Source of the DNA: Halichondria panicea
Taxonomy: Eukaryota; Porifera; Demospongiae; Suberitida; Halichondriidae
Direction of reading: 5' to 3'
Length of the DNA: 64,000 nt
Assembly: GCF_963675165.1 (NCBI RefSeq)
Contig: NC_087377.1
Coordinates: 9,007,122 to 9,071,121, forward strand
Below are positions 1 to 64,000 of this stretch, in pieces. Positions within the stretch are counted from its first letter, which is position 1, and each line of letters starts with the position of its first letter. The notes under the pieces are model-generated. The model saw nothing but the letters and a program-made list of their open reading frames with translations. It did no database searches and was not told the origin of the DNA. The position numbers were made by a program, and so were the translations under genes.

Positions 1-3000
1 CGGCATGGCTGGGGATACTCTGAAAGTTGTCCTGGCATCTCTACAACCTGATTTAACTTATTGTTATTCCATTTACTTCAACCAAAGAGTACTATCATTT
101 AAGGTGGTGGGAGTGTTCCGCTCAGGTGGGTCTTGTATAAGTATTGTTGATAATATCACACACATGCAGAATGTGATGCAGCTGATCTGTCAAGTCACAG
201 TGTGTTACAATCCTCAGAGGTGTGTTTATTAGATGGTTTTGCTGGTGGTATCACGATCCCTAGTGGACGTGTGTGCTACACTGGGACAGTCCTTGGAGCC
301 CAACACACGGCACAATCTTTCTGCAACCAAGGTTACCAGCTCATCTCCACCTCCTCTCCATCCAGAGTGTGTCAGAGTGATGGCACATGGAGTGGAACTG
401 TTGCTCTGTGTGAACCTATACCATGTAAGTATAAAGAGAACAAGCTTTAGAACTTATTGTGTAGAGACTCTCGCTAATCCAGCTCTGTGGTCATCTTGAT
501 AATAACTGCCGTTTTGTTGGGCACGGATTGCTAGCTAGTATTAAGAATCCTAGATCCGCCACTGCTGACTTAATGAAAGCACCACAGGTGCTGATGCCTC
601 GGTGGAGATGCCAAAGCTACATAACATAAAGCTACATTTTTGCATTACACACACAAATGTAATAAATTTACTGCAGCAAACTCAAAGAGTGGGTAATGAT
701 TGGCCATGAATGTTGTTAAAACGATCGATGCCAAAAGTTTAAGTAATGCATGGCTGCCATCGACATCAGCAGAGCCTTGCAGCTCTCTTCTCACTCTTGC
801 AGCTACCAATAGCTAGCGTTCTAGTGCAGAGCTAACTACTAAGTAGAGTAGCAACACTCAGGTAAACAAGTTTGGCTGCGTGCTCTTCTGAAAAGGCTGC
901 AATGGCATCCCAAGTAAGCAAAACTAGGCATAACTTGAGAACGAAGCATTATTTTGCAAATGAACAAATGAAAACATGACTAGAAGCCTATAGAAACTCT
1001 TACTTGCACTTCATTGATCCTTGAGCAGCTGTAGCAGTCTACATATACACAGACATGCACACACACACACACCATACTGATAGATAGTGTACAAGGAAAG
1101 GGATTGGAAACGCATTATTTACTGACCTTAACTTGGATTACAGACCCTTCATTGCGGCGTAAATTTGAGGCCACATTGATATTAATTTTAACTATATTTT
1201 AAGCATAATGAGTGTGCCACAAGCTCAAGCTCAGGCTGGCTGTGGAGTACCTCAAGAAGCTCATACTGTGGACAGTGTAGTTAAAGCATAGATTGAACTC
1301 TTCAATCTATGGTTAAAGGATAAAGGCTTCATGATGGCATCCATATCAGCAAAAAAGCTAGATTTATTTTATTCACGACAAAAACACGTATTTATTATCT
1401 TACTGAACTAGAATCTTGACACTAATCATAAGCATGATAAGTGTATTGTACTCTAAGAATGTCATAATTATAATATTAAAGTGGTTGCAGAGAGAATTAA
1501 AAACAGTACAAGCAAAAATAAACACGTACATATATACTTAATATGAGGTGAGGTTACTACGTGTCTTATGGATACATTGTTGAATTCATGTCTTCCTTAC
1601 GGTGGCCCTGAGTGTTACTATTAGTTCACCTTAGCTACTTGATAGTTCGCCTACCTTAGCTACTTGATAGTTCAACTACCTTAAGTTTGTAGTTCAACAA
1701 CCTTAGCTACTTGATAGTTCGCCTACCTTAGCTACTTGATAGTTCGCCAACCTTAGCTACTTGATAGTTCACCTACCTTAGCTACTTCGAAACCTTTGAA
1801 CTGTATGTTAATGCTGCTGGAGCCATGCGACTCAATATAAATGAGAGCTCCATGTATATATACAGGTACTGAGGATTATCTGCAGCCGGTTAGTGCTACC
1901 CTATGGGTAACAGCAATGCAAGATGAGAGTACCACACTTGATTCATTTGGAAGTTACATGTTATTCACAATACTAGCTAGTCTAATAGCTTGGGGCAATA
2001 GAGCTAGGATTAAGATACGTTTACCTCCCCTCTGAGAAAAAATCTGGCCCCAGACTAATACAACACATGCAGTTCAAGTTGTTCACGTTTATATCTCCTA
2101 ATCCCATCGCAGCACAAGAATTCTGTACTATACAATGGTTCTGGTGTGGTACTCTAGTCTTGCATTGCTGTTAGATAAACCTCAGTACCTGTATACGTGC
2201 ATATGTAGCTCTCATTATTGATCTCTAGTCACTATGTACAGTACGGCTACAGCAGCATTAAATAGAATTAACATGCAGTTCAAAGGTCAACTGCGAAGTA
2301 GCTAAGGTAGGTGAACTATCAAGTAGCTAAGGTAGGCGAACTATCAAGTAGAACTACCCAGTAGCTAAGGTAGGTGAACTACCCAGTAGCTAAGGTAGGC
2401 GAACTATCAAGTAGAACTACCCAGTAGCTAAGGTAGGCGAAGTATCAAGTAGCTAAGGTGAACTAATAGTAACGCTCAGGGCCACCGTACTTCCTAGATG
2501 CTTTTGTTTTGTTGAGAGAGAGTGGGATCTGGTTGAGGAGGACTTGCACCTTTTATTACGAGCTTTTTCTTCACATCCTAAAAAGACAATTAATTAATCA
2601 CTTTAAAAAACATGATATAAAAGTTGTTGTAAATCACGATTGGATGCCCTGATCACTCCAAAATCATTTGCATACTACATTCTAGCATGAGTACTACAAT
2701 AATATAAAACAATACAGCTAATCTGCAAAAGTCTATTTGAGAAATAGCTTCCACAAAATTGTCACTATAGTACAACATTTTTTACTTAAAGCAGAGTGTA
2801 ACTCACTAATCTATGCAATATGAGGCTTATGCTATAACTATAGCTCTATTATGTAAGAACAAGATTCTCTCATGTAACCAATCCATAATACCTTACATTG
2901 AGCAATAGAGCTTCTGCAAACAACTCACCCTAACTTTCAAGGTTTAAAAACACTTTTTGGGGTGCTACCATTGGAAAGCTTATGTTTTTATGTACCCAAA

Positions 3001-6000
3001 GAGCTTACTTGATTGGCTTGAACGCTGAAAGAATGATCTTGAAGTCCAAAAATATAGCTCAAAAAACAACAAATGACCTTTTGACTAACAATGAACAGCA
3101 TTAAAAATCGTAAGTAGGATTGTACCATCCAAACTTCTGTTGAAAACATTGGTGCATGCACATGATGCGTTTCCAATCCGTTTCCTTTGCTATCTATGCA
3201 CACACACACACACTGTCATATACCTTGCTTGCGCATGCGCACCGAGGTATAAATATGCACCAACTAATTCAGTTCAGAACATCTTTCAAATCTCAGTAAA
3301 TCTGTACAAGAGTATAGATAATAGCTGGCCAGTTTTAGCCTCGTCACCGCGCCTATTTCCACCTATAAGTAATTATGGTCTAGCGATGACACAATTAAGG
3401 TACATGCAGAAAAGAACCTCGATTATCCAGCCCTCCATTATCCAGAACCTCAATTATCTGGCTTGGAAGTTTCTTTTTAATTAATTCAGAAAATGGGCGT
3501 GTCCCTGAAATGCGCATGCGCATTGCAGCTGTTACTATGGATACAGGTCTGCTTATCCTCTGCGCATGCGCAGAAAGCCATGCAGCACTGCTGTTTATCA
3601 AAAGTGGGTGGATCTAGGCGTGGTTTATCTATTTAGTTATCTGGCCTGCCTCTGGAACCAAGGTGTCCGGATAATCGAGGTTCTACTGTATGTACATAAC
3701 ACATCATCTGGTCATTGTATCTTGCAAATCTGATTGGACACGACATCTGAGAAACAAGAAAAGTTGCTCATCTATTTATATCAGAGTTATTTGGAGCACT
3801 CTGCGAAATTTTAGTTTCTCGAACTTGTGAAGAAAGCGCTATACGGTATTGTAGACAATACTATAGTTTAACTATACTTTCTTTTCACATAGTTCCAAGT
3901 TGGGTTATAGCTGTCTGTATAAGTGATGTTGTCCTCTCCTTTGCTATTGGAATTGTTGTGGGAATATTGCTCACTCATTTTTGTGGGATATTCGTACAAG
4001 GAATTCGACAAAGTAAGTCAATGAATAACCCAGCCTACAGAAAAAGTGCATGTAGATCTATTGTATACGCTCATTGTAGGAAAGTGTGGCACTCTACTGT
4101 TGGTCATTTTTCTTATAATCGTGTTTGGTCTTGGAATTGGTATTCTCATTGGCTACTGCTGTGTGAAGAACAAGAAAGGTGTGTTGTGTATACTGATACA
4201 ATTGCTTGTTGACTAGCAGACTAAGCTGTGACAGGCTCTGGGAAAACCTGACATTTGGAGCAGACTAAAATTTCGTTGATTAATGTACCAAGTGATAGAG
4301 CAGAGCATTGCCTACATAATGATATGCTTAGTGTTCACATACCTAGTTTCATACCCGAGTTATGCGCGTTAGAAACTTGAAGCTGTAAAATGTAGTATCA
4401 AGAAAAACGCCTCTCAAAGATTGCTCAATTAGGAAAAATAAGGTAATAGCGAAAGTTTGGATGAGGCGCTTCGATGGAAAGATTTGGATTTAGAGCATCA
4501 GATTTTACAGAGAGGTAGTAGAAGGACTATAGATACTTATACACCAATAACATTTTATTTTAGATTTTACACTGTAGGCACAAATTTAGCTATAGCTCAA
4601 TACCAAATTCTGCTACAAATCTCAGGTTTTCCCAGAGCCTGTCACAGCTAATACTCGAGCCTACCACTTAAGGAATTTTAGTAAGTTTTGTTCTTGGTTC
4701 TCCTACTAGGAGTGCATGCATGAGGTAAGAACTCTTATTTGAGGTAAGGGTAGGTAATCTTATTTACGCCTGTGGTACACTATATAATCAGATAGGTAAG
4801 CTGCCATATTGCACTTTTATCATAATCCTTTTCACTGTATATACTTTAGAAACTCAGAAGAAAAAGTATAAAGGATCAGTCAAAGATGAAAATTCAAAAG
4901 GGTGAGAGTGAGTCGTAAAACCAGTGTATAATTTTATACTCTTAAGACATTTTACCAAACTCTTCCGCCATGTCTGACCAACCAAATTGTTAGAGCCACA
5001 TTTTTCTGGTTAATATGTACGCAAGAACTGCAGATTCTCTGTATTCCTGTCTGGGGAGGAATAGTGCATATAGCAGCGTGTGCGGTGCTTAGTTTTCTTG
5101 AATATAGCCAGAGTGTCATACAGGGGGAAGGGGGATCCTCTGGCTCAATCCCCCCCCCCAATTTGCATTCAGGTATACTAGTTGTATGACTGAGCATAGC
5201 CAGCTATAATTATATGTAACATAATTATACTAACAAGGTATTGAACATTGAAATCTTCTGGTAACTTTTAGACCCCTCCCCTCACTTCAAATGACACCCT
5301 GGAATATAATTATAGTTAGGCCATGCACTCCAAATGAGGGTGTACTTTAATCAGAGACTTCTGTGAATTATGTGTTCGCTGGATCATTATTCAATACCAT
5401 GAATATCATTATAAACATTCGATTTCATCGATGAATTTCATATAACAATCACAACAAAATCCCCAGCAGGAAACTACGGTCTGTCTCATTTGCAGTGGCC
5501 TTGTTATATCAGCTTTATTGGTTGGTTAGAGAGAAATTGAAAATGGAGTACCCTTTCCCGCGGTTCAATTGAGGCTGTCGTAAGCTGTAAGGGGTGTGGC
5601 TTTCGAGGTAGCCAAGCTGATGCCTATTTCTACACACCACTAGCAAATGTGCTCATTCTGTGCAGCTTACTTCTAGTTAAAGATCTATACCTATTTCAGA
5701 ATTTATCCTGCACGCTTACATGTTATAGCAATAAATACCCTAAAATAGCACTTTGAAGCGTCTCTACTGGGTGTGGTTAGTCATTAGCTAGTACCACACG
5801 TGGCTCACAGAATAGGGGTGTTATAAATTGCTGAGGAGATAATGTCTCGAGGAAACATAATTATTTCGAGCAAGTCACCCGGCAAACAATAGTCCTGAGA
5901 TAGTTTTCAAGGCCTCTGTGTAGAACTAATGTAAATGGTCACGTGCACTGTTTTCAATCTCTCTCTTCCTTTATCTATGGTTAAGCTATTAGTACTTGTG

Positions 6001-6426
6001 AGTGTCCTGTGTGGTCTTCAGTGTATATATATAGTCAGCTGTTATATTATATCTCCATGTTCGTCAACAGAAGCCTTACTGATTAGGCCATATTCCTGTC
6101 CACGCATTTAACTATACTTGTTTAAGCGTTGCACAAGGTTATAATTCAACAACTTTTTTTGCTAGCATTTTTTTTGCTAGCATTTTGATTGCCTGTGCAT
6201 AATTAATTGCAGGAGGTCTGATAAATTAACTGGAACTGAAATGAGCTCACCACCACCTGTGGTATACAAAGAGATTTTAGACCCCCTGGCTCAAGAAAAC
6301 CTTGCGTACAGCCATGTTCAACAATTACAGGCTCCACTTGAACAGAGAGGACCAGTATACGAGGACATTAAACCAGACCCCCACACTCAGGGGAACGTTG
6401 CTTATGGACATGTGCAATTTCATTAG
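1..6426 (+). CDS. Membrane receptor, FN3-like/CCP extracellular part, two TM exons, ITIM-like tail (5' partial)
   Basis: Exons that splice in one frame are <1-125, 170-424, 3893-4012, 4080-4178, 4850-4901 and 6213-6426 (TAG stop); all have GT-AG borders. Exon 1 is the end of a fibronectin-III-like domain, near-identical in wording to the paralogue at 61950-62237. Exon 2 is a CCP/sushi domain (LLDGFAGG...DGTWSGTVALC, with the usual cysteines and Trp). Exons 3 and 4 each encode a hydrophobic membrane span (VVLSFAIGIVVGILL; LLLVIFLIIVFGLGIGILIG), exon 5 a basic stretch, and exon 6 the cytoplasmic tail with VVYKEI, LAYSHV and VAYGHV, which fit the ITIM consensus (S/I/V/L)xYxx(I/V/L). Such motifs recruit SH2 proteins in known receptors; that role here is inference. 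The 3.5-kb intron 425-3892 carries two transposon relics (1598-2489, 3401-3690); intron 4902-6212 shows nothing recognisable. Upstream exons lie outside the window. Confidence 0.75.
1598..2489. mobile_element. Foldback (TIR) element with tandem-repeat arms
   Basis: The ends are TACGGTGGCCCTGAG and its inverse CTCAGGGCCACCGTA. They are flanked by an identical 6-bp direct repeat CTTCCT (1592-1597 and 2490-2495). Inside each end lie about 190-200 bp of tandem copies of a 24-bp unit (ACCTTAGCTACTTGATAGTTCGCC and variants; inverted on the right). The centre (about 1810-2280) has no convincing gene. No transposase, so it is non-autonomous. The superfamily is not identified. Confidence 0.85.
3401..3690. 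mobile_element. Pogo/Tigger-like MITE
   Basis: The right end reads GGATAATCGAGGTTCTACTG followed by TA. The left end carries the inverse AGAACCTCGATTATCC after a short disruption. This end type (CAGTAGAACCTCGATTATCC) is typical of pogo/Tigger elements with TA target sites. The interior has paired GCGCATGCGC palindromes (about 3510 and 3560) and no transposase. Confidence 0.65.
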
Positions 6427-6536
6427 CTCCAAGCGGCATACAATGAATTATAGTGTTTTAGAGTAAAATTAGTATCAGTTTTATGTAATTAGTGTCAGTT
6501 TTTTTATCCTCCCTGTGTAAATCTCATGCATGGTTC

Positions 6537-6542
6537 AATAAA
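6537..6542 (+). terminator. Poly(A) signal of the left receptor gene
   Basis: AATAAA lies 111 bp after the TAG stop of the receptor gene, a normal distance for its 3' end. Confidence 0.6.
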
Positions 6543-8561
6543 CTTATATTCATGCACTATAATCACTACATTACTAACTACAAGCTAGTGCTAGATATAA
6601 AACGCTAGTCTTAAAATATACACAAATTGCGAGCACAGATATAAACGTTACATTTGTGGGTCTCGAACACCTGCACAGGACAATATTAGAAAAGTGTGTA
6701 CCTTATGGCCTTGGCTTTAGTGAACAAATGTAGCACCTAGAATATTGTGTTCGACCTAATGTCCATGCAGTGTGCATATCGTGTAACTGGGGGATATATT
6801 ATATTTGGAGAATAAGCCATTTGAACTAACTTGGCGCTTTTTAATTTGGCGTCTCTGGCGTGGCTATAGTACAGCAATGACGCGCGTGTCCACTGGAAAA
6901 CTTTAATTTGGCGATTTAAAATTTCAGTTTCAGTAAAATTTGCCAAATTAAAACACCCGCCAAATTTTTCAGTTCTACAATAATGTGGTAGATTTAGGAT
7001 ATGATAAGACCTTCCCTTCATCTGTTTTCTTAGAATTGTACTTTTTAACTCGTGACTCGTAATTATTGCTCCCTTTAATTTGGTCGTTTTAAATTTAGCG
7101 ATTTTCAGTATAATTTGCCAAATCGCCAAATTAAAACATTCGTCAAATTTTCCCGTTATATACAATATCCCTTCGCTATGTGTGGTAGCAGAGTCTGCAT
7201 GGAAGGCATTCAACGTACTACATTTTGTATATACATCTGTAAATAAATTATTACAGCATTTAGCTTTTGAAGACCACTATTGCAATGTATACACATCGAT
7301 CTATATTCTCAAGCGTTGTTGAACCAAATTACCCATGCATGCAGCCATGCACTGTGTAATTATGTAATAGGTATAACTGCTGCCCAAAAATTAGTGTATA
7401 TAGATGATGATTACATAATTATTAGGAGCGGTTTCCTTATGACCTGGGGCTCAAAGTTCTGAATTTAAATAGCAGAAAAGAATTAACGTGCATACTGCAT
7501 AGCTTTCCTCGTTCCATTAGGAATTTGCCATGCATTGAACGTATGTTATGCATGCATGCACGTATGTTTATGGTTGCATTCATTTTCTTATGATTTTGCT
7601 GAAAGCTAACATTCAAGTTTGCTTAGCAAATGTATAATTATTATTGTTGTCTGAATAACATGATAAACATGAAGGCTTTTATAGTTATGTGTTTTCATAA
7701 ATTCTTGTCAATAACAGGCCACATAGGAAATATCTCATAATTATATATCCATATACATCGTAATACAGTAGACTTTCGATAATCTAGCTCTCTGAATTAC
7801 GGTCACCTCGATACACCAGTCGTTTCGTTTGGCACAGATTGGCAGTTGCTATTCCGTATTATTCTGGCTGCCCCAAACTATATAGAGTTTTAATTTATTA
7901 TAATAGAGCATCATTTAAAAAGTGCGTTCTACATTACTGAGCTGTAAAATACAAAACATTAATTTTAAGAAAGAGCGGCAAAATCAGTCATTAGATTCGA
8001 GGCACTGAGGGACCGCTATATTTAGCCGCGGCTATTTTCTGAAATACATGCAGTCACCTCGCTATATATTGCGGCCAAACTTCAAGGGTGACCAAATTAA
8101 CGAGAATTTACAACATAAGAATTTGCAAGACACCTGGAGCTTACATCACTACACCAATAAACTATGACTGGATCATCATTATTTTAAGTATAATAATTTT
8201 ATCATCACACTCTCCTTGTACCAGGTAAAGATTACATGTGACGTATATAATTTCTGAATGATTAGACAGTTCTACTATTTCATGTAAGTAATGAATCATT
8301 CACTTACTCCCTCCATCGCACTCCATGACCCACTGATTGGCAATGACGGATTGGAACAGACAACGGATCCATTGGGTTGAGTCAGTACAAGGGCTGAGAA
8401 AAAGTATTACCTTAAGGACACTATTTTAAACGGGTACTAAATTTGGCGGTTTGGAGACCTACCAATTTGGCAGGTACTAATTTTAGCTATTTCATAATTC
8501 AGTTTCCAAATTTTTTAATTAGCGATAGGAATAATTATCACACACAATTGAATTGAATGAA
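6543..8561. repeat. Gene-free spacer with AT-rich palindromic repeats
   Basis: No gene is seen in these 2 kb. About 6890-6975 and 7075-7160 are two related imperfect palindromes built from TTTAATTTGGCGA and its inverse TCGCCAAATTAAA; a diverged copy lies at about 8440-8520. They look like MITE remnants. At 7766 a CAGTAGACTTTCGATAAT end resembles the pogo/Tigger-type end seen at 3401-3690. Confidence 0.5.
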
Positions 8562-8780
8562 TTAGCTAGTGTCACAAACAATGCATTCAAAAGGGTCCTC
8601 TGGTGGTAAAACAGTTGTTCCATCCAATAGTCCTGATATGCCAGCCTTCATCCATCCATTATATATGACTTTTCTTCCTTTCTCAGTTGAAAAGAAGTTA
8701 TACAAGTTAACTAACCATTGGGCATGGAGTGGTTTAATCACTGAAAGACGAAAGTCAACTTCAACATCTTCAAGATTCAT
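8562..8780 (-). pseudogene. Transposase C-terminal fragment (DDE-1/pogo-like)
   Basis: A 72-codon reverse-strand frame reads KPLHAQWLVNLYNFFS, then KVIYNGWMKAGISGLLDG and LPPEDPFECI. In my memory this order (LHAxWL...GWxxAGI...LPSxDPFxDI) matches the C-terminal end of pogo-type DDE transposases in invertebrate genomes. No catalytic domain or start is present, so only a tail remains. A sequence search could change the family call. Confidence 0.4.
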
Positions 8781-9082
8781 TTCAGAGTCTAGTTGATCAA
8801 GAGCTCAATTCTGATGATAATTCAGATATGGAAATATAGATCTAGATCATACAAGAATACACTACTAAACTAGTACTATACTGTACGTACATATACATGT
8901 ATTATATTTGTTGTACTAGACCTATAATGATAGCTAATAGACTATACTGAACACGCCTACTATTCATAAATTTTCACGGTACAGGCTCAATCCGCGAAAA
9001 CCGCGAACAGAAGAAGACTATCTCCTTTTAGAGGACTAGCACTGAAGAAACCTCCACGCAAAGACGTGTGCAGTACACATCA

Positions 9083-10513
9083 TGGATTCTCCGACGATGG
9101 AAGAAATAGAAGAAGTAGTGGTAGCTACCTACAGGATTTTCTCTGACCAGACCTGTGCCCCTGAGCTCGCGGAAGCTGACCATACCTGTGATCAAGGGAC
9201 TGCCTGACACTGGATCAAAGGAGGAGACAATCCTAATGATAGAGGGAAAGCTGGTAGACGAGGGACGTGGTACTCCTGACGTTCAGGTGGCAATGGAGGC
9301 CCCTGAAGATCCCCAGAAGATTGTGCTGCAGCTGCTGGATGCCGAAGATGCCTTCCTCCGGATCGGACTGCAGAGAGCTGGGAGACACGGATGATGGTGA
9401 GATGATGGTGAAACTGAGGGAGAAGAAGGTCATGAGGATCCCACACTGGAGCAGACAGAACAGGCTCCTCACGGAGGAGGTAAGCTCCATGAGAACGAAG
9501 TTACAGAACGTTAATGTACGAATGAAAGATTTGTGGAAAGCTAATTGTTCGCTAGCTAGAGAATTTGAAGAGGTGGTGCAATGTAAAGATGATGAAATAG
9601 CCGAGCTAAAACGTCAGTTAGCAAATACGAGCATTGTAGTACCTACGTTGAGGGAAACGGCCCCTGAATTTATGCATGGTACAATTACTGATGTTAATGA
9701 TGTTACTACCGGGGGAATTGCCCCAGTAGAACGGACAGTGAGTGGTGCTAGACGTGGTAGAGCACCGCCAGTAGATCCCTATTCCGGGGAAGATGAGTGT
9801 GTCCGGCTAGACGACTGGCTGCCTGCCCTGACCCAAGCGTCAACCTGGAATCAGTGGACCGAGGAGGACCAGTTGATCCAACTAGCTGGACACCTGAGGG
9901 GGCGTGCCCTTCAGGAGTGGACAAGTAGACCTACACCACTGCTATAGGTAGAACGTTTAGATCCTGGTGGGCGAATGTTAGCTGTCCAGGACTTCCGTCA
10001 TGCCTCACAAAAGACTGTAGCCGAATTTATCCGTAGGCTAGAAAGGCACTTTAGAGTGGCCTATGGCAGAGATGGTTTGGGTAGCGAAACCAGAAATACG
10101 TTATTACATAGTCAGCTTCAGGAGGGACTAAGACTCGAGCTGATGAGAGCCCCGCCTGTATCCGGTGCGGAAACCTACCCAACCTTATGTCTAGCTGCTA
10201 AAAACGAGGAACGTCGTATTGCAGAGAATAAAAAACGACAGCTATATCTAGTGGCAATCAGCCACGGAATCTCACTAGCCTCCCTAACCAGCCTCGGAAT
10301 CCCGATGGCCCCAGCCAGATGAATAGGAGAAGCAGACCTTTTAACCAGAGCCCCAGAAATAAACTAACATGCTTTGCAAACGAATGCAAGAAACCTAGAA
10401 CAGAGAGTAGGGGCAGAACTATACCTAAGTCAACTTACAGGAGTGCCAAACAAGTTAGATCTGATGACCTGAGACCGGCTAGATTATCTCTTGTAGTGAA
10501 GACGAGGACATAA
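9083..10513 (+). pseudogene. Gypsy-type retrotransposon gag region, broken
   Basis: A candidate start is at 9083 (acidic N-terminus, MEEIEEVVVATYRIF). Frames then change near 9210-9270, 9947-9975 and 10320. A coiled-coil-like, lysine- and glutamate-rich stretch lies at 9480-9630. The retrotransposon Gag core follows (WTEEDQLIQLAGHLRGRA..., then KTVAEFIRRLERHFR). At 10370-10400 only CFANECKKPR is left of what should be a CCHC zinc knuckle, as if its centre had been deleted. No LTR was recognised upstream. The 5' flank (8943-9010) resembles one end of the TA-flanked MITE at 37085-37379, so the element may have inserted there or be truncated. Confidence 0.75.
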
Positions 10514-10824
10514 GAGACATCAAGAAAGTAGACGGAGGAAGTGATCCCAAGTGTGTCACAGTGTTGTTGCAAGGAGTACCTGCCACAGGCCTCATAGATA
10601 GCGGGGCGGACATTACCATAATGGGTGGTGAACTATTTAAAACAGTAGCTGTAGCAGCTCTGCAGAAGGCGGACAAGACACCGAAGACGTACGACCAGAG
10701 AGTATTCTCCCTGGATGGATGCCTCGTTTTGTCAATCGAGTTTGATGGCAAGAGCCTCACTACCCCAGTATACCTGAAAATGGACTCCCCCGATGGCTTG
10801 CTACTATCAGAAGGCGTGTGCCGG

Positions 10825-11877
10825 TGTCATAAAATTTTGGGCCCCCCCATGTTTAGGCCCCCCCGGGCCTAGAATTTTAAAATTTTGGGCCCCCCGGGCC
10901 TAGGATGTTAACAGTTTAGGCCCCCCAGGGGGTCCAAACTGTTAACATTCTAGGCCCCCCACTGTGAGATTAGGCCCCCCTCTTCTGCTATCCTTTTCTG
11001 CATGATAGAACGAAGTCAAAGAGATATAATAATATGGTAAGGTTAGCTCTATTAGTTGACAAAGCATCAAAGAGACTGCATGCATGCAAAGACTCTGTAT
11101 CAAAGTAGCAAAAATGTTTGCATTATTATTCTATCATGGAATTCAAAGTGAAGGAAGATTTACCTTTCAAGTTACTCATGCTTTACCTATAAGAGTTAAA
11201 TGCTTTGATGCAGCTCTGCAATGTTGGATCTGCCTGTAAGACAATCGATGTTGTTGCATAGCTATCGCCATATTTGCAACTTCGTGCTTACTTTCTCAGC
11301 CAAATTTCAGAACAAAAAAAGTATAAAACACACAATTTCAGTGCAAAGACAACAATTCATATCTTCCTCTATGTTTTCCTATACATAGAAGATGTAAATT
11401 GTTGTGGGGATGCTCCAATAGCATCACTGGCTCAGCTCTCAAGTAATGTGGAATCACAGATAGAAGTCAAGAGAGAAACTGTTGTATCATGGTGGAATCA
11501 CAATAGCAGTTTCCTTTCGGGACAAGGGTAATCTTGGACAGTCCTGACCAATTCAGGACAGTTGGCACCTATGTGCTTCGTGCTGCATGAGGCCTGATTC
11601 GACATGGTGCAGTGTGATGGCTGTGAGACCAGTGGTATACTACTGTACATGCATGAAATGTGTGTGTGTGAGGAGAGCTGCATTCAGTAACTGGCACTGC
11701 ATAGACTGTGAAGACCATAGAAGACTGTATTGGTGTATTTTGAGAATGCACTGTCACATAATGTTACCGCTGTTTCGCTGTTAATGGGGGGCCTAAAATT
11801 TTAAGAGGGGGCCTAAAATGTTAAAATTCTAGGCCCGGGGGGGCCCAATCTCATGGGGGGCCTAAAATTTTATGACA
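10825..11877. mobile_element. 1053-bp TIR element with CCGG target duplication
   Basis: Ends are TGTCATAAAATTTT... and ...AAAATTTTATGACA, flanked by CCGG at 10821-10824 and 11878-11881. Both subterminal zones are runs of GGCCCCCC / GGGGGGCC separated by CTAGAATTTTAAAATT-like blocks, giving strong self-pairing (10835-10980 with 11785-11865). The central 700 bp hold no transposase, only the PHD-like relic at about 11555-11720. A 4-bp duplication is uncommon; I do not assign a superfamily. Confidence 0.8.
11555..11720 (+). pseudogene. Relic of a PHD-type zinc finger inside the TIR element
   Basis: One frame reads DMVQCDGCE, another DQWY, and a third CMKC...SNWHCIDCE. Together these are the successive pieces of a PHD finger (a QCDGCxxWYH centre and a WxCxxC end) split by frameshifts. 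It has no start and cannot fold as read. It matters because two other transposon-type proteins in the window end in PHD fingers. Confidence 0.4.
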
Positions 11878-11989
11878 CCGGCAGTTAGGCATTATTATGT
11901 ACCACAACGAAGTGCGCCCAGTCAAGACCGCCCAGTCAAGACCAACCGAGACCAGAGCCTGAGCACAGTACCGCTGGTACAAGTAAGCC

Positions 11990-13436
11990 TAGTTAAGAAA
12001 GTGAACCTACTACCTCACCAGAGCATAGTAGCTCAGGTCCATTGTGATGCAAAGGAAGTGGCCTGTCTTATTGAACAACCGGAACGCTTAGTCCTCGAGA
12101 CTGGAGTACAGGTCGAAGCCACCTTGATTGAGCCGGACAGTAGAGGCATTGCTAACGTGATTCTATCTAACCCCAATGGATACTCTTGTCACTTGAGCAC
12201 CGGAGATGTTGTAGGACTCTCACACCAAGTACCATTTTTGTGGAACCAGCAGAAGAAGAAACTGAAATTGTACCTGCTAGCGGTGATGTCTGACACAGAA
12301 CGTTGTAAAGTACTAAGAGAAGCTGTCGGTCAACCAGAAAAACTAAGTTGGGAGCAAACTGAGAAGTTACATGATTGTCTGGAAGAGTTCCATAGTGCAT
12401 TTAGCCTCGACGACAATGAGCGAGGAGAAACCGATCTCGTCGAAATGGAGATTTGGACTGGAGACGCAACACCTAAACGAGTCCCCGCCAGAAGTCCCCG
12501 CCAGAAGGATGCCACTAGCTGTCAGACAAGAAGTATCTAGGCAGCTTAAGAAGATGCAAGAAGAGGGCATCATCTAGCCATCCCACAGCCCGTGGGCTAG
12601 CCCGATTGTAATGGTGCAGAAAAAGGACGGTTCCCATCGTTTCTGTGTAGACTACCGGCAACTAAACGCAGTGACGAAACTGGGCACTTATCCTTTACCA
12701 AGAGTTGACGATCTATTGGATCAACTTGGAGAATCCCGGTTCTTTACTACTGGCCAGCGGTTATTGGCAGATCCGGGTAGCACAAGGAGCAAGGGCATTT
12801 GTAGTACCTCATGGCCTGTTCGAATTTCGAGTTATGCCTTCTAATGCACCAGCGGTCTTTTAACGTCTGATGCAAAGAGGTCTGAATCCAAAAGAAGGAC
12901 AAGCATTTGTGTCAGTCTATATTGATGATATTCTCATCTATTCTCGAACCTTGGAGGAACACCTTAGCCACTTGCGCCTTGTGCTTGAGAGGAAGTTGAA
13001 GATATCCAAATGTGCTTTTGTCAGACAAGAAGTTGAGTATCTAGGCCACATTCTCACTCCTGACGGATTGAAGACAAATCCCAAACTGGCCCAGTCCGTG
13101 GAAGACTTCCCCATTCCCAAGAACGTCAAGGAAGTTCGACAATTTCTTGGCCTGTGCTCGTACTACAGACGGTTCATCCACCAGTTCGCTTCGATCTCCC
13201 AACCTCTCAATATGCTGACTAGAAAGAATGTGACCTTTGCTTGGACTGAAGATTGTCAAAAGTCATTCGCTACTCTTAAACAGTGCCTGATCAGTACTCC
13301 GGTTTTGGCTTACCCGTCGTTAGACCAAGCATTTGTGGTAGAGACCGATGCAAGCATTCTGGGACTTGGAGCAGTTTATCACAACTCCAACAAGACGAGC
13401 TCTATCATCCAGTCGCCTATGCCAGCTGATCACTGA
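11990..13436 (+). pseudogene. Gypsy reverse transcriptase region, broken
   Basis: After a linker come the RT motifs KKDGSHRFCVDYRQLN (about 12611-12660) and VYIDDILIYS with the YIDD catalytic box (about 12918-12947). The connection follows (LGLCSYYRRFI, about 13150), then the start of RNase H (VVETDAS). Damage includes an in-frame TAG at 12575, a frame change near 12755, another near 12855, and a small loss inside the thumb near 12985. The order protease-RT-RNase H-integrase is that of Ty3/Gypsy elements. Confidence 0.85.
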
Positions 13437-13438
13437 CT

Positions 13439-14393
13439 GCTGCAGAACGGAACTACGATGTCACTGAGTTGGAGACTCTTGCAGTGGTCTGGGCTATGAG
13501 CCACTACCGCAGTTATTTGCATGGTCAAGATGTAACGGTGTATACAGATCACTCTGCCGTTAAAGCGACTCTCAATGCACCCAGCCCTTCTGGAAAGCAC
13601 GCTCGCTGGTGGACCAAGGTCTACGGGGCTGGAGTCCGGAATCTCAAGATACTCCACAAGCCTGGGAAGAATAATGGTAATGCAGATGCTCTCTCACGTA
13701 GCCCATGCAATCCTGCCCCGGAAGAAGGAATGGGAGAAGCTGAACTGCAAGTAGCAGCAATCTCTTCGAACCTCATCGGAGATCACGATCTCTCTTCTCT
13801 CTTGTCACAAGATCACTCGTCTACAGAACAACGTATATCTTTCAGAGAAGAGCAACTCAAGGATCCACTACTCTTGAACTCGATCCACTATCTAGAAGAT
13901 GGAACACTGCCAGATGACGATAAGATAGCACGAAAGCTCATTCTACAAAGTTCTCTGTTCACGATCTCGGGAGGCATGTTACATTTCATAGACTCTAAGA
14001 AGAAGCACCGGGTGAGGGTTGCCGTACCCAACCACCTGACTGGACAAGTATTGGATTTGTGTCATCGAGGATTAAATGGAGGACATTTCTCTGCCAATCG
14101 TACTTACAAAACTCTTGCCGGAAAATGGTGGTGGGAAGGAATGTATAGTGCTACCGAAAGATTTGTGAAGAGCTGTCCGGAATGTGCAATCGTTTCGGGC
14201 ACTGGTCGCCGCCAACCTCCTCCACTTCACCCGATCCCAGTTCATCGCCCCTTTCAAATCGTAGGGGTTGACGTAATGGACCTACCGGTGACTACCAATG
14301 GAAACAAACATGTTGTGGTGTTTCAAGATTATCTGACCAAGTGGCCCATGGTATATGCTATACCTGACCAGAAAGCCCACAGGATCTCCCGCA
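13439..14393 (+). pseudogene. Gypsy RNase H and integrase N-terminal half, cut by an inversion
   Basis: RNase H motifs are ELETLAVVWAM and VYTDHSAV (about 13465-13560), then KPGKNNGNADALSR. The integrase HHCC zinc-binding module follows (H...H...CPECA, about 14060-14200), then the first catalytic Asp (VGVDVMDLP, 14260-14290). The frame is open until about 14385 and then stops within a few codons. The remainder of the integrase is on the opposite strand at 15597-14922. Confidence 0.85.
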
Positions 14394-14395
14394 TT

Positions 14396-14559
14396 CCTGT
14401 TTGCTGAAACCTCGTAAATATACTGTATGCTGTGCTTGCTGCAATATTTAAGTTAGTAGCTATCTTGTCATAGGTAAGATTCATACCAATTCTTTGATAG
14501 ACTACTCTCCAGCGTAGATTTATGCCATAGGCTTTCTTTCTTCCCGGTTCAGCTGACAT
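14396..14559 (-). pseudogene. IS630/Tc1-type transposase, helix-turn-helix half
   Basis: The reverse frame starts with ATG at 14559 and reads MSAEPGRKKAYGINLRWRVV, then LTYDKIATNLNIAASTAYS and IFTRFQQTG, a paired/homeodomain-like DNA-binding helix-turn-helix. It loses homology at the inversion border near 14396. Its partner is the catalytic half at 15598-16346. Confidence 0.75.
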
Positions 14560-14921
14560 TTTGCTATAGTATTACATTTGAATTTCCCGCGGTTTTCCTC
14601 CTCTTGTAAGCGCAACACGGAAGTCTGTACGTCAACGCAAATTCGAACGCAACTGATTCGTTTTTGAAGCAAGTACTTCGTCTTCTTGTTGCGCTGACTA
14701 GGTTCAAAGAGGTCAGGGAGGTGTAAATCCATGTTCATAACACCTTCCGTCTCCAGGTCGTTTTCCGGGTCCGGATTATCTTCTGTCGTAGGGATTCCAC
14801 CATTACTGTCTTCCGGCTCCAAATTATTCTCGGTTGGCTCCGTTGCCGGCGCAATTGTCGTTTCGATTAGTTTTTCAACTCATCGGGGTAGAGTACCTTC
14901 CGAATGGCGATTAGCTCCATA

Positions 14922-15597
14922 CTAATAATACCCTAGTGGGAATCCAGGAGGGCAGAAACAAACTCTCATCTGGTGAACTTGGATCGCGTTCTCTTCCGGG
15001 AAGTAGACTTTAACTACAGAGATGTCGGGGTCTTCTCTCGCAATAATTCCGTGCCAAGGTCTAGAGAGTTTCCTTAATTTCCCTTGTTCTTCACTGGGAA
15101 AGCGAATGAGTACTTGATCTCCGACTTTGAATGGTTTTTGTCGAGCTTTCCGGTCGTAATAGTGCTTGTACACGCTCTCTACCGCCAACAAACGAGCTGA
15201 GGATAACATTGTAGTGACTTCCACACGATAATCTTCTGGAACTGTCCAGTCCAATTCTGACGGTGGAAGATAAGCAGCTTCTGTGGGCGAACGCAGATCG
15301 GTTCCAAATAGTAAGTAGGAAGGCTTCTCTCCAGTACTTTCGTAGGGTGTATTCCTGTAAGCGTAGAGTACACAGAAACGATCCCATTGCTTGCCAAATC
15401 GAGCTGCATGTTTACGTAACATGGATTTCAAGGTTCGATTGAATCTTTCCACCATGCCGTCGCATTCGGGGTGATACGCTGTAGTATTCAATTTCTTGAT
15501 TCCCAGCATTTGGCAGAGATCTCGCATTAAGTGAGATAGGAGAATTGTACCACGGTCAGACAGCAGGCACTCGGGAATTCCATAGAATGGTGAGTGT
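14922..15597 (-). pseudogene. Gypsy integrase C-terminal half (inverted part)
   Basis: Reverse-strand reading starts near 15597 with FYGIPECLLSDRGTILL (second catalytic Asp in SDRG). It continues with the YHPECDGMVERFNR block (catalytic Glu in MVERFN) and YAYRNTPYESTGEKPSYL, then a basic tail with a chromodomain-like end (RPWHGIIAREDPDISVV). These are exactly the parts missing from the forward-strand half that ends at 14393. About 120 bp further on, 14560-14822 encodes an acidic tail (EPEDSNGG...NPDPENDLETEG) that may be the end of the polyprotein. Confidence 0.85.
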
Positions 15598-16346
15598 GAA
15601 CAAAGGAGAGAGCTAAATGTACATGAAGAAATATATACAGTTGGGATGGTGCTCGAGAATCCATCCATGTATCTCTCTGAGGTGTGCCACGAATTGGAGG
15701 AAGCAATGGGGGTTGTGGTGACTCCCCCAACTATTTGTCGGCTACTTAGAAGATATGGAATCACTCGAAAGAAGATTCAACAAGTAGCTCTCCAAAGGTG
15801 CTATACACTCCGTGTAGCATTTATGGCTCAGTGTTTACTATTTAATCCAGACCAGTTTGTAAGTATGGATATGCAATAAGAGGATTGGCACCACAGAATA
15901 AACGCCTGTTGAGTCGTGGGCAAAAAGTTAATGCTATTGCTGGCATGAGCACTGATGGTGTAGTAGCTGTTGAAGTTATTAAGTCTAATGTTGATGCGGA
16001 AGTGTTCTTTGACTATGCAAGACGATCCCTCATACCAAACATGCTACCATTCAACGGATCTAATCCTTGTTCAATTGTTATAATGGACAATTTGTCTGTG
16101 CACCACACTCAAGATATCACAGATCTATTCAGACAAATGGGCATACTTTTACTATTTCTTCCACCGTATAGTCCTGATCTCAATCTGGCAGAAGAAATGT
16201 TTAGTTTTGTAAAAAACTACTGAAGGAAACACGATAACCTACTGCAAATTGTCACCAACCCAACTGATATAATACACTCAGCTTTTGATAGTATCACCAG
16301 TGAACATTGTACTGCTTGGATTCGACACAGCGGTTACTCAAAATAA
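15598..16346 (+). pseudogene. IS630/Tc1-type transposase, DDE half with deletion and stop
   Basis: The open part begins at the inversion border (QRRELNVHEEIYTVGMVLEN) and passes through TICRLLRRYGITRKKIQQVA. The usual block with the first catalytic Asp (DETG) is missing. The frame jumps near 15870 from DQFVS to a second frame, YAIRGLAPQNKRLL. The later catalytic parts are present: IVIMDNLSVHHT and PPYSPDLNLAEEMFSFVK. An in-frame TGA follows at 16221, then the normal C-terminal end up to TAA at 16344-16346. With no first Asp it cannot be active. Confidence 0.8.
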
Positions 16347-16463
16347 TTTGTGCACTCCATTCATATAATATAGTTACACATTGTCATTCATACACAATAC
16401 TTGATTTGAAGGCAAGAAATTTCCTGATTCTTTAATTCTCAAATTTAGCAATGTTACAAACAG

Positions 16464-17237
16464 TCAATAGTTGGATTTAATTTCCTCCATGATTGCCTTT
16501 TGCATTTCATCATACTGCAGTTGAGAAATGGCACCTTTCTCAAGCAGTGAGTGCCATTTAACTAACTGCTCAATGCACTGACTCCGGAGGCCAACCCTTT
16601 TACTGGGAGAAGTAATAATTGATGGTGAAGACTTAGAGGCAGCTTGAGGTGAAGGTGGAGAATTCTCGCGTCCTTCACTAGCAGTCTGCAATTTTCGTTT
16701 CTTTGTTCCTCGGAAGTAGGGTCAATCTGGAGGATCATCGTGTGAATCGTGTTTTCCCACATGAATCAAATGTGCCCAAGCATTACACTTTTCTACTGAA
16801 TATTGATTGCCATGCTTATCTTGAAGTTTCTTCACGATGCACTCAACTTCGTTAATTTTCGAAGCAATTGCTTCCTTCTTAGATTTGGAACTTGTCTCTG
16901 CTTTTTTCGATTTACTGCATGTAGTGATCTCAGATCCTTCAGGGTTCTCAGAAAAGCACCAGAGCAGAATCTCAGTCTTTCTCTTATAAATGTCATACAT
17001 GGTATCTACATTCATCTGCCTGGCTCAATGTAGCTGGGTGATACTTTTGTCCAAACACTTTTGTAACTGTTCTGTTAGTTCATCAAATGAGGAGAAATGA
17101 TCATAAGCACTAAGCTTTCTGACAGTGTATTCGGACTTGCGTACTGGGTTCACTACCTTTACCGTATATACGTAGTGTTTAGAAGATAATTTTGAAGGGG
17201 AAATCCTAACCCATGCTGTTTCACACTGTGTACACAA
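16464..17237 (-). pseudogene. Unknown lysine-rich protein with two in-frame TGA codons
   Basis: One reverse-strand frame of about 258 codons runs from 17237 to the TAA at 16464. It is interrupted only by TGA at 17025-17027 and 16722-16724, and the reading stays in frame across both. Parts are a basic N-terminal section (KLSSKHYVYTVKVVNP), then SFDELTEQLQKCLDKS, a lysine-rich middle, IVKKLQDKHGNQYSVEKC, NAWAHLIHVGKHDSHDDPPD, a proline/serine-rich stretch, and a C-terminal helix (QLVKWHSLLEKGAISQLQYD). I have an impression of similar proteins near transposons in other invertebrates but cannot name a family. It is head-to-head with the SWIM/nuclease gene. Two CGA-to-TGA changes would be a simple cause of the stops. 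Confidence 0.55.
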
Positions 17238-17484
17238 AGGGTATTACATGGAAACATATTAGCCAATTTTATTTACTTACTTCTACTTCGATGCAGCTTC
17301 TAGAAGCAGCGCTAACTGTAGCTTTGGGTGCTGAAACTTCCACTCTACTTTGGCCTTGCCAACAACGACCCATAGAGATAGACCCAGGGCTAGGCCCAGG
17401 GTATAGTGAGTGGGACTGGTAGTCACAACTCTCCATGTAATCAGGCCAGCCAGAGTCCCCGTTAATGTTGTTACCGGTATTTTA

Positions 17485-19930
17485 CTGCTGGTTGGGTTCA
17501 AACGGCACAGTGGAAAGCCTATGCCGATGTTGTGCTTATTAAAGGCAAAGTGAAACACAGCTACAGTGCTAATTTACCACCACTTCAAGCGTGGTTCATC
17601 GTTAAGCATGATGGCGCAGTATTATGTGGGCATTGTACATGTATGGCTGGTCTGGCAGAAACCTGCTCTCATGTTGGTGCACTGCTTTACTGGGTCGATG
17701 CTGCCGTTCGAATGAGGGACGATACAACGTCAACATCGAAACCAAACAAGTGGATGATGCCCTCACCAGTATCACAAATACCCTACCTCCCTTTAAGCGA
17801 AATCAAGACTTTTTCAAGTACTCAGCATGAAGCACAGCCATCGTCAAGTAAAAAAATATGCATCCGGCCCTCTACAGAAGAGCTTAAAACTTTTTATGGA
17901 GAGCTTAGCAGTTGCTCAAAAAAGCCGATAGTACTGTCATTATCACTCGACCATAACCAATCTTTTGTTCACGCATCAAATCACTTACCGACACCACTGC
18001 AGTCTTTATACGACCCAGATAATCTAGATTTAGGTTATGAAGAGCTCCTTTCGAAGTCAGAACAGTTTGGTGAGGATGTTACATCGAAAATGTGTTGCAG
18101 ATTAGCTCTTTCCTTGGCAATCTGTTGTAGAAATTACAACGACGGTAACGAATCGTTATGATGAATTAGATGAAGTTGTATGTGAGCTCCTCCCTGACAA
18201 ACAAACTGTAGTCTAGGTAACGGCCTTATCAGTCAAGTAGGCTAAAAATCTGTGTCCTTTGATGTAAGCTTTGATGTCTCTTTGTGCATATGTAGTTAAA
18301 AAAAAAAAGAAACCTTTGACTAGCTAGGAAGAGTAGCAGCAGTAGTAGTAGGAAGAGTAGCAGTAGTAGTAGCAGTGCAAGCAGGACTAGACTAGATTAA
18401 AAAGTTGGTGGAACGAATAACTGACCGTTTGGACGTCACCTGGCTGCCAGACTTTCATCTAGACTCTTCCCCCTGAGTAGCTGGCCTTTCTCTAAGCCAC
18501 AAAACTGAGCAAGAAGCTGAAGAAGCAGCTAGCTAGACAGAGACATGTACCTAGCCTTGAGAATTGGGAGGCGTGGCTCAACTAGTTAGCCCAGCCCAGA
18601 GGAATTGTTACCGTGGGTACTGAACAACCGTAGAAGTACAGCTACCCCTGGCTTTACTGAATTAACTAGCTGTGTCTGCTGTCTAGTTGGACCAGATTTA
18701 GCTAGATAATGGGGTAGAGAATAGTTGAGCGGTGCTGTGTGTAGCTTGAACTGTACTGGCTGGCAAGAATCTAGTAAGCACCCTATGCACTGATAACTCG
18801 TCAGAATGGAGGGTATGTTCTAGGGATCTGGACAGCTGTACATCCAAAGGAGCCAGGGAGTACCAATCATCTTCTCCCAGTCTCTGACACGCTAAACAAA
18901 AGGAGCTAGAACTGGGAGTCCCAGCTAGAATTGCTAGCCGGATCTAGACTAATAGAATGACATGGAGGCGTGGTGAGGCCGGATCCACACTAATTGATCG
19001 ACCTAAAGACGCTCCTGTTCCAGACTTTCACAAATGGTAAGGAAAGGGTTATAGGAACTAACCAGAGGTCAATCTTCATCAAGAAAGTGGTTTAGGTACC
19101 GTAATGGTAGGATCACTGCATCTCGATTTCATGCAGTATTACACACAAACCTACAAAAACCTTCACAATCACTTTTAAAGAGTATTTGCTATGCAGAAAT
19201 GAATGCCCACTCTTTTCGTAGCGCCGCTTGTGAATGGGGCTGCTCACACGAAAAGGATGCTTTGGAAGCGTATGAGTTATCGATGAAAGATCTACATACT
19301 CACTTTAAAGTCGAATGTTGCGGATTTTTTGTTTCACAAATGCAGCATTACTTAGGCGGTACCCCTGATAGTGTAGTATCTTGTGATTGCCATGGTCAAG
19401 GAGTTGTTGAGGTTAAATGTCCCTACTGCGCTAGGGATTCAAGTGTTTCAATACAAGCAAAAGAAAACCGACGATTTTGTCTTGAAACAGTAGAAAATGG
19501 ATCAATCCGACTAAAGCCAGCACATCCATACTACTATCAATGTCAACTTCAAATGTTTGTTTCAGGATGGAACTATTGTGACTTTGTTGTGTGGACAAAA
19601 CAAAGCACACATGTCGAACGCATTAACATAGATGACAATCTTTTGTCACAATCTTTACCAATCGCAAAGGAATTCTTCTATAAGTGTATATTACCAGAGT
19701 TGCTTGGGAAATGGTACACGCGACAATCAGCCACCCGTATCCAATCTACAGAAGAACGACCAGTAGATGATCTTGATGATGGTACATGGTGCCTTTGCAA
19801 CGAAGTGCTAGGTGGTGAAATGGTTCGATGCGACAATGAGTCTTGCCAAACAAGATGGTACCATTTAGTGTGTTTAAAACTAAGTGTTGCGCCACAAAAA
19901 TGGCTTTGCCCTACATGTAGAAGAAAATAG
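17485..19930 (+). CDS. SWIM zinc finger - PD-(D/E)XK nuclease (YqaJ-like) - PHD finger protein
   Basis: Coding parts are about 17485-18161 and 19055-19930, in the latter starting just after an AG acceptor. Part 1 has the SWIM zinc finger CHCTCMAGLAETCSH (CxC...CxH). Part 2 opens with RKWFRYRNGRITASRF, has WGCSHEKDALEAY, and then the nuclease core GGTPDSVVSCDC...VVEVKCPY (D and ExK) and YYYQCQLQMFVSG. This is the YqaJ/lambda-exonuclease type with catalytic residues kept. The C-terminus is a C4HC3 PHD finger (WCLCNEV...MVRCDN...WYHLVCL...WLCPTC). Known relatives occur as the second protein of some eukaryotic DNA transposons (ISL2EU type, from memory). About 18165-19050 is an intron or insertion with AGTAGC repeats. 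The 3' end meets the transposase gene 133 bp away. Confidence 0.7.
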
Positions 19931-20062
19931 TAACTATATATAACTAAATATCATGCAGTCATCCTTTTCACACCTTTTTTGGCAATAATAATTTTTGATT
20001 GCATGTGTGTTCATAAAAAAAAACTTGAAGTCACTGCATGCATGTATGTGTATAAATAGTAA

Positions 20063-22521
20063 TTACTCAAACGGAATAACACCTTCACGAAGATTATGTA
20101 ATGCACAACATACTCGAACAATTGAGTCCAATATGATTTGGTTTGTTTCATCAGATTGTACATATTCCCACGGCAAAACAGCAGTGGCAGATATTATTGG
20201 AAATGTTTGACGAGTGCTCCCAATAATCCTCTCGACGTGAATTCTTACATTTGCCTTTTTTCTCGTTTCCTTCACTTCTGATGCTGACAGCTGTTTCTTG
20301 CCTCGAGTAAATGCAGGAATATCAAGTGATGCTCCTTTGAGTGCTATGCTTTCCTCTACATTAAATCCTCGGTCTGCCAAAACTACATCTCCTGGGAGTA
20401 ATTGTGTGAGAAAGCCACAATGCATGGTTATGTACTTGTCTGAGACACGGCCACCATATCCTTTGGATATAAAGCTGATCACTCCCTGTGGTGCAATACC
20501 TATGAGATACTTAGCTGTATTGTAACTTTTGTATTGAGAGTAGGTAGCAGCTTTTGCAAACAAGTCGGACGGTTTTTCAATAAATATCTCAAAACAGTCT
20601 ATGATTGACACAAGTTTTAAACCATACTTGGGTCTAAAGCAGTAAGGCATCGTTTGTATCAATTGCTCCCTAGTTGGCCAGTATATAAGACTCGACAAAC
20701 GTTCATCAAGTGCAAAAACCCATTTTCGAAATATACGAGAAACAGTACTCTTATCGATACCAAAACGAAACGCAAGGTCAAAGTTTGGTACATTCATCCT
20801 TAGTTCATTAACACAAGAGTGAGCTGTTGAAACTTAGTCAGTTTAGTAGACGCTGTAACGGTTAGCCTCGTTCCCAGGCCTTACTTTTTCTTGCTGCTGT
20901 CACTGTTCATCCATAAATCATAGAAGACATAGTGAGGCAGCAAAGAAAGAAATGGGCGTACAGTTAAGAAAAAGTAAGGCCTGGTTTGGGAAATCGCGTG
21001 ATCCACAAGGATTTTTATAAACGTGGGCGATATGTAGCCCACAATCGTGACGTAAGATATTCTCCCACGCATTCAGAGTTTTAATAAGACTGTACTGAGA
21101 CAACTACCAAGCTGTGCTGCAAGTCAGATCAGAGAACCAGCATGGCCAGCTCTGGTGGCAGTAGCTACCTGCTATATGATAATGATGACTAAGCTATTCT
21201 TGATCTAACCTGTATAGACTATAGCATGTAGAAAGACACAAGAAAAGGTGATAGTCTGATAGAATAGGATAGAATCTGAACACACAATCTAGACTAGTAG
21301 ATCATCTAGCTAAGCCTAAGGTATAGCTAGCTCTAGTGCTTGCAAACTTCCAGTTCCAAGTCCATGTCCAGCTTGCTGCAGGCAAAGTTTTATTAGTCAT
21401 AGATCTCTGCGTGGGCAGTCCAACATCTCTAGCTCAGCATGCCCACGCTCATTTTCACCCTTCTACCACCCTTCTACCCTCACGCGACTTCCCGATACAG
21501 GCTCTCCTTTTTCCTAACTTTACGTCTATTTCTTTCTTTATTCCTCCAATTAATACCGTATTTTATCTCATTGAACGATTAATACAGTATTTTATCTTAT
21601 TGAACGATTGTGATAAAGAACAGAAAAAGGAGAGCCTGTATAGAGGCTAGTAACGGTTACAGCTGGGGCTACAAATTTAAACACAACTTTCAATACTTCA
21701 AATGAGGAGACACCAGTGAAGGAATTAACCAGCTGGTTGTCTTTAGATAGAGCCTCTTCACAAGGGAACCCATTTCCACTAATCACGCTTAGTCTCACCC
21801 CCATTTCTCTAATATCTCTCAACCGTTGCTGGTAATCAGTTTCAAGCATATCAAGTTTTTCTTGAGTGAGGTCTGTCTGTGTTGCTACACCGATAACATG
21901 CACGTCTTGTATCTCTTGTACTGTCTCAGCTTGCTCCAAGTCTTCTTCACGCTGTTCTCGTCTCTGTGTTCGGTCAATCACCCGCTCTTCACGTTTCCTA
22001 TAATTGAAAAATAATTATGTCTAGCAGCTATGCATGGTCATGATCAGCATGCATGATTGTACCTCACAGACTCAGTATTGGATGAGTCGAAGACTGTATA
22101 GCCAAGGTTAAGTGTTGGTATCCAGTCAATGTTCTTCGTTTCTCTTAGATTAGCAGGATGACCTTGAACGAAATGACAACCACAGACATGAGAATTCCCA
22201 ATGTTAGCTTGTGTAAGGTCCTCACGGCGTATAGCATGTAACCATGCGAGCTGCCGTTCCTTTATGGTCACACCTCTAGGAGTACGAGTCTTGGATGTAG
22301 TTGTTGGAAATCTGAAGAACCTATCATTGTATTGAATTCATTTTTATTACTGGATACTCAATAATTATAATTTGTGCGACTAATACTTTAGTGTTTTAAA
22401 TGTCTATGTAACATAATGCTGCAAAACTTGCATGCAATGCATGCACTTTTTTGGCTTACCTGCAGCCTAATTCCCTGTCAGATCTATGACTGCAGCCAAA
22501 CACAGCACAGAAGTTCACCAT
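20063..22521 (-). pseudogene. THAP - DDE transposase (DDE_Tnp_4 type), split by an insertion
   Basis: Exons on the reverse strand are 22521-22460, 22320-22063 and 21997-20063, the last containing a 787-bp insertion (20863-21649). Exons 1-2 make a complete THAP zinc finger (FCAVFGCSHRS ... VCGCHFVQGHPA). A linker follows, then FTGVSSFEVLKVVFKFV and, after the insertion, KLTKFQQLTLVLM with one missing base near 20809. The helix-turn-helix is FDLAFRFGIDKSTVSRIFRKW. The catalytic residues are present (SIIDCFEIFIEKP, VVLADRGFNVEE, NVRIHVERIIG). The family acts in the nucleus on its own element ends. Apart from the insertion and the one-base loss it looks intact. It converges on the SWIM/nuclease gene, which suggests one two-gene element. 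Confidence 0.8.
20863..21649. mobile_element. 787-bp TAGCCTCG-type TIR element in the transposase gene
   Basis: Ends are TAGCCTCGTTCCCAGGCC... and ...AGCCTGTATAGAGGCTA. The 8-bp GTAACGGT is repeated at 20855-20862 and 21650-21657. Removing the element with one copy rejoins the transposase helix region. No transposase inside. The same end type occurs at 27090, 28175, 28225, 28940, 38135 and 38779. Confidence 0.8.
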
Positions 22522-22699
22522 TCTATCAATTTTAGCTAAGGTAGAGTTGCGTAGTATCTATGGATGCATCTTCAAGCTCTGCAAGTTTACATTGTTTACA
22601 CCTGTGTTTTGTCCTCCAAAAACTTTTGTGCGTGGGTGGATGACGCGCGATGCAACCGCTCTATAATCGAATCTGAGAAGGCTCTGAAATTTTTACGTG

Positions 22700-22800
22700 G
22701 AAGCTCACGTGACAATATAATAATTTCCCGCGTTTTTCCTATCTTATAGCGCAACACGGAAGTCTGTATGTCAACACAACATTCGAAGGCAACTGAAATC
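22700..22800. repeat. Copy of the IS630-type element's 5' region
   Basis: TTTCCCGCGTTTTTCCT..CGCAACACGGAAGTCTGTATGTC matches 14583-14640 (TTTCCCGCGGTTTTCCT..CGCAACACGGAAGTCTGTACGTC), the DNA just upstream of the IS630-type transposase start. It is probably another terminal fragment of the same family. Confidence 0.6.
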
Positions 22801-23245
22801 CACTGTAAGAGAAATAGAGACTGAGAGGTCATCTGCCTTGTGGAAGCAATTGCAAATCTGAAGAAGCGCTTTGTAATCCAGGTTGTAGTCGTTTGGAAAC
22901 CGTGTGCAGAATGTCCTGGAGATGGCTGTCACTTGCTGGGCAAGAAACTTACTTACTTAGGCCACTGTTACACAACCAAAAAGCCCTGATCTGTTCCGTG
23001 TCCGTGTACAAGTCCGTACAGTTGTGTACAATTGAACTTGTATATTTCATCTGGGCAATGATGTGTTACGGAAGTGATAGGACTGATATGCTGTACAGTT
23101 GTGATTCAGCATTGTACATAATCTGGTACAGATACTTAAATATAAGAAAATTAATTAGCTAGTGCTTGGTTTTAATTGACAATCATGCAGGTTGGCAGAG
23201 ACAATGATGTGTTGACAGCATTTAAAATAGCTAACTTATAAAAAT

Positions 23246-23850
23246 TACTGATTCATACAGAAGACATTCAAACAGTACATATCATTAGAAAAATCATGAT
23301 AATGAACAAGTTTTTCATTACTAAGTTGCTCTCGTTCTCGTTCGATTGTGAAAGGCTGCGTAGTAATGTTACAAGTGCTAGTACATTGATAAATCACTGA
23401 AATAATGTGTAATAACAGCACTAGATGGAACAACACAATGTTTTTGTCAAAGTTAACAAGGGACAGTCTTGCTCATTGTGTACGGTGAAACCCATAACTT
23501 GCTGCAACTCGAGCTCCTGTAGAATGCAGTAGGTTGAATTGTCCAGCGTAACACATGTCAACAGGAGTCCGTACACAACCTGAAATATAATAATTAGTAC
23601 ATTGTATAAATGTAAATTGATATTAAACACTTACATTCAAGCAAGGAGTAATTCGTACATAGTGTCCATTATTGACGAGTTGACCCTTTTGGGAATAAAC
23701 TGCTCCATATGTTTGCACCAAAACATCCAAATTCAAGAAAGACGGTGATGAATTATGTATATCATATTCTCTTGAGACTTCACCATACATCTGATTGGCG
23801 CCATTGAAAGACAATGCAACATCTTTCAATTTCTTGGTTGAGCCTTGTTT
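23246..23850 (-). CDS. Unknown multi-exon protein, fragment
   Basis: Three reverse-strand blocks have fitting splice sites: 23850-23635 (acceptor CTAG, donor GTAAGT), 23579 to about 23430 and about 23400-23246. They read DVALSFNGANQMYGEVSREY..VLVQTYGAVYSQKGQLVNNG, then VVYGLLLTCVTLDNSTYCIL, then IYQCTSTCNITTQPFTIERE. The pattern (YGxVY-kG.........P.l..V.gll...) looks like the C-terminal region of transposon-borne proteins I have seen in other animals, but I do not recognise a family. No start is visible. Splice borders of the last exon are uncertain. Confidence 0.4.
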
Positions 23851-24252
23851 CTAGATGCAGATAAAATTAATTCATTTTAATCCATGCATGTACACAGTGG
23901 CGTAGGAAGATTTTTTGCAAGGGTGGGCTTATAGTAGTCTGGCCACGCCCTCCCCAACTTTGTATTCTTGCAAAGACTGAAAGAGGCTGGAATTCGAGAC
24001 TAGGCTCATAGATCAATCATTATCTCTGTGTAGATTATCACTTTGCAACTTTAGACTTTCGAAACCTAGCCCATCATTGAAATAATCACGTAATTTACAG
24101 TTTAAGTTCTATACAGTACAACTTCCATTGTATTAAAAAGTGGTTGTTTTAAAAATAATGATGATGTAGACGTACATTTGTAGTTGGTTCATGATCGGTA
24201 AAAGTTATTATCAGAGGACTTATCAAAGGACACAATGCAATAATTATTAGAA

Positions 24253-24356
24253 TCACTTGAGGACTTCGTTTGCACTTCCATCTTTGGCACACCAAGCCAG
24301 CCGTCTATCTCTTGCAGCTTTTTTCCAATGCTGATATCTTCTTCCGTGTGGCATTC
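24253..24356 (-). CDS. Short terminal exon, unknown
   Basis: After an AATAG acceptor the reverse strand reads GMPHGRRYQHWKKAARDRRLA, then WCAKDGSANEVLK and a stop. It is basic and exon-like but too short to name. The stretch 23851-24252 otherwise holds only a hAT-like end (CAGTGGCGTAGGAAG at 23895) with no partner. Confidence 0.25.
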
Positions 24357-24734
24357 CTATTAAAAGTAAGTATACATTACGATACAGTAAAGACTATTCT
24401 CCCTTGCTATTGAATGCCAGAAGGGCTAATAATCGATCAGTGTTAGAATAGAGGGATTAAAGTGAAAGCAACGGCCTTTACAGTTTAGACTAAACTTTAG
24501 TGGAAATCTCGAGTTTCTCTAAAGCAAACAAGAAAGGGGAAAGACCATACATTAAAGTAGTGTCTATTTCATGAAAGAAGCTAGGCAAGATAGCAGCCTC
24601 ATAGAGGGATTAATATGCAAAGAAAACTGACCTTCAATATGCAATGGCCCACAGCACATACATTTCATGTTCAGACAACTTTCCAAGAGTAGCACAACTT
24701 TGTACTTGGTATTTTTTTTATGAAACACATCTCA

Positions 24735-26809
24735 CACAGCAAAAACTACTGACAAATGCGGGTACAGTGTGCGCCCGTATTATTAGATGAAACGGGTCAA
24801 TAAACGGTATCCCGTGTTTCAATAAACGGGCACCGTGTAATCCCGGATTGGGACCAATTAGACGGGCACGCTCAGACGGTACCCGCCAAAGTCCCCGTTT
24901 GCTACACGTCTACACCCGTCAACCTACTGTGATGGACCGTGATAGCTACCGTATAAATCACACAAACGAGCTGATAGACTGTCGACCGTTCATGCTATGT
25001 AATCGATCGTTGGCTAGCTAGCTACAGCTAGCACTAGTTAATGATGTCATTGTAATTATTTAGAGTTGAGTTCAAAGTTCAATCAAAAATATATACAGCA
25101 TGCATCAGAAAGAAACAAGACAAGAAACACAAGACAACAGCTAGCTGGACACAAAATGAGTGACTTAAAGGCTACCTAGTGTTGACTTGTATTATTTACC
25201 ATCATTATGTTCACTTTCAATGACTTGTATGATCATGGTAGCCTGCATGAGAAAAGAAGTATGCCATTACAGAGTTTCAAACTTAGCTCGCCTTTAGCTT
25301 ACCGGTCGGTAATTTAACAGAATTGACATATCTGAGAGATCGACATCGATACCTAGTCAAGAGGTATACGGTAGACAATAATTACATTGTGAGAAATAGT
25401 ACCTTTATGATTTAGTAGCAGTTTCCAGGCCTTGAGAACGATCATAAGAACTGACGTTGGTTTACGTCTGCAACATTACTGTACTAGTAATACACAAGCA
25501 CATTATTATATGTTTGAACACTGACATTAATATCTCACCTGAGATTCTATTATGTTTTTTCTTGTGCCTATAATTATTAAATCATCATAATAATTATCTA
25601 GGAGAATTACATACCTGATTCTCCAACGAGTCGTTTTCAACACGTTAATGGGTGCCTGTATAGTGAGCAACTTAGTCAATTATGTATTTAATATGTGTAA
25701 ACATTACCTGTAATGTCCACTGTCACGACACATCATATTTTTGATTCCACGCCCAGTACGTGATTGTCATTGATTGATCACATGAGCATCTACATTTAGA
25801 GTGAGAAAATAGATATTTAAACAGACAAAAGAACCCATTTCAATACAATTATCATTAGTACTCAATAATTGACACAAACGATGCAACATCCTAACTGCCC
25901 ACACACGGCTAAATTAATATTCACAAACAGTGTATACATGGACGGGCCACCTGACGAAAGATGATACATCTTGACAGGCTGTTGCCGAAGGATGAAACAT
26001 CCTGACAGACACAAGGGACCCAATACACGTACACGTACTTTACACACGTATTTAATATTTCATACGTACTTGTCTTAACACACTTTTTGGCTGGTTCATG
26101 AACAGATACTTACAGGCTTCCCTTCCATAAAGCTAGAGAACCGGCTCTCTCATGCTCAACGTCAACGTGAAGGCTCTTAAGATCCAAGTCCTCAGCTTCT
26201 CCAATCATCCCGCTTAAAATGTGGGTTTCATACTACGCATGTGCAATTACCAGCTCCTCCTCCTCCTCCTCCTATCAGTATTAAGAATAATAATTTATTA
26301 TAAAACAGTGCAAGTTTATTATTATTATAACGAGTCGACAGTACAACTCCAGTTGAATATAGCTATCCAGGCAAGTCATGGTCACTCAGGTCTGTATCTG
26401 AATACGGTATAATAACTAGATTTGGATATGTGCTGATCGCAAGTGAGGACACAGGACACTAGCAGCTCTAGATCTGGTCCTCTTTGGTTGTGGCTCTAAT
26501 CCACTCTCGTCTTGATCAACTAGATTTACACCTTGTTTTTTTTTTATTAGTATAGCCATTGATGAAGTGGGCACATAATTATATAGTAGCAAAACTCTAT
26601 AGATATACGGTGTCTCTTTATTGTCCGTCAGCTAATGTGGTCAGACTGCATGGTCTTCATACGGTTGCCCGTCCAGCCCCTCCCCCACGGCAACGGTTGT
26701 CTACGGTTCCCGTTAAATCACTCCCCCGTGAAAGTCCGTGACCTGTACCGTGTGTGTGACATCAACGATCATCCCGTAATTCCCGTATTTGTTAGCAGTT
26801 TTTGCTGTG
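24735..26809. mobile_element. CACTA-like non-autonomous element, 2.07 kb
   Basis: Ends are CACAGCAAAAACTACTGAC... and ...GTTAGCAGTTTTTGCTGTG, flanked by TCA on both sides (24732-24734, 26810-26812). Starting with CAC and a 3-bp duplication fit CACTA/EnSpm elements. Both subterminal zones carry many CCCGT/ACGGG words (24750-24920 and 26660-26790), as expected of subterminal transposase-binding repeats. No transposase is seen inside; the interior is AT-rich spacer. Confidence 0.7.
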
Positions 26810-27089
26810 TCAGTTGCAATATCCAGCTCTTGTTTTTGTGATTACAGACGAAAATAAGTGTTCTTAGCTTAGCAGCCTAGGCGTAACGTGCCTAGGGTTT
26901 CGCCCACACAACGTACAAAATAGTAAAACGTGACGTCAAATGACGTGCGTTTCCAATCCCTTTCTCTTCCTTCATCTATGGTTAAATCAAAATACAACAA
27001 TAGTAGACATTGATCTAGGAACACGCCAGGTCAGTTAGAGCTAGTGGTATGCAAAAGGTCCAATTGACCGTTGAGTCGACCTATATAGC

Positions 27090-28175
27090 TAGCCTCGATC
27101 CCAGGCCGAGTTTTCGCTTTTATAACGGTTAGGCGAACAACTGGGCCTGGTACTAGTTGTCTGCGCATGCGTCAGTCGTTCGTCAGATTCTGACGAATGG
27201 ATATTCTCGTTCACTTTCGTGACATTTATATTCGTGTACTATCGTGTACTAGAAGTCAGTTCCCGTTTTATCATTATTGGAATCGATTGGAATCGATTGG
27301 AATGGCTCTTAGCTGAAGCTTCTCTCTTCTCTGAAGCTTATTCTGAAGACTGAACAACAAGGGAAGAGGTATAAAGCTTTGTCAAGCTTGTTAAGGTCAG
27401 ATATTTTTGTGTGGGCCCTATGGCCGGCTATGCTATCAAGTCTTGTTCATGTTTGGCAAGAATGTAGGTAGACTATAGTTTCATCATTAATATGGTGGAT
27501 CAAGTGAAGAGTGTGAGCTAGAGAACTTGGTGCTGCCATCATCAGCTCGTCGACAATGACACTATAACCGAGAAAATTTCTACACGTATTTAAAATGTCT
27601 ACTTCTCTGTACAGGAGCAATGGCTAATATCCAGCTGTCCCAACAGTGCTCCTCTTGGCTATACTAACGGACGAGACTGGACAGTTTGAGGTAAGGGTTT
27701 AACCGTCTTTGGTTTCTTTTAATATTGTCCTATACTCACAGACACAGGACTGGAGTATGATCTGCTCATTCGAGCGTTGCTGGGTAGCTCAGAGACATCA
27801 AGAGAATCTACGTTTTCTCAAGCAATGAGTTACGAGTTGGGGCCTAGAATCAGAGAAGTCCAGCAGCCTGCTAAATCTTTTTGAAACGTAATTTGAAGGC
27901 ATTCAATCATCCTGAAGTTGCCCTGGGTCACTGTAATTGTGCTGCAGCACAACTGGCAACTCCCCAGGCCTTTGTGAAGCAGCTCCCTATGTGCATCTTT
28001 TGTGTACTCACTCTGTGCATTTTCTGTGTACAAATTTCGATTATTGATTTATTAAATATTTTTGCCGACCACAAATATACAATGAAAATTTGACGCATGC
28101 GCAGACAACTAGTACCAGGCCCAGTTGTTCGCCTAACCGTTATAAAAGCGAAAACTCGGCCTGGGATCGAGGCTA
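27090..28175. mobile_element. TAGCCTCG-type element with 85-bp perfect TIRs
   Basis: The first 85 bp (TAGCCTCGATCCCAGGCCGA...GCGCATGCGTCA) are repeated without a mismatch, inverted, at the right end. The 10-bp CCTATATAGC flanks both sides (27080-27089, 28176-28185). Long TIRs with 8-10-bp duplications resemble Mutator-like elements, but no transposase is present. Perfect TIRs suggest recent mobility. Confidence 0.85.
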
Positions 28176-28199
28176 CCTATATAGCTAGCATTCAATTGG

Positions 28200-28939
28200 A
28201 GACGGATCGGCCTGGGAACGAGGCTACTCCTGCAGTAGCATTCTAACTGAGCTTTGCGGTTACCGCCCACTTGGAATTACTCATAATTATTCATGCTTAG
28301 CCACACCCTAAAGCTAAGTACAACAAACCTGACATTGCAGTGGTGCCCAATGGGGCCACGTCAGAGGAGGTCGAACATCACTTGAACTTTCACTAATTAT
28401 GACCTTTTAATGACATTCCAGGTCAAATTGCTTTTCGTTTACGTTACTGATACCTGTGATGTTCTTAACAGAGTAACACCATCGGAGGTAGATCTAGTCT
28501 AGCTGGAAAATTGGATACATAAACACAATTAACACGAAATGGGACTGGACTATAACCTTTGACTCCTACAGTCTTGGGCACTGGTGTACCCCCTCTTTAC
28601 CCGGACAATGGAGTGTCAACTAACACAGCAAAAAGCAGAGTGGGTGTGGTCTGCATGATAACGGCCCCTCCCATTGCAGCATGTTAATTGACATTCCATT
28701 GTTCACGCACGTGATGCCCTCTTCTGATCGTCATATTGGGCTCTGAAAATGGTATGACTTTCATATAAATTATGACACATATAATTATTATATGTACGTA
28801 AGATAATTATTGGGACATTATAATAGTAATATCAGGGTGTATAAAGAGAAAAGGGCATGCAACTCAAAATGTATACTGTATGCGTCGTATTATTGATGAG
28901 TCATCAGCAGTACACACATTTCGAAATCAGATACCTGTG
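28200..28939. repeat. Repeat-rich spacer, partly duplicated at 38.8 kb
   Basis: A lone TAGCCTCG-type right end lies at 28187-28225. 28448-28600 (ATACCTGTGATG..., AGGTAGATCTAGTCT, GAAATGGGACTGG, CCTTTGACTCC) is a diverged copy of 38780-38990. No gene is seen here. Confidence 0.6.
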
Positions 28940-29040
28940 TAGCCTCGATCCCAGGCCGATCCGTCTCCAATTGAACGCTAGGTCGCCTCCTCGGCCTGGT
29001 ATTGATTGTATCTGGGCGTGTATCTGGGCATGTGCTGTGG

Positions 29041-29081
29041 TTGCTCAGGTATTCGCTCAAAATGAGCGAATACCTGAGCAA
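29041..29081. repeat. Perfect 19-bp hairpin
   Basis: TTGCTCAGGTATTCGCTCA, three A bases, then its exact inverse TGAGCGAATACCTGAGCAA. It lies just inside the left end of the 9.84-kb unit and upstream of the Rep/helicase region. Confidence 0.9.
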
Positions 29082-29957
29082 GGTGGAGCGAATAGAAACA
29101 CCAATAGTGTTACTTACTCCGTAAATCACCGTTAAATCACAAAGAACTCCGTGTCATAGGTCTATTCTTTGCAAGTTTAGTTTGTCATTAGTATATACAA
29201 CCAGTAGGTTGTACAAAGGATTGACAGTGCAGTAGTGTGTGTTTTCAATTATTGCATAAATTTTGACTGGTGTTTAGACTGCTCTATTTCTGCAGGGAAA
29301 AGCCACAGCAAGAAATGGACTGGATAAATAGCTTAGTTAGCCTTTTATCTGTCTAAATGTGTGATATTATAGACAATGAATATTCTCATGCATTACTATT
29401 GATATATGAAAAATTGCACTATTTTCTTATTTCACTGTGTTTCGTCTGACTGACTAAATAAGTAACTTTCTTGGAAAGCATTTCCTCCTTGTACAGACAT
29501 GTTCAGAAGATTCTAGATACAGCCTCTAGTCGACTAGAACCCAGATCGACCATGGGCGTTTTTCTCAGAATTGCGTTCGCTTCCAAGAGGCAGCAGGTGA
29601 CTTCTCATGCTTCACTTCTCTTGCCTACGCAATTCCGCCATCTTTATTGTATTGCGCATGCTCAGTAATTTAATATCGTTTTACACCTGATGCTCAAAGT
29701 GAGCAGTGAGCTAAAACTTACTCCAACTTTCTGATAAGTTATTGAAGACTCTTTGACTGTCAAAGATTATTCAGGTAAGCTCAGTACCAACAGCTATAAT
29801 CCCACAGTCATGCCCTTCAATCTGTGCAGTTTTCTTGTCAGTGTGGGCTGTATCAGTCACTCCTCTTGTTGAAAGTGCTACCTCTCTCTCTAGCTCTGTG
29901 ATCAACAAATTGTCTACATCTTACTCTGTGATCAACAGATAAGACTAATCTTACGTT
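29082..29957. other. No gene seen
   Basis: Spacer between the hairpin and the first Helitron-like coding block. I see no convincing exon, tRNA or repeat apart from a short palindromic patch near 29515-29550. Confidence 0.4.
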
Positions 29958-32900
29958 GTGCATTTTAGACTCATGCCATTCAAAGTAAGAAAGCGCGAAG
30001 AGAGAAGGTCGTATTATGTCAATAGGATTGATACTGCCCGATCCCTATCTAACCAATATTACAATGTAAACCGTGATGCTATAATCACCCAAACAAAACT
30101 TAGGAATCGCACTCTGTTGAGTAGAAATCCGTCAAAAGTCAAGGTGGATTCTAGACAGTGTGTATGTGACCATCGGACTCAATATCATAAACAACAAAGA
30201 AGGCTGTTGAAAAATATAGGTTTTCGAATCCAGCGACAAACCGGATTCGAAACAGGCTAGCAGTTTCACGCCACTATTTAAAAAACACTCTGCGTAGTAG
30301 AGCTCTCTCACGGACCTCTACTGCGCGTAGTTACATGAATCAGCTTCGACGTTACCGCAAAAAGTCTTTGCTGACGTCGAAAGCGTCACACAAACGGCGT
30401 GCAAAAGCTTTAACCGTAGAAGGAAGCTAAGATACCAGCTAGCTGAACCAACCCAGCAAGTAATGCACTCCCTAACGACCAGCCTACAGGACACTTTTGT
30501 AAAAAGTAAAGTCCTTACAAATTGCATCCTTGAAAGCCTCAGAAGTATTCCAAACTGGAATGCTAGCCAAAACAACAAACACGCTGCATGTAAGCTTGCT
30601 GCCAGTCACTTAGTGAGGATCAGCCTCAATGCTCGCATAAAAGCTGTAGCTGGCCTACTAGGTGTCAAGAGAGATGTCATGGACGCACCCTTAACGTGCA
30701 TTAAGGACTTTGGCGATAGGTGGCATACAGATTCTAGAGAGCCTTACTTCTACGAAGCTGGGTACACCCACGACCACCTGCCTCAATGTACGTACACTAG
30801 TGGCATACCCAGTATCGAGGAGCCAGTGCATGACCTCCCCACAGGTAAAAAATGACGGTATGTGCGTGCTCTCAGACCACAAACCTGTCGTAGCTAAAAA
30901 ACAGCTTAAACATGGGAAAAAGAAAACACCAAAACCCACGTGGTCCTGTACGGCCAGATGTAGGCAGGTTTCTGATAGTGAATTTGAAACCATTGTAAAC
31001 TTGCACGACATGTTTAGCGAGGATGTTCAGGTTCTCCGAGACCGCCTCGGCGCCTGTCTGTATGTGCAAACACACATACAGGAATGGGAAGTCCCATTCA
31101 ACCCAGAAATGCCAGATTACGAACACCGTGTCAAAGAGAGGATGGGCCATCCTCTAGCTTGTCACTTGTTCGGCAGCGAGTGTGCTAATCCGTTGAGGAT
31201 TCTCAGAAATGCTCTCGTGCACTATCCCGCCCTGTCAAAGTTACAAAACCAAATTAATGTGGGAACAAGAAACGGCTGTGTGGGAACAAGAAACGGTGTA
31301 CATGTGCAACTATTTAAGGTATTTTGCCGTCTAGGTCCGTAGTTAACGATCTAGAAACGGTCCCCCAGCCCGACAAGCTAAAGGGGCTCGACTCCTTTAG
31401 CTTGCAATTGATTCAACTGGCAAAAACTTTTCAAACTATAATCAGATTGAAAACGTACTCAAAGAAAGTCCCCGCACACAATTGTCTCAAGGCATGCAAG
31501 GGAAACATGTTCATTCTGCCTTTGCCCATGTCGAACACGCCTGAAACGCTAGCTCTGAACGAATGCGGACTGCCTAAACCTCAACTGTACGTTAAAGTCG
31601 ACAGGGTTCCCACAAAGAAAAATGTTCTTTGGCGGAAATTCGTCGACATTAACAAAATCAAGGGGGCTTTGACGAAACTCAAAGAAATAAACTGGTTGTA
31701 CGTAGACGTAAAGCCGGACAAAGTAGAACAGTCCATGGACAACGTCGTCATAGAGGTTGCAAACAGTGCAACCAGTAGCATGGTCGAAAAGGTGACCGAC
31801 CGTACACGGCCGGCATACAAGCTTACACGCTACGCAATTTAGACACGTTCAAACCCAATGTCGCCGACATAGACCAGTTTAAAATGCTTAGGGTGAATGA
31901 ATATCCGTTAAAGAGTAGCCAGGAGCATTTAGATGTCATGTGCTTTCCAGACCTTTTCCCAACAGGTAGATTCGGCGAGTTCCACCCTCGCAACGAGCAC
32001 CTGGCTTTCAGTGAGTACGTAAAGTCGCGTCTAAGCAACAAAGACTCTAGGTACAGAAAAAGTAGCGAGTACCTGTTCTACCTCATGCACCTAAAACTCA
32101 TGAAAGAGATCAAGGCGGGCATTTTCAACGTGCTTAAAAACACCTCGAGCAGACATTCGTCTGTCAAAGACCTGCTGGTAAAGCTAGAAAAAAAAGACGG
32201 CGAGCTGGAGGGAAACCTCTCCACAATCATGAGGAGTGTGCGTGGAACCAAGCAGTACTGGCAAAACGCTTCAGGTGACCTAGAGGCTCTAGTTAGGGAC
32301 TTTGGTCCAGCGACTATTTTCATGACGCTAAGCTGTGCAGAGTATAGCTCACCAGACATTTTGGAGTTCCTTAAGCTACTGGGCAAATTCTGTCCCGGCT
32401 CAAAAGTAGACATCTCTAAAATGTGCAACGAAGACCCCATCTCTGTGTCGAAGCAGTTCTCGCACAAATTCCACGCAATGTTCAACATTGTAATTGTGCG
32501 CGGCGAGTTGTTTGGTAAGGTGGTGTGCTACTTCAAAAAAGAGTATCAGAACAGAGGTGCACCACATTACCACATTATGCTTTGGATAGAGGGAGCCCCC
32601 GTGATGGGGTCGACCCCGATGACATGGTTCTCGCCTGGATCCAGGAGAGAATCACGTGTAACATTCCAGACAAAAAAACAGACCCAGAACTGTACGCCCT
32701 GGTGACAAAGTATCAAATGCATCAGCCTACTGTTCCAGGCCTAGATACATTGGTGGGGGGGGAGGAAGTACATTAAAAGATGTAGATTCAACTTTCCCAG
32801 AGAGGCAACGTCCACGGCCTCTCTACACCCTCTAGGTGCAATGAGGCGACGAGTGTACGATCTTCCCAGAAAATTTGAGGAAGCTAGAATCAACGATTAC

Positions 32901-35900
32901 AATCCCTTGCTGCTGTACCTATGGAAAGCCAATGTAGACGTCCAGTACATAGCCGAAACCAGCATGGCGCTCACTGGTTACATTACGGCGTACGTCACAA
33001 AAGCAGAGAAAAGCGCCATGCAAAGCAATTTTGAGGACCTGTCTAGCTCGGGCACCCTCTACGGTAAAATGTGGAAGTTTACAAAAGAATGTCTAAAAAA
33101 CAGAGAATCGGGCACGTACGAGGTAGGTGACAACCTCAGAGGTGACCCCCTGAACGAGAAATCAAACACGGTTCAGTACGTCAACGCCAAACTACCAACC
33201 AAACGCAATAGAAAGCTGAAAACCTATGCTGAGCTAAAAAGAATGAAACCCAACAGCACTGACATGTTCACCCCTAGTCTAATAGACGTGCACTATCCAA
33301 ACAGGCCAGACAGACTGTCCTCCATGTGCTTGCACGACTTTGTTGCACACATTGACTGGTACGGAGACGGGGCGGGTGAGAAAACGTACAGGAGGCTGGT
33401 CAAACCTCGTGTAATCCGTAACCCCAAGTACAAGACCAGCCAAAAAGAGCAGGAGCAAGCCGGTCTCCTCCTGCTCTTTGTCCCGTACACTGACGAGAGT
33501 GACCTCCTCGAAGACGGAGAGACACCTAAAACGTTGTTCGAGAGGAGGCAGAACAAAGGCCTCCTTAATCACCACACCAAGCTCCAGAAGATGCTGGAAT
33601 GTAACAGAAGAATGAGAGAAATCTCTGACACCAGAAAGCGGAAACGTCTAGATCCTCCGAAAAAGGAGGACGAAAAAAAAGACGATGACGACGACGAAGA
33701 CGTCCTGCTCCAGGGTATGGCTAAATCACACTTGGATCGCCACCTGGAGCTTGACCTAGACGTAGACCCCGTAACGCTGGACAAGAGACTGTCCATGCTA
33801 AACGAAGACCAGTGCAGGGTTTACGAAAAAATCAGTAGCCATTTGTTGCACGAACGAGACCACGAAAACGGGGCCTGTAAATGTTCGAACCTCAAACCGT
33901 TGCAAATGTTTGTTAGTGGTGTGGGGGGAACGGGCAAGTCCTTACTCATTCAAGCGCTCAGAGCGTTTGTCAAAGACACGTGGCCGGATTTAGCCAATGC
34001 CAGTGCAGTAGCCGCCCCGACGGGCCTAGCAGCTTGTAACGTAAACGGTGTGACCACCTACCAGCTCTTTCAGTTGCCCATAGAGCACGACAGTAAAACT
34101 GCATTGTACTGGGAGCTGCCCAAAGAAACACTCAAGTACCTCAGGCAGCAGTTAAAAAATGTGAAGGTGTTCATAATTGACAAGGTGTCCATGGTGTCCA
34201 GCTTTAACCTAACGTACATACACCTGAGACTAGACGAGATCTACGGTGGTAACGAGTGGTTTGGGGCTAGAACAATGCTCTTTGTGGGAGACATCCTCCA
34301 GCTACCACCCGTTACCGGTGCACCAGTGTTCCAAAACATTCCCTCAAAAATACTTTCGCTCAGAATAGGTTGCATAGGGTCCACAAACATTTGGAAAAGC
34401 ACTGTAGTGTACGACGAGCTGACCATTAATGAGAGACAAAAAGGGGACAAATTGTACACGGACATGCTCGACGGGGGATTTCCTAGCAAACAGGCAATCT
34501 CTCTCCTGACCCAACGCGTCTTTGATGTGCCTGTGCTAGAAAAATACGAGCAACTAATACGCAAGGGTAAAAAACCCATCTGTCTGTTCTCCACTAGAAA
34601 AGCGTGTGCAGAAGTCAACTCTGACCTTTTGAAAACTCTAGACAGCGAGGTAATAGCACTGCGCTGTAAAGATGTCATAGACGAGAGTGCCTGCGCCGAC
34701 TTGGAGTGGAACAAGAAGGCAGAAAACCGCCTAAAAGAAATGAACAAAGACAGCAGCTTGACGGCTGGTCTGGAGGAAGTGCTCCTCCTGGCAGTCGGTG
34801 CTCGCGTGATGTTGAGACGAAACCTGTCGACCGAAGACGGTCTTGTAAACGGAGCAATAGGCACCGTTCTTGAAATCACTAACAGGTACGTAAATGTCAA
34901 ATTTGACCGAGTCGCGAAACCTTACAAAGTAACTAGAGTTTCTAACCGATTTTGTGTCCTTAAAAAATTCTACATTTCAAGAAACCAATTCCCTCTAATA
35001 GTGGCTTATGCAGTCACCATACACAAAAGCCAAGGTCTCTCGCTCGACTGCGCCATCATTGACCTTTCTGACAGTGTGTTTGGTGAGGGCATGGCGTATG
35101 TGGCGTTGTCCAGAGTTAGATCCATAGACGGTGTACACCTGTCTTCCTTTACACCCGACTCCATCATGGCCTCTAGAACATGCGTGGAGGAGTGTAACAG
35201 ACTCAAGAGGGCGTTCAGGCCAGACTTAGCCATGTACGAATTGCCTATTGCAAAATCCCAAAAAAAGAGGAAAATGACTGCTGGTGTTGTTGTCCCGCCA
35301 GCCAAACGGCAGTGTAATAAGGCCAGTAAGGTTAGGAAAACGACTGCTGCTGCTGATGTTGTCCCACCAGCCAAAAAGCAGTGTAATAAGGCCAGTAAGG
35401 TTAGGAAAACGACCGCTGATTTTGTTATCCCGCCAGCCAAACGGCAGTGTAAAGTTGAAAGAAACGTCCCCAGTAATGTTAGGAAACCTCCAGTTAAAAA
35501 GGCTGCTTGCCTAATAGTCGACGATCCCGAGAATCTCGGTGAAAAATTTCCTTTCAACCCTCTAGACAAGGTTGAACAGAAATCAGTGTGTTCGCTGCTG
35601 CAAATTCAGTACAACAGCAGAAATACCGTCTCTGCTGGCGGACCAGACATTGCCCTGACTCCGCCCGATCTTAACTCCCTTATCGACACGTTGGGGGATG
35701 GAGCGTGCATGTTCAGGGCAATGTCTGTGATCATTACCGGCTATGAAAGTCAACACCATGTCAGACAAGCCATTGTAAAGCATATGTGTGATTTTTAACA
35801 TTTGTTCAATAATAAACATTGGTTGATGGATGTAGGTTTCAATGACATGGAGTCCTACGTGAAGGACAAGCGTATGGACGAGCAACATCCTGGGGAACTA

Positions 35901-36026
35901 ACTTGGAGCTCGCTCGGGCGAAGGGTGTTTGTCAGCTCAAGAATAGCAGGCAATGCATGGCTGTGTCACTGTCCCAGCAAAATTGACCCCAACATCGCCG
36001 GGTCTGTATATGTATCACACTGGTGA
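29958..36026 (+). pseudogene. Helitron-like Rep (HUH) - PIF1 helicase - OTU protease polyprotein, broken
   Basis: Coding blocks, with frame changes between them, are 29958-30260, about 30300-30430, 30463-30855, 30860-31342, 31324-31842, 31884-32705, 32525-32776 and 32841-36026. 31884-32776 carries the Helitron N-terminal/Rep region with the HUH motif PHYHIMLW; 32841-33010 carries the tyrosine motif YITAYVTKAEK. The PIF1-type helicase follows: GVGGTGKSLLIQAL (Walker A, about 33918), APTGLAACN, IIDKVSMV (Walker B with Lys for the usual Glu), FVGDILQLPPV, then VAYAVTIHKSQGLSLDC and VALSRVRS. After a lysine-rich threefold repeat (VVPPAKRQCNKASKVRK type, 35280-35460) comes an OTU-like domain (LGDGACMFRAMSVIITG, with Asp and Cys). 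An in-frame TAA at 35796 interrupts it; the frame then runs on to 36026. OTU domains are known in Helentron/Helitron2-type elements. Confidence 0.8.
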
Positions 36027-36717
36027 CCACTACAAAGTGGTACAATCAGTGACAAAGTAAGCGACTCTACATAGGTATGTGTTCACTGTTTAGCACGTAC
36101 GTACGTACACTCTGTGCGTCGGTTGCCCATTGGTTGTTACGTACATGAGACTAAAAAGTCGAAAATGGTTTACTGGCCCATGCACTATTGCATGCCGAGC
36201 CTAAAAGTATCCATTTGTGTCACTGAAAAGCGCGGTCAAAAAAAAGACCTTTAAGCTAACAAACACACGTACCAACAAAACAATCATGGGCAACCACCCT
36301 TTTCATTTTGTTATTACTTTAACATTTCGTACGTACTTAAACATTTTCTGTTGACTCCTCAATACGGTAAGTGACAACGTAACAATGCAATTGACTGTGT
36401 GTGTTTATCCTCTGCAGGTAATGATGTGAGCGGGGTGTAGGGCTTTCGGGCGAATTCACCTCGTTAAAAACAAATCGTAACGAGATGAAGGCCGTACCTC
36501 AAGGGTGTCTTGGAAACCGGCCAAACCAAAACAACACAATGAACATTTAAAACTATAACTTTACTATACTATTCTATTTAATGCTCACTTGACACTCCCA
36601 CCTGCCGTTTGGAAAAAAATACTTTGAAATTTCATTTAATTATCGAAGCAATTAATGGTGGCAGATGTTGCAGCTAGCTAGGACGATGACAAATGAATCA
36701 ACGTCACATTTATCAGT
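36027..36717. other. No gene seen
   Basis: 3' flank of the OTU coding end. It contains ACGTACGTACGTAC (about 36097) and AT-rich DNA. No CTRR end with a clear Helitron hairpin was identified. Confidence 0.4.
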
Positions 36718-37772
36718 CAAAACTAAAAAACATTTGCAATGTGAACGTTGCTAGGATTGCCAAAGCGCGAAAAAGCGAAGAAACAAGAAATTCGGCGAGT
36801 GCATAACTCCAATTCGTTACAACGTCATGAACATGTACAGCTGAGTGGTCTACTATTGATAAGGAATATTAGAATCAAAATACAGGTTGGTTAAAATGCA
36901 CAGTTATTGCAATACAATAAGAAATAAGGATTCACACATAAAAGTGACAGGTCTACATAAGAATACACCTTTGGACAGTGAAACAATGGTTCAAATAATA
37001 CACTTTCTATACACTATTTGTGTTCCTTCCACTGATAAAAAAGAACACAGTATACACAGTACTCATTGTGGTAGAAGTACCGTATAGCGGGTATATTTCG
37101 AGGGTATAAATTTTCGCGGATGGACCATTACAAAGGATTTCGCGAATTTTATTTTCGTGATCTGAGTTCCAGCCTTTTGGCGCATGCGCACATCAACATG
37201 CAGCTGTACCTCTACACCGTTAGCCTTGAATCCAGGCCTAGCCTATAACGGTGAGGCACCTCTTATTGTCGATAAGTGTGGTCAATAATACTGAACACGC
37301 CTACTATTCAATAAAGATATAAATTTTTGCGGTACAGGCGAAAACCGCGAACATTTATACCCTCGAAATATACCCGCTATACGATAGTTAGCTTCTTGAA
37401 AGTGGGTCTGGTCATGAATAAACTTGAAATACTTCCACCCACACATCCAACACTTGCATGTTTTCTCAACACTGTAAGGGACAACATCATAACACATTAC
37501 TATAGCCTGAAAAAAATGCACATAATTATCATAAACATCACCATCATCACTATAATAATTATAATCATTACTTGCAATGTGAAAGGATTGGCCAGGAAAA
37601 GTACCAAAACAAAAATATAAACAATAACTTATTGAAACAGTACATGTGAATGACGTTGTAACGGATTGGAGTTATGCACTCGCCGAATTTCTTGTTTTTT
37701 CGCTTTTTCGCGCTTTTCTTTTCCTGGCAATCCTAGCAACGTTCACATTGCAAATGTTTTTTAGTTTTGATA
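36718..37772. mobile_element. Foldback element with about 120-bp inverted ends
   Basis: 36720-36838 (CAAAACTAAAAAACATTTGC...AACTCCAATTCGTTACAACG) is repeated inverted at 37645-37772, with small differences. A third, single copy is at 43668-43790 and a short piece at 37570-37600. The centre holds the TA-flanked MITE 37085-37379. No gene inside. Confidence 0.75.
37085..37379. mobile_element. 295-bp MITE, TA target site
   Basis: Ends are TAGCGGGTATATTTCGAGGG... and ...CCCTCGAAATATACCCGCTA, each followed outward by TA. The inverted similarity reaches about 35 bp. A related partial sequence (GAACACGCCTACTATTCA...CCGCGAAAACCGCGAAC) lies at 8950-9010 beside the Gypsy element. Confidence 0.85.
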
Positions 37773-38134
37773 GATATAGGCTTAGCTAGAGTGTGAGGAG
37801 CTGTCTTGTGTGAAGGAAGAAGCTAGGAGCATCACTCTTGTGAAAGAACAGACTACCTTTGATTGACTACACAATTTAATGCAAGCGTTTGATTAGACCA
37901 TTGATGGCCAGATACACTTGGTAGAGTCTATCCTCAGACTCTGGCCATCGATCTCTTGTATACTATGCTCAGGAGTGTCCACAAGTGGCTGGGCCTGGGA
38001 TGTATTGTCAAGGTGAGCGATATAAATCAATAATATACCCTTTCATCATTGGAAATTGTACACTATAGCCCAATCCTTGGTATCCGGATCAAGATATGAC
38101 ATTAAGCTATACGGCACTGACACTGGTGTTGTGT

Positions 38135-38183
38135 TAGCCTCCTTCACCGGCCTTCAAGGAAGTGCGGCCTGGGATCGAGGCTA
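38135..38183. mobile_element. 49-bp minimal TAGCCTCG-type palindromic element
   Basis: TAGCCTCCTTCACCGGCC...GGCCTGGGATCGAGGCTA with only a 13-bp centre. The flanks GTGTTGTGT and GTTTTGTGT are a 9-bp repeat with one mismatch. It is almost nothing but the two ends of the family. Confidence 0.6.
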
Positions 38184-38789
38184 GTTTTGTGTGGACCATC
38201 ACTATGAGTTACAAAATGTATAGTGGAATGGTGAATTTAAGTTCATACTAATTTGTATACAGGAGCAAAATGGAACCTTCCCGTCCAACCCCCGTCGTAC
38301 TCCTCCTATAGCTGATGGGTGCGAACTCATTGAAAGAGGATGCCCCAGTGCCACTCGTGTCCTTCCCAAGGGGCCGATCTACCTGCACTAAAACTACTGA
38401 CGTGGAATGGCTCTTTCAACACTTGTGGTTGCTATCCTGACCAGTGACGTCAGGATTTTACTGTCTCTTGATGCACTGTGAACACACAATCTTTGTTATG
38501 CCACCTGAAGGCCTGCTAAGCATATCCAACGCAGTATTTATTAAGTCTTTCTGGAAGCTCTTGTTTGAGATCTTCGCTTCTAAACATCTGCTTTTATTAT
38601 GGACGCAGTACTGCTGTGCAGTACACTCTACAGATAACAGTATTAATTTCTAGTGTCATTATATCACTGTATTTTTAGCCAACTGTGATGAACTGAAGTA
38701 CATAGCATTCCTCTTGATATACTTACCAGTTTTCGGTCACGCTCAGATACAATCAATACCAGGCCTGGGATCGAGGCTAATACCTGTGA

Positions 38790-40196
38790 TGCCCTTTGCA
38801 GACGTAGCAACATCAGAGGTAGATTTAGTCTCGATCGTCAGCAGCTAGTAGCTGCATGGATACATATAAAACACAATACGGAATGGGACTGGGCAAAAAA
38901 CTACAACCTTTGACTCCCAGAGTGCCTACTGTACGTACTGTAACAGTCTTGTGTGGTGGTTTACCCCCTCATTTCTGGGTGTCCTCCTACACTCTGAAAA
39001 TTCCCTGTGCTAGCTGGTGGAGTTGGATCACGGCGAAGATCGTGATCACGTGACCTTGCTCCAGATATTCGAAAGTGCAAGTCGATCATCTGAGCCTAGG
39101 AAAATGATTTTACTATTGTTACATTGTGCCTGATTATTATTAAAATGTTTTGTATACTCTATAAATGATGCATGAGCGCCAGCAAGTTGTGGATTCTACC
39201 TGTCAGTGGATCTAAACTAGATCTATACTACCTGTATGTTCATAGGCAACCGTCTTTGGCTATTAATTTAACCATGAATAGACTAGATATACAAGTAACT
39301 TACCATTTTTATGTGCTGTATAAAAGAGAAAAGTGACCTTTGTACGATTGTCCGGTTAATTGATCATAACCGCAATGTCTGATTTATTGATCGAGATACC
39401 TTCACCAGTTCTAGCCTCCTTCGCAGGCCTTCCTTTTTCAGTTATAATTTTCATTTGCTGTATCATTTGCGGACAAAAAAATCAGCATATCAATTTTGTG
39501 AACAGGAAAATGATCACAATTAAAAAAAAGTATTACATCTATCTACAATCAAGCTGTGTATGTACCAGTCTCTGCCAACTATCTCCAAACTACCCTAGAC
39601 TGTCTCAGATTTAGTTCTATCACCCCTGTCCCGAAAAGAAACTTGCTATTCACCTCATATATCCCTGATTTTCAACCTTGCTGCTCTTGAGCGGGTTTAT
39701 TAAGCTCCAATAAAGCTTAGCAAGCCTTAAAGGCTTCAAACTACTGCTAAATAATAGTAAATCCTGAGCAGAATCAGCTTTGAACAAGAAAAGTTCTAGA
39801 AAACTAGATTATGAATGACAGTCCAACAAGTGGGCGGGGCTCACTTACTAGACACACTATAACTACTAGTGCAGCCACATCCAGAACTGTGCAGTGATGC
39901 TACTGCATGCTGGTCTATCTGGGACACCACAGTACTCACATCTTCCATGTAGGAAAACTTGTATTCATTGTTGTTTTTGCACTGAAAATCAGATTCACGC
40001 TATTAATTGTTGTCTCAGAGTCTGCATGGGCTTAAATTATTGTGAATAAATGTGCCTCCTTCAATGGCAGCAGGGCTGTAACAGGCCCATATTTTTTTTC
40101 CTAAATCGGGAAGTTGGCACCAGTCCTATGCATTCTTTTACACATTACTAACTTTCATGCTGTAGAAGTCCAAAGGCTGCTTGTAGTATCCACATC

Positions 40197-40235
<39 letters not shown>

Positions 40236-40369
40236 TTTCAGTAGTGCTGAACAAAAATGAATAAAGAACTGAGTATACTAGTAAGGAATAGAGCACACTG
40301 CCAGTCTTTGACTTCTTAAAAGTCTAGCTGGAGTACGTACTATACTACAAATAAGGATTTTTAATTAAA
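38790..40369. other. Gene-free spacer; (ATT)n microsatellite
   Basis: 38780-38990 is the diverged copy of 28448-28600. A lone CTAGCCTCCTTCGCAGGCC end lies at 39411. About 40197-40232 is an (ATT)n microsatellite. No exon is recognised. Confidence 0.5.
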
Positions 40370-40735
40370 TTAAATAATACAATTGGAGCAAGGGCAAATC
40401 ACATGATAAGTACATAGTTTGTCTGGGTCAAAATTTGTATTGAAATAATCCCAGAAGAAATTGAAGAGGAGTCTCTCTATTCTCCGGTACGGCATTTCCA
40501 GATCCAGGCTTGGCATTGCATTCCAAAGGCATACTACTCTATTGAAGTAATAGTGTCGTGTTTTGTTCAATCTGGTGAAATTGTGTGACAGTTTTAGGTT
40601 GCTACCGAGCCTGGTTGATGTAGTGACAAAGTGAACATGGTCGCGTATGTTGAAATTATCTTGGGGCTGCTTTAGGTGTTTGACTAGGAACATGATATCC
40701 CCAGCTCCAGCCAGTGAGAGTTTTATTAGCCCTAG
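40370..40735 (-). pseudogene. LINE reverse transcriptase C-terminal end, 5' truncated
   Basis: The reverse frame reads DLVMFLVKHLKQPQDN-type sequence (MFLVKHLKQPQDNFNIRDHV), then STRLGSNLKLSHNFTRLNKT, RHYYFNRVVCLWNAMP and a stop at 40370. The order (FK/KHL...D...F...TRS...L......R...YFNRVV.LWN.LP) is the usual end of Jockey/CR1-type non-LTR ORF2 proteins. Only the extreme 3' part is left, as in 5'-truncated copies. Confidence 0.65.
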
Positions 40736-41028
40736 GGCTTGAGGGCTTCTAAGTCATGTAGAAACTAAACAGTGTCTAAGAATTTTATATCATAGTGTCT
40801 AGATGGATTTGCTCCTAGCCATGAATTGTTATCTAATCTTTGCTACATGATTGTAAGTGTTTCTCTATAAGTGAAGTACATGCATGATTGTCTAGTACAC
40901 AATTTTCTAAATTGGATAGAACACTTCCTCTAACTAATCAAATTGCACTATTTATGGCTATAAGAACATGCTCTAACATTACATAGATAGTTTGTCTTCT
41001 AAACCTAATAGTATATAGATCTGCAACA

Positions 41029-43551
41029 ATGTCCCTACTTCCATCTATAGGTGAAATATCTCAACAACACAAACGTCGAAAATTACAGACCTCATCCCTT
41101 CTCTCTTCTTACGAATCACTGGCTTCAATCGACCTCAACACATGGAGCACACTCAATAAGTTGAGCAGAGAAGTGAAAGAATCTTGGTTGGTAGCTAAGT
41201 TTGGGTTTGTACTTGTGAATGAGGTGTGCCTTTTACTGCGTTCTATCTCTGGCAATGTTACTGATTCCGAAAAAAAAAGTATCTTGTGTAACTGTGACCT
41301 CTCTCTACCTGGTGTCCAACAGGAAAGTATAGAAATGGTGGCTGAATTTGTCGATAACCACTGCCCACACCTTGTACGATTTACTCCGAATAACTACCCT
41401 CCATTGTTGACTCCACCCACAAACACCTGTTTTGACTGTGACCGACCATTGGTGTCTAATCATTCTTGCCATGTGAGTTTTTTATTGGCTAAACTATTAT
41501 TTTTATCCTAAACAATATTTTCAGATAAAGTGTTACTCTCTGAATGGTTTTGTCAGAGGAAGAAAGTGTACGCTAAGGTGTAAAGCTTGCAACATAACTT
41601 ATAACTATGCTCACTTTGGAAACAAGTCTGAGAATGGATTCCGTATGTACTCCCAAACTCAAACATATGTTGAAGTGTCTGACACCGTTTATTTTTCAAG
41701 GGATTTGTTGGAGTGGCAGTGTAGCCTTGCGTAAGTGAACAATGTTTAGTACTTATAGCAAAACTGTTTCATGAATAAATAATGTCCATCTCAACATAAT
41801 TATTTGTCCTGTAGTAATCACTCTTGGGTTTCCTTTCAAGGGTTTGCTGAAAGTTACAATACTGCTTTAGAGATACCACCAGATGAAGGTATAAATAGAG
41901 AAGCAAATAATTTATGTCTATAGATAAATAATGGTGTTCAAGTACAGAGCTTAGTCCCTATATTGTTGGGGAAGCCTTCTATAATGGAGAAGTGGAGAAT
42001 GAGTTGAGACGAGTCAATAAGATCGACTATCGTTTCCATAAAGACAGTGAGAGAGAGGAGTGTATGGAAAGGATTGAAGAAGTAAGGCGGCAATCTATAT
42101 ACCACCACAAAGAAGACACGTGTACTGCTGAATGCAAGAAAAGAGGTAATTATAGTGCATGACTGTATAATTATTATTGAACCCAATAGGTTGTGGTCAA
42201 CTGTGGGTTACAGATGGAATTTGGAAGACTGTTTTCCCACACTGCATGTTCAAAGTTGAGGTGATGGGTGGCAACTTATTCATTTCCACAAACATTATAG
42301 TTACATTGTAATTTGTAATTTCAAAACCTTTGCAGCAAATCAGTGATGGAATTCCAGCTCTCAATTTACCTGATGTGTGTACAAACTCCCCAATTCGCAA
42401 TAAGGCGTTTTGCGAGGAACACTGTCTTTTGCTACAGAATGAAGCTCCTGATGTACCTATTGATCTGAGACAGTTTCTCAAATATTGTGGTGCTCAAGCA
42501 GTTGGTAATTTAAGATACAGTGGTACAATTATTTACTTACACGATTTAATTAGAAAATGAAGAGGAGTGTGAGGGTGACACTGATACTGTTGATGCAGTT
42601 GTGAACTCTATTAAAGTCAATACAAACCAATTTGGAACATCTGCTACCACCTCACAAGGTATGTAATTATGTAGAATTCTCTATTACTTTTATTGAACTT
42701 TATCCTAGGTACTGCAGCTTTAATTGAGAAGCATCCTGAACTAGTACGAAGTACTGTGTATGATGACCCTAATGAACGAGTTTGCAGGAAAGATACGGGT
42801 AAATCCAAACGGTTGAGGAAGTGGTCTAGAGGGCACCAATTTGTCATCAGAGGGGGTGGTCATATTGACACTTGGCAACCATTGTACAGGTACACGCCAT
42901 GCATTCACATGACCCTTTTTTCCTGCATGTATACATTTTAGCATAATAGCTACATTATACTGAACTGTAATAGCTAGTGCCTATAATTATAAGTACTAAC
43001 CCTCCACTGTTGACATGAATAGAAACTATGCATGTATAAAACAAATGCACTCTATATATAATTTATATATACCTATATATAGGTCTGAATCGCCATCACA
43101 AGTTTTCTTAATTTTGATTCAATGGCTGCTGTCTCTAGCTAAGTCTCGTGGTGGTATTGGGAAGCCTATCTCATTGGCCTATGACAACATGTGCAATTTA
43201 GCAAAGCTGAAGGCTGCTCGTGCTCCTCTACCATTTACTCCGCCATTGGACCGTTTGTGGCTTGATGTCAACAAAATCATTGATGTGTTTCATTTTCAAA
43301 ACCATGTGTCTCCAGATTGTAAATTAAAGTTTTCTCCTGCTGAACTGAAGAGCGAGAATCCTGACTTCAATACACAGGCTGGGGAGCAGACATTTGTTTG
43401 GGTACATCGGTTTAGTCACATTCTGTGCTCAATGAACAAGGTTCACCACCTTTTTATCTCCACCGAATGGTGTTAAGGCAAAACGAGTATACCAGCAAGT
43501 GCTATGCTAGAGGAAAAAAGCCAATTCTCCCAAAAGGAACTGCAAAGTAAC
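41029..43551 (+). CDS. KDZ-type transposase with cysteine clusters (9 exons, one frameshift)
   Basis: Start ATG at 41029. Exons with matching phases are 41029-41472, 41525-41730, 41815-41888, 41948-42145, 42190-42260, 42336-42504, 42554-42658, 42709-42889 and 43083-43551, all GT-AG with introns of 44-193 bp. An N-terminal helical part is followed by a zinc-cluster region (CFDCDRPL...KCTLRCKACNITYNY), then NKAFCEEHC, resembling the CxC5/CxC6 clusters described with KDZ transposases. The catalytic half has HIDTWQPLYRSESPSQVF, YDNMCNLAKLK, IIDVFHFQNHVSPDC and NTQAGEQTFVWVHRF (likely D-D-E). At 43450 a run of five T puts the reading out of frame; the next frame continues YLHRMVLRQNEYTSKCYARG to TAA at 43551. 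Otherwise intact, unlike its neighbours. It could be a host-retained transposase. Confidence 0.7.
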
Positions 43552-44371
43552 TGTTTTAGAAGTAAATTGTTTTGCATTGCTTATACATGTGAATGTGTTG
43601 AGATATACATGCAGTCACCTAATTAGCAATTACTATCACTTTACTTTATATGATACCTATATACGACTAGAAAAACATTTGCAATGTGAAAAATTGCTAG
43701 GATTGGCCAGGGGAACCACAAAAAAGCGTGGAAACAAGAAATCCGACGAGAGCATAACTCCAATCCTTTACAACGTCAATCACATGTACTGGTAGTTTTC
43801 CCATGTTTTCCCAGCCAATATGCCACGCAATTTTTACTCAGTGGAGTGATGACCAATCCCTATATATTTATTATACATCCATTTTGGAATGTGCGGGCAT
43901 ATAATCATGATGATTTGTGATGAATTGATGTTCCTAATACATGCAGTGTTGAGCACAGGTACACACAGTCCATGCGTAGTAACATGCACGGACCTTACTG
44001 GTGACCTGCATGGAATGATTTGGTGGATGTTCAATGCGCATTGAGTGTCTAGTGTGGACAGGCCTTTAGTCAGTCAGACAACGAGCGGTGAAACGTCGAA
44101 ATAGTGCAATTTTTAAAATGACAATATTCATACGTTCATGGATTATGAAATGAGAGATACAAAGAGAGAAAAGGCTAAATAAACTATCTGTCCATTCAGT
44201 TTTGATGTGGCCTTTCCCTGCAGAGATAAAACAGTTTGAACATGAGTCAAAATAAGTGAAATATTGCTAAACACGGGCAAACCCACTGCCAATCCTATGT
44301 AAAACCTACTGATCTAAGTTGATTGTAAATATTGGCTGTATTAAATATTGAAGTGGTGGGTGTAGATATGT
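43552..44371. other. Spacer between the KDZ and helicase genes, with foldback copy
   Basis: 43668-43790 is a third copy of the inverted-end sequence at 36718 and 37645 (AAAAACATTTGCAATGTG..., AACTCCAATCCTTTACAACG). The remainder shows no gene; a promoter for the downstream gene is expected here but not identified. Confidence 0.55.
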
Positions 44372-47300
44372 TTGAGAAGGGCGGAGTTTACGACTCATGT
44401 GCATGACCGCTGTGCGCAGCATCTAAAACAGTGTTGTCTCTCTAGCACACTAGTACTGCAAGCTGCTTGTGCACATAGATCGATCAATTCAATGAGGCTA
44501 GTGCAGGAAAACCACAGCATTGGCTACTGGAAAGAAAAGAGTGGTCCTGCCAGAAAATTCTATAAGCTTACAAATTTCAGTTTGAGGCTATTGAAGCATG
44601 TCCGAGCACCAGAGGAGCTACCACATTTTTCTGGATTTGTAGTGGAAGTGACCCAAAAGTAGAGGTACCGTGGTGAAGTAAACGAAAGTTCAAGCGATAT
44701 CTCAAAAAGGTAACGAATGCATGCATGCATTTTTGCTTATTCAGTTATTTATTGTATAATACAGGTTGGCATTCATACCATGGTACAAGATACCCAACAC
44801 AGAACAACTTCTGCAATATCTCAGTCCTGCTATTCCGTCAGGGGCATTATCTTCACAACTCTCACTCTCTCAAACAAAGTCATTATTGATGCAGCTGTGT
44901 CAAGAGTTTTTTGAGTAAGCTATATTTTTTAGTGTAAGGAATCCATGCAATGACTATAAGTATTATAATTATACCTGTGATGATTTTACTGCTACATCTA
45001 GACACTAGTTGATAGTATTTATATACATGGGAAGTATACGTACATGCATGGGAAAAGCGCCTCAGAGCAGGTATATATACTATGGGACTTATAGTATATA
45101 CGTATGTATATACCTGCAATTTACTTATAGTACACCTATATATATAGTAATCCTTTGTCAAGTAATATAATTATATAGTCAAGCCTTGAGGGCAAGGTTT
45201 GCACATGCATGCATGCGCACTATAGTATCTAGACACTTGCACTCACTGTTTTGTCAGTGTCCATGTGATTTAGAAGCCCTTAGCCACTTGTAGTATACCC
45301 TCGCTATTAGTTGTACTATATTTTGGCATGTGACTTTCATTGTTTGTGCAATTTGCTATAGCCATTGGATCACTTTCCACATGTCTTGTTACTATACATG
45401 CTGTGTCATTCCCCCATTGTGTTTTGCAATCCATTCACTACAAGTACCTGTATTTGGATATGTTATGTTCTATCTTCAGTGTGCATGAATTTACAAATTC
45501 ATATAATTATACATGCACAATATACTTTTCAATATACCTTTCAATTGTGCACTCTTATTAAGTCTCCCGTACCCCCTTATATAATTATACCTATTATGTG
45601 TTTAGGTGATTTCTCTCTTGGATGCTAATAAATTAAGTAGCTATACTACTGTACAGCCATTTTTACCATGAGATAGTTCTTAACTTTCTAATAGCTAATA
45701 TACAAAAAACAAATCGAACTATAATAATGAGTAATCGAAATACTGTATATTAAGTAACATTGAAGGCCATTACCTATAAGGATTACAAACACATACATTA
45801 TGATTAATATGCATGCATGCACATGAATTATAGGAATGAAGACAGTGATGCAGATGAGGATGACACAGAGCCATCACGATACCACCCTGTATCTTGCACT
45901 GGGCTTCAACCTGATTCTAAAGTGTTTGTATTTGGACCCGAGTTCCAAATTGAGGAGGATGGTGCAGTAATTTCTCAAGAGAAACAGCAGTACATTTGGA
46001 TTGATGCCATCCTTCAGAAATTGCAGCGGACCGTGAACTCTCTACCACCAATTCCAAATCCTACTCTTCAGCACCTACATACGATTGTCCGAGGAATGCA
46101 CAGCATCTCTGGAGACAATGTTTTCAGTGGATTGTTCCTTTTAGGCAAGTTCTGATCAGCTAAGTGCATGCATGCATTACATGATCCAATTTGCTGAAAG
46201 CATATAATTATACTACTACCTTTTCAACTGTAAGTAATTAAACCAGTACGAATTGAGTGTTATAGCAATACTTTTCTGCCCTTAATAAAAGGTTGGAAAT
46301 ACTTTATATATATAATAATACCTTAATTATATAGCAACATTTTCTAGGCACTTATATTTCATGGAATGGCCTCTAAAAACATTTCTTTGCACAATGTTTG
46401 AATGCCGCTTACCTGAAGCCACGCTTTAATCTTTGCAAGTTATAGCTAATAATTTTTGTGGATTTAACTTTTGTAGGATTGCTAACCCACGAAATCAGCA
46501 ACAATTATATATAAGCCCTTCGAAAATGTTGCGCTATACGGGAAGGAGGGAATTGTTCAGTGTATCATAATGCATGATTATAGTGCTAACTACTGCATGC
46601 CTTGGATACATTTGCAGCATCTTCCGTGCATAATTATGACTATATAATTATATATAGGTGCAGGAATTATGTCAATGCACTATGAGGCCATCATAGCACG
46701 ATGTGGATCTATTGGTATGGCAATAGCTACTAGCACAATCAGCAGAGGCAAGACCAATTGCGCAAAGCTTGCTATTGCGATGTGTGGAAACTATCCCAAA
46801 GGATGCGCAGGCTATCTCACTGATAGTATGGCAAGGGGTCACTTGAGTGGCAGTCTTCCATTTCTGTACGATGATCCCAGCAGCGATACTGTCTTGAAGC
46901 CCCTCCTCATGAATTCATTTGGTGGGACAGAAATAGGTACTAAGAAGGCACAGTTTTCTGCCAGGTGTTCTCCCATCGTCACGTGCAATGAGTTCGTTAT
47001 GGAAAAATTGGCTCAAGCAGATGATCGGTTAGTACATGCGGACATGGTGGGAGGATCCCATATTTTATACAGGAGGTTCCAATGTATATAAATAATTATA
47101 CATAATTATACATTTGCATAATAATATTATATATACACTGTTAAAAATGTGGTGCTATTGTAACACCCAAAAGTGGGGTAAAACCATTGTACCAAATATG
47201 GCACTCATATATGGAGTTATTACAGCACCAGATTTTAGTGTTATTAAAACACTCATTTTGGAGTTGTAACAGCATGAAAATGTGCTGTACTTGCACTTTC

Positions 47301-50300
47301 TTGGAGTTACTGCAACTCCAAACTGTGTGTAACTTTTACAACTACACCTACAATGGTGTTATTAAAGCACTGGGGATGGGTGCTGCTGTTACTATGTTAC
47401 TACAGGTACAGTTGTCATTGCTATACTCTTCATGCAAAGCATAAAATATTGCATGCATGCTTATTGCACTTCTCGATAAGCTCATGCACTTGACTTAAAT
47501 GACGTAACATAATTATAGCATGTGTATAATGATATGCATCACGATAGCATATACAATAAAAGTATAAAGATATGTATACCTATATAACCTCATAAAGTGT
47601 TTAATAACTACGACCACAATACACTTAGGCAGTTCGGGACCTTAAAAATAAAAAATAAAAGGGTGCCATGCTGACATGCACGTGGGTACTAAAATGTCAA
47701 AAACATAGTTACTTGTACAAGAGTTTCATAGAATGAATCTACTTCATACACTTCTTTCTCTACGATGACGAAGTAGTTCATTGATCCAGATTCAATAGCA
47801 CTTTTTCTACCTTGAACGAACGTTGCATGTCATCCACCTGCATGTATATAATTATGATGGGATAAGGATGGGGCTCACAAAAACAGTAGGCAGTGATATA
47901 AGTGATTAGGAGACAATTATTCAAATAAGCCGAAAGCCTAACACTTTAACATATCACCTTTTATTCTATCAAATATCCAGTGTGCATGCATTACTGTGTA
48001 TCATTATATATGTATGATGACAGGGTTATTCTCGTTATAATAAGCATATACCCCCCCACACAGGATGAATTCAAGGGCAACAGAAGAATCTGTTCTCAAG
48101 TATCAAGTATTTGTAACAGTATATCAATTTAGCTGTTTATGCATTACATACGTGGAGCAGCAGCTTGACAAATATCATTTGTACTGCATCCTTCTTCTTA
48201 CAGTATCATCTTCAGAACTGAATAAAAAAAAATGTATGTTTGAAGATATGGGTTTCTATTTACCATTAGATTGTGACTGCACCAGTGACTGCATAGTCTT
48301 CGACCAGCTCCCGTAGCTTAACATTGTTCTCCTTTGTTTGAATTCTTTCCTCAAAAGTAAATCTATAGGTAAAAAATTCTATTACTACTGCGAACATTTA
48401 CAGCTATATGCTTGAACGCAATAATGATTAATAGTGGACTTACATAGACATAATCGGTCAGTGGTGGATAGAAGGTAAGTATATACGCACATCTGTAACT
48501 GCTAGTCGATCATAATTATCACTCCTGATATAGCACCTTTGTTACGCTTTGTTTTTGGACTATTCCTTTTAAAGAGCAGTGGTTTATCTTTGGACAGATG
48601 TTGAATCTCAATTTGCGACGCATATTCTTTAACCTTGTTTAAAATAGCTCGACTCCATGAACCCTGCATGAAAAGAGTACCTATAGCTCTTACGATGCGA
48701 TAATTTTGTAAGAAACAACCATTATATATCTTGTATTGTCATTGGAAATTAGTTTAACAATAATCGGAAGACAAAAATTATAATTATGATGATTTGTATG
48801 CAAATGTAGATACGTGCGAAAAACCAGTCTGACAGGAAAGTGTTCCTAACGCTCAACATACATCTAACTGACGGACACGTGCCCACAAAGCCCAACATAT
48901 CAGACTGACGGACAAGTGCCCACAAAGCCCAACATATCAGACTGACGGACAGCTGCCCACAAAGCCCAACATATCAGACTGACGGTCAAGTGCCCACAAA
49001 GCCCAACATATCAGACTGACGGACAAGTGCCCACAAAGTCCAACATATCAGACTGACAGACAGCTGCCCACAAAGCCCAACATATCAGACTGACGGACAG
49101 CTGCCCACAAAGCCCGACATATCAGACTGACAGACAAGTGCCCACAAAGCCCAGCATATCAGACTGACGGACAGCTGCCCACAAACCCCAGCATATCAGA
49201 CTGACGGACAGCTGCCCACAAAGCCCAACATATCAGACTGACGGACAGCTGCCCACAAAGCCCAGCATATCAGACTGACGGACAGCTGCCCACAAAGCCC
49301 AACATATCAGACTGACGGACAGCTGCCCACAAAGCCCAACATATCAGACTGACGGACAGCTGCCCACAAAGCCCAACATATCAGACTGACGGACAGTTGC
49401 CCACAAAGCCCAACCAGAATTATTATATAGTTACAATTATAGTAGTGAGTAGTAGACTTGCAGTCTGTCTATGTCAAGCTTTTTAGCACAACAATGGTTT
49501 TGCAGCAACTTACTCTATAGTTCCGAGTCAAAGCAGTGTGCCATCTTGCAGTGTAGTACATCTAGCAACTTAGTCCATGTAGTACCAGAGCAGCTAGAGT
49601 AGGCCCGGCGCCTTCGTACAGTTAAGGTGCACACAGCTGTGTGCAGAGACTCTCATGCAGGCAGCTGTCTATCTCAAGGTTCACGTGAGATCAGTGCTGC
49701 ACGTATTAGATCTACCACCCACGATTTTGTTTTGTTTATGTAGTCTTGGCTACCCACCACGCATTTGAGTCTGTGCTCATCAATTAATTATGATCATATC
49801 ATCAGTGTATGCCCTTGCATGGAAGAGGGGGGGTGGGAGCAGAGTAAGAGTTAAATTTGCAGGGCAACTGTATGAGTAGAAAGAACACACTATAAGCCAG
49901 CTACTTAGCTAAATACAGGATGTATGATTTTTCAGACGATTGAATTGTTAATAATTATTGTTGGGCATTAATTTGTCCATTAGCGTGACATGCACATAGT
50001 CTAGTCCTCAATAGATGTTGCAACTTCAAACACATAGTTACAGTAACTAATAATGATAACTGATTCATCCGGCACATAAGTTATAAATACTGAATAGCTA
50101 AAATATTGCCGGTACACTTGAAAAGTGCACTAATTTTTTCTTGGAAAGTTCCTCACAGGCCGGGCCGATTGTTCCGTCATCAGTACAAGCTAGTGTGCTG
50201 CTTCACCCCTGTATACATAATTACGCATGTGATTAGAATTTATAATAAGTATAATAAATAAGGTGACTATAATTATAATCTGCTCCTGCATGCATGCTTG

Positions 50301-53300
50301 AATACAAAGGTATAATAATTATACCAGATTCAACTATTTTAATGGAACGGGTTTGTTACTATATAAGCAACTATTTATTTACACATGCAACTACATGAAT
50401 CATTATAGACTGGCCTTGATTTGCATGCAGGTGATTTATAGAGGTGCTTACATTGCACCATGTATAGTGCTGCAATCACACAATTCTTATTTGAGTAACA
50501 CCATCTGGTGTATAGTTAGAGTAATATGATTTTAACAACTAGGTAAGTGCATGCACAACACTGTTTAAAGTGTTCCACAAGCACTTATAAGTGTATAATA
50601 GCACCCTTTATTGTTCTAGTAACACGTAGCAGTTACGACTGCACTCCTAGTGTTGTGATAGCACCATTAGGTGAGTGTTGGCATAGCACTTTGGGTGCTA
50701 TTGTAACTACCCATTTTTAACAGTGTAGTGATTACATGCAATTATATAGGTACATGGCCAGAGCAATTTTGGTGCCATTTGTGTTTGAAGCTCCTCCAAT
50801 GAGAGTGGACACCCTTGATACCATTCTACTGCCGGAGGCAATATCCATTGGCTACTGGTTGAAGAATCTACCCCAAAACCTACTCTATGAAACGGTAGAG
50901 AACGTACAGGAATCTGTTGAAGGGAAGATGGACGGCAGGCTGGCGATGCAGTATGCTCTATATTTACTGTGTGCAAAAGAGGTATAATTATCATGTATAA
51001 TAGTGACTTACAATAATGCTTGCTTTCATACTTAATTGTTCACTCAATTGTAGATTTGTAATAGGACTGGGTGCAGTGAGGTGACATCTGATCACATTTG
51101 GGACCACTTTCAGAGTGCTATAGTACCGGCTATTTGCAATTGGCAAATTGGAGAGAGTGACACAAATGAAAAAGCTGAGAGCAACAACTTGGAAAAACTC
51201 TTGCACAAAGGTCTTCAAAAGGCCCTAATTTCTGACGAGCATATGTCCGAGGTGCGTGCATGCATGTGTGCACATTTGACATACTGCATATTATATATAA
51301 TATATAGTCCTGCTATTTGTGCAGTTTCTGAACTGTGTCGCCCCAAATGTGAATTACCACCTGAAAAACACAAAGGACATGGTTCAAGGAGCAGCCATTC
51401 GACTCCAGGTTTTCTTAAATTACCTAGACAGCCATGGAATTCCTCATGCTTCGCACAAAGTCATTCGAAGGAAGACAAAGAAATGCAAAAGATGTGCTCC
51501 CAGAAAGCGCCAGTATTTCCTTCGAAAGGATGTGGTAGTCTCCTCAAGGAAAATAAGGAGAGAGTTATATCAGAATGCAAAGGGTGCATCTGTATACCCA
51601 GAGATCAGCTAAAGGAAGGATTTATCGAAGCCTTTAAGCACAGTAAGCCCGATTATTGGTAAATTACATCTTGCGCATGCATGCATATAAAATATTATAG
51701 TCTGTCAGACGTGCATGTATAGGTATACCAATTTATTCTAGTGTTCCATGCATGCATGACTGTGAATATGGCTGATCAATTTGCATACATATATATAGAA
51801 TCTTCAAGAAGCTCTACCGACAAACATAACAATTCAGAGGGCTCAAGGGATCAACTAGATGACTCAGGTATATTATATTATACCATCATGCAACTAGTTG
51901 GAGCATGCAAGACTATACCAACCCACAATCTTGTTTTCGAACTTTTTGTTACTTCAGTGCGCATGCTCTTCCAACCCTACTCTTCCCCATTTTTTCACAA
52001 AATGTTTTTTGCACTTGTTTGTACCCTTTTTACTGCATGCATGTATTATACAGTTGTGTCATGCACGTCATTATAAGGAGATGTTCATTGTATATAATCA
52101 TAGGCATCCACATTGAAGACGAATTTACGGATGACACACAGTTATCAGGTTAATAATGATGCATGCAATAATTATATGCTTGCATGTAAAGTATTACTAT
52201 AATTGCAGGTGAACCACTAGAACACAATATTGATTATGAAGAACAACAGCCTTGGTTCTTTTATGAAGGTTTGTATTATATTGCAGGTCAAAATTATAAT
52301 TAGCACGCATGCATGCATGCATGCAGATCTCAGTGACAATGAATTTTATTCTCTCCTTGGTGAGCACTACCTCGAAGAGCTTGAGGACCAGTTGGATCCT
52401 ACGTCTCATCATGAGCAACAAGAAGAGCCAGCTCCTCCAAAGAAGAAGACAACACTAAAAATAGGTATATACTTATAGTATTATTATTACTGTATAATAT
52501 GAAGAACATAATTATTATAGGAACTCCGAAGGAATTTGAAGTGCAGTCTACCCCCCAACAAAGACTAACAATATCATCAGCCAATCCATTAGGTATGTCA
52601 GTATACTGTAGTGATATTGAGGTGCAAAATTTCCTTTTTCGAAGGCAAGGCAGTTAATGAGAAAGTTAAAACGGGCCATGGACGCACCGGTATATATACA
52701 CATGCTAAGCTAGCTATTGGTAATTGTGGTTTCCTATGACTATTCAGAACACCCAAACATTTCTGCTGAGGGCTCTGCATGTAATTTATATATAATTATA
52801 TATACCCACAAATACGATTATTTTAATTATATAAAATTATGTCATATTTTATATACATGGATGCAGTGCTATGTCATTATCCTCTCACACCTGTCCGTCT
52901 CCATCGACTAGGAGTTACACCACCAAGACAGAGGCAATTAGGTATGGTGTATATATATACATTATAGCTAATTTTTGCTGTTTTTGTGGGCCCCGTAGAC
53001 TGGCCGTAGTATAGTTTGCCGCCTTAACTATCTGCTATTATAACTTGCAAAACATATATTATTATTAATGGGGCTGGAGGTGATTCTGATAAGCATGCCG
53101 GAGTTAATTACTCCTGGTGATTCAAAGAAATAATGCCCTGCACATACTTTTATCCTGCACTCTCAGTGCAAAAGAAGCGTCCTGTTTCGGTATCACTGAC
53201 AAAATTGTATGAAAGAATTGGAGTAAGTCCTGCCAGATTGAGTGGCCATGCACGCAGAAAAGCAACATCTACTACAGTTGTGGTAAGAAGGAACCTGTTA

Positions 53301-54085
53301 ACAGAATTGGCCAAAGTGAAGTTGGGCGTTAAAAAAGGTAGCTATAAATATATAATAAATAACATGCATGATGCACTTAAAAACATTGTGCAAATTGTAT
53401 TCAGACAACAGTAAATGTCTCGCTGAATTCAAAGCAACTGGCAAGCAAAGTAAGATGCATGTCAAGTGCCTGCATGTATTGTGCATGTATTATACTATGT
53501 TTTTTATATATACTATAGGCTTTAAAGTTATCATAATTATACTCACATGCAGACAAATCAAATTATGCTGCCAAGAACAGAAGCAAAACCAAAATTGCTA
53601 GTAAACCACGATCGCCTGCAAATACCAGAAGCAAAACAAAACCTGCTAGTCAACCACAATCTGCCAAGATATTGTCTACCAATGGTGCCAAAAGAAAAAA
53701 GAACTGTGCTAATAAACCGCAAGGCAAATCTGCTGTACAAGTTGCAATTGTAGGAGGTAATTAGATAATTATTATGTGCTGACAAACAATAATTATATAT
53801 AGTGCATGCATGGCATGTAGTGATATAATGTAATTATATTGACTCGGGCAATGCATATAAGTGTACGATAAATGCAAGTGGCACTTATTTCCATGTATAT
53901 GTTTTGATTGTGCAGAAGACAAGGAGCAATGCCCTAAGTATGTATGCGTATACAAGAGAGTGCCTCGTGCTTCAACCATGATTGCTTGTCACACATGTGA
54001 CCAATGGTTCCACATCAAGTGCGTATCGTTATCACAAAAAGAAGCTGGGAAGATAGCACAGTGGCATTGCAGCAAATGCATGTAG
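44372..54085 (+). CDS. SF3/DUF927-like helicase with C-terminal PHD finger (many exons, some breaks)
   Basis: Chained exons are about 44372-44709, 44765-44914, 45834-46144, 46658-47027, 50750-50981, 51054-51251, 51325-51642, 51799-51867, 52104-52148, 52209-52268, 52327-52464, 52521-52592, 52645-52689, 52912-52941, 53167-53337, 53405-53449, 53553-53756 and 53916-54085. The NTPase core spans 45834-50981: HTIVRGMHSISGDNVFSGLF, then STISRGKTNCAKLAI (Walker A lacking its first Gly), GSLPFLYDDPSS (Walker B), SFGGTEIGTKKAQFSARCSP, IVTCNE (sensor Asn) and ARAILVPFVFEAPP. This order is known from SF3/DUF927-like primase-helicases. Downstream are a KCKRC zinc-like motif and a basic/acidic tail of small exons. 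The C4HC3 PHD finger (VCVY...MIACHTCDQWFHIKCV...WHCSKC) is followed by TAG. Breaks are an in-frame TAG near 44660, a frame slip near 51597, and an uncertain exon at 52748-52780. No start Met is certain. AATAAA at 54438 may end it. Confidence 0.6.
46145..46657 (+). other. Probable GC-AG intron in the helicase gene
   Basis: The exon ends TTTTAG and the intron begins GCAAGT, the strong GC-donor form; it ends TATATAG at 46657. Using this pair joins phase 1 to phase 1 and keeps the conserved helicase region in frame. No GT donor nearby does so. Confidence 0.65.
47690..48663 (-). CDS. Possible small reverse-strand gene inside the 3.59-kb transposon
   Basis: 48663-48537 is exon-like (CTGCAG acceptor; GSWSRAILNKVKEYASQIEI, then HLSKDKPLLFKRNSPKTKRNK; donor GTGCTA). 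About 48362-48280 follows an ATAG acceptor in a compatible phase. 47840-47690 contains SMNYFVIVEKEVYEVDSFYE. The products are not recognised and the joins are uncertain. If real, it could be the element's own protein. Confidence 0.3.
48850..49412. repeat. 37-bp minisatellite, about 15 copies
   Basis: The unit is CAGACTGACGGACAGCTGCC followed by CACAAAGCCCAACATAT. Copies differ by a few bases (AGCTG or AAGTG; AACAT or AGCAT). It is the most regular repeat in the window. Confidence 0.9.
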
Positions 54086-54437
54086 CTAACACTTAATTTT
54101 GCCTGCATGAACTCAATCTATAATAACAGTTATTGTATCTATTATTTAGGTATATAATAATATTATAGTGTTTTGTGTGCTAGTATATAGCATGTTGTTT
54201 TATGTATTATGTATATACAATCGAAATGAATGATATCTTGATACCATTGTGATAATAAGTTTTATGGGGGAAGGGTGGTTTTTATGTAGTTACATGCATG
54301 CATGCATGGCTATAATTATGGGGGGAAGGGGTTGTCTATATAATTATAATACCAGTGCATGTTATCATGAACATAATTATACATAATTATTATGCATGGC
54401 CGAGGGCCCTGTGAGGTGCATGCATCATGGGGTTGCC

Positions 54438-54443
54438 AATAAA
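54438..54443 (+). terminator. Possible poly(A) signal of the helicase-PHD gene
   Basis: AATAAA 353 bp beyond the TAG stop; no nearer AATAAA was noticed in the 3' flank. Confidence 0.35.
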
Positions 54444-54455
54444 AGTCTGTCAATA

Positions 54456-55020
54456 TATAGTATAAACTAAATTTGTGATCATTCTGTCAATTGTGAACGC
54501 TTATATCAAACGTATATACTATATAATAGTATAAACTATATATATAATTATTATAAACTATAATTATAATTTAGTATAAACTAAATTTGTGAACATTCTG
54601 TCAATTGTGAACGCTTATATCAAACGTATATATAGTATATATATAGTATAAACTAAATTTGTGTGATCATTCTGTCAATTGTGAACGCTTATATCAAACG
54701 TATATACTATAGTATAAACTATATATATAATTATATAGTATAAACTAAATGTGTGATCATTCTGTCAATTGTGAACGCTTATATCAAACGTATATATATA
54801 TATAGTATATATATAGTATAAACTAAATTTGTGTGATCATTCTGTCAATTGTGAACGCTTATATCAAACGTATATATATAGTATATATATAGTATAAACT
54901 AAATGTGTGAACATTCTGTCAATTGGGAACGCTTATATATCAAACGTATACCTTACATGATTCCACAAATAGAAACTAATTAATTTTGTGAACATTCTGT
55001 TAATTGTGAACGCATAATAA
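54456..55020. repeat. Minisatellite, six copies plus a decayed seventh
   Basis: A core of about 60 bp (GTATAAACTAAATTTGTG, ATCATTCTGTCAATTGTGAA, CGCTTATATCAAACG) is separated by variable TATATA stretches. Copies start near 54459, 54572, 54647, 54737, 54817 and 54890; the last, near 54970, is diverged. Confidence 0.85.
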
Positions 55021-55178
55021 TAAAGGAAAAATGTTGAATTTTCTACATAATATTACTTTCATGCAATAGAGATCTATATATGCATGTATTTATCATACAC
55101 ATAATTACATAATGATATAAATACGCTATAGATATACACTATACATGTCTATCAGTTTGCATAATACCACTATATATA

Positions 55179-56572
55179 GGCTATAGAGAATTGGAGACAA
55201 CTCAAGTTCAGGTAGATTCTTCACCAGTCCTGATAGCAGTAGATCTATATCATGATTGTGATAGTGTGATAGTATCACAATTTATGCCTCACCAAAAAAC
55301 CGTCCACAAATCAAACAGTGTATCACTGACCCTAGTTACTGTTACCAGGAGCGAGCACTATCACATTGTGCCAGTGGATTCAACCGATTCGTGTCATGAT
55401 TTTCGAAATGGAACTTGTTTCACTCTCGAGCAGCTTGTTCAAATATACCTGTTATCTGGTGGAGATAATCTCACCTTGAGCTTTCTACCTGGAGATCATG
55501 TGTTAACTGATCAGTTACTGATTCGTAACTTCTCACATGTGCAAATCACTCGCCAGAACACAAGTACAACTGTAGTTAGATTACATAACAATGGTACAAT
55601 ACGTTTTGTTAGTTCAATTCACAAATTGAATATTGGGTTTCATTGGAACGAATGTTTGACCACAAAACTTACATCAAGGTTTGATCATTGACGGTGCCCA
55701 TGATGTTTACATCAATGACTGTTACTTTTTGGACTTTGTATTACTCAATCAAGCGGAAACCAACATAGTTAAGATTGCTAATACTCAAATTGCAACAATT
55801 GAGAGCACTCTCTTTATGAACAATACTAGTCAGGCACTGCACATTGAGGCTGTTGATGTGTACATAACAAATAGCGAGTTCACTAGAAATAATGGAAGAG
55901 GAGCAGTTGACATTGATTTAAACAACGTACTGATCAACGTTCTTAGTAATCAGTTCAACTACAATAGTACTTGGAGCGGAGGAGCAGTAGAAGTGGTATC
56001 TGGTACTGTAGTGATCACTCGGTGTAACTTCACAAATAACAAAATTAAGCTTCTCACTTTGGTGGAGCAATTTATGTTTACTCAGGTAGTGTGTCCATCT
56101 CTAACAGTACGCTGACAACTAACAGAGCTACTAATATTGGTGGAGCAATTGGTGTCGTCACAGGCAGTGTGTCCATCTCTGACAGTACGCTGACTAACAA
56201 CAGTGCTGACTATGGCGGCGGCGGAGCGATTGGTGTTTACTCAGGCAGTGTGTCCATCTTCGACTGTACGCTGACAAACAACAGTGCTAACGATGGTGGT
56301 GGAGCGATTGGTGTTTATTCAGGCAGTGTATCCATCTCCAACAGTACGTTGACATACAACAGAGCTGACGGTGTTGGTGGAGGAGCGATTGGTGTTTCCA
56401 CAGGCAGTATGTCCATCTCCGACAGTACGTTGAAATACAACAGAGCTGACAGTGGTGGAGCGATTGGTGTTAACTCAGGCAGTGCGTCCATCTCCGACAG
56501 TACGTTGAAATACAACAGAGCTGACGGTGGTGGTGGTGGTGGAATGATCGTTATTAAGGTTAGGGTAGTGTG
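55179..56572 (+). pseudogene. Right-handed parallel beta-helix protein, broken
   Basis: A N-terminal part (SCHDFRNGTCFTLEQLVQIY, then NLTLSFLPGDHVLTDQLLIR) is followed by beta-helix rungs (VYITNSEFTRNNG, VVITRCNFTNN). Then come about six near-identical 27-residue repeats of the form SGSVSISNSTLTNNSAD..GGGAIGV (56080-56540), like the Pmp/beta-helix repeats of surface proteins. Two frame changes, near 55640-55680 and near 56045, break the reading. The protein stops at 56572 without a membrane anchor. No signal peptide is seen, so the 5' exon may lie upstream. The family is expanded in sponges as I recall; its function is unknown. Confidence 0.6.
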
Positions 56573-57594
56573 ATCACTCATGAATATTCATGAGTTTAAT
56601 TCTGTCAGCTTTTTCTCTTTTGCAAGTTCAAAGAAGTCTGCTGTACTTATATTAATTGTATGCTTATCAACTCTATTGCTATTGTTTTGTGTAAGAATGC
56701 CATGATTATGAAGATGCATGAATGAGAAAAGTAGGCATCAAAACCGCAAGTATATTGACTATTTTTTGCGTCAATTTATAAGAGCAGTAAATACTTTCAG
56801 CAAGCTTTATTGGTACCTATATGTAGCTAAGTACCTTCCAGAGGGCCATGCAGACGAAGAGATATTCGTTGTAAAACTTCATACGGGCGAGTAAAAGCTA
56901 AGAGTAGACGGTAAGTATCTAAAAACACGCTTGATATTTCGATAAACAGGAGGCTAGCTTGACTTTTTTCAGTTGAAGATTCCCGGGTTTATCCATGCTA
57001 AAAATGGACGCAAGAAAACTCCAGTACAACTTGTCTGATTCTACACTAAAAACATAGCGATAATGATATTCATACTCCATAAATATCGCGGGGGGCGAAA
57101 CACAATGAATAAAATTAATGTTAACTACACAGATCGAGTCGATTTATCCTTCCAGTTTGGGACACCAACACATGGTATATTTTTGTAATCGCCATTTTGA
57201 AACAAAAGGCTCACCATACTAAATCAGTTAGAACATGTGCATTCGGTATCTAAGTTATAGTGTCCCTCATCCCTCGGGATTTGGGACACTATAACACATA
57301 GATACCTCATGCATGCATGCCCATGCATGTTCTAACTATAACGTATAGCTATAGTTATAAATAGATCGAATAAAGTTTTTGCTCGCACGTTGGACTAATA
57401 GTGAGTTGCATGCCCTCTTCTCTCATACGCCCTTGATAATAGTCGATTGACAATTGAACAACAATTAAACTGCATGTATAGAAAGAATTTTTTTTAGTAC
57501 CTTCTATACTATATACCATAAAGGTACTGTTCATAATTATCATATAACTGTTCTTATTATACACAAGAGGACAAAACGATTATAATTATCAAAA
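56573..57594. repeat. Gene-free spacer with a hairpin
   Basis: 57246-57302 is an inverted repeat: GTATCTAAGTTATAGTGTCCC, then GGGACACTATAACACATAGA and TAC. Otherwise AT-rich spacer with no exon recognised. Confidence 0.5.
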
Positions 57595-57835
57595 TCACTT
57601 TTTGAACTGTACATGTCCATAAGCAAGGTTCCCCTGAGTTTGGGGTTCTGGCTTAATACTGTCTGGTTCTTCATATATAGCAATTGATGGTGCTATCATT
57701 TCAGTTTCAGTTTCCAGAGTTATCTTCTCGGACTTCCTGCACTTGTTCACTACCAGCACACTGAGAGCACCAATGGAAACTCCGACAACCATGGTCAAAA
57801 GGAATGTCAGTACAATTATAAGAGCAATTTCAGCT
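57595..57835 (-). pseudogene. Receptor transmembrane/tail exon relic
   Basis: The reverse strand reads EIALIIVLTFLLTMVVGVSI, then NKCRKSEKITLETETEM..AIYEEPDSIKPEPQTQGNLA and YGHVQFKK with a stop. It is very close to the last exon of the right-edge receptor (61123-61370). A TAA falls just before the membrane span, and no extracellular exons follow upstream, so it looks like a lone duplicated last exon. The ITIM-like LAYGHV is kept. Confidence 0.7.
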
Positions 57836-58539
57836 TAATTCTCGTGACAAGGTAGCTAGAAAGAAGCATGAATGAATCATATAGCAATTTGTTACTATAA
57901 ACTGTGATTATAATTATCCAAAACAATTATATATACATGTTATCAAGGCAATAGAGAAAGATGCATGCATGTATATCTATATATATAGCTGTTTATCTCA
58001 GCCATGCATACATGTAATTCACAGTATGGTTATTTAGAACTAAACTGAAAAATAGGCCCTCGTTCCCGGCCCGACTTTTCTCTATTTTAACGCTATATAT
58101 TGGTCATGACATTTCTGTTGCTTGCATACAGGTGTTGGTACGCGGTACGCATGTGCTACATCAATAACATCATTCCTCAGAATCTGGGGAATCTGTTCTA
58201 ACGTTAGTAAAACATTAGTAAAATGATACTACTTGGAATCTTGTCTGAGTTGACAAAGGGGGAGCTAGAGTAAGCAAAAATAGCTAATAATAGCATACTG
58301 TATTACTAGAATGTTTTGCGAGCATCATACATTTGTGAACTTTGCGAGGGTTGATCAATTCACAACAATAAAATCCACAAAACCTAATTATTACTTGTAA
58401 ATACACACGATCCTTGCCAGAACGCAATAGTTGATCGCAAAGGGTCAACTTTTCTGCTGATTTGGCTCATTCGCAAAGGTTTTTCACTCGCAAAATATTC
58501 TAGTAATACACGGTAGCAAACCCATGTTAAATTTTTAAA

Positions 58540-58930
58540 ATACATATAGCAATAATAGCAAATCCAAGTTAATTTTTAGAAATAGCAATAATAGCAATAA
58601 TAGCAATAATAGCAAATCCAATAATAGCAATAATATAGCAATAATAGCAAATCCAATAATTTTTAGAAATAGCAATAATAGCATAATAGCAATAATAGCA
58701 TAATTATTATGATACTAAAAATAGCAATATAATAGCAATAATAGCGCCAGATAAGAAATAGCATGCTATTATTTGCTATTAGCAACACAGTATATTATAT
58801 GAAATAGCAATAATAGCAATAATAGCGCCTATAAGAAATAGCATGCTATTATTTGCTAATAGCAACATGATATAAAATAGCAATAATAGCAATAATAGCA
58901 ATAATAGCATTGATATTAGCGTGTGCTAAA
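58540..58930. repeat. (TAGCAATAA)n-type microsatellite
   Basis: Runs of AATAGCAATAATAGCA with AAATCC, ATTTTTAGA and GCTATTATTTGCTATT interruptions; two GCATGCTATT hairpin-like stops occur near 58766 and 58842. Confidence 0.85.
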
Positions 58931-58958
58931 AGCCAATACTGCACCAAAGGTGGGTTGG

Positions 58959-59060
58959 CTAATCTGGATTAGAACCCGGATAAGGGCCGTTTACACGAAC
59001 GCGGTTAGGTTTAATCCGGATTCTAACCCAGATTAAAGGCCTGGTGTAAACGGGGCTTAA
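58959..59060. repeat. Imperfect palindrome (MITE-like)
   Basis: TAATCTGGATTAGAACCCGG pairs with CCGGATTCTAACCCAGATTA. GGGCCGTTTACAC and GTGTAAACGGGGC flank the pair on alternate sides. Probably a small non-autonomous element. Confidence 0.5.
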
Positions 59061-59629
59061 GAGTAGAATATGCGTCTATGTAACGTCCGCGGTTGCGGTT
59101 AGCCCGAGGCGCAAAGCCGAGGGAATCTAACCGTAAGACATATATTCTATGAGTAGGTGTGGTCTATCTAACTTGGACTTCATTGCACATGCGCGAGGCG
59201 TGGTTATAAAAAGCCATGTTTGGTGCGTAGCAACAGAAATTGAATTTGTGCAAGCTGGACGAGCTGGAGAGGTGTGAGAGACACCAATTGACAGAAAAAG
59301 ACAAGAAGACGGCTTCAAAACAACGAAAAACTACAGTAAAACTTAGTAGAGCTTGTGAAACGCTTGTTGAAGATACTGGAAAGAACAGACAAGTAGTAGA
59401 ACTGACTGCAACACTACAAGAAGAATGAAGCTCTGTGGTGGAGTAGAGGGGGGTATAGAGCAAAAAACTCAATAGAAAGTGTCAAGCGATTGCTAAAGTG
59501 TTTGATGCTTCCTGGCCCCCCTGCCCACGCCCAACTGGAAGAAGCAATACACCAGTGGACATGGAAAGAATTGACTAACAAACTGTTGCATTCCGTGTTT
59601 TTGTCATCTTCACTAAAAATGTCATTCCA

Positions 59630-59760
59630 ACTTTTGAGAACTTCCTGCAAATTATTTGTCACTTCCTGTAGAATATGCGTCCATTTCCTGTAAAATATGT
59701 GTCCACTTCTTGTAGAATAGGCGCCCATTCCCTGCAGAATATATTCCTGTAGAATAAGTA
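59630..59760. repeat. Degenerate tandem repeat
   Basis: About five copies of TTCCTGTAGAATATGCGTCCA-like units of some 28 bp, increasingly diverged. Confidence 0.6.
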
Positions 59761-59848
59761 CCTTGTTGTAGATTATATGCTTCCATGTAATAATGTTTTT
59801 AGCCAATCAGATCAATTACAGATGATGTAATGTAGTCTAAATAACAAT

Positions 59849-59938
59849 ACTATGGTTGCTAGGGATTTATGGCAACGTAAACCCCACCTCGCCCTCGTGT
59901 TTGGTGGGTTTACTGCCATAAATCCCTAGAACCATAGT
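59849..59938. repeat. 90-bp palindrome
   Basis: ACTATGGTTGCTAGGGATTT..ATGGCA pairs with TGCCAT..AAATCCCTAGAACCATAGT. The inner GTAAACCCCACC / GGTGGGTTTAC continues the stem. No clear target duplication. Confidence 0.7.
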
Positions 59939-59939
59939 A

Positions 59940-61122
59940 TAACTATAACTTAGTGCTGTCACATGATTTCCAGCCAATCAGCTTATCTGAAAGCAGTCAG
60001 GTGACCATGGATTAAATAACTTAATCCACACTTAAGTGTGCTTTAAGTTGGTTAAGTGTGCTTTAAGTAGGTTTGTTAATGCACACTTTTTATCAAACAA
60101 CCATAATACAAGCAGATTGAATCTGAATGTCATCATAATTATAATAATAATACAAGCAGATTGAATACGTACACAAGAGAAAGTTGAATGTTATCGTTTC
60201 GACTTGTTTCATGTGTAGTAAGTGTACCGAATTGCTGACTTGACCATAGCATCGCTTTTTCGTCTGGCTCAGCTTGCTTCGAAGATGTACGTACCTGTAC
60301 CTAAGCCAGATCCATATAATCGTTTCATCAAAGGTGCTTCAATATCATAGCGTTCCAAAAGAGCAAACCAGATACTCATTGCCATATAGTTTGCGCACAA
60401 AGTTTCCCATCCAGTAAGCCAGATCAGGTGGAGGCATATCCAGTAGTGGGATCGGGACTGTTGGTCAGCAGGAGAAATAAGTCGAGAACATGCCCAGTCA
60501 GTCCAGATAGCTTTAGATAGTATCTCCTTCTCCTTTGCATCAGTTACTGGATCTACAAACCTACTAAAACTTGCTATTACGTCTAGCTAGCTAGCTAGCC
60601 ACCCGCAACTGATTTAAAATGTAGCTAGATCTAGCTGCCACGAGGCTAGAGCTCACGTGACAGCACTAGAACACACCTAGCCAAGTCACGTGTTTTAATC
60701 TGGTGCCGAGGACGGCCTAGAGGTTAACGTGGTGCTCGAGGCGCAGCCGAGAGCATTACGTAACCGAGAGGCCATCCGAGTGCACCAGATTACTTAATCT
60801 TAAATTAATTGGCTATAAAATTATAGGTGTGTTCTAAATAATACTTAAACTATATTCTTATTACATATTTCAACAACATAATTTGGGTCTTAGGGCACAT
60901 GCACTCCTGCATGGGCAGACTGATACATAATTATAATAATTATTATAGCCGTAAAACTGAACGAATAAATAAGAACTTTTGTGTTCACACAAGACACCTG
61001 GAGCTATAATTTATCTAAACACTATACAATGTAATCGTTAATTATAGAGTCACTGGAGTTGCAAAAATAGAAGTCATCTGAAGTAATAAAAACAATGGAC
61101 AATACGATGATTATTATAGTGT
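59940..61122. repeat. Spacer with a 95-bp palindromic repeat
   Basis: 60697-60791 is AATCTGGTGCCGAGGACGGCCT paired with AGGCCATCCGAGTGCACCAGATT around GCTCGAGGCGCAGCCGAGAGC. A similar GAGGCGCAAAGCCGAGGG core lies near 59105. No gene was recognised in this 1.2 kb. Confidence 0.5.
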
Positions 61123-63418
61123 TTAAAATTGCACATGTCCATAAGCAAGGTTCCCCTGGGTGTGGGGTTCTGGTTTAATACTGTCTGGTTCTTCATATAT
61201 AGCAACTGGTGGTCTTATTTCAGTTTCAGTTTCCATATTTATTTTCTGATTCCTCCTGCACTTTTTTATTGCCAGCGCACTGAGGGTACCAATAGATACT
61301 CCAAGAACCAGGGTCAACAGGAAAGTTAGGGCAAATGTGAGAGCAATTGCAGCTTCTGGAGACAAGGTAGCTACAGAAATAGAAGCATACGACATATAAT
61401 TACACATTACACAAAAATGTTAAACGCAATTCGAAAATAAAATTGATGAAGCTGTGAGCATTAATTCTTCAATGCAAGGAACACAGCTGATGGCTATATG
61501 TATATATAATTATAATATACATATAATTATATATATATATATATATAAAATTATAGATCATGTTTAGAGCATGTGTAACAAAAGAAGATGCAGTTGGTCT
61601 CGATCAGGTATTGTGCATGTTACTGCATTAAACTCACGTAAGGGTTCACACTGAGCAACAGTACCACTCCATTCACCATTGCTTAAACACTCTCTGTATG
61701 GAGAGGAGTCACCTGAAAGTAGGTGAGTGCCCTTATTACAGAACGGTATGGCAAAATTTTGGGCTCCAGGGGTGGTCCCATTGTAGCACACACGCCCATT
61801 GGAAATGATGATACCACCAACAAAACCATCCATTAAACACATCTCTGAGGGTTCTATTGGACCTTCAGACAATTCAGCTACATCACATTCTGCAGTGGTA
61901 TACATACGTAAATGCACATAGTTAATATTTGCTGTTATATACCACTCACCTGAGCGTAATACTCCCATCACCTTAAATGATAGTACTCCTTGGTTGAAGT
62001 AAATGAAATAACAAAAAGTTAAATCAGGTTGTAGAGATGTGAGGATAACTTCCAGAGTATCCCTAGCCATGCCGTTAGCTGAAATCACAGTATTGGCATC
62101 ACAGTTAGACATGATTCCGTAGGTCACTGTCAAACTGGTTGAGCCTTGGAAACCACTGGACAGACGAGCAGACACAGTAGCATTGGAATCTTTTACAACT
62201 ACTGTCAAAGTCACCAATGAAGAGATGCTGACTGGCACTGCAAAAAATAGTTAATATCAAAGATGAACAATATCAAACTCACCTTGGAAGGGTGTATTCA
62301 CTGATTGACCACCTCCTATTCCATTGGACACAGTCACAGTCACAGTAAAGGGGTTGCTGGGGCGATTATCACTAATGAAATTAGTCTGGTACTGACACAG
62401 GGTAGCATTGCAGTCGCTCATGAGAACAACTTGTGGATCACCGACGGTTTGTACGGAGTAAGTAACTGCAGGAGACAAACCAGGAGCAACCTCAACAGGA
62501 GTCTGCATGTGCATGAAAAGTGTTTGTAACATATACACTACCGGTAAATGCTACCAAGTTAAAGCTTACCACTGCTGGGAAGGTAACAATGATAGAGTCG
62601 AGGCTGTCATCAGAATACACTGCCAGCACACTGACATCACCAACAGGAGGGGGAGACGGTTCTATATAATTATTAAGAGTCACAATGATACACTCACCCT
62701 ATAGCTCTCACTCACCCATTAAGTTTAGCATTACAGGAGTGCTGAAGCTTCCAGTCTGACCACCACACAAGTCAGAGTTTGCCCTGACCATAACTGAGCA
62801 GCTCTGTGGAGCAGTCCAACCAGAACAAACTCCTCCTAACATGTTGGTAGAAACTGAACAAGAGCCTCCACAATCTGAGATGATATCATAAGACGACGAG
62901 GTTCTACAGCCACTGGTTAAGTCCATCCAAGTTACAGAGAATGTGGACACATCAACAGCTGTCACCATCACATTAGTGGGTGGTGGGGGTGGACCTGTGG
63001 GAGGTTAAACGTCAGTAGACTATTGTCACACTGTGACGCTGTTTACCTGCTACTTGCAAGGAATCACTGCCTATCACGGTAGAATCTCTAGAACATACTA
63101 CAGATTGTCCATCCATGTTGGTACTGATAGTAACTGACAGTTCTGATGTGTAGCAAGGTTCTATTCCACTAGTACTATTGTCCACTGAAATACCATTACC
63201 GCTAATAGCACTTGTACAGGTTGCAGCAACACCAGGGTACATAAAATGAATTAATACTATGTTATTGCCAGTTAAAGAACAGTCAAAGGCAGTTCCTGAC
63301 CACCGTGTAAAACCTCCACCGACTACAGTACAAATGTAGGTCTCCACATCACCAGGGCAGAAACATTGTCTTCCATTTGGAAGAGTGGGAGAGACTAAGA
63401 TGTCAGTTGCTCCATCAC
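61123..63418 (-). CDS. Membrane receptor, Ig/FN3/CCP extracellular part, single TM, ITIM-like tail (5' partial)
   Basis: Reverse-strand exons are 63418-63047, 62994-62716, 62661-62570, 62502-62283, 62237-61950, 61889-61638 and 61370-61123. All have GT-AG borders, and phases agree (mostly phase 1). Exon 1 is an Ig-like cysteine-rich domain (QCFCPGDVETYICTV..FTRWSGTAFDC). Exon 2 is an FN3-like domain (TNVMVTAVDVSTFSVTWMDL). Exons 3-4 form a second FN3 (DSIIVTFPAV + TPVEVAPGLSPAVTYSVQTV) and exon 5 a third. Exon 6 is a CCP/sushi domain (CLMDGFVGG..SNGEWSGTVAQC). Exon 7 has the membrane span (ALTFALTFLLTLVLGVSIGT), a basic stop-transfer and a tail with YEEP and the ITIM-like LAYGHV. It is a clear paralogue of the left-edge gene. 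Earlier exons, including any signal peptide, lie outside or were not recognised in 63419-64000. Confidence 0.8.
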
Positions 63419-64000
63419 CTAGATTTATGACAGTCTAATAATCTGTCTCCACTGGTTTTATCACAGTGTTACATCAAGAACATATAAAGATAAGAGGGCA
63501 TGCAACTTGCTATGTACCGTACATACTCAGCATAATTATAATACTTCATATAAAAGATCGGATATATATATATACTATAAATAGAATCCAGTATACGGAC
63601 ATGAACTAGTGGGCAGTGTTATTTATGAAGTTATAATTACGGGCATTTACATCAGAGCTGCCTAGCCTAGCTACAGTAGAGTAACAGAGAAACATCATGA
63701 CCAGTGCCAGTAACCAGTCCTAGTCCAGTCAGGCCAAAGACAATCCCTTCGAGTGTGAAGTTAAGTGTTGAGCGAATTGTTATGCAGTGGACATGCAGGA
63801 CTTTCTTGTAAGCAGGTTTTATCTTCTTGGTGCTGTGCCGCTGCGTTTGATACTGCTAGTACGAGCCATACTGCTGGTTTTATCAATGCGAGCTAGCTAG
63901 TCCAGCAGATTCTAATTTATTACATGCAGTCAAATTTAAGGTTACGCATGGGCATTTTTGTGAGTAGTTCTAAAAAATAGCTACAGTGCGAGTTGCATGC
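63419..64000. other. No exon recognised
   Basis: 5' side of the right-edge receptor gene. It contains a short (AT)n run near 63560 and no identified coding exon; it may be intron or promoter. Confidence 0.4.

Follow-up and report, generated by a model that had tools for sequence, protein, structure and literature searches.

Two long split genes stand side by side in a stretch of Halichondria panicea DNA, one coding for a KDZ-like transposase (gene A) and the other for a probable P-loop NTPase that ends in a PHD finger (gene B). Do they form one mobile unit, and if so, what does the second protein contribute? We addressed this question in a stretch of 64,000 nucleotides (the window; C1:9007122-9071121 of the 131-Mb genome). 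A sequence-only reading had proposed a possible mobile or domesticated unit at 41029-54085, with chance adjacency as an alternative. A search of the genome with pieces of this interval revealed further copies of both genes elsewhere.

Element boundaries and target duplications

Copy-to-copy alignment places the beginning of similarity at window position 39452 and its end at 55324, and these termini are common to seven gene-bearing copies and one 684-bp derivative. The interval first proposed was too small: termini at 41.0 and 54.1 kb were rejected, and the true ends lie 1.6 and 1.2 kb outside that span, with a separate nested element inside gene B. The whole element and its ends are as follows.

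39452-55324, + strand: the transposon in full; 15,873 bp, of which the nested element makes up 3,590 bp
39452-39474, + strand: 5′ terminus CATTTGCTGTATCATTTGCGGAC, an imperfect inverted repeat
55302-55324, - strand: 3′ terminus; its reverse complement GATACACTGTTTGATTTGTGGAC agrees with the 5′ terminus at 17 of 23 positions
54453-55016, + strand: subterminal tandem repeats with a unit of ~75-80 bp, having TTTGTGAACA in common with the 5′ subterminal region

Genome-wide, the window family (family 1) has 17 left and 11 right ends, paired in eight places, and perfect 8-bp target duplications flank six of the eight paired-end copies. These duplications are ATTTAAAC in copy C7, GGTTGATT in C10, CGATTCCA in C11, TCATCTGT in C4 and ATGCTATC in C6; the 684-bp derivative on C17 has GAACAGTT flanking both ends. 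Comparison of the flanks revealed no target duplication at the window copy or at copy C1b, whose flanks have therefore probably changed after insertion. Recombination between the two (W x L007), considered as the reason for their absent duplications, gave no match when the flanks were compared by eye. The sequence-only reading had reported neither terminal repeats nor a target duplication. It was right about the duplication at the window copy; with the ends outside its span, both features were invisible from this copy alone, and alignment of the flanks of several copies, the check it had suggested, delivered them. Candidate transposase-binding sites are TTTGTGAACA in the 5′ subterminal region and the subterminal repeats (54453-55016) in which it recurs.

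The right flank (55325-56540) contains an open frame with DNA repeats of ~78-81 bp, by eye a beta-helix-like protein. This frame is seemingly interrupted by the element and continues into its end.

Gene A encodes a KDZ-like transposase

The presence of two split genes on the + strand was confirmed, at a spacing of ~940 bp rather than the 820 bp given before. The model of gene A is based on splice prediction and copy comparison.

41029-43550, + strand: gene A, KDZ-like transposase, nine exons
Exons 1-5, + strand: 41029-41472, 41525-41730, 41815-41888, 41948-42145, 42190-42260
Exons 6-9, + strand: 42336-42504, 42554-42658, 42709-42889, 43083-43550

The CxC5 cysteine cluster (PF18718) is recognised with an E-value of 1.9e-15 in the window and 1.9e-16 in the related family 2 described below. 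The C-terminal 216 residues, taken from C7, match the KDZ domain (PF18758) with an E-value of 1.7e-4 and 21.8 bits, under the Pfam cut-off of 26.6 bits, and the domain is missing from the genome's PF18758 matches above that cut-off. A D-D-E set is formed by D316 in LWVTDGIWK, D517 in LAYDNMCN and E584 in GEQTFVW, and these motifs recur in families 2 and 3. The sequence-only reading had likewise noted KDZ-like catalytic and cysteine-cluster motifs. Other KDZ families above the Pfam cut-off exist in the genome, and none of them coincides with the NTPase loci identified here. Relative to C7, the window copy has lost a T at 43451, which breaks the frame, and lesions in gene A are present in all window-family copies examined.

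Gene B encodes a probable P-loop NTPase with a PHD finger

Gene B was delineated from copy comparison, homology to family 2 and motifs common to four families; the exact splicing of its linker is less certain.

44492-54085, + strand: gene B, comprising core, linker and PHD exon
44492-51642, + strand: core, P-loop NTPase (probable), seven exons
Core exons 1-4, + strand: 44492-44709, 44765-44914, 45834-46144, 46658-47075
Core exons 5-7, + strand: 50750-50981, 51054-51251, 51325-51642
51799-53755, + strand: linker of short acidic and basic exons
53916-54085, + strand: last exon, PHD finger

The core aligns over its full length with the family-2 protein at 30% identity. The Walker A GK, the Walker B Asp, a sensor Asn and a D-x-R motif are invariant in the four NTPase families. 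Walker A reads as an intact GxxxxGK[TS] in families 2, 3 and 5, with Ser replacing the first Gly in the window family. The core of the window protein has no match among Pfam or NCBIfam families. The homologue in family 5 shows two weak, sub-threshold similarities around Walker A and B: to DUF927 (E 0.006) and to the phage primase/helicase phrog_8841 (E 1.5e-4). For these reasons we refer to gene B as a P-loop NTPase, probably SF3/AAA+-like; the earlier label of an SF3/DUF927-like helicase is weakly supported by these matches and is unproven. Profile searches against the PDB returned nothing for A1 and P-loop matches at noise level only for A2, and no relatives of the NTPase were confirmed in viral contigs. 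Single-sequence AlphaFold modeling of the window exon gave no usable fold for family 1 (pLDDT 32).

The C-terminal PHD finger reported before was confirmed (PF00628, E 6.9e-8). Its C4HC3 profile also exceeds the cut-off on the NTPases of family 2 (E 5.6e-6) and family 3 (E 2.2e-6). Among solved structures, its nearest relatives are CFP1, PHF2 and Spp1, which are readers of H3K4me3.

The lesions described previously in both genes were found as stated. Compared with C7, gene B of the window copy carries a nonsense codon (TAG) at 44660, a slip of two bases near 51566 and, in addition, an in-frame loss of 18 bases at 50828.

Copies of the window family and inserted elements

Copy C7 contains both genes, in the same order as in the window, between its ends and 8-bp target duplication. 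It is 99.4% identical to the window copy across the first 7.7 kb and differs by 0.60% substitutions overall. A 3.6-kb element of the window is missing from C7 at the equivalent site, which rules this segment out as a part of gene B.

47136-50725, strand not assigned: nested element with CACTGTTAAAA...TTTTAACAGTG termini and a probable TA duplication, in an intron of gene B

Inside this nested element, an array at 48867-49414 repeats a 37-bp unit ~15 times, and the element's left part is found in at least 18 other genomic copies at 91-100% identity.

Window-family copies diverge from one another by 0.6-2.5% and lie at unrelated sites with target duplications. Every copy examined is broken by frameshifts, large deletions or nested insertions. 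C10, C11 and C4 have in common the loss of 44311-52712, in which the NTPase is gone and the PHD end retained, while C6 and C1b each have their own deletions. The NTPase is missing from many short derivatives, which shows only that it is dispensable in cis.

Between genes A and B lies a probable MITE (43654-44311; inverted repeats of ~129 bp), of which the genome has over 30 copies at 94-95%. Farther upstream, 40197-40753 comprises a TTA microsatellite and, after it, a fragment that resembles, on the minus strand, the 3′ end of a LINE reverse transcriptase; 514 bp of this region are found in the window copy and C7 only.

The gene pair recurs in diverged families

At least two further diverged families (families 2 and 3) also contain genes A and B as a pair. 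The co-occurrence that the sequence-only reading had proposed to look for was thus found, although not in the same order: the genes are in tandem in the window family and head-to-head in the others, a difference that reading had not anticipated.

Family 2 is ~60% identical to the window family in gene A and ~30% in gene B. Its head-to-head pairs are located at C3:1.25, C1:8.81, 15.67, 16.75, 16.95, 17.05 and 17.15, and C8:4.86 Mb. In the three copies that were read, similarity stops in differing flanks and gene B carries the PHD finger. A left end, CATTTGATGCATGATTTGAG, akin to that of family 1, is present in two of the three, and neither a second end nor a target duplication was found in these copies. 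Family-2 copies differ with a pN/pS of ~1, calculated from few substitutions, and their coding differences look neutral. Family 3, at C13:4.147 Mb, is likewise head-to-head with a PHD finger on the NTPase, and has relatives at C1:16.757 and 17.165 Mb. No second end or target duplication was found for families 3 and 5. Some of the C1 pair loci may be segmental duplicates, so that families, not loci, are the independent units. For five independent families, a rough estimate of the probability of such pairing under random placement is ~1e-13. Since the pairing recurs in distantly related elements, we consider the partnership real rather than a chance adjacency.

At two other NTPase loci (C1:4.68 Mb and C10:4.196 Mb), no transposase was recognised by eye within ~3 kb. 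Their surroundings include a satellite and RecQ-like helicase fragments, the latter recognised by eye near the locus on C10 (L072:25-1056). Family-5 and family-3 loci have satellite arrays near their ends (L063:5770-6900, L068:2860-3001 and L064:6978-8000) that resemble the window family's subterminal repeats.

Common ends, 8-bp target duplications and recurrence of the pair bear out the two-gene mobile unit. Genes A and B are co-mobilized, and window 39452-55324 is almost certainly a broken KDZ-like two-gene cut-and-paste DNA transposon.

A MULE family pairs with a homologue of gene B

In family 5, a homologue of gene B lies head-to-head with, and ~2.2 kb from, a MULE (Mutator-like) transposase in all seven dispersed, near-identical copies (locus pieces L068:245-2671 and L063:2699-5638). 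The NTPase is intact, with a 285-aa frame that is 100% identical at five loci. The transposase has an 809-aa frame, matches the MULE domain PF10551 with an E-value of 2.7e-11, and ends in a PHD-like finger that falls under the cut-off (E 6.9e-4). This family is likely to have been active recently. C12 and C10 have more diverged loci with this arrangement, and C15 has a looser one, in which the genes are 7 kb apart. An integrase-core gene (PF24764, E 3e-76; L063:7222-8100) adjoins the family-5 copy on C9.

A predicted transposase-NTPase-PHD module therewith recurs in unrelated cut-and-paste transposons, KDZ-like and MULE. Families 1 to 3 carry the PHD finger on the NTPase and family 5 carries a PHD-like finger on the transposase; this difference in position suggests a single complex in which the two proteins work together.

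Alternative explanations

Could two unrelated repeats simply have come to lie next to each other? The window copy, which has no target duplication and is littered with the remains of nested repeats, would allow it. This reading, which the sequence-only reading had kept, is refuted by C7, where both genes lie inside termini and an 8-bp duplication, and by families 2 and 3; together with the estimate for random placement, this leaves it a negligible probability. Domestication as a host gene pair of transposon origin, also raised before, finds some support in the long open exons retained in the window copy, yet is very improbable given copies 0.6-2.5% apart at unrelated, duplication-flanked sites, their lesions, and the pN/pS of family 2. 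Broken copies and neutral differences instead indicate an ordinary transposon.

The role of gene B leaves more room for competing views. The main rival holds that it is a replication helicase that would unwind the element for copying before or during transposition, the PHD finger being merely a chromatin tether. The weak resemblance of the family-5 homologue to DUF927 and phage primase/helicases points this way, with initiator helicases such as SaPI Rep and SCCmec Cch/Cch2 of bacterial mobile elements as a model; among these, DUF927 is found in Cch, and its relative Cch2 has proven to be a 3′-5′ helicase of a mobile element (PMC7581432). We regard this role as unlikely, because the element has no visible primase or polymerase partner, DDE transposases do not require element replication, and the similarity to DUF927 is sub-threshold and absent from the window protein itself. 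Next, and slightly less likely again, gene B could be a passenger that benefits the element outside the transposition reaction, for example by counteracting silencing through chromatin. Accessory genes are frequent in giant KDZ elements (PMC12477816), TET/JBP genes carried by fungal KDZ and other transposons are thought to counter methylation (PMC12730594), and the PHD finger points to chromatin. However, close-range pairing that recurs across diverged families and in both transposase superfamilies, together with a PHD finger that has moved between the partners, fits a direct partnership better.

Proposed mechanism and relation to known systems

We favor a two-gene transposon in which gene B acts as an ATP-dependent, chromatin-guided assistant of the transposase, and assign this explanation as a whole a probability of about three in four. 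Its parts differ in strength: that the NTPase assists transposition is probable to a modest degree, and that gene B specifically provides chromatin-guided targeting is a tentative proposal. Gene A, through its CxC5 cluster and D-D-E domain, would bind the termini and subterminal repeats, excise the element and integrate it at target cuts staggered by 8 bp. Gene B, as an AAA+/SF3-like NTPase, would assemble on DNA in an ATP-dependent manner, its PHD finger would dock on histone H3 tails, and it may open or select target chromatin on behalf of the transposase.

MuA/MuB, TnsB/TnsC and IstA/IstB are bacterial pairs of a DDE transposase and a dedicated ATPase, and genes A and B could be a eukaryotic counterpart of MuA/MuB or TnsB/TnsC. 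The likeness would be an analogy in this two-gene logic, and a chromatin-reading PHD finger has no counterpart in the bacterial systems. More speculatively, an undescribed AAA+/SF3-like NTPase, combined with its own or its partner's PHD finger, might be a chromatin-reading targeting ATPase for KDZ-like and MULE transposases, functionally equivalent to MuB/TnsC; we consider this generalization doubtful at present.

With KDZ (Kyakuja-Dileera-Zisupton) elements, the window element has in common the CxC5 cluster, a KDZ-like D-D-E set and target duplications of 8 bp, as in Zisupton and Dileera; those of Kyakuja are 7 bp (PMC12730594). Large size and an accessory gene are further points in common (PMC12477816). 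In contrast, the domain match of gene A is below the cut-off, and the accessory gene is an NTPase-PHD rather than a TET/JBP gene. Family 5 resembles the window element in its gene B homologue, head-to-head with a transposase, but that transposase is unrelated and itself bears the PHD-like finger. Like the DUF927/phage primase-helicase NTPases (SaPI Rep, SCCmec Cch), gene B is a predicted P-loop NTPase of a mobile element, with weak profile similarity in family 5; unlike them, it is eukaryotic, intron-split, below the profile cut-offs and extended by a PHD finger. KDZ elements, including giant ones, and their accessory genes are already known (PMC12477816, PMC12730594). The open literature that was searched yielded no paper on an NTPase-PHD partner, or on one that KDZ and MULE elements have in common; with subscription papers and Repbase outside this scope, the result is absence of evidence.

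Cut-and-paste transposons of eukaryotes are commonly held to require little except their transposase. If the proposed role of gene B is true, some of them would bring their own ATP-dependent machinery for engaging chromatin. Family 5, with near-identical copies and frames of 285 and 809 aa, offers direct test material for the role of the NTPase.
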